From a virus, in IMG/VR virus record IMGVR_UViG_3300038856_000065, positions 1 to 40,696 of that record: a DNA stretch of 40,696 nt, one strand, 5' to 3'. Below are positions 1 through 40,696 of the stretch, in pieces. Each line of letters starts with the position of its first letter. Within the stretch, counting starts at the first letter, position 1. The notes under the pieces are model-generated. The model made no database searches and had not been told where the DNA came from. It worked only from the letters and a program-made list of their open reading frames with translations. The position numbers and the translations under genes were made by a program.

Positions 1-127
1 CAATAAGAAGGTGCTAGTGAACATTAAGACCGTTCGTGACGCATCCCCTGAGTTTGTTGCCCGTGAGCTTCGAAACCACGACTACCCGTTACAGGCATGC
101 ATGGAAATGGAGGGATCTGTTCAAAGT
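1..127. repeat. Terminal direct repeat, left copy
   Basis: These 127 bases are identical to 40570-40696. A repeat of exactly 127 bp at the two ends of a contig is what a k-mer assembler leaves when it closes a circle, so it most likely marks circularity or circular permutation rather than a physical terminal repeat. It lies inside a RecE-like gene that reads continuously across the junction. Confidence 0.95.
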
Positions 128-385
128 GGTTACGTTGACAAGGTGGACTTCTATTACTGGCTGTTCGTTCAGAAGTCACCGCCTTACCACGCTGAGTTGT
201 ACGACTTCGATATACAGGACATCCCGGCTGTTCATGACAAAATGCATTACTACCTTCACAGGTGCAAAAAGGCATTGGATCAGTATGATGAAACCGGAGA
301 TATTACCCTTGTGGATGGATTCTACGAAGACGCTGACAATCAGCGCGGAATACTTACTGCTGACTTAAAATATTATCAACCATGA
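1..385 (+). CDS. RecE/PDDEXK_12-like exonuclease, C-terminal part (gene begins at 40067)
   Basis: This is the 3' part of a gene that starts at 40067 and crosses the contig ends; joined, it encodes 295 aa. The fragment carries the segment that usually holds the PD-(D/E)XK core, followed by a block resembling the family pattern DASP..F.R.....Y..QA. In this family the core usually reads (V)DLKTT. Here it reads VNIKTV (N175, I176, K177; codon AAC at 20-22), so the metal-binding acidic residue is Asn. The downstream Tyr and Gln of the QxxxY-type motif remain (YPLQAC). The stop overlaps the next start as ATGA (382-385). Family assignment is firm from sequence pattern; nuclease activity is doubtful. 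Confidence 0.85.
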   Translation, partial: NKKVLVNIKTVRDASPEFVARELRNHDYPLQACMEMEGSVQSGYVDKVDFYYWLFVQKSPPYHAELYDFDIQDIPAVHDKMHYYLHRCKKALDQYDETGDITLVDGFYEDADNQRGILTADLKYYQP

Positions 386-651
386 AAGAAGAAACAATCG
401 AATTCGCAGTATACCTAACCGGACACGACCGGGACACCATCGAGCAGATGTATCGGGACTGGAAATCACCTAAACCAAACAGAATGGAAGAGTTAAAGAT
501 ATTAAAATATCAGGCAGAGACTATTGAAAACGCTTTAAGATTGGCAATGAGAGTCCTTGAAACAAAAAAGAAAAATACGCTTAGAGAAACAGCAATGGAT
601 AGAGAACTTATCAAAGCTGAAAAATTCATTAAAGAAACACTAAAACCATGA
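382..651 (+). CDS. Hypothetical protein, 89 aa
   Basis: No family recognised. The product is charged and mostly helical in character, with no membrane segment. It is joined to the RecE-like gene upstream and the HNH gene downstream by ATGA stop-start overlaps, so it is probably translated in the same early recombination unit. A role as a partner of recombination proteins is possible from position only. Confidence 0.75.
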   Translation: MKEETIEFAVYLTGHDRDTIEQMYRDWKSPKPNRMEELKILKYQAETIENALRLAMRVLETKKKNTLRETAMDRELIKAEKFIKETLKP

Positions 652-1271
652 CCCCAACACCCCTACAACTAACCCTGTGCAAAGATGAATTCTGGAATGA
701 AATACCTGGATATGAGGGTTATTATCTTGTGAGCAATAAGGGAAGGGTAAAGAGTATGGACAGACAAGTCCGTCATTCTTCCGGGTGTTGGTCTTTGAAA
801 AAGAGTAAGTTACTTAAATCTCAATTGCAAACTAATGGGTATCATTCTGTTGCATTAAGTAAGCTCGGAAATACCAAGTTGAAATCAATACACAGACTTG
901 TCGCCGAAACATTTATATCAAATCCTCAAAATAAAAAGGAAGTAAATCATATTAACGGAATCAAGATAGATAATAGCATCGAAAATCTTGAATGGGCAAC
1001 AAGGTCAGAGAACGCAATACACGCATTCAAAATCGGAAAATCAAAAAAAAGAAAGGGTAGTAAGCATCCTATGTCTAAAATAAATGAAGGTGATGTGCTT
1101 AAAATGAGAGAGATGAGACGAAATGGAGTGACTGGTGTAGAAATCTCAAAAATATTCAACATAACCTATAGCAATGTTATGAAAATATTAAAAGGCAACA
1201 CGTGGTCTCATGTTCCACTCCCCGAAGACCAGTACGTGCCAGTAACAGATAAATTTAACCCTTATAAATAG
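648..1271 (+). CDS. HNH homing-type endonuclease (NUMOD4 + HNH)
   Basis: A free-standing homing-type endonuclease of 207 aa. The N-terminus has the NUMOD4 pattern (EIPGYEGYYLVSNKGRVKS, about residues 17-35). The HNH core follows (VNHINGIKIDNSIENLEWAT, about 98-117), and the C-terminal third (residues 138-190) looks like a helix-turn-helix DNA-recognition segment (INEGDVLKMREMRRNGVTGVEI onward). Family knowledge says such enzymes nick or cut DNA and spread themselves; it is not inside an intron here. The start overlaps the preceding stop. The last codons lie in a 20-bp direct repeat (1251-1270) that recurs after the next gene. Confidence 0.9.
   Translation: MTPTPLQLTLCKDEFWNEIPGYEGYYLVSNKGRVKSMDRQVRHSSGCWSLKKSKLLKSQLQTNGYHSVALSKLGNTKLKSIHRLVAETFISNPQNKKEVNHINGIKIDNSIENLEWATRSENAIHAFKIGKSKKRKGSKHPMSKINEGDVLKMREMRRNGVTGVEISKIFNITYSNVMKILKGNTWSHVPLPEDQYVPVTDKFNPYK
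1251..1270. repeat. 20-bp direct repeat, copy 1
   Basis: The sequence aaatttaacccttataaata occurs here at the 3' end of the HNH gene and identically at 1494-1513. The two copies bracket the 74-aa gene at 1277-1501, suggesting insertion or duplication of that segment. Confidence 0.9.
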
Positions 1272-1276
1272 AAATT

Positions 1277-1501
1277 ATGAATAAAGAACAACTTTTTCAG
1301 ATAATTGTTGATATGTCAGTACCTGAACATAGTAATTATGAAAAGCGAGTTATTCCTGATTATAAATTCCAAGAATTTGCAGATTGTATTTTAAATAAAA
1401 TAAATTCATTCGATGAAGACGATTTAAAACAAGCATGGGAACATGGGAATAGTTATGGAAGTTCATTTGAAGATTTTATAAACCATCATAACCAAATTTA
1501 A
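1277..1501 (+). CDS. Hypothetical protein, 74 aa
   Basis: Unrecognised small acidic protein without membrane segment, bracketed by 20-bp direct repeats (1251-1270 and 1494-1513). It starts 5 nt after the HNH stop. Its own last codons fall in the second repeat copy. The layout suggests that gene and one repeat copy arrived together, perhaps as a passenger of the adjacent endonuclease gene. Confidence 0.7.
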   Translation: MNKEQLFQIIVDMSVPEHSNYEKRVIPDYKFQEFADCILNKINSFDEDDLKQAWEHGNSYGSSFEDFINHHNQI

Positions 1502-1513
1502 CCCTTATAAATA
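1494..1513. repeat. 20-bp direct repeat, copy 2
   Basis: Exact copy of 1251-1270, ending 12 nt after the stop of the 74-aa gene. The remaining spacer to 1605 is AT-rich. It contains a weak TAnnTTT-like box (TATTTTTA near 1575), which may be a poor promoter for the gene at 1606. Confidence 0.9.
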
Positions 1514-1605
1514 AGTAGATGTTCATTAGAAAATATACCCAAATTTAGGGAGGTAAAACCACATTTTAATTACGTATTTTTAATATAAACCAATAAATTA
1601 TTATT

Positions 1606-1833
1606 ATGTCAAAATCAATTAATTACAAAGGAAACGAAATCAAATATGTTGAAAAATTAGCTAATGATGGCGAAGTTTGTTTAGCAACAAAAGAGCCAGA
1701 TAAGTACTGTAATGGATTCTACACATTTTCAAGTAAAGACCCTGGAAATGGCAAAGCATTCGTGGTTAGTCCTCAACCAAAAACAAAAAAGGAGAGGCAA
1801 TGGTTTGATGAACTTAATTGGAGAGAAAACTAA
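1606..1833 (+). CDS. Hypothetical protein, 75 aa
   Basis: Small soluble basic protein of unknown function, starting with an A-rich leader (aataaattattattATG) and followed within 5 nt by a strong intrinsic terminator. Together with the preceding 90-nt non-coding AT-rich spacer it looks like a separately transcribed small unit inside the early block. Confidence 0.75.
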   Translation: MSKSINYKGNEIKYVEKLANDGEVCLATKEPDKYCNGFYTFSSKDPGNGKAFVVSPQPKTKKERQWFDELNWREN

Positions 1834-1837
1834 TCAG

Positions 1838-1857
1838 AAGGGCTTCGGCCCTTTTTT
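1838..1857 (+). terminator. Intrinsic terminator
   Basis: Stem AAGGGC / GCCCTT closed by a TTCG tetraloop and followed by a T-run to 1857. This is the textbook form of a rho-independent terminator and directly follows the stop at 1833. Confidence 0.92.
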
Positions 1858-1871
1858 AACCCTTACAAGTG

Positions 1872-2054
1872 ATGAAGGAACTTAAAAGATACGCCGATAA
1901 ATATGGATACGATTTTAATATCCAGATCATGGACGGCGACTTTAACATCTTCGTTAACCGTGGCGGAACCGATCTGTTTAGCACAGGAGGTCACAAAACA
2001 TTCAGCGAAGCTAAAACAGAAGTTATTAAATGGATAAAAAGAGTAAACCCATGA
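1872..2054 (+). CDS. Hypothetical protein, 60 aa
   Basis: The ATG at 1872 is preferred to an in-frame GTG one codon upstream. The product is small, mixed alpha/beta in character and unrecognised. The stop overlaps the start of the next gene as ATGA (2051-2054), so the two are probably translationally coupled. Confidence 0.7.
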   Translation: MKELKRYADKYGYDFNIQIMDGDFNIFVNRGGTDLFSTGGHKTFSEAKTEVIKWIKRVNP

Positions 2055-2422
2055 CCAACAACCCGAACAATCCAGACATACAGCAGCAGGTGAAAGAATA
2101 CTTTTCAATTGAAAAGATTGGCCATTTAATGGGGTTTTCTTCAGGCCATCTATCTGATAGAATAGATGAGATCAGAAATTTAGCAGCCGACTTCGCCCAG
2201 CACCACCATGAGCAGGAAATGAAGAAGGTTTGGCATGATGAAATAGAACCCCCAGACACTCACAATAGAACAAACTTATTTATAGTTGTAGATGAAAGTA
2301 ATGATGCCCATCCTTGCTATTATCATGATGCTGGTTTTGAATGCATTATAAGTCAATTTATAGTCTCAGAAGTCAAAAAATGGGCATATCTCTCCGACCT
2401 AACCAAAACAGAAGAAGGATGA
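2051..2422 (+). CDS. Hypothetical protein, first member of duplicated triplet A
   Basis: The start at 2051 is chosen because it forms an ATGA overlap with the preceding stop; an in-frame ATG at 2030 lies inside that gene. The protein shares two blocks with the product of 35915-36244: DFAQHHHEQEMK in the middle and LSDLTKTEEG at the C-terminus. The shared blocks are also near-identical in DNA (2187-2224 and 2389-2423). Between them the two proteins differ completely, the pattern expected from recombination between duplicated loci. Function unknown. Confidence 0.75.
   Translation: MTNNPNNPDIQQQVKEYFSIEKIGHLMGFSSGHLSDRIDEIRNLAADFAQHHHEQEMKKVWHDEIEPPDTHNRTNLFIVVDESNDAHPCYYHDAGFECIISQFIVSEVKKWAYLSDLTKTEEG
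2187..2224. repeat. 38-bp repeat shared with 36042-36079
   Basis: Identical to 36042-36079 on the same strand. It encodes the DFAQHHHEQEMK block in both first genes of the duplicated triplets. Confidence 0.92.
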
Positions 2423-2423
2423 A
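2389..2423. repeat. 35-bp repeat shared with 36211-36245
   Basis: Identical to 36211-36245. It covers the C-terminus of the first gene and the ATGA start overlap of the second gene in both triplets, so the coupling signal itself is conserved. Confidence 0.92.
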
Positions 2424-2712
2424 CGAAATATCACAGTTGAAGATGGATATTGCTGCATCGTTGTACATTATTCCAGCGACTATTGATGAATTATTAACGA
2501 GAGATTTTCTAATAAACAAATCTCGTTACGGTATAGAATTGATGCTTCAACAAATGGAGAAAGATAGTTGGATATTTTTCAAAAAAGAAAAGTATTACAC
2601 CTATAAAAAATTTGCCTTATCACCACGAATGAGTGGGTATGATCTGCATGGTTTACATGATAAACCTAAGAGATTAACTGCTGAACAAGCAATAAAAAAA
2701 TATAACCGATGA
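2419..2712 (+). CDS. Hypothetical protein, second gene of triplet A
   Basis: The ATG at 2419 overlaps the preceding stop and gives 97 aa; the longer upstream reading frame would run inside the previous gene. The middle (ATIDELLTRDFLINKSRYGI and onward) resembles a small winged-helix-like fold, but that is only an impression. The gene at the same place in triplet B (36241-36489) is unrelated, so this slot appears exchangeable. Confidence 0.7.
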   Translation: MNEISQLKMDIAASLYIIPATIDELLTRDFLINKSRYGIELMLQQMEKDSWIFFKKEKYYTYKKFALSPRMSGYDLHGLHDKPKRLTAEQAIKKYNR

Positions 2713-2972
2713 AACCACTATTCACAATACCAGTAACCGGCGGTGAGCTGGTGGGGATAAATAAAGATGATGCGGATAAAATTAAAACGAGAGGAAAGGA
2801 TCGAAAAGGAATGTGTATCGGCACACCCTACGACGTCACCGAAAAACAAGCTACGGAGTGGGGATTTGAATCCGCAAAGTCGTTGAGAATTTCAATATTA
2901 GAAATATTATTAAATGATAAAATGTATAGCATAGTTCCTAACAACATCCTGCTAATACTTGTGAAGAAATGA
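2709..2972 (+). CDS. Hypothetical protein, third gene of triplet A, paralogue of 36486-36755
   Basis: An 87-aa protein with the same start (LFTIPVT.G.ELVG) and the same C-terminal 31 residues (from EWGFESAKSLRISILEILLN onward) as the product of 36486-36755; the middle differs. The C-terminal identity rests on a 92-bp perfect DNA repeat, indicating recent duplication or gene conversion. Start by ATGA overlap. Unknown function; the conserved C-terminus is amphipathic and hydrophobic. Confidence 0.75.
   Translation: MKPLFTIPVTGGELVGINKDDADKIKTRGKDRKGMCIGTPYDVTEKQATEWGFESAKSLRISILEILLNDKMYSIVPNNILLILVKK
2865..2956. repeat. 92-bp perfect repeat shared with 36639-36730
   Basis: Every base matches 36639-36730. 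On the closed circle the copies lie about 6.8 kb apart in the same orientation, so RecA-type or phage-encoded annealing could recombine them. Confidence 0.95.
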
Positions 2973-2999
2973 CAATCAACTTAATTTAAAACAAAACCA

Positions 3000-4004
3000 A
3001 TGATACAACTGTACGAAAAAGGACAAAATGGCTTCCCAGAAGCAACGATCGTCTATACTCCTGATGTAGTAGACCCAAAAGGACTACCGGTGTTCATCTA
3101 CCTGCACGGCAGGGGTGAGCATGGAAATGGAGACATTCCCTCCCTTTTTGATTACGTGGACAACAAAGGGCATCTACCGAATTGGCTAAGCGATAACGAT
3201 GAAAATGGAAACTTCATAGGTCTTAAAATAGGCTCGGAGTACTACAAGCCCCCCTTCATCATTTGCTGCCCGCTAATGGCACGTGACGTTGTTTTGGAAG
3301 GTAAGCAGCTATTCAAGTATAGAGGCCACATCGGCAACTTCTTTGAAACCGACAGCGTTGGCATTGGCGGCATCTCCTTCGGAGGTAAAGGAACACTGAA
3401 GGCACGCGTGGAATACCCCGATCTTTTTAAATGCTTCCTGCCGATGGCCCCGGCCTACCTTGCTAAAGAAAACCTTCCTGATTGCAAGGCTCCCATGTGG
3501 TCGCATCATGGCGCTAATGATATGATCGTTCACCCCAACTGGTCGGTGTGGAACACAGAGTATTCAGCCAAAGACAAGGGGGGATTGGAAGAAGTGATTA
3601 AGAAGAGATCGGCAATTACAGCTCTAAATAATTTGAATGAAATACTAGAGGATATTAATGGTGAATGGTTTCCAACCGAAAAAGAGTGGTTATACATTTA
3701 TAATTCTGCGCACCCACAAAACGACGCTTGCACCATATACGCTGGAAAAGACCACGGAATACAATACCACGTGCTGCATCAAAAGAGAGTCTGGTCCTTT
3801 TTGGAATATCACCTTCAATCAACACAACCAGAGCCGGAGCCGGAGCCAGAAGAAAGACCGCTGAAGGATGTTGATACGGTTGCTCTCACGTTAATCTATG
3901 AGTATATTTCACTTGAGGAAGCAGAGCTTACTAAAATATATAATGAGCTAAGTAAAAGAGCAGAAGAGACTTATCAAAGAATAAAGACAAAACTATCGAC
4001 CTAA
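3000..4004 (+). CDS. Alpha/beta-hydrolase (esterase-like)
   Basis: A 334-aa serine hydrolase. Visible are the oxyanion strand (YLHGRGEHGNGD, residues 34-45), a nucleophile elbow G-I-S-F-G (S126), an acid in HHGANDMIVHP (D174) and a late histidine in KDHGIQYH (H252). A short PEPEPEPEE linker (about 277-285) leads to a helical C-terminal tail. The substrate is unknown; comparable hydrolases act on acyl or carbohydrate esters. No signal peptide is seen, so it should be cytoplasmic unless carried out by lysis. It ends the plus-strand block, overlaps the convergent gene by 12 bp and is followed by an intrinsic terminator. Confidence 0.85.
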   Translation: MIQLYEKGQNGFPEATIVYTPDVVDPKGLPVFIYLHGRGEHGNGDIPSLFDYVDNKGHLPNWLSDNDENGNFIGLKIGSEYYKPPFIICCPLMARDVVLEGKQLFKYRGHIGNFFETDSVGIGGISFGGKGTLKARVEYPDLFKCFLPMAPAYLAKENLPDCKAPMWSHHGANDMIVHPNWSVWNTEYSAKDKGGLEEVIKKRSAITALNNLNEILEDINGEWFPTEKEWLYIYNSAHPQNDACTIYAGKDHGIQYHVLHQKRVWSFLEYHLQSTQPEPEPEPEERPLKDVDTVALTLIYEYISLEEAELTKIYNELSKRAEETYQRIKTKLST

Positions 4005-4427
4005 CCCGTAACCAAGTATTAGCCCAACGAGGCCCGGAACTATCCAACCCTTTGGACTCCGGGCTTTTTTCTTCCATCGCCTTGCAAGTGACAGGTTGTT
4101 TCGGGATTGTTTTTCAGCTTTCAAGGTGATTTGCCTTTGTGTGGCTAGCTGAAAATCCTTGCCCTTAAGCACCTCGTTCAACTGGAAATTAATGGAGTCC
4201 TTCACCGCTGACTGCTCTTTCTCAACGAGGTATAGCTTATAGTATTCAAAGCCCTTGTCAATGCGCGTCGCTCTTAATCTTGCCGTGTCAATGTCCATAA
4301 GTACCCAGCTTTTTCCTTCATAGTTAATAACCCGAAGGAACTTGCTTGTGCTGTCCGGCGATGATGCGAATAAGTTCGCTGTCAGAAGCAGTAGAAATAC
4401 GGTTACGATTGTCTTGGTGATGCACAT
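3993..4427 (-). CDS. Secreted membrane protein overlapping spanin-like gene (candidate outer partner)
   Basis: The ATG at 4427 gives 144 aa with a clear signal peptide (TIVTVFLLLLTANLFASS); an upstream TTG is less likely. A charged helical middle follows, and the C-terminus ends in a second hydrophobic segment (GWIVPGLVGLILGYGLGR). It overlaps the 3' end of 4324-4662 by about 100 bp in another frame, the usual nesting of Rz/Rz1 spanin pairs. There is no lipobox, so it is not a classical Rz1. Assignment as a spanin partner is inference from overlap and topology. Confidence 0.6.
   Translation of the reverse strand: MCITKTIVTVFLLLLTANLFASSPDSTSKFLRVINYEGKSWVLMDIDTARLRATRIDKGFEYYKLYLVEKEQSAVKDSINFQLNEVLKGKDFQLATQRQITLKAEKQSRNNLSLARRWKKKARSPKGWIVPGLVGLILGYGLGR
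4032..4070 (+). terminator. Intrinsic terminator of the plus-strand early block
   Basis: Stem GCCCGGA / TCCGGGC (4032-4038 with 4058-4064), with an inner CCAA/TTGG pair in the loop, followed by T6. It lies within the coding end of the convergent minus-strand gene, so one sequence serves both. Confidence 0.88.
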
Positions 4428-4662
4428 GAATACTTTTTTTTTGATCTTCAAAGGAAATCATTCGATCGCGCAGGTAGGTAATGATCTCCATTTTGTCGTT
4501 TATTTCACTTTGAGCAGAATCCATCCGGGCTTCTAGCAATGCTTTCTCATGCCTCAAAGAAGCGTTCTCACGCATGATCTCATCTATCCCGGTGTCTTCA
4601 CTCAAGTACAGGAATATGAATAACGTAAGGGCTACCGTTGCAATTATGGAGTAGTACTTCAT
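4324..4662 (-). CDS. Rz-like inner-membrane spanin candidate
   Basis: A 112-aa protein with one N-terminal membrane anchor (IIATVALTLFIFLYL) followed by a long charged coiled-coil-like helix (about residues 27-75). This is the topology of i-spanins, which span the periplasm at lysis. The gene overlaps the next minus-strand gene out of frame and the previous one by ATGA (4659-4662). Position in a small lysis-like group supports the call; sequence identity to known Rz was not judged. Confidence 0.65.
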   Translation of the reverse strand: MKYYSIIATVALTLFIFLYLSEDTGIDEIMRENASLRHEKALLEARMDSAQSEINDKMEIITYLRDRMISFEDQKKSIHVHHQDNRNRISTASDSELIRIIAGQHKQVPSGY

Positions 4663-5039
4663 TTGTTGTACAAGTCTTTTTGATCCTGTTTGTCCCAGAA
4701 GTAATCAAGTTGAGCCTGTTGTGTTTTCAGCTTGTCCTGAACTGCCGCATCAAACACCTTGTAAACAAATAGCTCAAATTTCGGATCAAGCCATCCCGCA
4801 AATTTGTATGCAAGAAGCTTGTGCATCCATGTTCCTTGCTCCGAACCTCCTTGTTTTATAACCGTTGCGCTTTTTAGCGCATCGGATTCCAGCGCTTCAA
4901 TGAATTCCTTTGTCTGTTTTTGACGTAGAAAGTTGTTCATCCTTTTTACCGGAAACGCCCTGATCATGTCAGTAGCATTCACCATTTCGTTTGACGTGTC
5001 AAAAGCTATGAGCGTATTTTGAAATTTCTCTATTTCCAT
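4659..5039 (-). CDS. KilA-N domain protein
   Basis: A 126-aa protein matching the KilA-N pattern: VNATDMIRAF...KRMNNFLRQKQTKEFIEAL, then GTWMHKLLAYKFAGWLDPKFE and VYKVFD. KilA-N is a DNA-binding fold found in phage antirepressors and regulators. It sits between the DUF5675-like gene and the spanin-like gene, unusual for an antirepressor since no repressor is visible. It may instead regulate late or lysis genes. The family call is firm; the target is unknown. Confidence 0.88.
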   Translation of the reverse strand: MEIEKFQNTLIAFDTSNEMVNATDMIRAFPVKRMNNFLRQKQTKEFIEALESDALKSATVIKQGGSEQGTWMHKLLAYKFAGWLDPKFELFVYKVFDAAVQDKLKTQQAQLDYFWDKQDQKDLYNK

Positions 5040-5071
5040 ACTCGTTAGTTAACTATCTTCAAGTAACGTTT

Positions 5072-5563
5072 TTAACCTTTTTTGTTAGTTGATGTGAATT
5101 TACCGTTGTAAGTGAATGGCTCGTTGGTGATGATCAGGTCGTGCTCACCCTTGTTTTGCTCAAACCACCTAATTAGCTTGTGAGAAGCAGAGCCCCATAT
5201 CTTTTTTCCATCGGTATTGAAAGCGACCAAAGGACACCCGTGAGAATCCTCCTCAGTATTGCCACCATGGAACCTCACTCCTTCAAAATGAACGCCATTA
5301 GCTTCGATCGACCCATCCTCCTGGTTGTAGATCAGTGGCAGGTTCTTCCTGTACTTCGGTGACCATGTTAATTTCACTTTGTACCGGCCTGCTGGAATGG
5401 CGGTTTGGCCATACACTTTTTTGCCGTCGGGCCTGATCTCGTCTTCTAAGGTGAAGCAAAGCCAGTTGTATATCTTACTCCTCCTACCGTCCTGTATCAA
5501 CAGATCTCCGATGGTTGACCTAACGTCCGTGTTGAAGATGTACCGCCTGATTTTCAATTTCAT
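5072..5563 (-). CDS. DUF5675-like protein, candidate cell-wall enzyme
   Basis: A 163-aa protein with the DUF5675 pattern: CFTLEDEIRP, then KVYGQTAIPAGRYKV, then VRFHGGNTEEDSHGCPLV with conserved His, Gly-Asn and Gly-Cys. ATG 5563 is chosen over an upstream TTG because a TATATTTG box lies 3 nt before it. The HxGN...GC arrangement recalls L,D-transpeptidase-type active sites, but that is inference. No other lysin is recognisable in the genome and holin- and spanin-like genes are near, so this is the best lysin candidate. Confidence 0.7.
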   Translation of the reverse strand: MKLKIRRYIFNTDVRSTIGDLLIQDGRRSKIYNWLCFTLEDEIRPDGKKVYGQTAIPAGRYKVKLTWSPKYRKNLPLIYNQEDGSIEANGVHFEGVRFHGGNTEEDSHGCPLVAFNTDGKKIWGSASHKLIRWFEQNKGEHDLIITNEPFTYNGKFTSTNKKG

Positions 5564-5566
5564 ACC

Positions 5567-5594
5567 CAAATATAGTGAATTAACTGTATATTTG
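5567..5594. promoter_or_regulatory. Divergent inverted TATATTTG boxes
   Basis: CAAATATA (5567-5574; minus-strand TATATTTG) faces TATATTTG (5587-5594) across 12 bp. Both match the Bacteroidota -7 consensus TAnnTTTG perfectly. The minus box lies 3 nt before ATG 5563, implying a leaderless transcript; the plus box lies 36 nt before ATG 5631. No TTG is seen at the expected -33 for the minus box. The same geometry occurs at 34208-34235. Confidence 0.78.
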
Positions 5595-5630
5595 AATATT
5601 ATATAATCTCAAATCATTAAATATTACATT

Positions 5631-5954
5631 ATGTTAGCAAAAGTATTTCTAAAACGACGTAAGGGCGGCGCATTTGTTAGAGACGACCTTGAGTATTCAA
5701 CCCATTACTATGAGGCTGATCGCATCATGGTTGGCTTTTCGGCGGATAGTTCCACGGTATATAGCGATAGTTTCACGTTATATTTCGATAATGATCTACC
5801 GTCAGGAATTAGCTGTGTGAATTTCGAAGACAAGGATTTCGGCTTTGAGATCATGAGTTCAAACGGGACCATCATTGAAAGACATGTGGTAGAATACCCC
5901 GACAGAGAAATGAAATCAAATGTTTCCAACCGGGAAGAGATTAAAACAGCTTAA
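5631..5954 (+). CDS. Hypothetical protein, 107 aa
   Basis: Soluble, beta-rich in character, unrecognised. It is a single-gene unit with its own TATATTTG box upstream (5587-5594) and its own terminator downstream (5978-6001), inserted between two minus-strand blocks. Such an isolated promoter-gene-terminator unit is the usual form of a moron, so a host-directed or accessory role is plausible. Confidence 0.75.
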   Translation: MLAKVFLKRRKGGAFVRDDLEYSTHYYEADRIMVGFSADSSTVYSDSFTLYFDNDLPSGISCVNFEDKDFGFEIMSSNGTIIERHVVEYPDREMKSNVSNREEIKTA

Positions 5955-5977
5955 TTGCTTACACCGGAATTGAAATG

Positions 5978-6001
5978 AAGCCCTCAATTAGAGGGCTTTT
6001 T
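5978..6001 (+). terminator. Intrinsic terminator
   Basis: Stem AAGCCCTC / GAGGGCTT with the loop aatta and a following T-rich tract, 24 nt after the stop at 5954. Confidence 0.88.
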
Positions 6002-6020
6002 CTTTGGCTTCACTAAAATC

Positions 6021-6108
6021 ATTCTCACTGACAATCAACAACTTAGCATAAACATGAGAAAATAATCAGTCATTTACTTGCGCAATTGAGTAATTATGCG
6101 TATATTTA
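6021..6108 (+). promoter_or_regulatory. Repeated promoter segment, copy A
   Basis: This 88-bp segment aligns without gaps to 37990-38077. It holds TTG (6078-6080), 20 bp, then TATATTTA (6101-6108), a one-mismatch form of TAnnTTTG. The interval contains cgcaattgagtaattatgcg, an imperfect dyad (CGCA...TGCG) that could be an operator. The next gene starts 30 nt downstream. Confidence 0.85.
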
Positions 6109-6138
6109 CACTATAATCATTAACGAAAACATAGCAAA

Positions 6139-6438
6139 ATGGAAACAAAACACACAACAGGTAAATGCCAATTTTGCGGAGCAGATGAAGCATTACACCG
6201 CATCGACACGCTTCAATGTCCAAGTAACGGACAATTAGCCGGTAAAAACGGAGTAGATTACTGGCTCGATTTTACTTTTGAAGATTCTGGAATCTATAAA
6301 TTAGAGAAAGCAGCACCGGAAATGCTTGAAATGCTTATTGAGTTGAAATCAGAACTGTATGCCACAGGAAGCACCAATACAAAACAAAAACAACTATACA
6401 AAGAAATTTCTGAAATAATCAAAAAAGCAACTGAATAA
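6139..6438 (+). CDS. Small putative zinc-binding protein, 99 aa
   Basis: The N-terminus carries C-x2-C (CQFCGADEALHRIDTLQC), with His and a third Cys that could complete a zinc site; the rest is helical. Function unknown. It is the cargo of a promoter-gene-terminator cassette whose promoter (6021-6108) and first terminator hairpin (6437-6465) recur around an unrelated gene at 38105-38335. The stop codon touches the terminator. Confidence 0.78.
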   Translation: METKHTTGKCQFCGADEALHRIDTLQCPSNGQLAGKNGVDYWLDFTFEDSGIYKLEKAAPEMLEMLIELKSELYATGSTNTKQKQLYKEISEIIKKATE

Positions 6439-6498
6439 CCCCGCAGTTCCCGCTATGTCTGCGGGATAGTCGCCCCGGTCAGAAATGGCCGGGGTTTT
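6437..6498 (+). terminator. Double hairpin terminator, shared 29-bp module copy A
   Basis: The first hairpin pairs CCCGCAG with CTGCGGG and lies in a 29-bp stretch (6437-6465) identical to 38335-38363. The second pairs CCCCGG (6473-6478) with CCGGGG (6489-6494) and runs into TTTT. The second hairpins of the two cassettes differ in sequence. Confidence 0.88.
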
Positions 6499-6809
6499 CA
6501 TTTCCCACAATCCCTTTCAATAGCGCTGATTCGGTTCATGATCTCAAAATAAGCCTGCGACCCCTCCTTACTCAAAGCCTCCTTTCCTTTCATGGCCTCA
6601 TTGTACTTTGACCATAGGTTAGTCACATCGCTACGCAATTGAACCACAACGGCATTCATTTCCGACTGCTTATTAGTCATCTCCTTGATCTCGTCGGCTT
6701 GATTATCCATCTTGGTATTCATCTGGATCAAAAAGAAAATGGCAATCCCTGCAGTAACACCTCCTTTGGAGTAGTCTTTTACTTGTTTAGAAATCTTCTC
6801 TGCATCCAT
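6498..6809 (-). CDS. Small membrane/coiled-coil protein near holin-like gene
   Basis: A 103-aa protein with one membrane segment near the N-terminus (GGVTAGIAIFFLIQM, about residues 16-30) and a long polar helix after it. It overlaps the two-TM protein encoded upstream (6779-6949) by 31 bp. Last gene of late block B, followed by the convergent cassette terminator. The topology is compatible with a holin accessory or inner spanin; the function is not established. Confidence 0.7.
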   Translation of the reverse strand: MDAEKISKQVKDYSKGGVTAGIAIFFLIQMNTKMDNQADEIKEMTNKQSEMNAVVVQLRSDVTNLWSKYNEAMKGKEALSKEGSQAYFEIMNRISAIERDCGK

Positions 6810-6949
6810 TTCATTATTACTTTAACGACAACGTATGTGCCAATTGCAGCCATTGCATAAATACCGTATTTTGACATCGGGGCAAGCAATATAAAAGGAA
6901 TTGATCCCAATATCATTGTCCAGTCAATTATGTTGAAAAAATTTGTCAT
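6779..6949 (-). CDS. Two-TM small protein, holin candidate, 56 aa
   Basis: A short reading frame starting at 6949 in an ATGA overlap with the upstream stop (6946-6948) and ending at 6779. It encodes two hydrophobic segments (TMILGSIPFILLAPM and IYAMAAIGTYVVVKVIM) and a basic C-terminus (KWMQRRFLNK). Size, topology and position after the tail-fibre genes are those of small holins. The overlap start and perfect continuity of the operon support it being real despite its length. Confidence 0.68.
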   Translation of the reverse strand: MTNFFNIIDWTMILGSIPFILLAPMSKYGIYAMAAIGTYVVVKVIMKWMQRRFLNK

Positions 6950-7494
6950 AAAGCGTTAACTGTTACACGTCTGATCCGGATAGAATCAAAGGTTTGAAAA
7001 TTCAAAAACATGCCAAAATTAAAGTTCCCAATGCCACTTGCATCAAGAATCACTGTTTCCTCTACGTAGTTCTCAAGATCGCAAGTTCCTGAAATTATTG
7101 TATCTACAAATGCGATATTTTGATTGATAACCTGAGCTACATCATTAATGAACGCATCCACACTAAATGTTCTCGCAACAAATGAAGCGTACAACACTTT
7201 TATTTCATACATCCTACCGCCCTGTAAAAGATCGTCGTGAATCCACGTAAACCCGTTATTCGCACCTGCTTCAATGTGAACACATTTGAACGGCGGGATA
7301 CATACATCTTGGGCAATAGACACGCTATTTGACGGATCACTGGTTTCCCTCCACCCGTAAGTTCCGTCGGGCGAGCTGTCATTAGCTGGAAATTCGCTAA
7401 AATCAGGGTTACTTATAGATGTCTTCGCTCCTGAAGCTACTCCCTGCTCAAACAAAGACACCGATCTTCTCGGTATTTTAAATCCAAAATTCAT
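6946..7494 (-). CDS. Tail-fibre/spike-associated protein, possible carbohydrate-binding fold
   Basis: ATG 7494 (MNFGFKIPRR) is chosen because it forms an ATGA overlap with the esterase gene stop. The 182-aa product is beta-rich with aromatic and Cys residues, and the middle (WRETSDPSNSVSIAQDV...HIEAGANNGFTWIHDDL) resembles a carbohydrate-binding jelly roll. Like the preceding esterase it starts with a short FGF motif (MNFGF versus MFGFG), which might be a common attachment tip. Structural role inferred from operon position. Confidence 0.68.
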   Translation of the reverse strand: MNFGFKIPRRSVSLFEQGVASGAKTSISNPDFSEFPANDSSPDGTYGWRETSDPSNSVSIAQDVCIPPFKCVHIEAGANNGFTWIHDDLLQGGRMYEIKVLYASFVARTFSVDAFINDVAQVINQNIAFVDTIISGTCDLENYVEETVILDASGIGNFNFGMFLNFQTFDSIRIRRVTVNAL

Positions 7495-8762
7495 ATTCCA
7501 ATTATGTTTTTTATTCCCGTAGCACACACCGGGTGCATGTCATCATCACCATGTATACCGTCTCCTGAATCGTAAGGACCCAGTAAATCAGTGTTTGCGG
7601 GTTGTTTGGTATCGCTGAACGCCTGGTATACATTTGCCATACCAAGTGTAGTATTCATATCTGTTTGAACCTGTGTTACATCCACGTCATTACGCGCAGG
7701 AGCCGACATACCATACACAGTTATTCCCGCTGCCTGTGCCTGCGATACCATCGATTGGAATGCAGGATATCCATCACTTGCCCACGTCGTGTCTTTGATG
7801 TCATTTGATCCGCATTCGATCATTAACACACCGGGATTAATGGCCAGTATTTCAGGGAACCTAAGCAACATGTCTTGCGCCCTGTCAGCCCATCCCGGAC
7901 AAATCGTGTAATCAAGCCCGGACATAGCTGAATGGAACATACTTCCGGCAAGTGTCGAGGATTTACCTCCATAGAAATGACTGTCTCCTAAACCGCAGTA
8001 AGGAACATTCTTCAGCGCGTCGCTTTCAATTGTTATGTTGTGGATTCTATTGGTTCCACCGTGCTGGCAGATAGCGAAGCGTCCGGTGTTGTGATGCACC
8101 CTGTTAACAGTTCCGCCGGGAGGGGAGTTGTCGATCGTCTTGGTGTTCCTGACAATCGTTCCTGTTTCATCGTAGATGGTGCAGGTGAGTACAAGATCAT
8201 CTTTCTCAAACACTTGTATGTAGCGCGTTGAAGTAGATGGTGTGTACCCGCCGGCTGGCTGCTCCTGGTTGGTAATACCAACAGCAGAAGTATCTGTGTA
8301 ATAGAAATACAGCCTACCAAGATCTCCGGCTGCCCCTGTATCTTGCCTGAACCGGCATAGAGCATCCCTGAACTCAAAATTATTCGCCGATACAACACCG
8401 CAGGAAAACCCAAACGAATTGGCGTCAAATGCAGATGATTGTGTTTCGAAATCAATGGTCATCTTCCATTTTGAAAGGCCCGTAAACTTATGGGCACTTG
8501 TATTAAGCAGAATGAAGTCCTGGAACAAATTGCTTGCATTCACGCCTCCCGTACCACCCGTTCCACTCATGAGAATGGTTCCTGCGTCCTGTGAAATATC
8601 AACGGTTCCGGTAAACACCCCCGGAACAACCCAATCAGAGAGATCACTGCCTGAATAGATGACACCAATTGGAGATGGCAACATAGGAGAAGGAGGTGAT
8701 GACCCACTGATAATAGCAGGAAGCCTTGTGTTGAGCCCTATATTTCTTCCAAAGCCAAACAC
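7491..8762 (-). CDS. SGNH/GDSL esterase tail spike
   Basis: A 423-aa protein. Residues 40-245 are beta-rich and look like a lectin or jelly-roll domain. The C-terminal half carries the SGNH blocks: GLGDSHF with nucleophile S261, GSND (318-321) and D-D-M-H-P with D407 and H410. SGNH hydrolases on phage tails remove O-acetyl groups from surface polysaccharides. The gene lies among tail-fibre genes and links by ATGA to the next. It is the most likely receptor-processing enzyme of this phage. The glycan itself cannot be told from sequence. Confidence 0.85.
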   Translation of the reverse strand: MFGFGRNIGLNTRLPAIISGSSPPSPMLPSPIGVIYSGSDLSDWVVPGVFTGTVDISQDAGTILMSGTGGTGGVNASNLFQDFILLNTSAHKFTGLSKWKMTIDFETQSSAFDANSFGFSCGVVSANNFEFRDALCRFRQDTGAAGDLGRLYFYYTDTSAVGITNQEQPAGGYTPSTSTRYIQVFEKDDLVLTCTIYDETGTIVRNTKTIDNSPPGGTVNRVHHNTGRFAICQHGGTNRIHNITIESDALKNVPYCGLGDSHFYGGKSSTLAGSMFHSAMSGLDYTICPGWADRAQDMLLRFPEILAINPGVLMIECGSNDIKDTTWASDGYPAFQSMVSQAQAAGITVYGMSAPARNDVDVTQVQTDMNTTLGMANVYQAFSDTKQPANTDLLGPYDSGDGIHGDDDMHPVCATGIKNIIGI

Positions 8763-9037
8763 TAGCCTTTCACTATGTTTATTTGTCCGGCTGATCCGAC
8801 GACTCTTGAGATCACTCGTCCCTGGCTATCTGCTAATGTTACCCCAGCCTTCAGTGAAGAGGTGTTTGTAAAGTCAGCGATAACATTTGTATCTCCTCCT
8901 TCAACATAAATTGCGCTGATTGTCGCCCCGCCTTCGGGAACAAAAATCATTGCCGCTTTTCCTGTCCACTCTTCATTCGGGCTTTCGTCGAATGAATGAA
9001 CCGTTGATCCTAGTAATGCTTCGTCTCTTAATCCCAT
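8762..9037 (-). CDS. Small structural protein, 91 aa
   Basis: Beta-rich, no membrane segment; contains VPEGGATISAIYVEGGDTNV and a C-terminal strand set. It ends where the esterase gene begins, sharing one base. Such small beta proteins often act as adaptors or decoration beside fibre genes; the precise role is unknown. Confidence 0.68.
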   Translation of the reverse strand: MGLRDEALLGSTVHSFDESPNEEWTGKAAMIFVPEGGATISAIYVEGGDTNVIADFTNTSSLKAGVTLADSQGRVISRVVGSAGQINIVKG

Positions 9038-9047
9038 TTTATTTAGT

Positions 9048-9674
9048 TTATGATAATAATTTATTGAGTGTTATAAGGTTGCCGCCGACAACGGTAATCC
9101 ATGCAAATCCTTGATTAGTAGCTATTGAAATCTCACTACCACCGTCAATTGTCTCACTACCTTCTGTGTTGATCACTATGTTGTTTGCAGCCGCATTGCT
9201 TTGGTAATCATGCACAAAATAAAGCCGCTCCTCAATAATGTCTACACTTCGAAATGTAATTGTAATACCGGTAGATGAGGTGTCCGGAAGAATGGTTTTG
9301 CTTCCATCTGTGTTCCCGGATGCTGCAAGAACCTGGTTTCCTGTCGCCTCTTTGGTTAGGAATGACTTCAACTGCGATGCCGTTACCGCGTTAGCCCCTC
9401 CTGTATCAAGGCCCTGATCTGTTCCCTGCACATGTAATGGATTGTTGTCAGCCTCGTAAACCAGATCTGCAAGGTCTGATGCTGAAACCTCGTTGCTACC
9501 ACTCTGATCCAAATACTGGTCTGTATTTTGCGTATGAATGGCGGTAATTCCGTCGGTGTTTGATTCAATGAGGTCATAAAGATCAAACCAGTTCTGATCG
9601 ATCTCGTCATTGGTTAGCGGGGCCGCTTTGTTGGTGAATCCGCTATGAGCATTTTCTCTTGATGTCAGCGCCAT
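9048..9674 (-). CDS. Tail-fibre-like protein
   Basis: A 208-aa protein with phage-fibre repeats: TQNTDQYLDQSGSNEVSASD and later QGTDQGLDTGGANAVTASQ, about 38 residues apart. These HTQNTD(Q)-type repeats are common in fibre shafts. The C-terminus is beta-rich and ends with a domain rich in Gly, Ser and Thr. It starts one base into the preceding connector stop (TAATG). Confidence 0.75.
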   Translation of the reverse strand: MALTSRENAHSGFTNKAAPLTNDEIDQNWFDLYDLIESNTDGITAIHTQNTDQYLDQSGSNEVSASDLADLVYEADNNPLHVQGTDQGLDTGGANAVTASQLKSFLTKEATGNQVLAASGNTDGSKTILPDTSSTGITITFRSVDIIEERLYFVHDYQSNAAANNIVINTEGSETIDGGSEISIATNQGFAWITVVGGNLITLNKLLS

Positions 9675-10183
9675 TAGCCTATGGGTGTTATTTGTGATTT
9701 ATGAACCTTCCTTATATCCGAACCGTCATACAGCGGGTACAGATCGGTGTTGTTGCACAGGTATTTTGTGGCTTCGGCCAGATAATATGTAGCAACGCTT
9801 TTTTCCTGCTCAACCTTTTCAGCCAGCGCCTTATCACTGGCGCGTGATGAGAAGTCCGTTTCCTTACCGACAAGGCCCGTGCGCGTCGGTCTAAGTGATC
9901 GCTCCACATACCACCTTGCAAGACCGAAATGCAGGATAGCCTTCTTTATACCGGGATAGTCAACCGTGTCGCTACCGATGGTGTAAGACGTTCCATCAAG
10001 CAGCTTGACGTACTTATCATCTACCTTGTTGTCCTTGAAATCCTTGTACAGGATCGCGCCAAGAAATTGCCGTATATCAACCTCCTCGGCCTCTGTGATC
10101 ATTTCCTCCAAGCCCTCACTGATAGCGTTCTGACCAATGTTCCTGATCTCAAGTACTTCTGCTACATCATCTATGAATGTCAT
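9674..10183 (-). CDS. Head-tail connector, DUF6712-like
   Basis: A 169-aa mostly helical protein that directly follows the portal gene with an ATGA overlap. It resembles the DUF6712 family from Bacteroidota phages (VDIRQFLGAILYKDF; a GIKKAILHFGLARWYVERS block; AEATKYLCNN near the end). That family and position point to a gp6-like neck adaptor binding under the portal. The assignment is by pattern memory, so moderate. Confidence 0.68.
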   Translation of the reverse strand: MTFIDDVAEVLEIRNIGQNAISEGLEEMITEAEEVDIRQFLGAILYKDFKDNKVDDKYVKLLDGTSYTIGSDTVDYPGIKKAILHFGLARWYVERSLRPTRTGLVGKETDFSSRASDKALAEKVEQEKSVATYYLAEATKYLCNNTDLYPLYDGSDIRKVHKSQITPIG

Positions 10184-11370
10184 TTCTTTTTCTTCTTTTT
10201 AACCGTTATTTTTTGCGTTTCATCCTGCTCAAATACGAGCTTATCAATCTGGTAATTGCCCGCTCCCATGATGGCCGGATCAGCATTGTTCAATACCAGC
10301 TCAAATATCATTTTTATGGTGTCGCGCTCATCTTGCGTAATGGAGTTGTAATACGCACGGGCCTGATCAACCCTTTCGCTGTCAAATCCAGATGAGCTAT
10401 CCAGCCCAAGCAATTCAGGTGGTATTGAGAATGACACCCTGATCTTTTTGTTTACGCTTTCCTCGTGATAAGTGAATAGCTTGTCATTGTTATTGACATC
10501 TATCTTCACCAGCTCATCACGCGTTTCCTTTGTCTGGCCCTCAACAAGCAGCACCTTACCCGCCTTCCTTCCGCCCTGCACATCACCTAGCGATTTAACA
10601 AATTCGTCCCTTGCCTCATCACTTTCAAACACCCCGTACTTGTAATAGAAATAGTAAGCAAGGAACGAAGTTGATACGTTTCGGTATTTGAAAAGATCGA
10701 TCTCTACATCGGTGGATATGGAATGAAACGCGCTGTCATAGATCGTTTCAGGATATTCATCTTCCATCGTGAGGGGCATCCAAAGTACCTGCCCCCTCCA
10801 ATTATCAAATCCTTCGGCTTTTTCTATCTGGTTCTTGATCACATCCTTATCACTGCTGTATTTATCGATGTAATCAATGAGACCTGGATCAAACTTCTTT
10901 GATTTTAGCCCGCACCAGTCGGGGTGAACGGCGTACTTATCCGGGTTGTCCCCGTCTGGGTCGGTGAGACGCACGTAATTGAAAGGGAGGTGTTTTATTG
11001 AAGACACCTCCATTAACGCATTGTACCCAACCCAAAGCGCTATACCCTCATAATCAGACACGTTATTTACACACTTTTTCAGAACCTGATCAGCAGTCTC
11101 CTTGTCGTTGAGCAGCGTCTTTTTGAATAACTCATCGGAAAAACCCTTGCCAAAAACATATTTGGAGCGCAGTAGCTTACATCTTTTTGCAACAACAGAG
11201 CCGTCGGATATAATCTTCATCCGATCAGGATAGCAGTTGTCAAAGTCGTAGCTGATAATTCCGCTGGTCTTGATCTTTGACAAATAAAGCCGCAAGGGGA
11301 CCTCTGAAATAGTCGCCTTGAAACCTTTAGGGTCTGCCCCTGCCTGTGACTTCTGTGTCCGTGTAGACAT
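10180..11370 (-). CDS. Portal protein
   Basis: A 396-aa protein with features of siphophage portals: a polar N-terminus, then a core in which helical and loop regions alternate, with FSIPPELLGL (about 330-339) near the C-terminal third and RVDQARAYYNSITQDERDTIK as the expected stem-helix region. It ends with a Lys-rich tail. The gene lies downstream of the capsid gene rather than upstream, reversing the usual terminase-portal-protease-capsid order. It shares TAATG with the gene before it and ATGA with the connector. Confidence 0.78.
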   Translation of the reverse strand: MSTRTQKSQAGADPKGFKATISEVPLRLYLSKIKTSGIISYDFDNCYPDRMKIISDGSVVAKRCKLLRSKYVFGKGFSDELFKKTLLNDKETADQVLKKCVNNVSDYEGIALWVGYNALMEVSSIKHLPFNYVRLTDPDGDNPDKYAVHPDWCGLKSKKFDPGLIDYIDKYSSDKDVIKNQIEKAEGFDNWRGQVLWMPLTMEDEYPETIYDSAFHSISTDVEIDLFKYRNVSTSFLAYYFYYKYGVFESDEARDEFVKSLGDVQGGRKAGKVLLVEGQTKETRDELVKIDVNNNDKLFTYHEESVNKKIRVSFSIPPELLGLDSSSGFDSERVDQARAYYNSITQDERDTIKMIFELVLNNADPAIMGAGNYQIDKLVFEQDETQKITVKKKKKK

Positions 11371-11882
11371 TATGCGCTCAACGCTTTTTTAATCGCTTCG
11401 TTAAAGCTTTCATCTACTCCTGTTGACTCCCCGCTCTCAATTGCTGCAAGCAATGACTGCTCATCACCGTGCAACGCCTTGATCTTTTTCAGAAATCCCT
11501 TACCGATGCCATCAACCGATAGCAGCTTCTCATCAAATGTTTCAGGAGCCTCTATTACCTTACCGACAGGAGCCACAGGTTCAGAGGGCATTCGTATAAA
11601 CAGCTTTTTGTAAGCCGGTGATATAGCCAGCATCTTTTCGGCTTTTTCATCGGTCAGATTAGCGTTTGTTACATGATCATTGAACGCTGCCACCCAGTGA
11701 AGTCCGGGCTTTAGTTCGTATTTTCTATCTGTGTTCATCTTTATTAATTTTTGAAAGTGTTCAAAATAACCTTCCAGCTTCGAGGCGCAAAATCCACACA
11801 CCTCTACACCGGAAACAAGGGAGTATTCTCTTAAGAAGCGCTGCCTTGTCTTGTTGTCTTTTTTTATGTCATCTAACGTCAT
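11370..11882 (-). CDS. Hypothetical head-region protein with C-terminal HhH-like segment
   Basis: A 170-aa protein. An N-terminal CGFC pair and one later His could form a metal site. The C-terminus (EKLLSVDGIGKGFLKKIKAL) matches a helix-hairpin-helix pattern, used for DNA or protein contacts. It lies between an intrinsic terminator and the portal gene, so it begins a less abundant transcript segment. A role at the portal or in packaging is possible from context. Confidence 0.68.
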   Translation of the reverse strand: MTLDDIKKDNKTRQRFLREYSLVSGVEVCGFCASKLEGYFEHFQKLIKMNTDRKYELKPGLHWVAAFNDHVTNANLTDEKAEKMLAISPAYKKLFIRMPSEPVAPVGKVIEAPETFDEKLLSVDGIGKGFLKKIKALHGDEQSLLAAIESGESTGVDESFNEAIKKALSA

Positions 11883-11890
11883 TCTTTTGC

Positions 11891-11914
11891 AAAAAAAGGC
11901 GGCACATGGCCGCC
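11891..11914 (-). terminator. Intrinsic terminator after tube-like gene (minus strand)
   Basis: Read on the minus strand, GGCGGC-catgt-GCCGCC is followed by T7. It separates the highly expressed capsid and tube-like genes from the portal segment, likely setting copy number by partial termination. Confidence 0.88.
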
Positions 11915-11942
11915 GATTTTCAGTTATGAAGAAGAAGTATCA

Positions 11943-12518
11943 TTATGCCTTAAGTGCATCTACCATTGTTTTTGTGGTATCAAAATCAGTAATGAACACA
12001 GTGGCCGGCAGTTTTGGTTCCAATGCGCTCTCATGGCTTCCTATCAAAATATTGTGTGCGCCCCCTTCTTCAATAGAGGCAACCGTTCTTACTCCATCCT
12101 GCTGAACCAGCCCGTTTTTCAGCCCGTACAGCTCGTAGGCAGTGTTTCCCGCTGCATTCACATAGTTGTTTTTAATGATCGCAACGAACTTACCATTTGC
12201 AACTAAGTTGAGTTGTTTCTTCGTTTCAGGATCATTGGCAAACACCCTGAGCCTGATCTGGTGGTTGAAGAAATTCGAAAACCCACTTTTTGTATAGGCA
12301 TGATCCGGCTCATTGGAGAAGTTCTGGCCCTGAAACGAATAAGCTACCGCTCCACTTGCCAGCGTTATTGCCTCAATGATCTCCGGGTTGGTCACGTTGT
12401 AGGTGTAGCCCGTGATGTCATCGAAGTTGATAAGTAGTACCTCATCATCAACCCCTGAAAATATTGGGTTAACGCAATCCGGGCTAGCCCCGGCAGAAAG
12501 TTTAGCACATGTTGACAT
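11943..12518 (-). CDS. Structural protein, candidate major tail tube protein
   Basis: A 191-aa, beta-rich protein between the major capsid gene and a terminator, the position of an abundant virion protein. It has TYNVTNPEIIEAITL and IRLRVFANDPETKKQLN followed by a central NGKFVAIIKNN segment. The fold impression is a tail tube or a head decoration protein; tail tube is preferred because an aspecific NxxGxxxYELYGLKNGL hairpin is present. Not certain. Confidence 0.62.
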   Translation of the reverse strand: MSTCAKLSAGASPDCVNPIFSGVDDEVLLINFDDITGYTYNVTNPEIIEAITLASGAVAYSFQGQNFSNEPDHAYTKSGFSNFFNHQIRLRVFANDPETKKQLNLVANGKFVAIIKNNYVNAAGNTAYELYGLKNGLVQQDGVRTVASIEEGGAHNILIGSHESALEPKLPATVFITDFDTTKTMVDALKA

Positions 12519-12529
12519 AGTCTATTTTT

Positions 12530-13594
12530 TTAGTATGCTGCCTGAATACGGTTGTCTTGGATCACTTTAGCATCCATTGTCCAGTATGCATCCGTATACA
12601 GGTGCCTTGTTACTTTATCGTGGTGAATGTCCAGCTCAAGGTGGCTACCTTCCTCTTCCAGTCCTAATGGCATGTTTTCAGAACGCATCAGCACAGCTCT
12701 ATGCGGATACTGATATGTCGTTCCGTTATCAAAGTAAGCCCTGATGATGTCATCCCACACAGGCATGTTAATGACGGGTATGCCCCTGAATCGAAGCGTC
12801 TCAAAACCGCCTTCAATCCTTATAAAGGAAGCGTCAGTTGACTTGCTTTCAAGGTAGGTTGCGTAATTGTTGAAAATTGACCGCGTTACCACAAACATCA
12901 GGTTACCTTCCTGTATCAATCTTGGATCACAGTTGCTATAAAGGTCTTCAAGGATCGTGTAGGCCTTTCCGGCAGCAAGTGCAAGCTGTGCCGACTTTGT
13001 TGCCTCAGCGTTTTCACTGATGGTATAACGCCTTGTTGAGTCAGATGCAACAATGGAATATATCTGTGGCCAGAAGCCGTCAAAGATGTTGAAAAAGTCA
13101 ACATCAATCCCCGGAGTGATCACCCCCGCAGGGCTGTCATCCGAATTGGCCGCATTTGTGTCCCCGAACCATGCCAGCCGCCACATCGTTTTTTTCAAGG
13201 CCGGTATGGTAAGCATCTGGATGTATTCGGCCGCATCGGTGTCGGTCATATCGCTCTTCATTACTCCTGGCTTCAGGAAGTAAACAAAGAATGAGTCAAG
13301 CCAATCCGTCCAACATTCCTTGATACGCATTTGAACGGGCTTAGGATCCCATGTCTTTTCGGTGATCGTAGCGCTTGGAGTGTCAGGCGTAGGGTCGCAG
13401 CCCTGACCAGCCTTCCCGATGAGTCCTAGCTCACCAACGATGCCTATCTTTTTGGATGCCTTGATCCCGGTGTCAAGCCTATGAATGGTTCGGAGTTCGG
13501 TTTCCTCACCGATCGTCTTTTCCATTACAAATTCTCCGATCTCCCTTATCTCCTCTCCTGAAAACGATAGTTGTGATGTTGTAAAAATTCCCAT
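12530..13594 (-). CDS. Major capsid protein
   Basis: A 354-aa protein directly downstream of the protease-scaffold gene. The size, absence of membrane segments, and E-loop- and A-domain-like stretches (for example GFETLRFRGIPVINMPVWDD and SHLELDIHHDKVTRHLYTDAYWTMDAK) fit an HK97-fold coat. Neighbours on both sides support the call. No cleavage site was identified with confidence. Confidence 0.82.
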   Translation of the reverse strand: MGIFTTSQLSFSGEEIREIGEFVMEKTIGEETELRTIHRLDTGIKASKKIGIVGELGLIGKAGQGCDPTPDTPSATITEKTWDPKPVQMRIKECWTDWLDSFFVYFLKPGVMKSDMTDTDAAEYIQMLTIPALKKTMWRLAWFGDTNAANSDDSPAGVITPGIDVDFFNIFDGFWPQIYSIVASDSTRRYTISENAEATKSAQLALAAGKAYTILEDLYSNCDPRLIQEGNLMFVVTRSIFNNYATYLESKSTDASFIRIEGGFETLRFRGIPVINMPVWDDIIRAYFDNGTTYQYPHRAVLMRSENMPLGLEEEGSHLELDIHHDKVTRHLYTDAYWTMDAKVIQDNRIQAAY

Positions 13595-13605
13595 TTTTCT
13601 TGTTT

Positions 13606-14220
13606 TTAAGCTTTAGCTGCCTGTTTTTTCTTTTCAATCTTTTCCTGCCTTTCCTTGTCCCTTTGGATCAGCCTCTCCTTGAGGCTTGGCCCTTCGTTTT
13701 TCCTGTCAACTCCCTTATTGAAAACCTTGTTTTCGGGGATTTTGTACTCTGTTTTGATGGCCCTCATTTCCTGCTGCAAGGCAAGGAACTCCGCTTCCTT
13801 CTTCTTGGCTTTTTTGGTTGCTTTCTTCATGTCTTTCAAGAGCACTTTAAGGTCTTCGCTGTCAACATCTTCTTCTTTTTTCTCTTTGGCAGCCAACTTG
13901 CCTTCAAGCTCCTTGATCTTATTCTTGAGCGCCTCCATTTCGTTTTCAGGAGCGGATATAGACACGATCATGCCGTCAGTGTCAACTACAACTGTCCGTC
14001 CGTCTGCTGTCATGTGCTCACCTTCCGGTGCCTGCTGCTCCGATCCGTCGGCAGCGACCAAAATAGCAGCCTTCCCGGCAGCCATTTCTTCTGTTTCAGC
14101 ATCTGCAATTCGAATAGTCGCCCCTTCAGGCATAGGTATATCAAGGTCTTTCACTTCATTGTTTTCAAGAGCTTCAACGAGTTTACTCACCATTGATTTG
14201 AACTTTTTATACTTGCTCAT
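13606..14220 (-). CDS. Internal-start scaffold protein (in frame within protease gene)
   Basis: An in-frame ATG at 14220 (MSKYKKFKSMVSK) follows a strongly A-rich stretch (acaaaaaccaaaaaa), the usual initiation context in Bacteroidota. It begins exactly where the scaffold-like region starts, giving a 204-aa free scaffold as with lambda Nu3. Inferred; no direct evidence of initiation. Confidence 0.45.
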   Translation of the reverse strand: MSKYKKFKSMVSKLVEALENNEVKDLDIPMPEGATIRIADAETEEMAAGKAAILVAADGSEQQAPEGEHMTADGRTVVVDTDGMIVSISAPENEMEALKNKIKELEGKLAAKEKKEEDVDSEDLKVLLKDMKKATKKAKKKEAEFLALQQEMRAIKTEYKIPENKVFNKGVDRKNEGPSLKERLIQRDKERQEKIEKKKQAAKA

Positions 14221-14835
14221 TTTTTTGGTTTTTGTGCTTTTTGTTTGTTTGTGCTTTTTTTCTTCAACCGGCTTTGTCATTGCGAATACCTTGACCTGTA
14301 CATCCTGCTTATGCTGTGTTGCGAAGCCAAGATCAACAGCCATCTGGCCACGAATCCCTGAACCGTCCTCCATAAGTGACAGTATACCGCCTTTCTTATG
14401 GCCCGTTATATCGGCGTAGAACTTAGCCAACTCGTCTTCCATCTCCCGCATTTCGGCGCCGATGTCCTCAAAGTCTTTCGCCTCTCCCGTCACCCCATCG
14501 ATCCACGGGTTGTGAATGAAAAATTCGTGGTTACCTACAATTGTGCGATTCTGACCCACAAGGAATATCTTGGTCGCAATGCTTCCAACGTCTCCGTCTG
14601 TGATTGAGTTAACAACAGTATTTTTATCTTTGAGTTCATTGAGGTAGTCGTATATTTTGTCGCCAACATGCTTTAGCCCGCCGGGGCTTTTGACATGCAC
14701 CAACCATTCGGACACATCACCTTGTCGTTGGGCTTTGTGTACCTGAGCCATGACATCTTCAAGCTCAATGAAGCCATTGCCGTTATCCATTCCGGTTTTA
14801 CCAATGTCTCCATAAATGTAAATGTGACCGACCAT
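13606..14835 (-). CDS. ClpP-like prohead protease fused to scaffold
   Basis: A 409-aa protein. Residues 1-175 form a ClpP/S14-like protease with VKSPGG (48-53), catalytic Ser85 (DGDVGSIATKIFL) and His108 (FIHNPWI). Residues 206-409 are acidic, Lys/Glu-rich and coiled-coil-like, as in scaffolds. The family matures heads by removing scaffold. The ATG lies 5 nt after a TACTTTTG box, so the transcript may be leaderless. An internal start at 14220 could make free scaffold. Confidence 0.88.
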   Translation of the reverse strand: MVGHIYIYGDIGKTGMDNGNGFIELEDVMAQVHKAQRQGDVSEWLVHVKSPGGLKHVGDKIYDYLNELKDKNTVVNSITDGDVGSIATKIFLVGQNRTIVGNHEFFIHNPWIDGVTGEAKDFEDIGAEMREMEDELAKFYADITGHKKGGILSLMEDGSGIRGQMAVDLGFATQHKQDVQVKVFAMTKPVEEKKHKQTKSTKTKKMSKYKKFKSMVSKLVEALENNEVKDLDIPMPEGATIRIADAETEEMAAGKAAILVAADGSEQQAPEGEHMTADGRTVVVDTDGMIVSISAPENEMEALKNKIKELEGKLAAKEKKEEDVDSEDLKVLLKDMKKATKKAKKKEAEFLALQQEMRAIKTEYKIPENKVFNKGVDRKNEGPSLKERLIQRDKERQEKIEKKKQAAKA

Positions 14836-14840
14836 GCAAA

Positions 14841-14848
14841 CAAAAGTA
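14841..14848 (-). promoter_or_regulatory. TACTTTTG -7 box of late block B
   Basis: Minus-strand TACTTTTG matches TAnnTTTG and ends 5 nt before the protease ATG, so transcription would begin at or next to the start codon. No TTG is visible at -33. Confidence 0.7.
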
Positions 14849-14850
14849 TT

Positions 14851-14888
14851 TGATAATCAATTAATTATCACCCTATATTTTGATAGGG
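14851..14888. promoter_or_regulatory. Two tandem perfect palindromes, operator candidates
   Basis: TGATAAT-N6-ATTATCA (14851-14870) is followed at once by CCCTAT-N6-ATAGGG (14871-14888). They lie between the late protease promoter and the divergent plus-strand promoter, where a regulator could control both. Confidence 0.65.
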
Positions 14889-14909
14889 GTAAAATAACCG
14901 GCTATACAT

Positions 14910-14940
14910 TTGCACAATTGAGTAATTTTACGTAGGTTTG
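14910..14940 (+). promoter_or_regulatory. Promoter of the accessory block
   Basis: TTG (14910-14912), 20 bp, TAGGTTTG (14933-14940): a full Bacteroidota promoter. The interval cacaattgagtaatttta is close to the two other copies (6078-6108 and 38047-38077). Confidence 0.88.
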
Positions 14941-14961
14941 TTGAACAATAAGCACACAGAT

Positions 14962-15237
14962 ATGAGTTATGATGAAAACAGAATAAGCGACCAAATAGAT
15001 GGTGGATTGAACGAACAAAAGCAACTTTGTAATGAGGCTATTCAAATTCACAACGAAACCAGCCTCACCCCCCGCCAGCTTTTGGAGCAGAGGGATGAGC
15101 TGGCGTACGTATTAGAATCCTTAAACAAGGAGATTGATAAATACTGGAATGGAGATAAGAGCGACGATCAGGTAAAAGAAATCTGTAAGTTTCAACAACA
15201 ATCTGAACCACTCATCCAAAAAATTAAAACCAATTGA
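14962..15237 (+). CDS. Hypothetical protein, 91 aa
   Basis: ATG 14962 is chosen; an in-frame TTG at 14938 overlaps the -7 box and would lie upstream of the transcript start. The product is helical and charged (TPRQLLEQRDELAYVLESLN and onward), with no recognised domain. First gene of the accessory plus-strand block. Confidence 0.75.
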   Translation: MSYDENRISDQIDGGLNEQKQLCNEAIQIHNETSLTPRQLLEQRDELAYVLESLNKEIDKYWNGDKSDDQVKEICKFQQQSEPLIQKIKTN

Positions 15238-15238
15238 T

Positions 15239-15481
15239 ATGGAAAAAGTGGCGACATTTGATATTATATCTATGATCGCAAGTATAATATGTGCTATTGC
15301 ATTTATTATATTTCAGATTATTCAATTTAAAAACAAAGAAATAGAAGGCTTTGTGTTTGTAATGTCCATTTTTGCTTCACCAGTTGTTGGTGTTCTTATA
15401 TATACCGTAAGCTTTTTCGCTATACCATTTCTTATATTTTACGGCATCGGCAAGTTTCTTGAAACATTTATACGAAACTAA
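15239..15481 (+). CDS. Small membrane protein, 80 aa
   Basis: Two or three hydrophobic segments (IISMIASIICAIAFIIFQII; FVFVMSIFASPVVGVLIYTV; FFAIPFLIFYGIG) with short polar loops. Unknown function. Located immediately upstream of the tRNA-like gene (7 nt), so both are probably on one transcript. Confidence 0.72.
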   Translation: MEKVATFDIISMIASIICAIAFIIFQIIQFKNKEIEGFVFVMSIFASPVVGVLIYTVSFFAIPFLIFYGIGKFLETFIRN

Positions 15482-15488
15482 CTGACAT

Positions 15489-15572
15489 GGGAGGGTAGCT
15501 CAGCGGATAGAGCGGTTTTCTTGCAAGAGTGAAACAGATTTCAGGTCGCAGGTTCGAATCCTGCCCCTTCCA
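15489..15572 (+). tRNA. tRNA-like gene with enlarged anticodon region
   Basis: Acceptor GGGAGGG pairs with CCCTTCC (one G-U), D-stem GCTC/GAGC with an 8-nt loop, T-arm GCAGG-TTCGAAT-CCTGC, discriminator A; CCA is not encoded. A canonical 7-nt anticodon loop does not form: GTTTT pairs with GAAAC around an 11-nt loop CTTGCAAGAGT, and a GAAA/TTTC variable hairpin can compete. If the loop starts as CTTGCAA the anticodon would be TGC (Ala). The gene is 84 nt. Confidence 0.78.
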
Positions 15573-15586
15573 CAAAACCAAGTGAT

Positions 15587-15907
15587 ATGGAAAACATGAC
15601 GACATTAAGAGTAGACTTAGAAATAAGCGCCCAAAAAATAGCAAACCATTTAATGATTCACAATGAAACTATTGAGGATCAAATTTCGAAAGGAATCCAA
15701 AATGCTATTGATGAATTGACTGACGAGCATAGCTTTGTTGATTTCATAAAAGAAGCTACGAAGAAAAACATTAAAGAAGTAATTAATTCTACAATTTTAA
15801 GCTGGGAGTTTAGAAGCAAAATAACTGAAGCTATAAATAAAAGGCTAGGAGAAAAGATACAAGAATACGCGGATAGTGTTGCGGATGAAGTTTTTAAAAA
15901 GCTATAA
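15587..15907 (+). CDS. Hypothetical protein, 106 aa
   Basis: A soluble helical protein with regular hydrophobic spacing, suggesting helical bundles or coiled coils. It lies between the tRNA-like gene and the tRNA-shaped RNA candidate. No family recognised. Confidence 0.72.
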   Translation: MENMTTLRVDLEISAQKIANHLMIHNETIEDQISKGIQNAIDELTDEHSFVDFIKEATKKNIKEVINSTILSWEFRSKITEAINKRLGEKIQEYADSVADEVFKKL

Positions 15908-15912
15908 TTAAC

Positions 15913-16067
15913 CCCAACGGAGTGGCGGAATAAGACGCTTATGGAAGATGGTGAGAATCCATAAAGTGCACGTGGATAGTAACACAGTGCTGCCATAAAT
16001 CGAAAATAAGCAAGTGTACATAGCCTAAAATAGAATGCAGGTATGAAACAACCCTGCCTCCGTTGGG
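15913..16067 (+). ncRNA. Candidate tRNA-shaped structured RNA, 155 nt
   Basis: A 10-bp closing helix pairs CCCAACGGAG (15913-15922) with CTCCGTTGGG (16058-16067). Two bases (TG) then lead to a D-arm-like GCG-N8-CGC; next comes TTATGGA-N12-TCCATAA (15939-15964); a domain closed by GTGCAC/GTGTAC (15966-15971, 16014-16019) follows; last is GCAGG-N11-CCTGC (16037-16057), which abuts the closing helix as a T-arm does. The order and junction lengths are those of a tRNA with an oversized variable region, and gtggcggaat..gacgc recalls tRNA-Leu. Alternatively, AACCC/GGGTT plus TTTT near 16050-16071 forms a small terminator. Confidence 0.55.
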
Positions 16068-16086
16068 TTTTAAGAAATGTAAAATC

Positions 16087-16182
16087 ATGAAGAAGCGAAA
16101 CCAAATAAAAACCAGAGAGCTAATTGTGACCGTCTTAGTGTGGGTCGCGATAGCTATCTACATTATCTTAACCAATGGATAA
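16087..16182 (+). CDS. Single-TM small protein, 31 aa
   Basis: MKKRNQIKTRELIVTVLVWV and onward: a basic N-terminus and one membrane helix, ending LTNG. It begins 20 nt after the structured RNA and overlaps the next tiny TM gene by 8 bp. N-in topology is predicted by the basic start. Confidence 0.55.
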   Translation: MKKRNQIKTRELIVTVLVWVAIAIYIILTNG

Positions 16183-16282
16183 ATTGACCAAACGAAACAA
16201 GCAGGACTCCGAAATGATCGTAGTAGCCTGCACAATTATCATCATGCTGGTGATACTGGCAATCTTAAACCTGACAGAATGA
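16175..16282 (+). CDS. Single-TM small protein, 35 aa
   Basis: MDKLTKRNKQDSEMIVVACT and onward: the same layout as the preceding gene (basic N-terminus, one hydrophobic helix, short C-terminus). The start overlaps the 31-aa frame and the end overlaps the next gene as ATGA, which supports translation. The tandem pair could act together in the membrane; function unknown. Confidence 0.55.
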   Translation: MDKLTKRNKQDSEMIVVACTIIIMLVILAILNLTE

Positions 16283-16476
16283 AAGTAGATGTAAGAAAAA
16301 TTATCAATTGGGCCGAAGTATCGAGGCTATTGAGCGGAGACAGGCACGCGGTAAGGTCTGATTATGTGGTTAAAGAACATCGCAATGCAGTCAATGCGTT
16401 GCTTGATAAGGCGCAGGAATGGTGCGATGACAACATTAAATCTAAGAAATCAAAACACACAACATGTTCAAAGTAG
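16279..16476 (+). CDS. Hypothetical protein, 65 aa
   Basis: Small basic protein beginning MKVDVRKIINWAEVSRLLSG, a pattern seen in short phage proteins of unknown role, possibly nucleic-acid binding. The next gene starts inside its 3' end (16464). Confidence 0.7.
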   Translation: MKVDVRKIINWAEVSRLLSGDRHAVRSDYVVKEHRNAVNALLDKAQEWCDDNIKSKKSKHTTCSK

Positions 16477-16739
16477 GTCAAAAAATAGTTTGTATTGCAG
16501 ATGTAACAGATCATTCATGGAGCAACGCTTTTTATGACATCAAAGGCCCCAACAAGCATGAGATCGTTGAAATATCTGGCATTACTCCACGTGGTCGTTT
16601 AAACCTTGCTGAATATCCGGCTCCCGGCTTTCCACTGCATGGATATAATCCAAAATGGTTCAGACCACTCGCAAGTGAAGGTATTGAGGAAATGCTGAAT
16701 GAGGTGCTTAAGGAAGCAGCTGTATCCGTCGGTGTTTAA
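16464..16739 (+). CDS. Small SH3-like phage protein, 91 aa
   Basis: FKVGQKIVCIADVTDHSW then YDIKGPNKHEIVEISGI and a WFRPL block near the middle: a beta-barrel (SH3/KOW-like) pattern common in small phage proteins. Helical C-terminus (EGIEEMLNEVLKEA). Overlaps the previous gene by 13 bp. Function unknown. Confidence 0.72.
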   Translation: MFKVGQKIVCIADVTDHSWSNAFYDIKGPNKHEIVEISGITPRGRLNLAEYPAPGFPLHGYNPKWFRPLASEGIEEMLNEVLKEAAVSVGV

Positions 16740-16754
16740 CTTAAAGCAAAACTA

Positions 16755-17306
16755 ATGAAAACAACAATAACTATAATTATGATTGCAGCGACAACTTTCT
16801 TGCAGGCGCAATTGCAACGGGAACTAACATTCAAGTCATGGCCTGATGGTAAATCAAAGACCATCTTCGGGAGTCATATTGAAAAGATCAGCGGCAACGA
16901 ACCTTCAAAAGTGACCAACATTGGATATAAAAAGACCGGCCAACTCATCAAAGACATCGAGCAACGCGCGATTGATGAGATGTGGAAGTATGAAGATATT
17001 GCAAGGGCGGTTAACGATTACAGGTCAATAGCTAAAGGCGGTGTGTTGTTCCTGTACATCAATAGGGTAGATATGATGCAAGCCAATGCAGCGAATTACA
17101 TCATTGTTGTAACCGACGAAGAAGACTATGAAATGCTTTTCGAAGAGCCTAAATATAAACTGCCCAACCTGTCGCCTAATGAGAGGACGTGGTGGAACTC
17201 CTTTATATTTTTTCTTCCGGTGAAGCCAAAGGGTAGCTTTATAAAAGTTACGATCATCGAAGGAAAGTCAGATACAGTTATTCACAGATTTAAAATAGAG
17301 TTATGA
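16755..17306 (+). CDS. Secreted protein with signal peptide, 183 aa
   Basis: The N-terminus (MKTTITIIMIAATTFLQAQ) is a signal peptide with a likely cleavage after LQA. The mature part is a mixed alpha/beta periplasmic domain with no recognised motif. A secreted phage protein outside the lysis group suggests an action on the host envelope, for example exclusion of other phages; inference only. Confidence 0.72.
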   Translation: MKTTITIIMIAATTFLQAQLQRELTFKSWPDGKSKTIFGSHIEKISGNEPSKVTNIGYKKTGQLIKDIEQRAIDEMWKYEDIARAVNDYRSIAKGGVLFLYINRVDMMQANAANYIIVVTDEEDYEMLFEEPKYKLPNLSPNERTWWNSFIFFLPVKPKGSFIKVTIIEGKSDTVIHRFKIEL

Positions 17307-17845
17307 CAATAGACATACTTGGCACCGGTGAAAGCCTGTTAGAATACCCGGCATACACAGGGAATAAAAAGATCGGCGTGAACAATATCACGGCTTATCG
17401 AGATGTTGACTATCTTGTTATCGTTGACAAGCCTGAAGTTTTCAGGGAAAAAGGAACGTTCGATGATGTGATTGCTCACAATCCAAAGCCCGTGTACACA
17501 AACCTGCATGAAGAATGGAGCGGCATATTCAACTACATAAACAGAATCAGTCTTGCTAACATCAAAGGAAACATTGATTTTTCAGACGGTAAGATACCTT
17601 GGTCAAGTAACTCAACATTCGTAGCGGCATGCATCGCATTCATTGGCTATTTTCCAAGTGAAATACACTTGTACGGCGTTGATTTGAACACGCATCCAGC
17701 ATTCGGAAAATCCGATCCGCTTCGACACGGGAAAGCTTTGGAGCACTTTCGGAAACTAAATGACTACTTTCGTAAATCAGGAACGATCATGAAGACAACA
17801 CAAACCAGCGCACTAAGCGCGTTTTTACCAGTTATGAACCATTAA
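17303..17845 (+). CDS. DUF115-like Rossmann protein, glycan-related
   Basis: A 180-aa protein with ILGTGESLLEYP near the N-terminus, GVNNI..YRDVDYLVIVDKPEVF, and IHLYGVDLNTHPAF at the C-terminal third. This matches the MAF/DUF115-type nucleotide-binding fold found in flagellin and surface-glycan pathways. It lies close to the glycosyltransferase cassette on the opposite strand and may serve the same glycan, though it is transcribed with accessory genes. ATGA overlap with the secreted protein gene. Confidence 0.65.
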   Translation: MTIDILGTGESLLEYPAYTGNKKIGVNNITAYRDVDYLVIVDKPEVFREKGTFDDVIAHNPKPVYTNLHEEWSGIFNYINRISLANIKGNIDFSDGKIPWSSNSTFVAACIAFIGYFPSEIHLYGVDLNTHPAFGKSDPLRHGKALEHFRKLNDYFRKSGTIMKTTQTSALSAFLPVMNH

Positions 17846-17855
17846 TAAATAAGTT

Positions 17856-18260
17856 ATGAGAAAAATAGTAAACATTTTCGCAATTGTAATCGCAGTAATT
17901 ACACTAACTTCATGTTGGGATTTCAACAGGGAGCAAGCATACAAAGATGCTGAGAATAAAGGTAAATCAATACTAATCGAGGCCGAAAGCTCTAAAAAAG
18001 CGATGATTGAACAGGCAAAGGCTGAAAATGAGGCTGCCACATTGCAGGCGGAAGCAAAGGTAAAGATTGCAAAAGCAGAAGCGCAAGCCGAAATAGAACG
18101 GGCTTACGGCGTGGCAAAAGCAAATGAGATCATAGGTCAATCCTTAAAAGGGAATAGCGAGTATTTGAAGTACCTGATGATTCAGGGATTGAATACCGGG
18201 AAGGGAGAGAGAATTTATATTCCAACCGAGGCAGGGCTACCTATTTTAGAAGCTAAATAA
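17856..18260 (+). CDS. Lipoprotein with prohibitin/HflC-tail-like region
   Basis: A lipobox (LTSC, Cys20) ends the signal peptide. Residues 29-95 are a long charged helix rich in Ala, Glu and Lys, like the coiled part of SPFH/prohibitin proteins. The end reads EYLKYLMIQGLNTGKGERIY then IPTEAGLPILE, very like the prohibitin/HflC C-terminus. The SPFH globular domain itself is absent, so the protein is a detached tail on a lipid anchor. It could interfere with host HflKC or similar assemblies; inference. The stop shares bases with the next start (TAATG). Confidence 0.72.
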   Translation: MRKIVNIFAIVIAVITLTSCWDFNREQAYKDAENKGKSILIEAESSKKAMIEQAKAENEAATLQAEAKVKIAKAEAQAEIERAYGVAKANEIIGQSLKGNSEYLKYLMIQGLNTGKGERIYIPTEAGLPILEAK

Positions 18261-18355
18261 TGAAGTACACAATCATATTGATCATCGGTATTCCACTTGC
18301 CATTGCGTTATACAGACTGGTGTACAAGTGGATAAAAGGGGATTATGACGATTGA
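18260..18355 (+). CDS. Single-TM small protein, 31 aa
   Basis: MKYTIILIIGIPLAIALYRL and onward, one membrane helix and a short charged C-terminus (KGDYDD). It overlaps the previous stop as TAATG and ends exactly one base before the convergent glycosyltransferase stop, leaving no room for a terminator. Confidence 0.6.
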   Translation: MKYTIILIIGIPLAIALYRLVYKWIKGDYDD

Positions 18356-19108
18356 TTAAAACTTGCTATCCTTCACAACCTCAATCTTACGACCCCCGAA
18401 GTAACTCACTCCGGGGTTTGTTTTTATGTCGTAGTTGCTGTACTCGTCAATGAAGTACTGAACCTTATCTCCCCAATTCTGATTCGCTGCTGCATTCTCG
18501 AACTTGTGACGAATGTCTTTCCTGATCATGGAATAGTGATGTAGCATGATCTCTTCTGGCTTGTACAGGTAGAATGAACCAGCCGGGGTAATCCTTACAG
18601 ACGGATCGACTCGCCACGGATAGTTATTGATTTTAGTCACGTGGGTATGGTTATGTATCCTGCAAATGAACGGCATTACATAGTCCTCAATTGGCGTGAG
18701 CCTCCATGTCGGATGCTTGTAGTAGGTGTACATCTTAGTTGCCGTCACATCAACCGGGTTGGCTTTGTACATCTCAATGGCTGCTTTGATCTCTTCCGGC
18801 TTGTAGAAGTGATCCGTTGCAAGTAAGATGAAGTGCGTGTAATTTCTCTCCTTCGCCCAGTCAATTGCCTGTTGCATCTTCTGACGTTCATTCTCTTTCG
18901 CATTCAAATGAAGAGCCGGAGTGAATGTGATCATCCTTGAATCAATCTTCATCAGCACATCCTGATCTTCCTGTTTGATTTTCTGCCCTCTGTTTGAAGT
19001 TGTTTGCTTCACGATCAACACCTCATCAACGAAGGGACGTATTTGCTTCACGGAAGCCTGCAGTAGTTCGCAGCCATTGAATACGGTGTAGATGGCTAGG
19101 AGTTTCAT
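18356..19108 (-). CDS. Glycosyltransferase, GT2-like
   Basis: A 250-aa GT-A-like enzyme with an N-terminal LLAIYTVFNGCELL strand and ILLATDHFYKPEEI holding the DxD-like Asp99. A later histidine-rich part (MLHHYSMIRKDIRHKFENAA) recalls GT2 active-site helices. Last gene of late block A, in an ATGA-linked chain with the acetyltransferase, and convergent with the accessory block. Likely transfers a sugar to virion or host glycan; acceptor unknown. Confidence 0.75.
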   Translation of the reverse strand: MKLLAIYTVFNGCELLQASVKQIRPFVDEVLIVKQTTSNRGQKIKQEDQDVLMKIDSRMITFTPALHLNAKENERQKMQQAIDWAKERNYTHFILLATDHFYKPEEIKAAIEMYKANPVDVTATKMYTYYKHPTWRLTPIEDYVMPFICRIHNHTHVTKINNYPWRVDPSVRITPAGSFYLYKPEEIMLHHYSMIRKDIRHKFENAAANQNWGDKVQYFIDEYSNYDIKTNPGVSYFGGRKIEVVKDSKF

Positions 19109-19476
19109 GGCTTCTTTTTTTGCATCCAGATATCATTATCGTCTTTATCTTTCAAGTATTTAAACCCAAGTCTTTCATACCATTTTTGCATCCAAGACCC
19201 TCGTTTAACCCATAATCTAATCTCTGTAAATGATTTAAAATGTCTTATCGAATCACTTAGAATCTTCATTATTTCAGATCCTATTCTTTCCCCTTGAAAC
19301 GCATCAGATACATATATGTTTGAAATTACTGCAATGTGTGGCTTTGAATAATAGTAATATATATGTGCTGTCGCAATGACGCTATTATTGTTAAAAAACA
19401 CATAAACTCTATTATTCCAATCGCCCCAATCTTGGCCTTGAAAAGACCATGATGTTATTTTACTATTCTTATTCAT
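19105..19476 (-). CDS. GNAT acetyltransferase
   Basis: A 123-aa GNAT-fold protein. Motif A reads ISNIYVSDAFQGERIGSEIM, with the acetyl-CoA loop Q61-G-E-R-I-G66, and motif B WYERLGFKYL follows. Placed between a methyltransferase and a glycosyltransferase, it probably acetylates a sugar or amino-sugar of the same glycan; acetylation of a protein cannot be excluded. ATGA links on both sides. Confidence 0.85.
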   Translation of the reverse strand: MNKNSKITSWSFQGQDWGDWNNRVYVFFNNNSVIATAHIYYYYSKPHIAVISNIYVSDAFQGERIGSEIMKILSDSIRHFKSFTEIRLWVKRGSWMQKWYERLGFKYLKDKDDNDIWMQKKKP

Positions 19477-20048
19477 GGCTTACGTGCTACAAAGAATAAA
19501 CGCTCCTGCCTGTCCAGATCATCAACCTTACCCATCTGCCCGGAAACAACGCAGTCCATACCGATTGACATAAACAGGTTCATAAGGTCAAGTTCATCGA
19601 AATGATTTACAACTGTTGGGTCTGGTTCGTATACATGCTGATCATGGTTGTAAGGGTTTTCTAGCCATGCTTTATTCGGAGTGATCACAACCACCTCACC
19701 ACCATCAACAAGCAGGTTGTCACGAACATTCAGAAGCACATTTTCAATGTCCGGTATATGGGCAATGGAGTGCATGAAGTATACACCATCAAACTGCATG
19801 TTGTTCAGGTTGAAATCCATGTCGCTCCCATGGTAATAACCACCCGGCTCGATTACTTTCACTTTGTCTGTCCTGCGTACCTTGCCACTCATTCGGCTGC
19901 GCAGGTATTTTGCAGCGGTTCCAATGCCCGCGCCGTAATCCAGTAGGTAGCCATGCGGAACGAGCTTACCAAGGAATTCAAGTTCCTTTTGATACTTCTC
20001 TGTGCTGTTGAATGCAGCCAGCTTTTTTACGTATTGGTCTGGGGTCAT
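19473..20048 (-). CDS. SAM-dependent methyltransferase (class I)
   Basis: ATG 20048 is chosen for its ATGA overlap with the preceding gene; a longer frame from 20105 lies inside it. The 191-aa product has the SAM-binding LLDYGAGIG (35-43), an acidic second strand (KVIEPGGYYHGSDMD) and MQFDGVYFMHSIAHIPDIEN as motif post-I/II. It resembles the sugar or lipid O-methyltransferases that cap surface glycans. DNA methylation motifs (NPPY/DPPY) are absent. Confidence 0.82.
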   Translation of the reverse strand: MTPDQYVKKLAAFNSTEKYQKELEFLGKLVPHGYLLDYGAGIGTAAKYLRSRMSGKVRRTDKVKVIEPGGYYHGSDMDFNLNNMQFDGVYFMHSIAHIPDIENVLLNVRDNLLVDGGEVVVITPNKAWLENPYNHDQHVYEPDPTVVNHFDELDLMNLFMSIGMDCVVSGQMGKVDDLDRQERLFFVARKP

Positions 20049-20269
20049 TCTTGTTTGTTTTTCCACGTTTCTTGATCTTCCTTTTTTCTTAAAAATCTTT
20101 TGCACAACTCGCCTACGAGCAAGTCGTAATCTTCATCAGGTCTGGCTGGAATAGTTCTTATTGGCACATTAAATGGAGGTTCGTACATTTTATCTGTCAG
20201 CTCGTCAACTCTTTTAACCAACTGCTCGTCTGTGAGTGTACATAGGTCGAATGATACTATTTTATTCAT
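20045..20269 (-). CDS. Hypothetical protein, 74 aa
   Basis: Small charged protein with IPARPDEDYDLLVGELCKRF in the middle, a pattern seen in small phage proteins of unknown function. It is embedded in the glycan cassette by ATGA overlaps on both sides (20045-20048 and 20266-20269). Confidence 0.68.
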   Translation of the reverse strand: MNKIVSFDLCTLTDEQLVKRVDELTDKMYEPPFNVPIRTIPARPDEDYDLLVGELCKRFLRKKEDQETWKNKQE

Positions 20270-21159
20270 AACACATTGTTTTTAATATAGTTACCAGTGG
20301 CTTCATAACTGTGGTTGCGCACGAACCATTCACGTGTCTTTCTCTGAAGTCTCCTGATCTGAAATGGCTTCAATGAATTTAAATGCCTGATCGTGCTTAC
20401 AAGATGTGAATAATTTTCGACACAGAAAAACGGAATGTCACCATAATGCCGTTCGTAAACTTCAAGGTTAAGGCATTGTGTAACAACAACCTTACCCATT
20501 GCGGCGGCTTCAAGTGCAGTGATCCCGAATGACCCGTAGTTCTGACCATACAAGTACGGCTTGTATAGTTCTACATACACATCACAACCGTTCATTCTCT
20601 TTTTCTGATCCTCACTACTCACCTGTTCGGTAGACCATTTCAAATCAATATCAGCCTGATCGAAAGCCTGAATGATTTCACGGGTTCCTTTTATTTCCGG
20701 GTTGCTTGGATAGTGGGCAAATACCGGCTTAGTCCTTCTTTTGTAACTGATCTTTCCATCGTCCCGTAATCCGCCTGTCATGTAAACCGGGTTCTTTGCA
20801 CCAAGCCCCCAAAATTCTGTCAGACACAGCACAGACTTCTCAACGTGCCTATTAAAATATTCATTCATCACAATTGGCCTTGTGCGGTAATCACTTGAAC
20901 AGTGGTACACTACTAAGGCCTTACTAAGGTTTTTAACGATATTCAGCATCGGCCTTGATGAGTGGAATATCTGAATGACATCGCTTTGCTTTGCAGCCTC
21001 AATGATTTGATCCTTTGTCGTGATCTCAAGCTGTTCGGGGTAATTGAATGGGTGTTTTTCCAGCTTCATTCCCCTGCACTCAACGCCAACCGACCGCAAA
21101 GCCATCATGTTGTCGTAGGCAAAGTTAGCGTGATCCCACATGCAGATGTTAAGCACCAT
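20266..21159 (-). CDS. Glycosyltransferase, GT-B (GT4-like)
   Basis: A 297-aa enzyme in two halves. The N-terminal half reads ICMWDHANFAYDNMMALRSV, then VIQIFHSSRPML. The C-terminal half has YGSFGITALEAAAMGKVVVT, the donor-binding E-x7-E-like block of GT4 enzymes. It is shorter than usual GT4 proteins by about 60-80 residues. Overlaps the next GT gene by 11 bp. Confidence 0.8.
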   Translation of the reverse strand: MVLNICMWDHANFAYDNMMALRSVGVECRGMKLEKHPFNYPEQLEITTKDQIIEAAKQSDVIQIFHSSRPMLNIVKNLSKALVVYHCSSDYRTRPIVMNEYFNRHVEKSVLCLTEFWGLGAKNPVYMTGGLRDDGKISYKRRTKPVFAHYPSNPEIKGTREIIQAFDQADIDLKWSTEQVSSEDQKKRMNGCDVYVELYKPYLYGQNYGSFGITALEAAAMGKVVVTQCLNLEVYERHYGDIPFFCVENYSHLVSTIRHLNSLKPFQIRRLQRKTREWFVRNHSYEATGNYIKNNVL

Positions 21160-21844
21160 GATCTTTCAGCATTTTCCTTCGTAAGACATCACATCTTTTC
21201 TGCTCCGCTGCATCCTTGCTTCTTTTAACGTGCATAGAAGACTGTCTTTGTATGTATAACCATGTGGTAAACGTATCATTAATAAAAATGTTTCCTTCTC
21301 CTTCATACACCCTTAGCCAGAAGTCCCAATAAGCGTAGTTACCATATAGCTCACTTCTGAATGGGCCGTATTTTTCCATGATCCACATAGGTATGGTCGT
21401 GCAGTCCGGTATGATATTACCGGTTAGATGTTCGTTATAGCTATATTCTTTTGGGGTGAATGACCCGGTTACCTGCATTCTTTCGTTAGCATAATCAAAT
21501 CCTGTAATAACTATCTTTCCCTCATAACTCGTTTCAAGTTCCAATTTACCCCCATACATAATGTCATTGGAAAAGAACAGGAAGTGCGTGCCCGTTATCA
21601 TTTTCATAGCGTCGTTGAGCTGGAAGAATGAGCCTTCAGGACTTCTTCCCGGATGCTTTGATGCATCTACTTCATTCGCCCGGATTCTCGAGTCCTGGCG
21701 ATACAGATGCGCGTTGACGTCGTTGGATGGGAATGAGATTATAATCTCATGATCTACGGATTGTTTCTGAATCGATCTAATTGAGTTGTCGATGTCCTTA
21801 TACTCATCGTTATAGGTGGTTATGATTACAGATACTTTTGTCAT
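21149..21844 (-). CDS. Glycosyltransferase, GT2
   Basis: A 231-aa GT-A enzyme. It starts VSVIITTYNDEYKDIDNSIR, typical of GT2; FLFFSNDIMYGG near residue 90 supplies the metal-binding Asp. A second acceptor half has GNYAYWDFWLRVYEG with a WDFWLR motif common in GT2. Start by ATGA overlap with the gene upstream. Confidence 0.82.
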   Translation of the reverse strand: MTKVSVIITTYNDEYKDIDNSIRSIQKQSVDHEIIISFPSNDVNAHLYRQDSRIRANEVDASKHPGRSPEGSFFQLNDAMKMITGTHFLFFSNDIMYGGKLELETSYEGKIVITGFDYANERMQVTGSFTPKEYSYNEHLTGNIIPDCTTIPMWIMEKYGPFRSELYGNYAYWDFWLRVYEGEGNIFINDTFTTWLYIQRQSSMHVKRSKDAAEQKRCDVLRRKMLKDHGA

Positions 21845-22494
21845 TTCAATATGTTTTTGTAAAACTCAAAATGTTCGCCGGTCATTTCTTTAAGCCATTT
21901 CATTTCAGGATCATCGAACAAACGCACGTTGTCTGGCGTTCCGGCGTAGAACTGCTGATTATGACCCCGGCCCCCGGTCTTTCCGATACCGTGCTTGACA
22001 CCCAGACATCCACTCTCGAACCTGTGCAACTCTCTTTTGAGGTGCTTATTTCGCCAAAGCTCGATGTCTAAAAATACCTCGTCATCATAAGGCCACTTGA
22101 TGTCCAGCCCTGCCCTGATAGATGTTTGGAACAAAGATGAGTGAGTGTTGTGATTCATTCTCTTATAGCGTTTAGCGCCAATATGGTAGTACACCGTATT
22201 GTCAAAACCAATCAAATCAGCGCCGTTCTCAAAAAGCTCGTGGATCAATTGAAGATAACCCGGATGGTAGTAGTCGTCATCTTCCCAGATCACAACAATG
22301 TCTATCCCGATTTCTGTCAGTTTATCATAACCCATCCTGACACGCTTGGTAATGTCTGGCTTATTATCTTCCGGGGGAAAGTCCATTACCACAACAGCAT
22401 CAGGCCGCAAGGTTTGGTAGTCTATCATTACCCTTGCTTGCTCGATGAATCCGGGGCGATCTCCCCTTGTTGGTATGAGTACTCCTATCATCAT
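21841..22494 (-). CDS. Glycosyltransferase, GT2-like
   Basis: A 217-aa GT-A enzyme starting IGVLIPTRGDRPGFIEQAR. The metal-binding region is VVIWEDDDYYHPGYL (acidic run 71-74). This is the first glycosyltransferase after the tape measure, and the ATGA links on both sides place it in the late transcript. Confidence 0.82.
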   Translation of the reverse strand: MMIGVLIPTRGDRPGFIEQARVMIDYQTLRPDAVVVMDFPPEDNKPDITKRVRMGYDKLTEIGIDIVVIWEDDDYYHPGYLQLIHELFENGADLIGFDNTVYYHIGAKRYKRMNHNTHSSLFQTSIRAGLDIKWPYDDEVFLDIELWRNKHLKRELHRFESGCLGVKHGIGKTGGRGHNQQFYAGTPDNVRLFDDPEMKWLKEMTGEHFEFYKNILK

Positions 22495-22706
22495 TTCTCC
22501 ATCCTCCTGAATGCGGCTACCGCGTTTTCAATCACACCTTTACAAGCATTGCATTTTTCTGATGTCATTTCAACTGATGTTTGATAATTATTGCTTTTTC
22601 GAAACTCCTCAAAAGTCTCGTATATCTTGCCATACGGCCTGAACTTAGAGCGAATGAACCCGCCCTTTTCAAGTTTTTCAATCGTCTGCTTATCCAAATC
22701 TTTCAA
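22491..22706 (-). CDS. Hypothetical protein, 71 aa
   Basis: A small basic protein with a CNAC pair. It overlaps the tape-measure stop (22703-22706) and the next glycosyltransferase start (22491-22494), both as ATGA. No function can be assigned. Confidence 0.68.
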   Translation of the reverse strand: MKDLDKQTIEKLEKGGFIRSKFRPYGKIYETFEEFRKSNNYQTSVEMTSEKCNACKGVIENAVAAFRRMEK

Positions 22707-25333
22707 AATGATCCCGTTCTTTCCCTTACTTCTACCCTGTTGTTAACACTCCTGATCTCTTCAACACTTACCTGCACAGGCCTGTTTATCACGGCCTGCA
22801 ATAAATCATTGAATTGAATGTCCTGATCAACACCAAGCGACACCGACCGCTCCACAACTCCACCGTCCTGAAAAGTACGCCTCTGTGATCCATCACTAAA
22901 GGGTACGCCGCCGCCCGACACGTTCAAGCTGCTCAACCCGTCTATCATTCGTGAGCTATTCTTATTAAGTACGAACCATTTTTCACCCCTCTCCAGCTCA
23001 ACTGTATGACCGTCTTCTCCGTAGTATTTCGTTCCGCCCTGCGAGTGAGGTTTCCCGCCTGCCTCACCTCCCTTTGACAGGCTCTGAATGTTTCTGACAT
23101 TAAGAAGTCCCTTCGCTCCAATCAGCGTGGATGTTAGGACGTTTGACGGGAATGGTAGTGTCGGTTCTGCCAGCGTCTTGTTGATGGCCGCGTAAGTGTT
23201 GGATAGTGCTGCTACGGTTGCAATAGCCTTAGCCCCTTGTGTCTGTTCACCTGCTGCCTGTGAAACAACTTCGGATAATGAGGTTATCAAATCAACCTTT
23301 CCTTGCAGTTCTGCCTGCGCTATTTTTCTTCGCTTATCCGCCTCTGCCTTTTCATTCTCCGTCCTGGTTTTCTCCTGCTCTTCTTTTATTTTTGTTTCTT
23401 CTGCTTCCTGTTGAGCTATCAATTCCAGTTCTGCCTGCCTGAATTCATCTTCTGTAATCGCCTGCTGCGTTCTTGCGTCCACCAACTGCTGATACAGCGC
23501 GTCGTACTTCTCCTGTGATTCCCTGATCTCCCTTTCATTTGCAGACAGGCTATTTTTCTCAATGGTGTCGAGTATTGCAGATCTTGCGTTAGATAAGTCT
23601 TCGGCTGCCTGCTTCTGTATTTCAATCCTGTCTTGCTCAAAATTGGCTATGAGCACGGTTAATTCCTGCTGCTCCTGTATCTGAAGATCAATCAACCCCT
23701 TCCTTATAGCTGCTTCAGACGCTCCTGATTTTTCAAGCGCATCTCTTTGTTTCTCAAATTTATCCGAAAGTATTTCAAGCTCAAGGTCACGCTGTCGTTC
23801 AAGTAGTTTAAGTCGCTCCTGCGTGTTCCGGCCTAAAAACGCCAATTGTCTTTGCTCAAAATCAATGAAAGACTTTGTTAGTGATTGGTATGATTGCCTT
23901 GTCTTCTCAATGATCTGCTGCTCTGCCTTAAGTACTTTCTCCCTTTCCCTTGCCGACCTCCTTATTAGACTCACCTGTTCAGATGCAATGGTACGCTGCT
24001 CATCTGCTGATAGCTTACGCAGCCTTATGAGTTCTGCAATCTGCTCGTTAGCTTCCTTCCTGTCTTCCTCTGTCGATGTTGAGAGTCCAATCTCCTCCAG
24101 CTTCAACTGGTTGCCTTCATCGATTACTTTATTGAGCGCTTTCCTTAATTCATTCTCATCTGTGATACCCAGTGTTTGAGCTATCCTTCCTTCTTGTAGC
24201 TTTATTTCAGCTTCGGTATTTTGCTTGATCAGCTCCCTTGCTTTATTCAACAGATCAAGGCGGTCTTCAAGGGTTCTGTTTTCATCTTTGGCAGCCAGCC
24301 TAAGTTCTGCTATTTGCGCTTTTCGTATTTCACCGGTTATGATCTGATCGTTCTCTGCTCGTTCCAATGCTTTCAACTGCTCTTCCAATTTAGCAGCGGC
24401 CTGCGTCTCCCTGATGATCTCATCAGTAATGCCTGAAAAAGCAGCAGTTGCATCGCTGGCAAACCCCTCAAAATCAAGCGTGAATAAATTGACAAGCGCT
24501 GACCCTAGTAATATCAACCTATCAACAAACACATCCACAACCGTAGACACAACACGGGTAGCCTTGTCAAATCCTTCAATCCCGGATTGAGCCTTAGTGA
24601 AGAAGGCAATTAGTGAGCTGATTGCAATCGCAATGGCTGCGATGATTGCTCCAAGCGGTGTTAAGATGAACCTGATCGAAGCCGCTGTTAATTGCCTGAC
24701 AGCCGTAATTGCTTTCAATGTTCCTGCCCTCAATGCGGCCATTGCTCCTGAAGACACGGAAGCGCTTGCAGCCATCCCGCTCATTGCCGCTGCATTTGTC
24801 TCTGCTGCCGTTGTAAGTGTAGTGATCGATCTGATTGTTGATCCCAGCCTCCCGCCTAGTCCACTTAATGCGTCGCTATAATTACCGACATTACGCCTGT
24901 TATCACCAACCGCTGATTCATTTTCTTTCAGCTCGTCACTGATCGATCTGATCTGCTTACCAAGATCCTGACCCGCCTTTGTGTTTTCCCGCTCTTCTTT
25001 TGATAGTAAGTTATATTGCCTCGTAAGAACGGACAGGGTGGCTCTAAGCTGATCGTTGCTTCCTTTGGCTGACTTAACCGCCTGCCTGTTTTTGTCAATG
25101 ACGGAATTATTTTCCCGCAACTCTTTCTTCAGCTCACGAAGCCTTGCCTCATTTACCTGATACTGCTGCGCCTGTTCTTTGGTCTGCTTGTTGGTCAGGT
25201 TAGCAACAGTCCTCGCCTCTTTCTGAGTTTGGTTAATACTCTCTATCTCCTTCTTCAGAGCAGCCGACTTCTTGATAAGCTCATCGCTATTCAGCTCAAT
25301 TGTCAGTATCGCCTTTTGTTCCGTATCTGCCAT
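22703..25333 (-). CDS. Tape measure protein
   Basis: An 876-aa protein: coiled coil (about 15-150), a hydrophobic segment FILTPLGAIIAAIAIAISSLIAFF (222-245), then long charged coiled coil rich in Glu, Gln, Arg and Lys to about 690, and a Gly/Ser-rich C-terminus. This layout is typical of siphovirus tape measures, which set tail length and are injected. Position after tail genes fits. At about 0.15 nm per residue the tail would be roughly 130 nm, an estimate only. The start shares TAATG with the upstream gene. Confidence 0.92.
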   Translation of the reverse strand: MADTEQKAILTIELNSDELIKKSAALKKEIESINQTQKEARTVANLTNKQTKEQAQQYQVNEARLRELKKELRENNSVIDKNRQAVKSAKGSNDQLRATLSVLTRQYNLLSKEERENTKAGQDLGKQIRSISDELKENESAVGDNRRNVGNYSDALSGLGGRLGSTIRSITTLTTAAETNAAAMSGMAASASVSSGAMAALRAGTLKAITAVRQLTAASIRFILTPLGAIIAAIAIAISSLIAFFTKAQSGIEGFDKATRVVSTVVDVFVDRLILLGSALVNLFTLDFEGFASDATAAFSGITDEIIRETQAAAKLEEQLKALERAENDQIITGEIRKAQIAELRLAAKDENRTLEDRLDLLNKARELIKQNTEAEIKLQEGRIAQTLGITDENELRKALNKVIDEGNQLKLEEIGLSTSTEEDRKEANEQIAELIRLRKLSADEQRTIASEQVSLIRRSAREREKVLKAEQQIIEKTRQSYQSLTKSFIDFEQRQLAFLGRNTQERLKLLERQRDLELEILSDKFEKQRDALEKSGASEAAIRKGLIDLQIQEQQELTVLIANFEQDRIEIQKQAAEDLSNARSAILDTIEKNSLSANEREIRESQEKYDALYQQLVDARTQQAITEDEFRQAELELIAQQEAEETKIKEEQEKTRTENEKAEADKRRKIAQAELQGKVDLITSLSEVVSQAAGEQTQGAKAIATVAALSNTYAAINKTLAEPTLPFPSNVLTSTLIGAKGLLNVRNIQSLSKGGEAGGKPHSQGGTKYYGEDGHTVELERGEKWFVLNKNSSRMIDGLSSLNVSGGGVPFSDGSQRRTFQDGGVVERSVSLGVDQDIQFNDLLQAVINRPVQVSVEEIRSVNNRVEVRERTGSF

Positions 25334-27360
25334 TACATTCGTATTAATTCAACTATTGCCGGTATTCCCGGTCTGTACCCCTCTATCTTGTTTATGATGT
25401 AGTTTGCCCCAAGCTCCTTAATGTAAGCGGCCTTTGTGAGATCAAGGCCGGCAATATCCTTTGTACTCAAACGCATGGAGCACTTGACTATCTCTGACTT
25501 GTCAAGAAGCGACAACAACCCGGCGTAATGCGATGAAATGATCCCGCTGACATTATCCGTGTCATCAAAACCCATTGACTCATAACCGATTACATCGTAA
25601 AAGAAATAACCGAAGCTTACACTTGTTGTTATCTGAATGGTGTTGCTATCGTCTTCAAATACGATGGTGTCTGTTGATGAAAGGCGCTTTAGTGTCAACA
25701 GCCTCACTCCCTCCACGTTCTCATCATACAGTCCTGTGGTTGTATCGATCACATGCATGAGTGCAACAACGGGAATGATGCCGGTAAGCGCATTGTATTG
25801 CTGCAACGGCGCTGTAAATGGCAGCTCTATCAAATCATTCCTTTCTTCTGCAATGGACTCGTCATCTACCTGGATTGTTCCTGATCCATACAACTCTGCT
25901 ATGATGCCCTTGTGCTCATTGCTGTATTTAAGCACGTTCTCACGGGCAAATCCGGGAAGTACATGCGACCTTGTGACAGGTGATGACATGTCTACTTTTC
26001 CTGAATAATCAACAGACAGACCAAGATCACTGTAAGCATCGTTGTAAGAGAATAGGTTTACCGATCCACTCGCGGTGTCAACAACCGGTATGAGCTGGAA
26101 CTTTGCAAATACACCTTTCAAGAAGTCAACTTGCGACATGTCGGGCATGTTCACAGCCACATCATATTGGCTGTTGTACTGGTGCTGCTCCACCCCCTCT
26201 ACCTCTATACACTCAAGGGTAGAGGTAAGTATAGACACCTGTTCCTGCGGGGCTGATGCGGTAGCAGGTATCTCAACAACACCTATAACGTGGTTGAGGT
26301 ACTCAAGCTGTTCAAATGAAGTAGTGACCTGATAAGTTGATGTTCCATTGAAAATATCAGTCTCTCCCGTCAGCACCCTTGAAGACCCTTCGCCACCGGT
26401 TCCTTTCTCGGCGTATATCTTAAGCTTACAAGGTGAAGATACACTAACATTGCTGGCGAACACCATTGCTGTGAAGGTGAACCTGTACCTGCCCGAAGAA
26501 AGAGACGTATAGGCAGCGTCACCAAGACCGGATGCGTTGGAAAGTATTGAGGCCGAAGGAAGCCCGTCCCCGGTAAATGTTCTTGATCTGAAGCATGGCA
26601 CTACGTCGTCTCCCGTAAGATCAACATTGGTGGGTGCAAATACGTAAGTCCTGAACGATCCGCCGCTGTATAATGCGGTAGATGTATTGGCCGACCTTCC
26701 AACAATAAGCGACAGGTTGGACTTATCTCCTGCATTTACTGTTGTAAGCGGTAAGATGTCATCTTTATATCGCTGATTGTCCAGTATCTTGCCCGTAACA
26801 CTGAAGCCCGACCTTTCTATTATCTTTTCAACGACAGTCAGCGTATGCAGCGCGGGGAGTAGGTATCGGGTATCAACAGCGTTGGTGTCGAAGTTGAGCT
26901 TACCGAAATTAAGGATGGGATAAATGTAACCGCTTGTTGTATTGCGGTTGTTAACGATGTTCCCGTGATTCCTGAAATGATCCAGATCGCTCATATCCAG
27001 CTCTTTCAGCTCGGCGTTACCGATCACTTTGTACAGATCTATTGCTCCTTTGTAGGCGTTGAATGTGATCTTTTCATTGTTCCAGCTTGTGATCACACAA
27101 ACACCGTTTGCCATAGTGAATGTCCCATCGTCAATGATGTCTATTCGTAAGGCACTTCTTCTGATGCTGCTGTTATTATTACTTCCCTGTGACAGGCCGA
27201 ATATCCTTTCATTACGATTGGTGTATGGGGCTGATATTGAAGAGGTGCTGTCGCTCTTTGATGCGGTCAGGTTAGAAATATCAAACGCTTGGAATGACTG
27301 CTCAAACGCAGCGCCTTCAGAAAGGTCTATTTGTTCACCGTTGATCAATATGCGTATCAT
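25333..27360 (-). CDS. Tail structural protein (distal tail/baseplate type)
   Basis: A 675-aa, beta-rich protein directly upstream of the tape measure. It starts MIRILINGEQIDLSEGAAFE and contains many strand-turn segments without catalytic motifs. Long proteins of this type next to the tape measure in Bacteroidota phages are usually tail-tip or baseplate components. Exact role not assigned. Confidence 0.72.
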   Translation of the reverse strand: MIRILINGEQIDLSEGAAFEQSFQAFDISNLTASKSDSTSSISAPYTNRNERIFGLSQGSNNNSSIRRSALRIDIIDDGTFTMANGVCVITSWNNEKITFNAYKGAIDLYKVIGNAELKELDMSDLDHFRNHGNIVNNRNTTSGYIYPILNFGKLNFDTNAVDTRYLLPALHTLTVVEKIIERSGFSVTGKILDNQRYKDDILPLTTVNAGDKSNLSLIVGRSANTSTALYSGGSFRTYVFAPTNVDLTGDDVVPCFRSRTFTGDGLPSASILSNASGLGDAAYTSLSSGRYRFTFTAMVFASNVSVSSPCKLKIYAEKGTGGEGSSRVLTGETDIFNGTSTYQVTTSFEQLEYLNHVIGVVEIPATASAPQEQVSILTSTLECIEVEGVEQHQYNSQYDVAVNMPDMSQVDFLKGVFAKFQLIPVVDTASGSVNLFSYNDAYSDLGLSVDYSGKVDMSSPVTRSHVLPGFARENVLKYSNEHKGIIAELYGSGTIQVDDESIAEERNDLIELPFTAPLQQYNALTGIIPVVALMHVIDTTTGLYDENVEGVRLLTLKRLSSTDTIVFEDDSNTIQITTSVSFGYFFYDVIGYESMGFDDTDNVSGIISSHYAGLLSLLDKSEIVKCSMRLSTKDIAGLDLTKAAYIKELGANYIINKIEGYRPGIPAIVELIRM

Positions 27361-27824
27361 CTCGAGGTGGTTAAGATGGGTTGCAGGACAATGGTAAAGG
27401 TGAGCGTTTTGAGCGTCTGAATGACCTCAACAGAATGTGATCCTTGAACTACGTTGACTTCCGGCCATTCAGGGCCATCTATCTGCCATGTTGAGGGGTT
27501 GGTAAGTATCTGTATCTTTCTTGATGAGATCAGCTCCATCAGCCCGTTATACTCATCATCAGTTAACTGTGATGCCTGTAGGGTGATCTTTACCTGTCGC
27601 TGGCTTTTAGAGGTTGCTGTGATGTAGGATGTATTCTCAAGGTCTTGGTACGCCTTCTGAAAGGTTGTGACATCACTGCTTACATCTTCTATACGCCTGT
27701 TACCTTCAAACAGCCAGTAGTCTACCCCGGACAGGTTGTCACGAAATGCCAGATAAATAGGGTTGGTGCAATCCGATCTCCTCACGTTCACCCATTTCTT
27801 TTCAGTAATCCTCGTATTTGCCAT
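27357..27824 (-). CDS. Tail structural protein, 155 aa
   Basis: ATG 27824 (MANTRITEKKWVNV) is preferred; a TTG 8 codons upstream lies in a putative promoter region. The product is beta-rich with an immunoglobulin-like impression. It overlaps the 675-aa tail gene as ATGA, so the two are probably partners at the tail tip or tube. Confidence 0.7.
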   Translation of the reverse strand: MANTRITEKKWVNVRRSDCTNPIYLAFRDNLSGVDYWLFEGNRRIEDVSSDVTTFQKAYQDLENTSYITATSKSQRQVKITLQASQLTDDEYNGLMELISSRKIQILTNPSTWQIDGPEWPEVNVVQGSHSVEVIQTLKTLTFTIVLQPILTTSR

Positions 27825-27836
27825 TGGAAAAATTGT

Positions 27837-27844
27837 TATATTTG
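27837..27844 (+). promoter_or_regulatory. TATATTTG box opposing the late operon
   Basis: A perfect TAnnTTTG on the plus strand in the 83-bp gap between two minus-strand tail genes. A TTG lies 16 bp upstream (27818-27820), closer than in the three strong promoters, so activity is uncertain. Confidence 0.5.
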
Positions 27845-27847
27845 ACA

Positions 27848-27909
27848 CAACAATTTCAGGCTGTCGCTCATGATCGGATTGGCCGGGTTAACGCCCGGCC
27901 TTTCTTTTT
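27848..27909 (+). ncRNA. Candidate small RNA with intrinsic terminator
   Basis: A transcript from the TATATTTG box would run about 60 nt and stop at the hairpin GGCCGGG-ttaacg-CCCGGCC (27881-27900) followed by TTTCTTTTT. The T-run only suits the plus strand, although both flanking genes are minus-strand. No coding frame of note is present. Confidence 0.45.
27881..27909 (+). terminator. Intrinsic terminator, plus strand
   Basis: A 7-bp GC-rich stem, 6-nt loop and T-rich tail. It is oriented against the surrounding genes; its tail covers the stop codon of the minus-strand gene at 27908. Confidence 0.7.
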
Positions 27910-28963
27910 ATGTTCCCCAATTTTCATCATAGTTTTCTGCAAAGTAGTCAGTAGAAGCCCCACCACCTCCGGTTCCTGTTCCATATCCTGCACCCCCAAA
28001 GTCAATAGCATCGCCCTGTTCCAGCCATATCTGAAAGGCTTCAACGTCACTATCATATCCCTTACGGTTGTTAAGCCTGTTGAGGTAAGTCCTTGGCTCA
28101 TACAGCAAAGTTGCTGAAGTCTCACCACCAAGATCGTTGCCGTTCACATCTTTCTCCTGCTCCTTCCTGATGAGGAAGTAAGCTGCAAGGGTATGGTTGT
28201 ACAGGAATGACACGGTGAATGGGTAGCCTTCAAAGTACACCGGCCTTTCAAACACAGTCAGGAACTTGGCTATATACTGCTCGTTTACAGGATCAGTAGC
28301 GATGTCTGGCATGTATGCACGCATGTTCGAGCCATACAGATCACCTATCTGCTTAACTGCTTTTATCGCAAAATAGGGGTCTGACCTACTGCCGTAAACA
28401 GACGGTGTGTTTCCCCGCCAATTCTCCCTGTATTCGAAATCAAATGAAAAGCTCTTACCATAGTCCCTGTCATTGATGAGTGAGTAATCATAGCCCTGAT
28501 CAAGATCCATGTAACTGTCAATTGCTCCCTGCATATCAACAGTGATCAACCCGGTTGGGTCATCGTAGTATTTGAAATTGCCTATCAACACTTCAGGAAA
28601 TACCAGTGCATAAATGTTCACATCCATATAGAACCCATTCCTTGCGCCGGTCAGGTTGAGATACCCGCCACTTGATGAGCCGATGTAGTTCATATCAATG
28701 ACAATGAACCCCACACCTACCAGTAGTATTTCTGAAGCCCCAACATATCCGTTGTTGAAGATGTAAGTCTGCTGTCCTACGGCTGCATCTGAAGGAACAG
28801 ATGCCATATTCACCTTTGCCTTTCCATTGCCGTTGGTGATGGTTGTAATGGCAATGTCTTTTCTCTGGTAGGTGAAGATGATCGGATTACCGGAAGCCAC
28901 CCAGTATGATCGTGCGCCTACCGGTGCGAGAACGTCAGGGCTTGATATTTGGGTTAGTGCCAT
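27908..28963 (-). CDS. Tail structural protein, 351 aa
   Basis: A beta-rich protein with a Gly-rich C-terminal segment (GGAGYGTGTGGGGAST). Contains VGVGFIVIDMNYIGSSSGG and FEYRENWRGNTP; no enzymatic motif. The position among tail genes upstream of the tape measure suggests a tail or neck component. Overlaps the small upstream gene by 10 bp. Confidence 0.7.
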   Translation of the reverse strand: MALTQISSPDVLAPVGARSYWVASGNPIIFTYQRKDIAITTITNGNGKAKVNMASVPSDAAVGQQTYIFNNGYVGASEILLVGVGFIVIDMNYIGSSSGGYLNLTGARNGFYMDVNIYALVFPEVLIGNFKYYDDPTGLITVDMQGAIDSYMDLDQGYDYSLINDRDYGKSFSFDFEYRENWRGNTPSVYGSRSDPYFAIKAVKQIGDLYGSNMRAYMPDIATDPVNEQYIAKFLTVFERPVYFEGYPFTVSFLYNHTLAAYFLIRKEQEKDVNGNDLGGETSATLLYEPRTYLNRLNNRKGYDSDVEAFQIWLEQGDAIDFGGAGYGTGTGGGGASTDYFAENYDENWGT

Positions 28964-29181
28964 TTGAATCTAAAATAAAGTAAGTCAATCCAACCTTCTT
29001 TCTTTATAACGAATCCAAGAAGCGCTCTTGACCATGTTTTTTCAATTTGATAGGATGGCCGCCCGGTTATAATAGCCCTGCTGGTCACTTCTCTCGATAC
29101 ATTAACCAATAATATCGCAACTCCAAAATGAGGCATCGGGATTAGTGTAAAAATGCTAAATGATAGTTTTGTTAGACTCAT
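28954..29181 (-). CDS. Hypothetical protein, 75 aa
   Basis: An unrecognised small protein, hydrophobic at the N-terminus (LSFSIFTLIPMPHFGVAILL) and basic later. Overlaps both neighbours (28954-28963 and 29178-29181). Could be a chaperone-like or membrane-associated peptide; unknown. Confidence 0.62.
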   Translation of the reverse strand: MSLTKLSFSIFTLIPMPHFGVAILLVNVSREVTSRAIITGRPSYQIEKTWSRALLGFVIKKEGWIDLLYFRFKWH

Positions 29182-29660
29182 TTCAACAACTCTTTAAATA
29201 ACACATTGACTTCAGCACTTTGTTTATCAAGCTCCTCTTTGGCAAAGGTAGTTAAAAAAGCGTCTATTCGTTGTTGGGTGATCACTGTTGATATGATTCC
29301 ACTGCTACCACCGCTTTGAAACAGCTTAGTACCGTGCTCATGTATTGATTTAGTGATTGCGAAAGCCAATTGATCTTTTGTTATGTTACGCGCAATGACC
29401 CCCTTGTCATCGATCCACCTGCGAATGATCTCCCTTAGCGTTGGGCCTTTTCCCCTTCCACCCCTTGTTGGCCCCCGGCCCTGTTCAAGCTGAAGTATCC
29501 AATTTGGAGCCAGTAATTCCCCGTGTGTTCCACTCACCCTGGCCTCAATCAGACCCTTACTTCTACCAGATGCGTTCATGCCGCGAGCATCCATGATGCC
29601 TTTCATCTCATTGGCTAGACCTTCAAGGAATTGGGATAGGGATTGGGTGGATTCAGGCAT
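29178..29660 (-). CDS. Neck/tail-completion-like protein
   Basis: A 160-aa protein with ILQLEQGRGPTRGGRGKGP, then LREIIRRWIDDKG and AITKSIHEHGTKLFQSGG: the Gly/Arg-rich loop followed by helices typical of the HK97-gp10-type tail-completion group. Between connector-type and tail genes as expected. Recognition by pattern, moderate. Confidence 0.65.
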   Translation of the reverse strand: MPESTQSLSQFLEGLANEMKGIMDARGMNASGRSKGLIEARVSGTHGELLAPNWILQLEQGRGPTRGGRGKGPTLREIIRRWIDDKGVIARNITKDQLAFAITKSIHEHGTKLFQSGGSSGIISTVITQQRIDAFLTTFAKEELDKQSAEVNVLFKELLK

Positions 29661-29953
29661 TACTTTCTTGCATTCATCTTCCTTGTTCGCCTACCTGCTT
29701 TCGCTCTCTTCCTTAGTCTTTTATAGACCTTATGAAACGACACTGTTCTATGGCTGTTACCTTCTCTCACGTCTCGATAATAATCGTGGAGGTCATTCAG
29801 TAGCATAAGTCCTTCAAAAGTGTTTTGTTGCTTCTGTTTCTCCTGTCTATACACAGGACTTGTGGCAATTTCTTTGCCGTTCTTGTCTCTTATAATCCTG
29901 TGATATGCAGGTACTTCTATTTTGTTTAGCTCAACTGTTTTTCCGTGTGCCAT
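29660..29953 (-). CDS. Hypothetical basic protein, 97 aa
   Basis: A strongly basic C-terminus (KRLRKRAKAGRRTRKMNARK) suggests contact with nucleic acid. It shares one base with the next gene (TAATG). Unknown function. Confidence 0.68.
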   Translation of the reverse strand: MAHGKTVELNKIEVPAYHRIIRDKNGKEIATSPVYRQEKQKQQNTFEGLMLLNDLHDYYRDVREGNSHRTVSFHKVYKRLRKRAKAGRRTRKMNARK

Positions 29954-29954
29954 A

Positions 29955-30200
29955 TTACCATTTATTTAGCGGGCAAACTTCATTATCTACCCTTAGTTTC
30001 TGATTGAGAGGGCATCCGCATTTAGCGCAGCCCATGTCGTTTATCTCTTCGTATTCGCCTTTGATCCACTTACCTATTGGCATGACCTTCGAGTGTTCGC
30101 ATGGCAGGCATATCTTCGCTCGTTCTTTCATTAGTGCCGTTGACTGCTCATCGTTGATGATCGCTTTCCACCAGCCTTCTATGATGTGGCGTACGTTCAT
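29955..30200 (-). CDS. Small zinc-finger-like protein, 81 aa
   Basis: Cys pairs at CLPCEH and CAKCGCP plus a late C (EVCPLNKW) make a probable zinc-binding fold. Such small Cys-rich proteins recur in tail regions of Bacteroidota phages; role unknown. Separated from the next gene by 3 nt. Confidence 0.7.
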   Translation of the reverse strand: MNVRHIIEGWWKAIINDEQSTALMKERAKICLPCEHSKVMPIGKWIKGEYEEINDMGCAKCGCPLNQKLRVDNEVCPLNKW

Positions 30201-30203
30201 GGA

Positions 30204-30650
30204 TCAACATCTTGCATAAGGCAACAGTTCTTCAAGTTCAACACTAAGGAATATTCCCGACAGGTTCACATCACCCCAGTTGGTAACAGAACGGCGTTCA
30301 AGCGCTGTAACCTGCCTGAACAACCGCCTGTCCAATGAATCGGTGGCTAGACCTGTCTGCTTGTAAAAGTCATCGCAAAGCTCATTCATAGCGTCCTGAA
30401 ACGTGACGCGTGGCGAATCGTTGGTATAGTCTGCAAGATCGCTGATCGTAGCAAAGAGCATGGATAGCTGCCACTTCTTGAACATAGCCCCGGCCCTGTT
30501 GATGTTCTGCTCCTTAACAACCTCGAAATATATAACAGGCATATCATCGTTATCAGCCTTCACATTCTGCTCAAAGGAAGTGAGTTGAGTTACTGTGCCG
30601 GTCGGGTTGACCGCCTCGGCTATGGCTTTTATTTCGGTTACGATGTTCAT
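30204..30650 (-). CDS. Minor tail/neck protein candidate, 148 aa
   Basis: Alpha/beta with VTQLTSFEQNVKADND and MPVIYFEVVKEQNINRAGA, then helices and a beta C-terminus (GIFLSVELEELLPYA). Size and place match tail-terminator proteins (gpU-like), but this is inference. ATGA overlap with the gene upstream. Confidence 0.62.
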   Translation of the reverse strand: MNIVTEIKAIAEAVNPTGTVTQLTSFEQNVKADNDDMPVIYFEVVKEQNINRAGAMFKKWQLSMLFATISDLADYTNDSPRVTFQDAMNELCDDFYKQTGLATDSLDRRLFRQVTALERRSVTNWGDVNLSGIFLSVELEELLPYARC

Positions 30651-31210
30651 CGTGTGTCCTCTTTCAATTGCTCGATAATCCGAAGTGCAGCATCCAAACC
30701 AACTTCAGCTCCATATTGGTTGCCATCGTTGTGATGTCCTTCTGCCATTTCCAACATCTCAAAGGCAGCCTTCCAGTTGCCTGAACGAGGTTTTGAGAAG
30801 TGGTTATCTCCTTGTTCCTTTAATTGGTTTTTTACGGCTTTTATCTGATTGCAAATAACTTGACCTATGCATGAATCTCTTTCTGATTTACTAAGTCCGT
30901 TATATATGTTGGTTAAGCCATTAAGTTCTTTTGGTAGATCAGTATAGTTTCCTTTTTCATTCTCAATCTCTTTGATCACCTCGTCTATTTCTATCATAGC
31001 CTTGTCCTTGTTGCTATAACCAGAGCTGAACATCGTTTGTCTAACATACCTTAGCTTCACCAGCATTGAAAACCTACTCATTTCTTCTTTTTCAATTGAA
31101 TTATATAAACGACCTAACTCCCTAATTACAGGTTCATTAGAATTGAATCCGGCTCTTGTTAATGTCCTTTGTGCAAATTGAATTATGTCAAGCTTGTCGT
31201 TGTTGTTCAT
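30647..31210 (-). CDS. Hypothetical protein, 187 aa
   Basis: All-helical and charged, with no membrane segment or known motif. The C-terminus (YGAEVGLDAALRIIEQLKED) is amphipathic. Linked by ATGA to genes on both sides in the tail region. Function unknown. Confidence 0.65.
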   Translation of the reverse strand: MNNNDKLDIIQFAQRTLTRAGFNSNEPVIRELGRLYNSIEKEEMSRFSMLVKLRYVRQTMFSSGYSNKDKAMIEIDEVIKEIENEKGNYTDLPKELNGLTNIYNGLSKSERDSCIGQVICNQIKAVKNQLKEQGDNHFSKPRSGNWKAAFEMLEMAEGHHNDGNQYGAEVGLDAALRIIEQLKEDTR

Positions 31211-32024
31211 TTCTTCTGTTTTGATTTAATATTATGCAGCCTCTTCCTGTAATCAGCCAGATCGCTTTCGTACCTAAGCTTATGAATCACCATGATCCAC
31301 GGCAATTGAATGATCTGTTCATACTTGGTTAAGTCTCCACCTGCGAGGCTGTCGATCGCTTTGAGTGGATACCAATTAAGCCCTTCAGCCCCAGCCAACC
31401 TCTCATCATCATCCGCTTTATAAGTGAGTGTTTTTTTCTGTATTTCATTGAGGCGTTTGATCTCTGTGAAAAAAAAACAGCCACCGGGTACATCTCCACG
31501 ATCGACGCGTTCTCAACCCACTTAGCCTGCTTCATTGCTGCATCGAAATCAAACTCACTATTCCCGGTAAGCTGTTTATAGAAATAGATGGAGCATACTG
31601 ACACTATCTGCTGCATTCTCTTGTCTATCTCACCAACCTCTTTTTGATCATCGATCCTAACTATCTCCGAATCAACAGCCATCTTCTGCCCGAAACTCTC
31701 AAGCTCTAAGTCAACAGGCACAATGTGATATTGTCCCTTTATCTTGACAATGGAAGGTAATTCAAGTGCCTCTACATCAAGCATCGTTTGTGTGAACACG
31801 GTATTCTTCTCAATCAATGTCGTCACATCCCCTTGCTTGCATCTATTCATGATCTCATAAGGGCATCCGGTCAGTACTGAATAAAGCTCAATTAAATCAT
31901 AACGCCCTTTATTCGCCCATCCTTGCGTGCATTTCAGAAGTTCAAAGAACATCTTAACCGACACGTCCTTCCACGAGGTGGGTACAACGTACGGTTTGCC
32001 TTCTATTTTGACTGGTAGGAGCAT
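31207..32024 (-). CDS. Tail assembly chaperone-like protein, frameshift fusion product (272 aa)
   Basis: The zero frame from 32024 meets T9 at 31477-31469 and, after a -1 slip, continues in the frame ending at 31207. The resulting 87-residue extension (FTEIKRLNEIQKKTLTYKAD and onward) reads as normal protein, whereas the zero-frame tail is rich in Lys, Arg and Met and looks unselected. A short/long pair made by -1 slippage upstream of the tape measure is the hallmark of gpG/gpGT tail chaperones. Distance to the tape measure is larger than usual (about 6 kb). A homopolymer error cannot be excluded. Confidence 0.65.
31329..32024 (-). CDS. Tail assembly chaperone-like protein, zero-frame form (231 aa)
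   Basis: Starts MLLPVKIEGKPYVVPTSWKD; residues 1-185 are a helical domain shared with the fusion form. After the T9 run (codons 183-186) the zero frame adds 46 basic residues before stopping. If slippage is programmed this is the short form; if the T-run is one base short in the assembly, this form does not exist. Confidence 0.6.
   Translation of the reverse strand: MLLPVKIEGKPYVVPTSWKDVSVKMFFELLKCTQGWANKGRYDLIELYSVLTGCPYEIMNRCKQGDVTTLIEKNTVFTQTMLDVEALELPSIVKIKGQYHIVPVDLELESFGQKMAVDSEIVRIDDQKEVGEIDKRMQQIVSVCSIYFYKQLTGNSEFDFDAAMKQAKWVENASIVEMYPVAVFFSQRSNASMKYRKKHSLIKRMMMRGWLGLKGLIGIHSKRSTASQVET
31469..31477 (-). other. Putative -1 frameshift site (T9)
   Basis: In the zero frame the run is read GTT TTT TTT TCA, so it contains the slippery heptamer T TTT TTT. 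The downstream -1 frame stays open for 87 codons. Confidence 0.6.
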
Positions 32025-32356
32025 TCCATCTGTTTAATTTGTTTTGCTGACCTGAATCTAATCACCTCTTTCTGCATGAACTTAACTACATCCTTTTCAT
32101 TGAAGCACTCACCGCAAAGATAGTGCCTGTCAGGGGCAATGTGATTGGATTTAAGGAATATCGTCTGCTTATTGAATATCCCCACATTTGGATGTTCTTT
32201 ATGTGATTGATTACCAAATAGATGAGGAATCGTCTTTCCGCATCTTGTTGTTTTGTAAGGATATTTACTGAATAAATGAACTTTCATGGTCAAACATCCC
32301 CTGATTTCCTTTGATGACACATGAACGTGCCTGTTTCTTAGTGGAACTTGCTCCAT
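32003..32356 (-). CDS. Hypothetical Cys/His-rich protein, 117 aa
   Basis: Contains RCGKTIPHLFGN and HYLCGECFNEKD, a possible zinc-binding set with a central His-rich part. It has its own TATATTTG box upstream (32377-32384), separate from the terminase unit. Overlaps the chaperone-like start by 22 bp. Function unknown. Confidence 0.7.
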   Translation of the reverse strand: MEQVPLRNRHVHVSSKEIRGCLTMKVHLFSKYPYKTTRCGKTIPHLFGNQSHKEHPNVGIFNKQTIFLKSNHIAPDRHYLCGECFNEKDVVKFMQKEVIRFRSAKQIKQMECSYQSK

Positions 32357-32376
32357 AACTATTGATTTGGTTTAAG

Positions 32377-32384
32377 CAAATATA
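32377..32384 (-). promoter_or_regulatory. TATATTTG promoter box for the tail operon
   Basis: A perfect TAnnTTTG on the minus strand, immediately behind the TerL terminator and 20 nt before ATG 32356. It lets the tail genes be expressed separately from terminase. Confidence 0.72.
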
Positions 32385-32421
32385 AAAAAATCCGGGATAC
32401 TTTGATAGGATACCCCGGATT
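32384..32421 (-). terminator. Intrinsic terminator after TerL
   Basis: Minus-strand stem AATCCGGG / CCCGGATT followed by T7. The T-run merges with the next promoter box. Confidence 0.88.
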
Positions 32422-32470
32422 AATCAACCATACAAGCTATGCAAAAATGAATAACAATCAAATATAGCAA

Positions 32471-33754
32471 TTATCTCACACTAATCAAAGTGCTGCGTGA
32501 TCTTTGAACGGTGCCTCGTAATTCCATGAGAGCAACATACCCAGCCCCGTCAAGAAGGTGGTCAAATGCTTTTACAGGCTGGTTTTTTTTCAAGTTGTCT
32601 TCTTCCGTCCAGTTAGGACTAGCCTCACTCTCCACCCATTTGTAATTTGAAACCTCCTTAACCAAATTAACACTTGACCTTACAACGTTAATCTTATAAC
32701 GCTTGTTTATTCCGATCATACCGTTCACATCCTTCCCTTTGACCCCTATAATAAACCATCCATCTTGCTGAAGTTCAGCTATACTTTTTGCCTCTGCGTT
32801 ATCAGCAATTATCTTATCACTCTTTTTAATACCAGCGGCATTGAGTTTGTAGGCTATATTCTTAGTGTGATCTCCTTCATCACCTCTTGGAGGTAGGTTA
32901 GTAAGCCCAACCTCATACACCATCTCCTGCCACCATAATTCACCATCCTTAAAACCAACCTTAAGCACCCCGGTAGGTGATTGAGAAAACCCAAAATCAA
33001 GCCCGTACACTACCCAACTACACTGATCAGGGAAAGCGTCCACATAGTTCACATTCGTGTAGATAAGTCCCTTCATTTCAGCTCGTAGGCCTAGTCCAAA
33101 TATCTTCCAGTGGATAGGATCAGAGGTTCCGGCTGCTATATTGGCAGGTGTCGGTTCGCTGGACAGGATCGACTTCCTGATGTTAGGATCAAGGAATGGA
33201 TTGTCCAGCATCGTTGAGTGAATGTAGCAGCAGTCAGGTGAGGGTATCACCTTATCGTATATCCAGTGCTCTGTCCTGTTGGGGTTGTAGTCCAGGATCA
33301 TGAACATACGGCATCTATCTCGAAGGTTCCGGTAAACTTGGTATGAGATGTTCATAGCCTCATTGATCCACACAATGTCGTATTCTGATCCAAGGAACTT
33401 TTCGTAGTTGTCGCAGCCTTCAAAAAGAATGTGAGATCCGAACACGTCGTACTGCTGAATGGCTCTGCCAATATTCATTTCAGGGGAGACTGGAATACTG
33501 TACAGGTCGTTGATCTTGAAGAAGTCTTTGATCGTGGTGTGCTTGGCTGAGATAAGCGTGTCGCGAAGTATCAGAATATCCAACCCTATCTTTTTGGGAA
33601 GGTTCTCAATGACTTTAGTGTCTATGAATTGAACTCCTGAAGATGTTTTGGTTGATCTCGCGCCACCTTCTAGAACGAAAAGCGTCTTACCAGCATCAGC
33701 GCCGGCCATCATTTCATCGTAAACCCGGCTTACCTGGAACTCAACGGCACTCAT
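32471..33754 (-). CDS. terL: Terminase large subunit (Terminase_3-type)
   Basis: A 427-aa packaging motor. ATPase half: Walker A GGARSTKTS (30-38), Walker B YDIVWINEA with catalytic E132, and coupling region LDYNPNR (154-160). Nuclease half: D253 (GLDFGFS), D318 (IIADNAEA) and D402 (HLLDGAGYV), as in RNase-H-like terminases. The small subunit precedes it with an ATGA overlap. The next gene downstream is not portal but tail-type, so the packaging genes sit apart from the head genes. Confidence 0.95.
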   Translation of the reverse strand: MSAVEFQVSRVYDEMMAGADAGKTLFVLEGGARSTKTSSGVQFIDTKVIENLPKKIGLDILILRDTLISAKHTTIKDFFKINDLYSIPVSPEMNIGRAIQQYDVFGSHILFEGCDNYEKFLGSEYDIVWINEAMNISYQVYRNLRDRCRMFMILDYNPNRTEHWIYDKVIPSPDCCYIHSTMLDNPFLDPNIRKSILSSEPTPANIAAGTSDPIHWKIFGLGLRAEMKGLIYTNVNYVDAFPDQCSWVVYGLDFGFSQSPTGVLKVGFKDGELWWQEMVYEVGLTNLPPRGDEGDHTKNIAYKLNAAGIKKSDKIIADNAEAKSIAELQQDGWFIIGVKGKDVNGMIGINKRYKINVVRSSVNLVKEVSNYKWVESEASPNWTEEDNLKKNQPVKAFDHLLDGAGYVALMELRGTVQRSRSTLISVR

Positions 33755-34203
33755 TCACTTTTAGGCTCAACCCGTGTGATCTTTATCTCAGTTGGGAACT
33801 CCATCTTATCACCTTTTGTGGTGTGATCAGTGCGTTCCATCAATCCAAGATCGCGGGCAATGATGTTCTCTTTGAACAGCCCACAGACCGCGCCAGTGTA
33901 CTTATCCTCGTAGATTTCGTCCTTTATCGCGCGTATGACATGGGCATAATCTCCATAACGTCCATCATCATTCTTTTCATAGTCTTCAAGTCCGTTAATG
34001 ATCTTGTTTTGTCTTAACCATACCTGAAAGCCAGTCCATGTGACAGGTGCTTCAACGATCTTATCGACGTAATCCCCTACTGATTTGGAATAATAGCTTA
34101 ACTTGCGCCCGTTTTTTTTTCTCCACGACCTGTACTTCTCAAAATACTCCATGAGTTTTTCAGGGGTTTCGATATACTTCCCATGTCCTTTTTTTGTCGG
34201 CAT
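33751..34203 (-). CDS. terS: Terminase small subunit
   Basis: A 150-aa DNA-packaging protein with TPEKLMEYFEKYRSW, a VTWTGFQVWLRQNKI segment as the likely DNA-binding helix-turn-helix, and VCGLFKENIIARDLGL, typical of small terminases in this phylum. Position before TerL with ATGA overlap confirms it. A TACCTTTG box lies 4 nt upstream of the ATG, so the transcript is probably leaderless. Confidence 0.88.
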   Translation of the reverse strand: MPTKKGHGKYIETPEKLMEYFEKYRSWRKKNGRKLSYYSKSVGDYVDKIVEAPVTWTGFQVWLRQNKIINGLEDYEKNDDGRYGDYAHVIRAIKDEIYEDKYTGAVCGLFKENIIARDLGLMERTDHTTKGDKMEFPTEIKITRVEPKSE

Positions 34204-34207
34204 AGAC

Positions 34208-34235
34208 CAAAGGTAAGAAATTTTTCATATATTTG
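34208..34235. promoter_or_regulatory. Divergent inverted TAnnTTTG boxes between TerS and replication gene
   Basis: Minus box TACCTTTG (34215-34208), 4 nt from the TerS ATG; plus box TATATTTG (34228-34235). The 12-bp spacing equals that at 5567-5594, suggesting a common binding arrangement. Confidence 0.75.
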
Positions 34236-34274
34236 AAGTGTGATGATACAGGTCACTAAAGATAATCCATAACG

Positions 34275-34326
34275 AAAAGACCTCCGGTTATTAGGGCTGT
34301 ATCCCCGAACGCCGTGAGGTCTTTTT
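34275..34326 (+). terminator. Structured leader with terminator-like hairpin (attenuator candidate)
   Basis: AAAAGACCTC pairs with GAGGTCTTTT (10 bp), inside which CGG/CCG and GGG/CCC can also pair; T5 follows. It lies in the 5' leader of the gene at 34338, so it would limit transcription unless antiterminated. Confidence 0.6.
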
Positions 34327-34337
34327 AATTTCAATAC

Positions 34338-35045
34338 ATGGCCAAAGACCCGGCATTTTTATTTTACTCTCAGGATTTTTTAACAGGCGTAAGTGATCTC
34401 ACAATGGAGGAGAGAGGGCAGTACATCACACTACTCTGTCTTCAGCATCAAAAAGGACACTTGTCGAAAAAAATAATCAACATATCAGTTCCTGGTGTAT
34501 CAAAAGATGTGATCAGTAAGTTTGATGTAGATAAATCAGGTCTTTTTTTTAATAAAAGGCTTGATGATGAAAAGGAAAAAAGGAGGCTACACTCTGAAAA
34601 ACAGAGAGATAGGTCAATTAAGGGTTGGGAAAAGCGTAAAGCCGCGGCATATACCACGGCAGATGCCGCGGCATTGCCTTTAGAAGATGAAGATGAAAAT
34701 GAAGATGTAATTGTAAATGAAAGTGCAGTTGAAAAAAAAAAGAGTGATACAGTATCTCTTAAGGTACAGGGAAATGAAGTCATCAATGAGCTTGTGAATG
34801 ACAGGCAGTGGACAGAACAATTCAGAATGAAGCACAAGCACGTTAAGGACTGGAAGCTTTTCTTTGACTACCTTCAGAACAAATGCATCATTGAAGAGAT
34901 TGACCATGATAAAAAAAAGGTGATAGCCAGAGCCAACCTGCTTGCCTCCAATTGGAAGGAGGAGAAAAAAAAGATAAGCCAGCAGGACCAGATACTCCGG
35001 GACATCGAACAAAGGGAGTGGGAAATTAAAAACGGATTAACTTAA
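34338..35045 (+). CDS. DUF1376-like replication protein
   Basis: A 235-aa protein. The N-terminus is of DUF1376 type (FYSQDFLTGVSDLTMEERGQ then YITLLCLQHQKGHLS). A low-complexity acidic linker (about 114-124) separates it from a C-terminal helical part (VNDRQWTEQFRMKHKHVKDW) of DnaD/replisome-organiser character. Such proteins open the phage origin and recruit host helicase. No polymerase is encoded, so replication would use the host machinery. Confidence 0.78.
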   Translation: MAKDPAFLFYSQDFLTGVSDLTMEERGQYITLLCLQHQKGHLSKKIINISVPGVSKDVISKFDVDKSGLFFNKRLDDEKEKRRLHSEKQRDRSIKGWEKRKAAAYTTADAAALPLEDEDENEDVIVNESAVEKKKSDTVSLKVQGNEVINELVNDRQWTEQFRMKHKHVKDWKLFFDYLQNKCIIEEIDHDKKKVIARANLLASNWKEEKKKISQQDQILRDIEQREWEIKNGLT

Positions 35046-35055
35046 ATATTCAATC

Positions 35056-35265
35056 ATGAAAGGAACAGCATATGTAATTATAGCGCCGGATGGAAAGCCT
35101 ATTATTACCACATTATATTACAATAGAAGGAGATGCATAGTTAGATTTATTGGCCCTGAATTAAGATACATAAGTGTATCAGTTAGTAGTATCCCTCAAT
35201 GGAAAGAATTGAGGAAACGAGGATTTAAATGCAGGAAGTGCCACGTAACAATTGATGTATTATGA
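35056..35265 (+). CDS. Hypothetical protein, 69 aa
   Basis: Small basic protein with a C-terminal CRKC pair. Unknown role; ATGA overlap with the next gene (35262-35265). Confidence 0.7.
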   Translation: MKGTAYVIIAPDGKPIITTLYYNRRRCIVRFIGPELRYISVSVSSIPQWKELRKRGFKCRKCHVTIDVL

Positions 35266-35918
35266 ACAAACTACAAAAACACGAACCAACCCTTGTGAAA
35301 ATGAAGGTAAGCGCCGATCAAAAAAAGGAGGCTGTAAGGCATTGCCTCAACGGTGTATGCGCTGATTATTCCATTCCCATTCCTGACAAACGGATCATGG
35401 ACAGGCTCATTGATTTTGTGATCGAAAGCTACCCAACCATGCGTATCAGTGAGATCACCAAGGCATTTGACATGAACGCATCTGGTAATTACTGGCAAGC
35501 TAGTAAGAAAATGTGGACTCTGGATAAAATATCGGTAGGCTTCGTTATATCAAATTACCTGCTATGGAGACGCGAGAAGTACAGGCAACAGAGCACCGGG
35601 AGTTATGGATCAAAGAAGCTGTGGACTCCCAAAGACAGCTACAATTCTGTTATGGACTACAAAGCAAAGCATGGTCACCTTCCTGAATACCTGGGAGGGT
35701 ATCTATGGGCCTACAAGTACGCTTGTGAGAATGGCATCATGAAGTTCGATAAACAAGAATGGAGTGAAGCAATGAAGTGGGCACGCGCAAACATTGATCA
35801 GGTCAGAAACCCATCCAAAGGAAAAGAAGTGATCATGGCGGTAATTCAAAAAGAGCTTGACGAAGACATCAAACACCTTGCAGCAAAACAATTATTCACT
35901 AAATATTATACAAAATGA
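35262..35918 (+). CDS. Hypothetical protein in replication block, 218 aa
   Basis: Helical, basic, unrecognised; contains YPTMRISEITKAFDMNASGN and a KIVSVGFVISNYLL-like segment (SVGFVISNYLLWRREKY). The position right after the DUF1376-like gene suggests a helicase-loader or replication accessory function, on context only. Both ends carry ATGA overlaps. Confidence 0.72.
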   Translation: MNKLQKHEPTLVKMKVSADQKKEAVRHCLNGVCADYSIPIPDKRIMDRLIDFVIESYPTMRISEITKAFDMNASGNYWQASKKMWTLDKISVGFVISNYLLWRREKYRQQSTGSYGSKKLWTPKDSYNSVMDYKAKHGHLPEYLGGYLWAYKYACENGIMKFDKQEWSEAMKWARANIDQVRNPSKGKEVIMAVIQKELDEDIKHLAAKQLFTKYYTK

Positions 35919-36244
35919 ACAACCAGAACAAACCAGACATACTTAAGCAGGCAGAAAATTATTTAGAATCAAAGCATATAAGTAAAAATCATGTCATATA
36001 TCGTAATGTGGATGATTATGAATTTACTTCAGAATTATTATCCGACTTCGCCCAGCACCACCATGAGCAGGAAATGAAGGAAGTAGTAAAAGTAATTCAA
36101 TCAGCACTGAAAATAAAAGACCTGTGGTTGATTAAAGAAGAGAATTGCCCACCAGAACATAGAGGTGAAATGGAAGCTTTAAGCAGAATGGAGTATTCCT
36201 TAATATCAATTCTCTCCGACCTAACCAAAACAGAAGAAGGATGA
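35915..36244 (+). CDS. Hypothetical protein, first gene of triplet B
   Basis: A 109-aa paralogue of the product of 2051-2422, sharing DFAQHHHEQEMK and LSDLTKTEEG with near-identical DNA but an unrelated middle. Joined by ATGA to genes on either side. Function unknown. Confidence 0.75.
   Translation: MNNQNKPDILKQAENYLESKHISKNHVIYRNVDDYEFTSELLSDFAQHHHEQEMKEVVKVIQSALKIKDLWLIKEENCPPEHRGEMEALSRMEYSLISILSDLTKTEEG
36042..36079. repeat. 38-bp repeat shared with 2187-2224
   Basis: Identical copy in the first gene of triplet B. Confidence 0.92.
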
Positions 36245-36245
36245 A
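36211..36245. repeat. 35-bp repeat shared with 2389-2423
   Basis: Identical copy at the first-second gene junction of triplet B, including the ATGA overlap. Confidence 0.92.
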
Positions 36246-36489
36246 AGGAAAAGTAACTAAAGAAGAGTTCGAAAAGTGGAGAAAATTCAGTCAAGAAAAC
36301 CCATTAGGAACTCAGCCTCCATTCAGAAAGCCAACAGACAAAGAAATTGTTAGTGTAGCGATATTATTTAATGACGGAAAGTTAGATAAAGAAAAACTAT
36401 CTGACATGGTTGCGATGGCTGATTTTATCATAGATAGACTCTATGAAAATCGAGATATTTCAATCCCATCATCAAAAGAAGATCAATGA
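36241..36489 (+). CDS. Hypothetical protein, second gene of triplet B
   Basis: An 82-aa helical protein (MKGKVTKEEFEKWRKFSQEN and onward), unrelated to the second gene of triplet A. Start and stop in ATGA overlaps. Exchangeable slot between conserved flanks. Confidence 0.7.
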   Translation: MKGKVTKEEFEKWRKFSQENPLGTQPPFRKPTDKEIVSVAILFNDGKLDKEKLSDMVAMADFIIDRLYENRDISIPSSKEDQ

Positions 36490-36755
36490 AACTATTCACA
36501 ATACCAGTAACCAAAGGCCGTGAGCTGGTGGGATATAATAAAATGGATTTTATTGATCAACCCAATGCATTTATAGGAAGTAAAACAGTACCATTTCAAT
36601 TATCCAGCGTCACCGAAGAAATGGCCAAGGAGTGGGGGTTTGAATCCGCAAAGTCGTTGAGAATTTCAATATTAGAAATATTATTAAATGATAAAATGTA
36701 TAGCATAGTTCCTAACAACATCCTGCTAATTCTCGTTAAAACAGAAGAAAAATGA
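36486..36755 (+). CDS. Hypothetical protein, third gene of triplet B
   Basis: An 89-aa paralogue of the product of 2709-2972: shared start LFTIPVT and a shared C-terminal 31 residues through the 92-bp repeat, ending LVKTEEK rather than LVKK. The middle differs. ATGA overlap at both ends. Confidence 0.75.
   Translation: MKLFTIPVTKGRELVGYNKMDFIDQPNAFIGSKTVPFQLSSVTEEMAKEWGFESAKSLRISILEILLNDKMYSIVPNNILLILVKTEEK
36639..36730. repeat. 92-bp perfect repeat shared with 2865-2956
   Basis: Identical over 92 bp to the copy in triplet A. Confidence 0.95.
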
Positions 36756-37003
36756 AACACCAATTAAAAACATGGCCAAAGCATTTTCACGAAGTAAAAG
36801 CCAGGCGCAAACAATTTGAGTTAAGGAAAAACGACCGGGATTTCCATGAAGGAGACATTTTAGAATTACTGGAATATGATCCCGATCGAAAAGTATACAC
36901 AGGTGACAGGATTAGCGTATGGGTTAAGTACATTTTTTATGAATCGAAATTCGGATTGAAAAAAGGATATGTTATAATGTCAATTGAAATGTTTGAACAA
37001 TGA
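36752..37003 (+). CDS. DUF3850/ASCH-like protein
   Basis: An 83-aa protein with HQLKTWPKHFHEVKARRKQF then ELRKNDRDFHEGDILELLEY and the strand YTGDRISVWVKYIF. This is the DUF3850 pattern, a PUA/ASCH-like fold thought to bind RNA or nucleotides. It is a common small phage gene; function not known. ATGA overlap with the damaged lipoprotein gene at 37000. Confidence 0.82.
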   Translation: MKHQLKTWPKHFHEVKARRKQFELRKNDRDFHEGDILELLEYDPDRKVYTGDRISVWVKYIFYESKFGLKKGYVIMSIEMFEQ

Positions 37004-37193
37004 AAAAACTAATAATAATTATAAGCATATTAATGGTTGGATGCGCAGAGCATAAACTGTTAAACCATTCTTAATTACTGATATAGACCGATGGGGTGAA
37101 TACGATAATATCCAATACCACGATTCATGCGGTCACGTTTATTTTTTCGATGCAGATCACAACAAATATCACATAGGAGACACAATTAAATAA
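37000..37193 (+). pseudogene. Frameshifted small lipoprotein gene
   Basis: The frame starts in an ATGA overlap and encodes MKKLIIIISILMVGCAEHK, a lipoprotein signal with Cys15, but it stops after 24 codons. A second frame then runs to 37193 with a coherent protein (VKPFLITDIDRWGEYDNIQY and onward). One extra A in the AAA at about 37055 would join the two frames. So the gene is either broken by a 1-bp deletion, mis-assembled, or read by slippage. Confidence 0.65.
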
Positions 37194-37201
37194 CAACAGT
37201 T

Positions 37202-37507
37202 ATGAAAACACCAGATAAGATATACCTTCTAAAAGACAGGGATTACAATGAATTTGAAAGAGACTCATTAGAATATGTTTCAGATGTAAGAATAAGTAAG
37301 CATGACACCTGTTATGTTCGTGAAGATGTTCACGAGAAAGAATTAGAGCATGCGCACATTGAAGGAATGAAAGACTCAGGCTTGTTCACCAAAAAACAGG
37401 TGATTAATTTGATGAGAGAGGTATGGACAGAATGCGTGTGCTCAGATGTCAGTGAATTAACTTTCGAAAAATGGCTCGAACAGGAAAAACCATTCGACTC
37501 AAAATAA
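37202..37507 (+). CDS. Hypothetical protein, 101 aa
   Basis: A soluble charged protein starting MKTPDKIYLLKDRDYNEFER; unknown family. Its first 14 bases match those of the gene at 38420, a shared start region. A second frame (37471) begins inside its end. Confidence 0.7.
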   Translation: MKTPDKIYLLKDRDYNEFERDSLEYVSDVRISKHDTCYVREDVHEKELEHAHIEGMKDSGLFTKKQVINLMREVWTECVCSDVSELTFEKWLEQEKPFDSK

Positions 37508-37572
37508 GCGCCATATACGAACGCAAGGGTGCTTCTGGTATCTTACCATTAATTCAAAGAGAAGTGCGCTAA
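37471..37572 (+). CDS. Small basic protein, 33 aa
   Basis: MARTGKTIRLKISAIYERKG and onward in a frame overlapping the previous gene by 37 bp. It accounts for most of the otherwise non-coding gap. Basic, possibly nucleic-acid binding. Support is only the sensible composition and fit into the gap. Confidence 0.42.
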   Translation: MARTGKTIRLKISAIYERKGASGILPLIQREVR

Positions 37573-37643
37573 ATCGTCAGCATAACACGTAAATAACATC
37601 ATATTACGAACCATAAACAAACCCACAATAAATAATAGTAATT

Positions 37644-38000
37644 ATGGAGATAACACATGAAGAGTTTCAAGATGCATTAAAAATAGTGCAGAAATACAGT
37701 GAACAAATAAAAAATAAGCATGAGTACGTGGTGAAAAAGTGCGATGAAATAAGCGATTTCGCTAAATGTAACAGAGATACAAAGCTTTGGGATGTACCGT
37801 GTAGCGTAAGGCTTCTTAATGCACTTAAAGGTAATGATGATAGGCTTGGGATTGATTTAGATATGAATGCAACAATCGGAGACCTTGAAGGAATTTCAAT
37901 AGATAGCTTCAAAAAATGTAGGCATGTTGGAGCTAAGAGTATTCAGGAGCTGAAAGAAATATGTTTTTATGCTGACGTGAAATTAAATTATTCTCATTGA
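37644..38000 (+). CDS. RNA polymerase alpha-CTD-like protein
   Basis: A 118-aa protein. After a helical N-terminus, residues 52-107 follow the alpha C-terminal-domain pattern: PCSVRLLNAL, then ATIGDLEGIS, then KKCRHVGAKSIQELKEI, matching the bacterial signature S-V-R-x-x-N-x-L ... T-x-G-D-L ... R-N-x-G-x-K-S-x-x-E-I-K. The alpha-CTD binds UP elements and regulators. A free phage copy could redirect or block host transcription. The 3' end forms part of the repeated promoter segment. Confidence 0.75.
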   Translation: MEITHEEFQDALKIVQKYSEQIKNKHEYVVKKCDEISDFAKCNRDTKLWDVPCSVRLLNALKGNDDRLGIDLDMNATIGDLEGISIDSFKKCRHVGAKSIQELKEICFYADVKLNYSH

Positions 38001-38077
38001 CAATCAACGACTTAGTATAAGTAAGCAAAAATAATCATCCAAAAGCTTGCGCAATTGAGTAATTATGCGTAGGTTTG
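37990..38077 (+). promoter_or_regulatory. Repeated promoter segment, copy B
   Basis: Aligns over 88 bp with 6021-6108. TTG (38047-38049), 20 bp, TAGGTTTG (38070-38077): a full Bacteroidota promoter with the shared cgcaattgagtaattatgcg interval. The gene starts 28 nt downstream with a leader similar to copy A. Confidence 0.9.
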
Positions 38078-38104
38078 AGTATCAATCATTAAAACATAGC
38101 AATC

Positions 38105-38335
38105 ATGAACATCATCGTGACTTTTGAAAACAGGCCGATATATGCATCCAAAAACGAAATATTTGATATTTGGAAAATAGGGCAAGCACTATCAAGACAC
38201 TCATCATTTAATCCTGACTTTGAAGAATATAAACGAAACGCACCCGCCTTCTGGGGTCAGCTTAAAAAGGGATATGACGTAAGGGTGTGGGTCTGGAATT
38301 TAATTGAAAATGACTGGATTGAAAATTTAGTTTAA
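38105..38335 (+). CDS. Hypothetical protein, 76 aa
   Basis: Small Trp-rich soluble protein (IFDIWKIGQALSRHSSF, GYDVRVWVWNLIEND). Cargo of the second promoter-gene-terminator cassette. Unrelated in sequence to the cargo of the first (6139-6438). Confidence 0.75.
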   Translation: MNIIVTFENRPIYASKNEIFDIWKIGQALSRHSSFNPDFEEYKRNAPAFWGQLKKGYDVRVWVWNLIENDWIENLV

Positions 38336-38400
38336 ACCCCGCAGTTCCCGCTATGTCTGCGGGGCACCGGCGCAGTTTCACTAACCTCTGCGCCGGTTTT
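38335..38400 (+). terminator. Double hairpin terminator, shared 29-bp module copy B
   Basis: CCCCGCAG/CTGCGGGG lies in the 29-bp block identical to 6437-6465. The second hairpin CCGGCGCAG/CTGCGCCGG ends with TTTT. Confidence 0.9.
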
Positions 38401-38419
38401 AACTTGAAAACACACAACT

Positions 38420-38797
38420 ATGAAAACACCAGACTACATCCCATTAGCATCAGTGTTCGATAACATCGAGATAATCGAGGTTGACAGAATTAAACACACA
38501 GCAATTATCAACGATCAAACGTGCCAATACAACCTTGATCTTGACACGACCTATTTTGAGGCATACGTAGCAAAAAAAGGACTACTGATCATTGAGCGTA
38601 CTGAAAGATACTACACCATGACGCCTGTTTTTGTGAAACGTGAAATATCCTACCAAACATGGAAGCGGTATAATGTGGACGATAAGGAATTCTCAAGACA
38701 CCTTGAAATGTTTTTTCTTGAGATGCGAGAGAGGCGTCTACGTGACCTGCTTAATGATATACCAATGGCCGACAGGCAATTAATAGATGAGTTATAA
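38420..38797 (+). CDS. Hypothetical protein, 125 aa
   Basis: A mixed alpha/beta protein: a beta N-terminus (EVDRIKHTAIINDQTCQYNL) and an Arg-rich helical C-terminus (LEMFFLEMRERRLRDLLNDI). First gene after the cassette terminator and upstream of recombination genes. Not recognised. Confidence 0.7.
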   Translation: MKTPDYIPLASVFDNIEIIEVDRIKHTAIINDQTCQYNLDLDTTYFEAYVAKKGLLIIERTERYYTMTPVFVKREISYQTWKRYNVDDKEFSRHLEMFFLEMRERRLRDLLNDIPMADRQLIDEL

Positions 38798-38815
38798 ACA
38801 GTTAAACCAGAAACC

Positions 38816-38950
38816 ATGACAATCATAGAATTTACATACGTTGTACTTCTGTGCACGGCTACGGCTATATCAGCCTTCTGCTCATTTTCAGCAACAATAT
38901 GGCTCATTCAAGCCGCAAAAAACATCAGAGATGGAAAAAAGAAATCTTAA
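38816..38950 (+). CDS. Small TM protein, 44 aa
   Basis: MTIIEFTYVVLLCTATAISA, then FCSFSATIWLIQ and a basic tail: one or two hydrophobic segments. Its end overlaps the Rad52-like start by 20 bp in another frame. Unknown role. Confidence 0.55.
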   Translation: MTIIEFTYVVLLCTATAISAFCSFSATIWLIQAAKNIRDGKKKS

Positions 38951-39542
38951 GCTACCGACAATGGATGAGCTTCGGAAAGACGAAGAGCTATCCCTTAAAC
39001 AAAATGACCTAATGGTATTACTCAATCAGTCCCCGCCAGTATCATGGGCTAAACCCCACCCTACTGCCAAGAAAAAGGATGAGGTGACGGGTAAATATGA
39101 GCCGGTAAAATACCTGCCCGTAGAACGTGTTGAATGGCTTATGTCAAGAATATTCATTCGGTGGCGATGTGAGGTAACATCAACGCAGCTAATCGGAAAT
39201 AGTGTGGTTGTAGCCGTTCGTGTTCATTACATCTATCCGATTACAGGAGAGTGGGACTGGACTGATGGAGTCGGAGCCTCACCACTTCAAACAGATAGCG
39301 GGGCCGGAGCGATCGACTTCAATAAACTAAAGTCTACAGCTGTTCAAATGGCAGCACCTTCTGCTAAATCATACGCATTCAAAGATGCGTGTGAATGTTT
39401 AGGCAAGATTTTCGGCAAAGACCTCAACCGCCGTGACATTGACTACAACAGCCTTTTCAAGGAACGCGAAGAGCTACGAGAAAAGGTGCATTCAACACCA
39501 GGGGATCAGATGGATGAAACACTATTTAATCAAAATCAATAA
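38931..39542 (+). CDS. Rad52-family single-strand annealing protein
   Basis: ATG 38931 gives 203 aa; the longer frame upstream would overlap the TM gene and lacks motif support. Core: VERVEWLMSRIFIRWRCEV, VVVAVRVHYIYPITGEWDW, DGVGASPLQ (112-120), then STAVQMAAPSAKSYAFKDAC with ECLGKIFGKDLNR: the Rad52/Sak pattern (beta hairpins, GxGxS and long helix with K...A..A..K.ALR). It anneals complementary ssDNA with the RecE-like exonuclease two genes on. If that exonuclease is inactive, the pair may work without resection. Confidence 0.82.
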   Translation: MEKRNLKLPTMDELRKDEELSLKQNDLMVLLNQSPPVSWAKPHPTAKKKDEVTGKYEPVKYLPVERVEWLMSRIFIRWRCEVTSTQLIGNSVVVAVRVHYIYPITGEWDWTDGVGASPLQTDSGAGAIDFNKLKSTAVQMAAPSAKSYAFKDACECLGKIFGKDLNRRDIDYNSLFKEREELREKVHSTPGDQMDETLFNQNQ

Positions 39543-39547
39543 ACGAC

Positions 39548-39901
39548 ATGGGATTAACAACAACACACGGTTGCTGGAATGCGCCTTACAGTTCTTTCAA
39601 TGAATTCAGAGAAAGGCTAGCAAATGAAATAGGTATATCTCTAAGTGACTACTTGGGATATGGTAAAGGAGGGAGTAAGGATTTATCATCAATAGACCAT
39701 AAGATCATGCCCTTGCTAAATCATAGTGATTGCGATGGCATGCTTACGCCTGAAGAATGTAAATCAATTGCAGATGGACTAAATGAAATACTGATCGCCA
39801 TGCGACCAGATGGAAAACAATACTTTATTTATCAGATAGTTAAGTTCAGGGATGGGTGTTTAGACGCTTATTCAAGAGGAGAAGAAGTAGAATTTAATTA
39901 A
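39548..39901 (+). CDS. Conserved phage hypothetical protein, 117 aa
   Basis: Starts MGLTTTHGCWNAPYSSFNEF, continues to LLNHSDCDGMLTPEEC and QIVKFRDGCLDAYSRGEE. This combination is a recurrent phage protein of unknown function; the DxDG-like loop hints at calcium or metal binding. It lies between recombination genes. Confidence 0.78.
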   Translation: MGLTTTHGCWNAPYSSFNEFRERLANEIGISLSDYLGYGKGGSKDLSSIDHKIMPLLNHSDCDGMLTPEECKSIADGLNEILIAMRPDGKQYFIYQIVKFRDGCLDAYSRGEEVEFN

Positions 39902-39911
39902 ACCAATAGTT

Positions 39912-40070
39912 ATGAGAGAAATCATGAAATTACTTTGGACAGAACTCCGAATGCTTGTAGCGGAATTATTCGTTTACCTTGCGCTTAAATCAGCAAGCAA
40001 AAAGCACCCGTCGGGAAGACGGCTGACTGTTACAATTGTCAACTACCTTCAAAACGAACTGAAACAATGA
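39912..40070 (+). CDS. Small basic protein, 52 aa
   Basis: Helical with a hydrophobic part (LRMLVAELFVYLALKSA) and a basic tail (SKKHPSGRRLTVTIV). Its stop overlaps the RecE-like start as ATGA, which ties it to the recombination operon. Unknown role. Confidence 0.62.
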   Translation: MREIMKLLWTELRMLVAELFVYLALKSASKKHPSGRRLTVTIVNYLQNELKQ

Positions 40071-40696
40071 AACCCGGAATCTACGACAACATGCCGATTG
40101 AAGAGTATCACGCTGACAAGCGGATCATTTCTTCAACAGGTGAAAGGCACGCTAAAAGAAGCAGTAGGGACTTCATTCAATACTTGATCACAGAGCAGGA
40201 GAAAATGAGTTGCTTTGATTTCGGTAACGCCTTTGAGATCATGCTCATTGATGCCATTCAAGGAACATTAGAAGCGCAGGATGTGATCGCTGTGTTTGAC
40301 GAAAGTAAACGACCACTCCCGTTGCAGACATTCGGGCAGAAGGATAACAAGCAGTGGAAGATTGACTTCGAAGAAGAGAATAAAGATAAGTACATCATCA
40401 ACCGCCACGGCGAAGAATCACTGGACACGATCAATGAAATGATCCACTCGGTGCTGTCGCGTCCATTACTGAAAGACCTGCTTGAAAACGTTCACTACCA
40501 GAAGTCAATCTTTTGGCAGGATGAGGAAACCGGGCTCATGTGTAAGACCCGGCCCGATGTATCAATGGTCAATAAGAAGGTGCTAGTGAACATTAAGACC
40601 GTTCGTGACGCATCCCCTGAGTTTGTTGCCCGTGAGCTTCGAAACCACGACTACCCGTTACAGGCATGCATGGAAATGGAGGGATCTGTTCAAAGT
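40067..40696 (+). CDS. RecE/PDDEXK_12-like exonuclease, N-terminal part (continues at 1)
   Basis: Starts in an ATGA overlap. Residues 1-50 have the expected MxxxEYHA-like start (MPIEEYHADKRIISSTGERH) of phage RecE homologues. The early helix reads FGNAFEIMLID where the family has G-x-A-x-H; here Glu57 replaces that His. SIFWQDEETGLMCKTRPDV (147-165) leads to the core with D164. The protein is completed across the junction by 1-385 after removing the 127-bp overlap. Confidence 0.85.
   Translation, partial: MKPGIYDNMPIEEYHADKRIISSTGERHAKRSSRDFIQYLITEQEKMSCFDFGNAFEIMLIDAIQGTLEAQDVIAVFDESKRPLPLQTFGQKDNKQWKIDFEEENKDKYIINRHGEESLDTINEMIHSVLSRPLLKDLLENVHYQKSIFWQDEETGLMCKTRPDVSMVNKKVLVNIKTVRDASPEFVARELRNHDYPLQACMEMEGSVQS
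40570..40696. repeat. Terminal direct repeat, right copy
   Basis: Same 127 bases as 1-127. Counting one copy, the genome is 40,569 bp. Confidence 0.95.

What the first reader, a model, noticed from the sequence alone, without database searches (positions are those of the whole stretch)
15913..16067. tRNA-shaped structured RNA of about 155 nt
Between two genes lies a stretch whose helices occur in exact tRNA order: a 10-bp closing helix, 2 nt, a 3-bp D-arm-like hairpin, a 7-bp arm with 12-nt loop, a 72-nt domain with its own closing helix, then a T-arm-like hairpin touching the closing helix. It is too large for a tRNA and lacks CCA. It could be a tRNA-derived decoy, a tRNA-like regulator, or a processing substrate. 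An alternative terminator at its 3' end would allow switching.
Basis: partly seen in the sequence, partly recalled or inferred. Interest (0 to 1): 0.78.

Follow-up and report, generated by a model that had tools for sequence, protein, structure and literature searches.

The report
Phage tRNA-framed RNA with swappable middle
This phage carries a small RNA built on a tRNA-like frame whose decoding half is replaced by a large, rapidly exchanged domain; dozens of unrelated phages carry relatives, so it is a real, largely unrecognised RNA family of unknown function, distantly related to the 'manA' motif.

Summary
At 15913-16067 (+) there is a 10-bp closing helix, UG, a 3-bp D-like arm, a variable middle and a T-like arm abutting the closing helix. 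Pattern scans of IMG/VR found more than 50 distinct relatives in varied phages. In 43 aligned relatives all 8 closing pairs and all 6 T-stem pairs change on both sides (covariation 0.774; shuffled 0.205; slid 0.08-0.16). In 22 relatives fetched by T-arm alone, D-loop GAAUAAGA is kept in 20, and 7 of 7 D-stem variants stay paired. The frame resembles tRNA-Leu, but the canonical elbow letters (G18G19, U55C56) are mostly missing. The middle is 35-192 nt, often with a pseudoknot-like helix. At one orthologous site in four related phages it is replaced wholesale between the same arms. The nearest Rfam family is manA (RF01745): below its cut-off, but full-length in five contigs (E 1e-3 to 3e-7); in cyanophage S-CREM1 manA lies flush between two tRNAs. 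Most likely it is a trans-acting stable RNA: the frame serves maturation and stability, the middle is the effector, plausibly in phage-host conflict. The switching terminator has no support. Function is untested.

The parts
15913..15922 (+). 5' strand of the acceptor-like closing helix (CCCAACGGAG)
   Evidence: the homologous helix shows two-sided changes at 8 of 8 pairs in relatives
15923..15924 (+). UG linker (tRNA positions 8-9)
   Evidence: UG precedes the D-arm also in relatives fetched by the T-arm alone; part of the search string
15925..15938 (+). D-arm-like hairpin GCG-GAAUAAGA-CGC
   Evidence: in 22 relatives fetched by T-arm alone the loop is kept in 20 and 7 of 7 D-stem variants are compensated
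15939..15964 (+). 7-bp arm with 12-nt loop at the anticodon-arm place
   Evidence: single-sequence fold only
15965..16036 (+). 72-nt domain; inner helix 15966-15971/16014-16019; part of the hypervariable middle
   Evidence: fold only; in relatives the middle is 35-192 nt and not alignable
16037..16057 (+). T-arm-like hairpin GCAGG-UAUGAAACAAC-CCUGC
   Evidence: 5/5 outer T-stem pairs show two-sided changes in relatives, 6/6 in the alignment; same 11-nt loop type in L014, L025, L044
16058..16067 (+). 3' strand of the closing helix (CUCCGUUGGG)
   Evidence: R1 model hit 15915-16065, 70.3 bits, the only hit in the window (the window is one of the 43 sequences in the model)
15489..15573 (+). neighbouring tRNA gene, same strand, 340 nt upstream; a context feature, not part of the element
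   Evidence: ARAGORN, RF00005 49.6 bits, fold

Best explanation
It is a phage-encoded small structured RNA on a tRNA-Leu-like frame: acceptor, D- and T-arms enclose a large middle domain that replaces the anticodon arm and variable arm. Shown by sequence: the three frame helices, the near-invariant D-loop, the T-loop signature, the variable and exchangeable middle, and presence in varied phages. Inferred: it is transcribed with its same-strand neighbours, its ends are cut by host tRNA-maturation enzymes, and it persists as a stable RNA. The middle then acts in trans on a host factor, most plausibly in phage-host conflict (for example decoying or inhibiting a tRNA-binding or tRNA-cutting defence protein), with the frame giving maturation, stability and perhaps access to tRNA-binding proteins.
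For: Covariation of acceptor and T-stem: 224 cells with two-sided changes, score 0.774 against 0.205 shuffled and 0.08-0.16 slid. D-stem compensated in 7 of 7 variants with the loop kept. Loop-only pattern: of 162 distinct matches over held loci, 20 have all three helices, 138 none, 4 in between; given acceptor and T-stem, D pairs 20/20. Structural scan of shuffled loci: 0 hits against 54 real. T-loop first letter T in 40/42 and fifth A in 42/42, as in tRNA T-loops. A register-fixed helix ending 2 nt before the T-stem: at least 6 Watson-Crick pairs in 13/52 against 0.9 expected. Middle swap at one site: L063, L096, L098 and L030 share 5' flanks and arms but have three unrelated middles; L096 and L098 have a 98.8% identical middle yet compensated acceptor and D-stem changes. 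No gene family shared by more than three loci. Same-strand tRNAs close by: L052 2 nt, L011 8 nt, L065 about 10 nt; manA flush between tRNAs in S-CREM1.
Against: No expression, processing or binding data. Most loci have no ARAGORN tRNA nearby. The window element encodes no CCA. Canonical elbow letters are absent, so recognition by RNase P and the CCA enzyme is not assured. The conflict role rests on exchange of the middle at one site (four phages) and on analogy.
Confidence: 0.5

Rival explanations
1. Cis-regulatory element or riboswitch: the RNA controls the gene downstream, as Rfam types manA (Cis-reg) and as proposed for manA.
For: Distant relation to manA; manA was proposed as a 5'-UTR riboswitch candidate (PMC2864571); in P-SSM2 manA lies just upstream of purL.
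Against: Downstream genes are unrelated and at variable distance; the middle, where a ligand pocket would lie, is not alignable; manA lies flush between two tRNA genes in S-CREM1; no terminator found at the site.
Confidence: 0.15
2. Degenerate or intron-bearing tRNA-Leu: a tRNA relic, or a tRNA that still decodes after removal of an insert.
For: D-arm nearly that of tRNA-Leu; the R1 model cross-hits the tRNA-Leu of S-CREM1 (28.1 bits) and of syn9 (31.5 bits at an annotated tRNA-Leu).
Against: Compensatory changes show selection on the present fold, so not a decaying relic; RF00005 does not match the element even at E 10; in the window the 7-bp arm has a 12-nt loop and there is no Leu-type variable arm; no common intron signature was seen in the middles.
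Confidence: 0.1
3. Anti-defence decoy tRNA in the narrow sense: it mimics the substrate of one tRNA-cutting defence nuclease.
For: Phage tRNAs evade tRNA-targeting defence (PMC11555353; PMC13096335); domain exchange at an orthologous site.
Against: No conserved anticodon-like loop; a mimic of a single substrate would not need such varied middles.
Confidence: 0.15
4. DNA-level feature: the tRNA-like ends are recombination borders of an exchangeable cassette, not an RNA function.
For: Cassette exchange between conserved ends.
Against: Compensatory changes that keep pairing, D- and T-loops kept on one strand, and G-U pairs fit a folded RNA.
Confidence: 0.05

Closest known systems
manA RNA motif (RF01745; Weinberg et al. 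2010, PMC2864571)
   Same: Same layout: acceptor-like helix, UG, D-arm starting GAAUAA, structured middle with a possible pseudoknot, T-arm with an 11-nt UAU...AA loop. manA CM hits at the element in five contigs: E 3.3e-7, 2.1e-6, 3.3e-6, 4.8e-5, 1e-3.
   Different: 16.6-28.5 bits against a cut-off of 55.2; no matching 5' hairpin before the acceptor helix and no hairpin inside the D-loop; most relatives have a 7-nt UGAAAUU T-loop and no manA hit.
tRNA-Leu / tRNA (RF00005)
   Same: UG linker, near-identical D-stem and flanks (UGGCGGAAU...GACGC), T-arm stacked on the acceptor, T54 and A58; some members end in A-CCA.
   Different: D-loop lacks G18G19, T-loop mostly lacks U55C56, no canonical anticodon arm, middle 35-192 nt, no RF00005 match.
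Phage T4 RNA C and RNA D (species 1 and 2)
   Same: Small stable phage RNAs in a tRNA cluster, function unknown (PMC3014915; PMC9697503); rnaC has a canonical T-arm near its 3' end.
   Different: No R1 match in T4; no UG-GAAUAAGA D-arm.
Bacterial Y RNA (YrlA)
   Same: Has a tRNA-like module (from general knowledge).
   Different: No Y RNA model matched at E 10; no TROVE/Ro60 gene in 34 contigs.
tmRNA (RF00023)
   Same: tRNA-like ends around a pseudoknotted domain (from general knowledge).
   Different: No tmRNA match to the element; far shorter; a D-stem is present. The phage of L038 carries a separate tmRNA match.

Membership tests
manA RNA (RF01745) | covariance-model score at or above the gathering cut-off (55.2) | tested here: not met
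   16.6 bits in the window, 28.5 best in relatives
manA RNA (RF01745) | full-length alignable architecture, end to end | tested here: met
   model 1-192 aligned at the element in all five contigs
manA RNA (RF01745) | 5' hairpin before the acceptor-like helix and hairpin inside the D-loop | tested here: not met
   alignment against that of S-CREM1 manA
tRNA (RF00005) | match to the tRNA model | tested here: not met
   none at E 10 over 15850-16130; ARAGORN silent there
tRNA (RF00005) | G18G19 in the D-loop and U55C56 in the T-loop | tested here: not met
   D-loop GAAUAAGA; positions 55-56 are UC in 2 of 42 seven-nt loops, GA in 32
tRNA (RF00005) | aminoacylation and decoding | not testable with these tools
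   needs wet-lab work
YrlA / bacterial Y RNA | match to a Rfam Y RNA model | tested here: not met
YrlA / bacterial Y RNA | encoded near a Ro60 (TROVE) gene | tested here: not met
   0 of 34 contigs, many possibly fragments
Family described here (R1) | pairing acceptor, D- and T-stems around D-loop GAAUAAGA | tested here: met
Riboswitch / cis-regulator | constant position before related genes | tested here: not met

The most novel reading that the evidence does not exclude
Phages maintain a widespread class of tRNA-framed RNAs in which the tRNA-like ends are a standard maturation and stability cassette and the middle is an interchangeable RNA effector turned over in conflict with hosts; the 'manA riboswitch candidate' would be one branch, and T4 RNA C and D possible functional analogues.
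Probability: 0.33. Interest if true: 0.85.

Novelty: new variant of a known kind. Interest (0 to 1): 0.68.

Why it matters
It ties a well-supported structured RNA in varied phages to an orphan Rfam motif (manA) long filed as a riboswitch candidate and suggests a different reading: a tRNA-like trans-acting RNA. It gives a concrete, testable class for a decades-old question, why phages make tRNA-like stable RNAs of unknown function, and an orthologous site with exchanged payloads on which to test it.

Tried and rejected
Homologues of the 106-aa gene upstream: none. BLAST of the element and of seven relatives against named phages: none. Rfam at gathering thresholds on 20 loci: only tRNA and tmRNA, at other places. 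Y RNA rejected. T4 RNA C/D as members rejected. Shared neighbour gene: none beyond three loci. Match of the middle to the rest of the window, sense or antisense: at chance level. The first pseudoknot test, with G-U pairs and free register, gave little signal; the Watson-Crick, fixed-register test did, so that test was refined after looking and needs fresh data. The 141-aa ORF on the minus strand has no Pfam match. In one clostridial order 3 of 200 genomes had a hit, two of them already known. S-CRM01 141065-141232 scores only 23.8 bits and lacks the D-loop: not counted as a member.

Full report
Setting. The window is a 40.7-kb viral contig. Terminase, portal, head protease and tape-measure genes mark it as a tailed phage; the best terminase matches in named phages are in Bacteroides and Parabacteroides phages at about 30% identity. 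The element lies among same-strand small genes, 6 nt after a 106-aa gene and 340 nt after a tRNA gene.

Observation. The opposite strand folds at least as well (z -5.4), so energy does not fix the strand; conserved loops do.

Relatives. A 16-base D-arm pattern matched 74 stretches of IMG/VR. Most carry the same anatomy: a helix ending directly before UG, a variable stretch, and a T-arm directly abutting the other strand of that helix. After removing duplicates 52 elements remain. A structural scan found 54 hits in 753 kb and none in shuffled copies. Hits in bacterial genomes are few.

Covariation. In 43 aligned elements 8/8 acceptor pairs and 6/6 T-stem pairs have two-sided changes; 96.6% of cells pair; the score is 0.774, against 0.205 shuffled and 0.08-0.16 for slid partners. 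These elements had been chosen for pairing, so I tested without that choice. Searching by T-arm alone gave 22 distinct elements: the D-loop GAAUAAGA is kept in 20, and seven D-stems other than GCG/CGC all pair: GAG/CTC, CTG/CAG, TCG/CGA, TTG/CAA, GTG/CAC, ATG/CAT, GCT/AGC. Some of those loci came from earlier searches, so the D-stem and T-stem counts are partly biased; the acceptor count is not.

tRNA-likeness. The D-arm UGGCGGAAU-AAGACGC is close to that of tRNA-Leu with part of its D-loop, including GG, missing (compare S-CREM1 tRNA-Leu). Seven-nt T-loops begin with U in 40/42 and have A at the fifth place in 42/42, the T-loop signature; but positions 55-56 are GA in 32 and UC in 2, and the D-loop lacks G18G19, so both halves of the canonical elbow contact are changed. 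Five of 52 have CCA after 7 bp and one base (p = 0.0013). RF00005 does not match the window element.

The middle. It is 35-192 nt long and not alignable. A helix whose 3' strand ends exactly 2 nt before the T-stem occurs with at least 6 Watson-Crick pairs in 13/52 elements against 0.9 expected, and in several the 5' strand lies inside another stem, i.e. a pseudoknot. The window element does not show this helix. In four related phages (L063, L096, L098, L030) the 5' flank is about 92-95% identical up to the element, and the arms are shared, while the middles are about 39, 164, 164 and 84 nt and of three unrelated kinds. L096 and L098 share 98.8% of the middle yet differ by compensated changes in acceptor and D-stem. 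This is the best evidence for a selected frame with an exchangeable payload.

Context. Some elements lie beside same-strand tRNA genes: L052 (2 nt), L011 (8 nt), L065 (about 10 nt), and L050, L062, L066, L074 and L024 (about 100-210 nt). One 172-kb phage holds four R1 hits, with other tRNA-like stretches between two of them. No neighbouring protein family is shared by more than three loci, which speaks against control of one particular gene.

Known relatives. The only relevant Rfam match to the window is manA, 16.6 bits, full length. The manA model hits the elements of L044, L002, L009 and L014 at E 3.3e-7 to 4.8e-5, none at the cut-off. In cyanophage S-CREM1 manA lies between tRNA-Leu and tRNA-Asn with no more than 1 nt between; in P-SSM2 and P-SSM4 it lies away from annotated tRNAs. 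manA was published as a riboswitch candidate (PMC2864571). I therefore treat this as a distant sister of manA, not a member. T4 RNA C and D, of unknown function, are analogues by setting only.

Mechanism. Shown: structure, selection on it, exchange of the middle. Inferred from tRNA biology: maturation by RNase P and 3' enzymes, and stability. Inferred and weaker: a trans-acting effector in phage-host conflict, in line with phage tRNAs that counter tRNA-cutting defences (PMC11555353, PMC13096335). The literature searches covered only the held open-access library, so priority cannot be claimed; I found no description of this wider family there.

Noticed in passing
window 15489-15573: The upstream tRNA gene has an enlarged anticodon loop: the apparent Ala-type loop CUUGCAA (anticodon UGC) is followed by four extra bases, giving an 11-nt loop; ARAGORN cannot assign it. 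L002 carries another unassignable tRNA.
   Followed up: partly
L082 (G018:C1:113100-114200): A 172-kb phage has several tRNA-like RNAs in a row; one has a second tRNA-like unit with a canonical T-arm nested in its middle, another ends in CACCA without the family D-arm.
   Followed up: partly
L110 1066-1233 (S-CRM01 141065-141232) and the gaps between its tRNA genes: Unannotated large tRNA-like stretch 36 nt before tRNA-Thr, with canonical T-arm and acceptor-like helix; the gap after tRNA-Lys also looks tRNA-like.
   Followed up: partly
L079 3532-3568: The abiF RNA match of S-CREM1 lies in the same tRNA cluster as manA.
   Followed up: no
L056 and L061: Near-identical elements with a middle of only about 20 nt, so tRNA-sized overall.
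   Followed up: no
L022, L023, L044, L060, L071, L073: Identical acceptor arm GAGCGCG/CGCGCTC in different phages with different middles.
   Followed up: no
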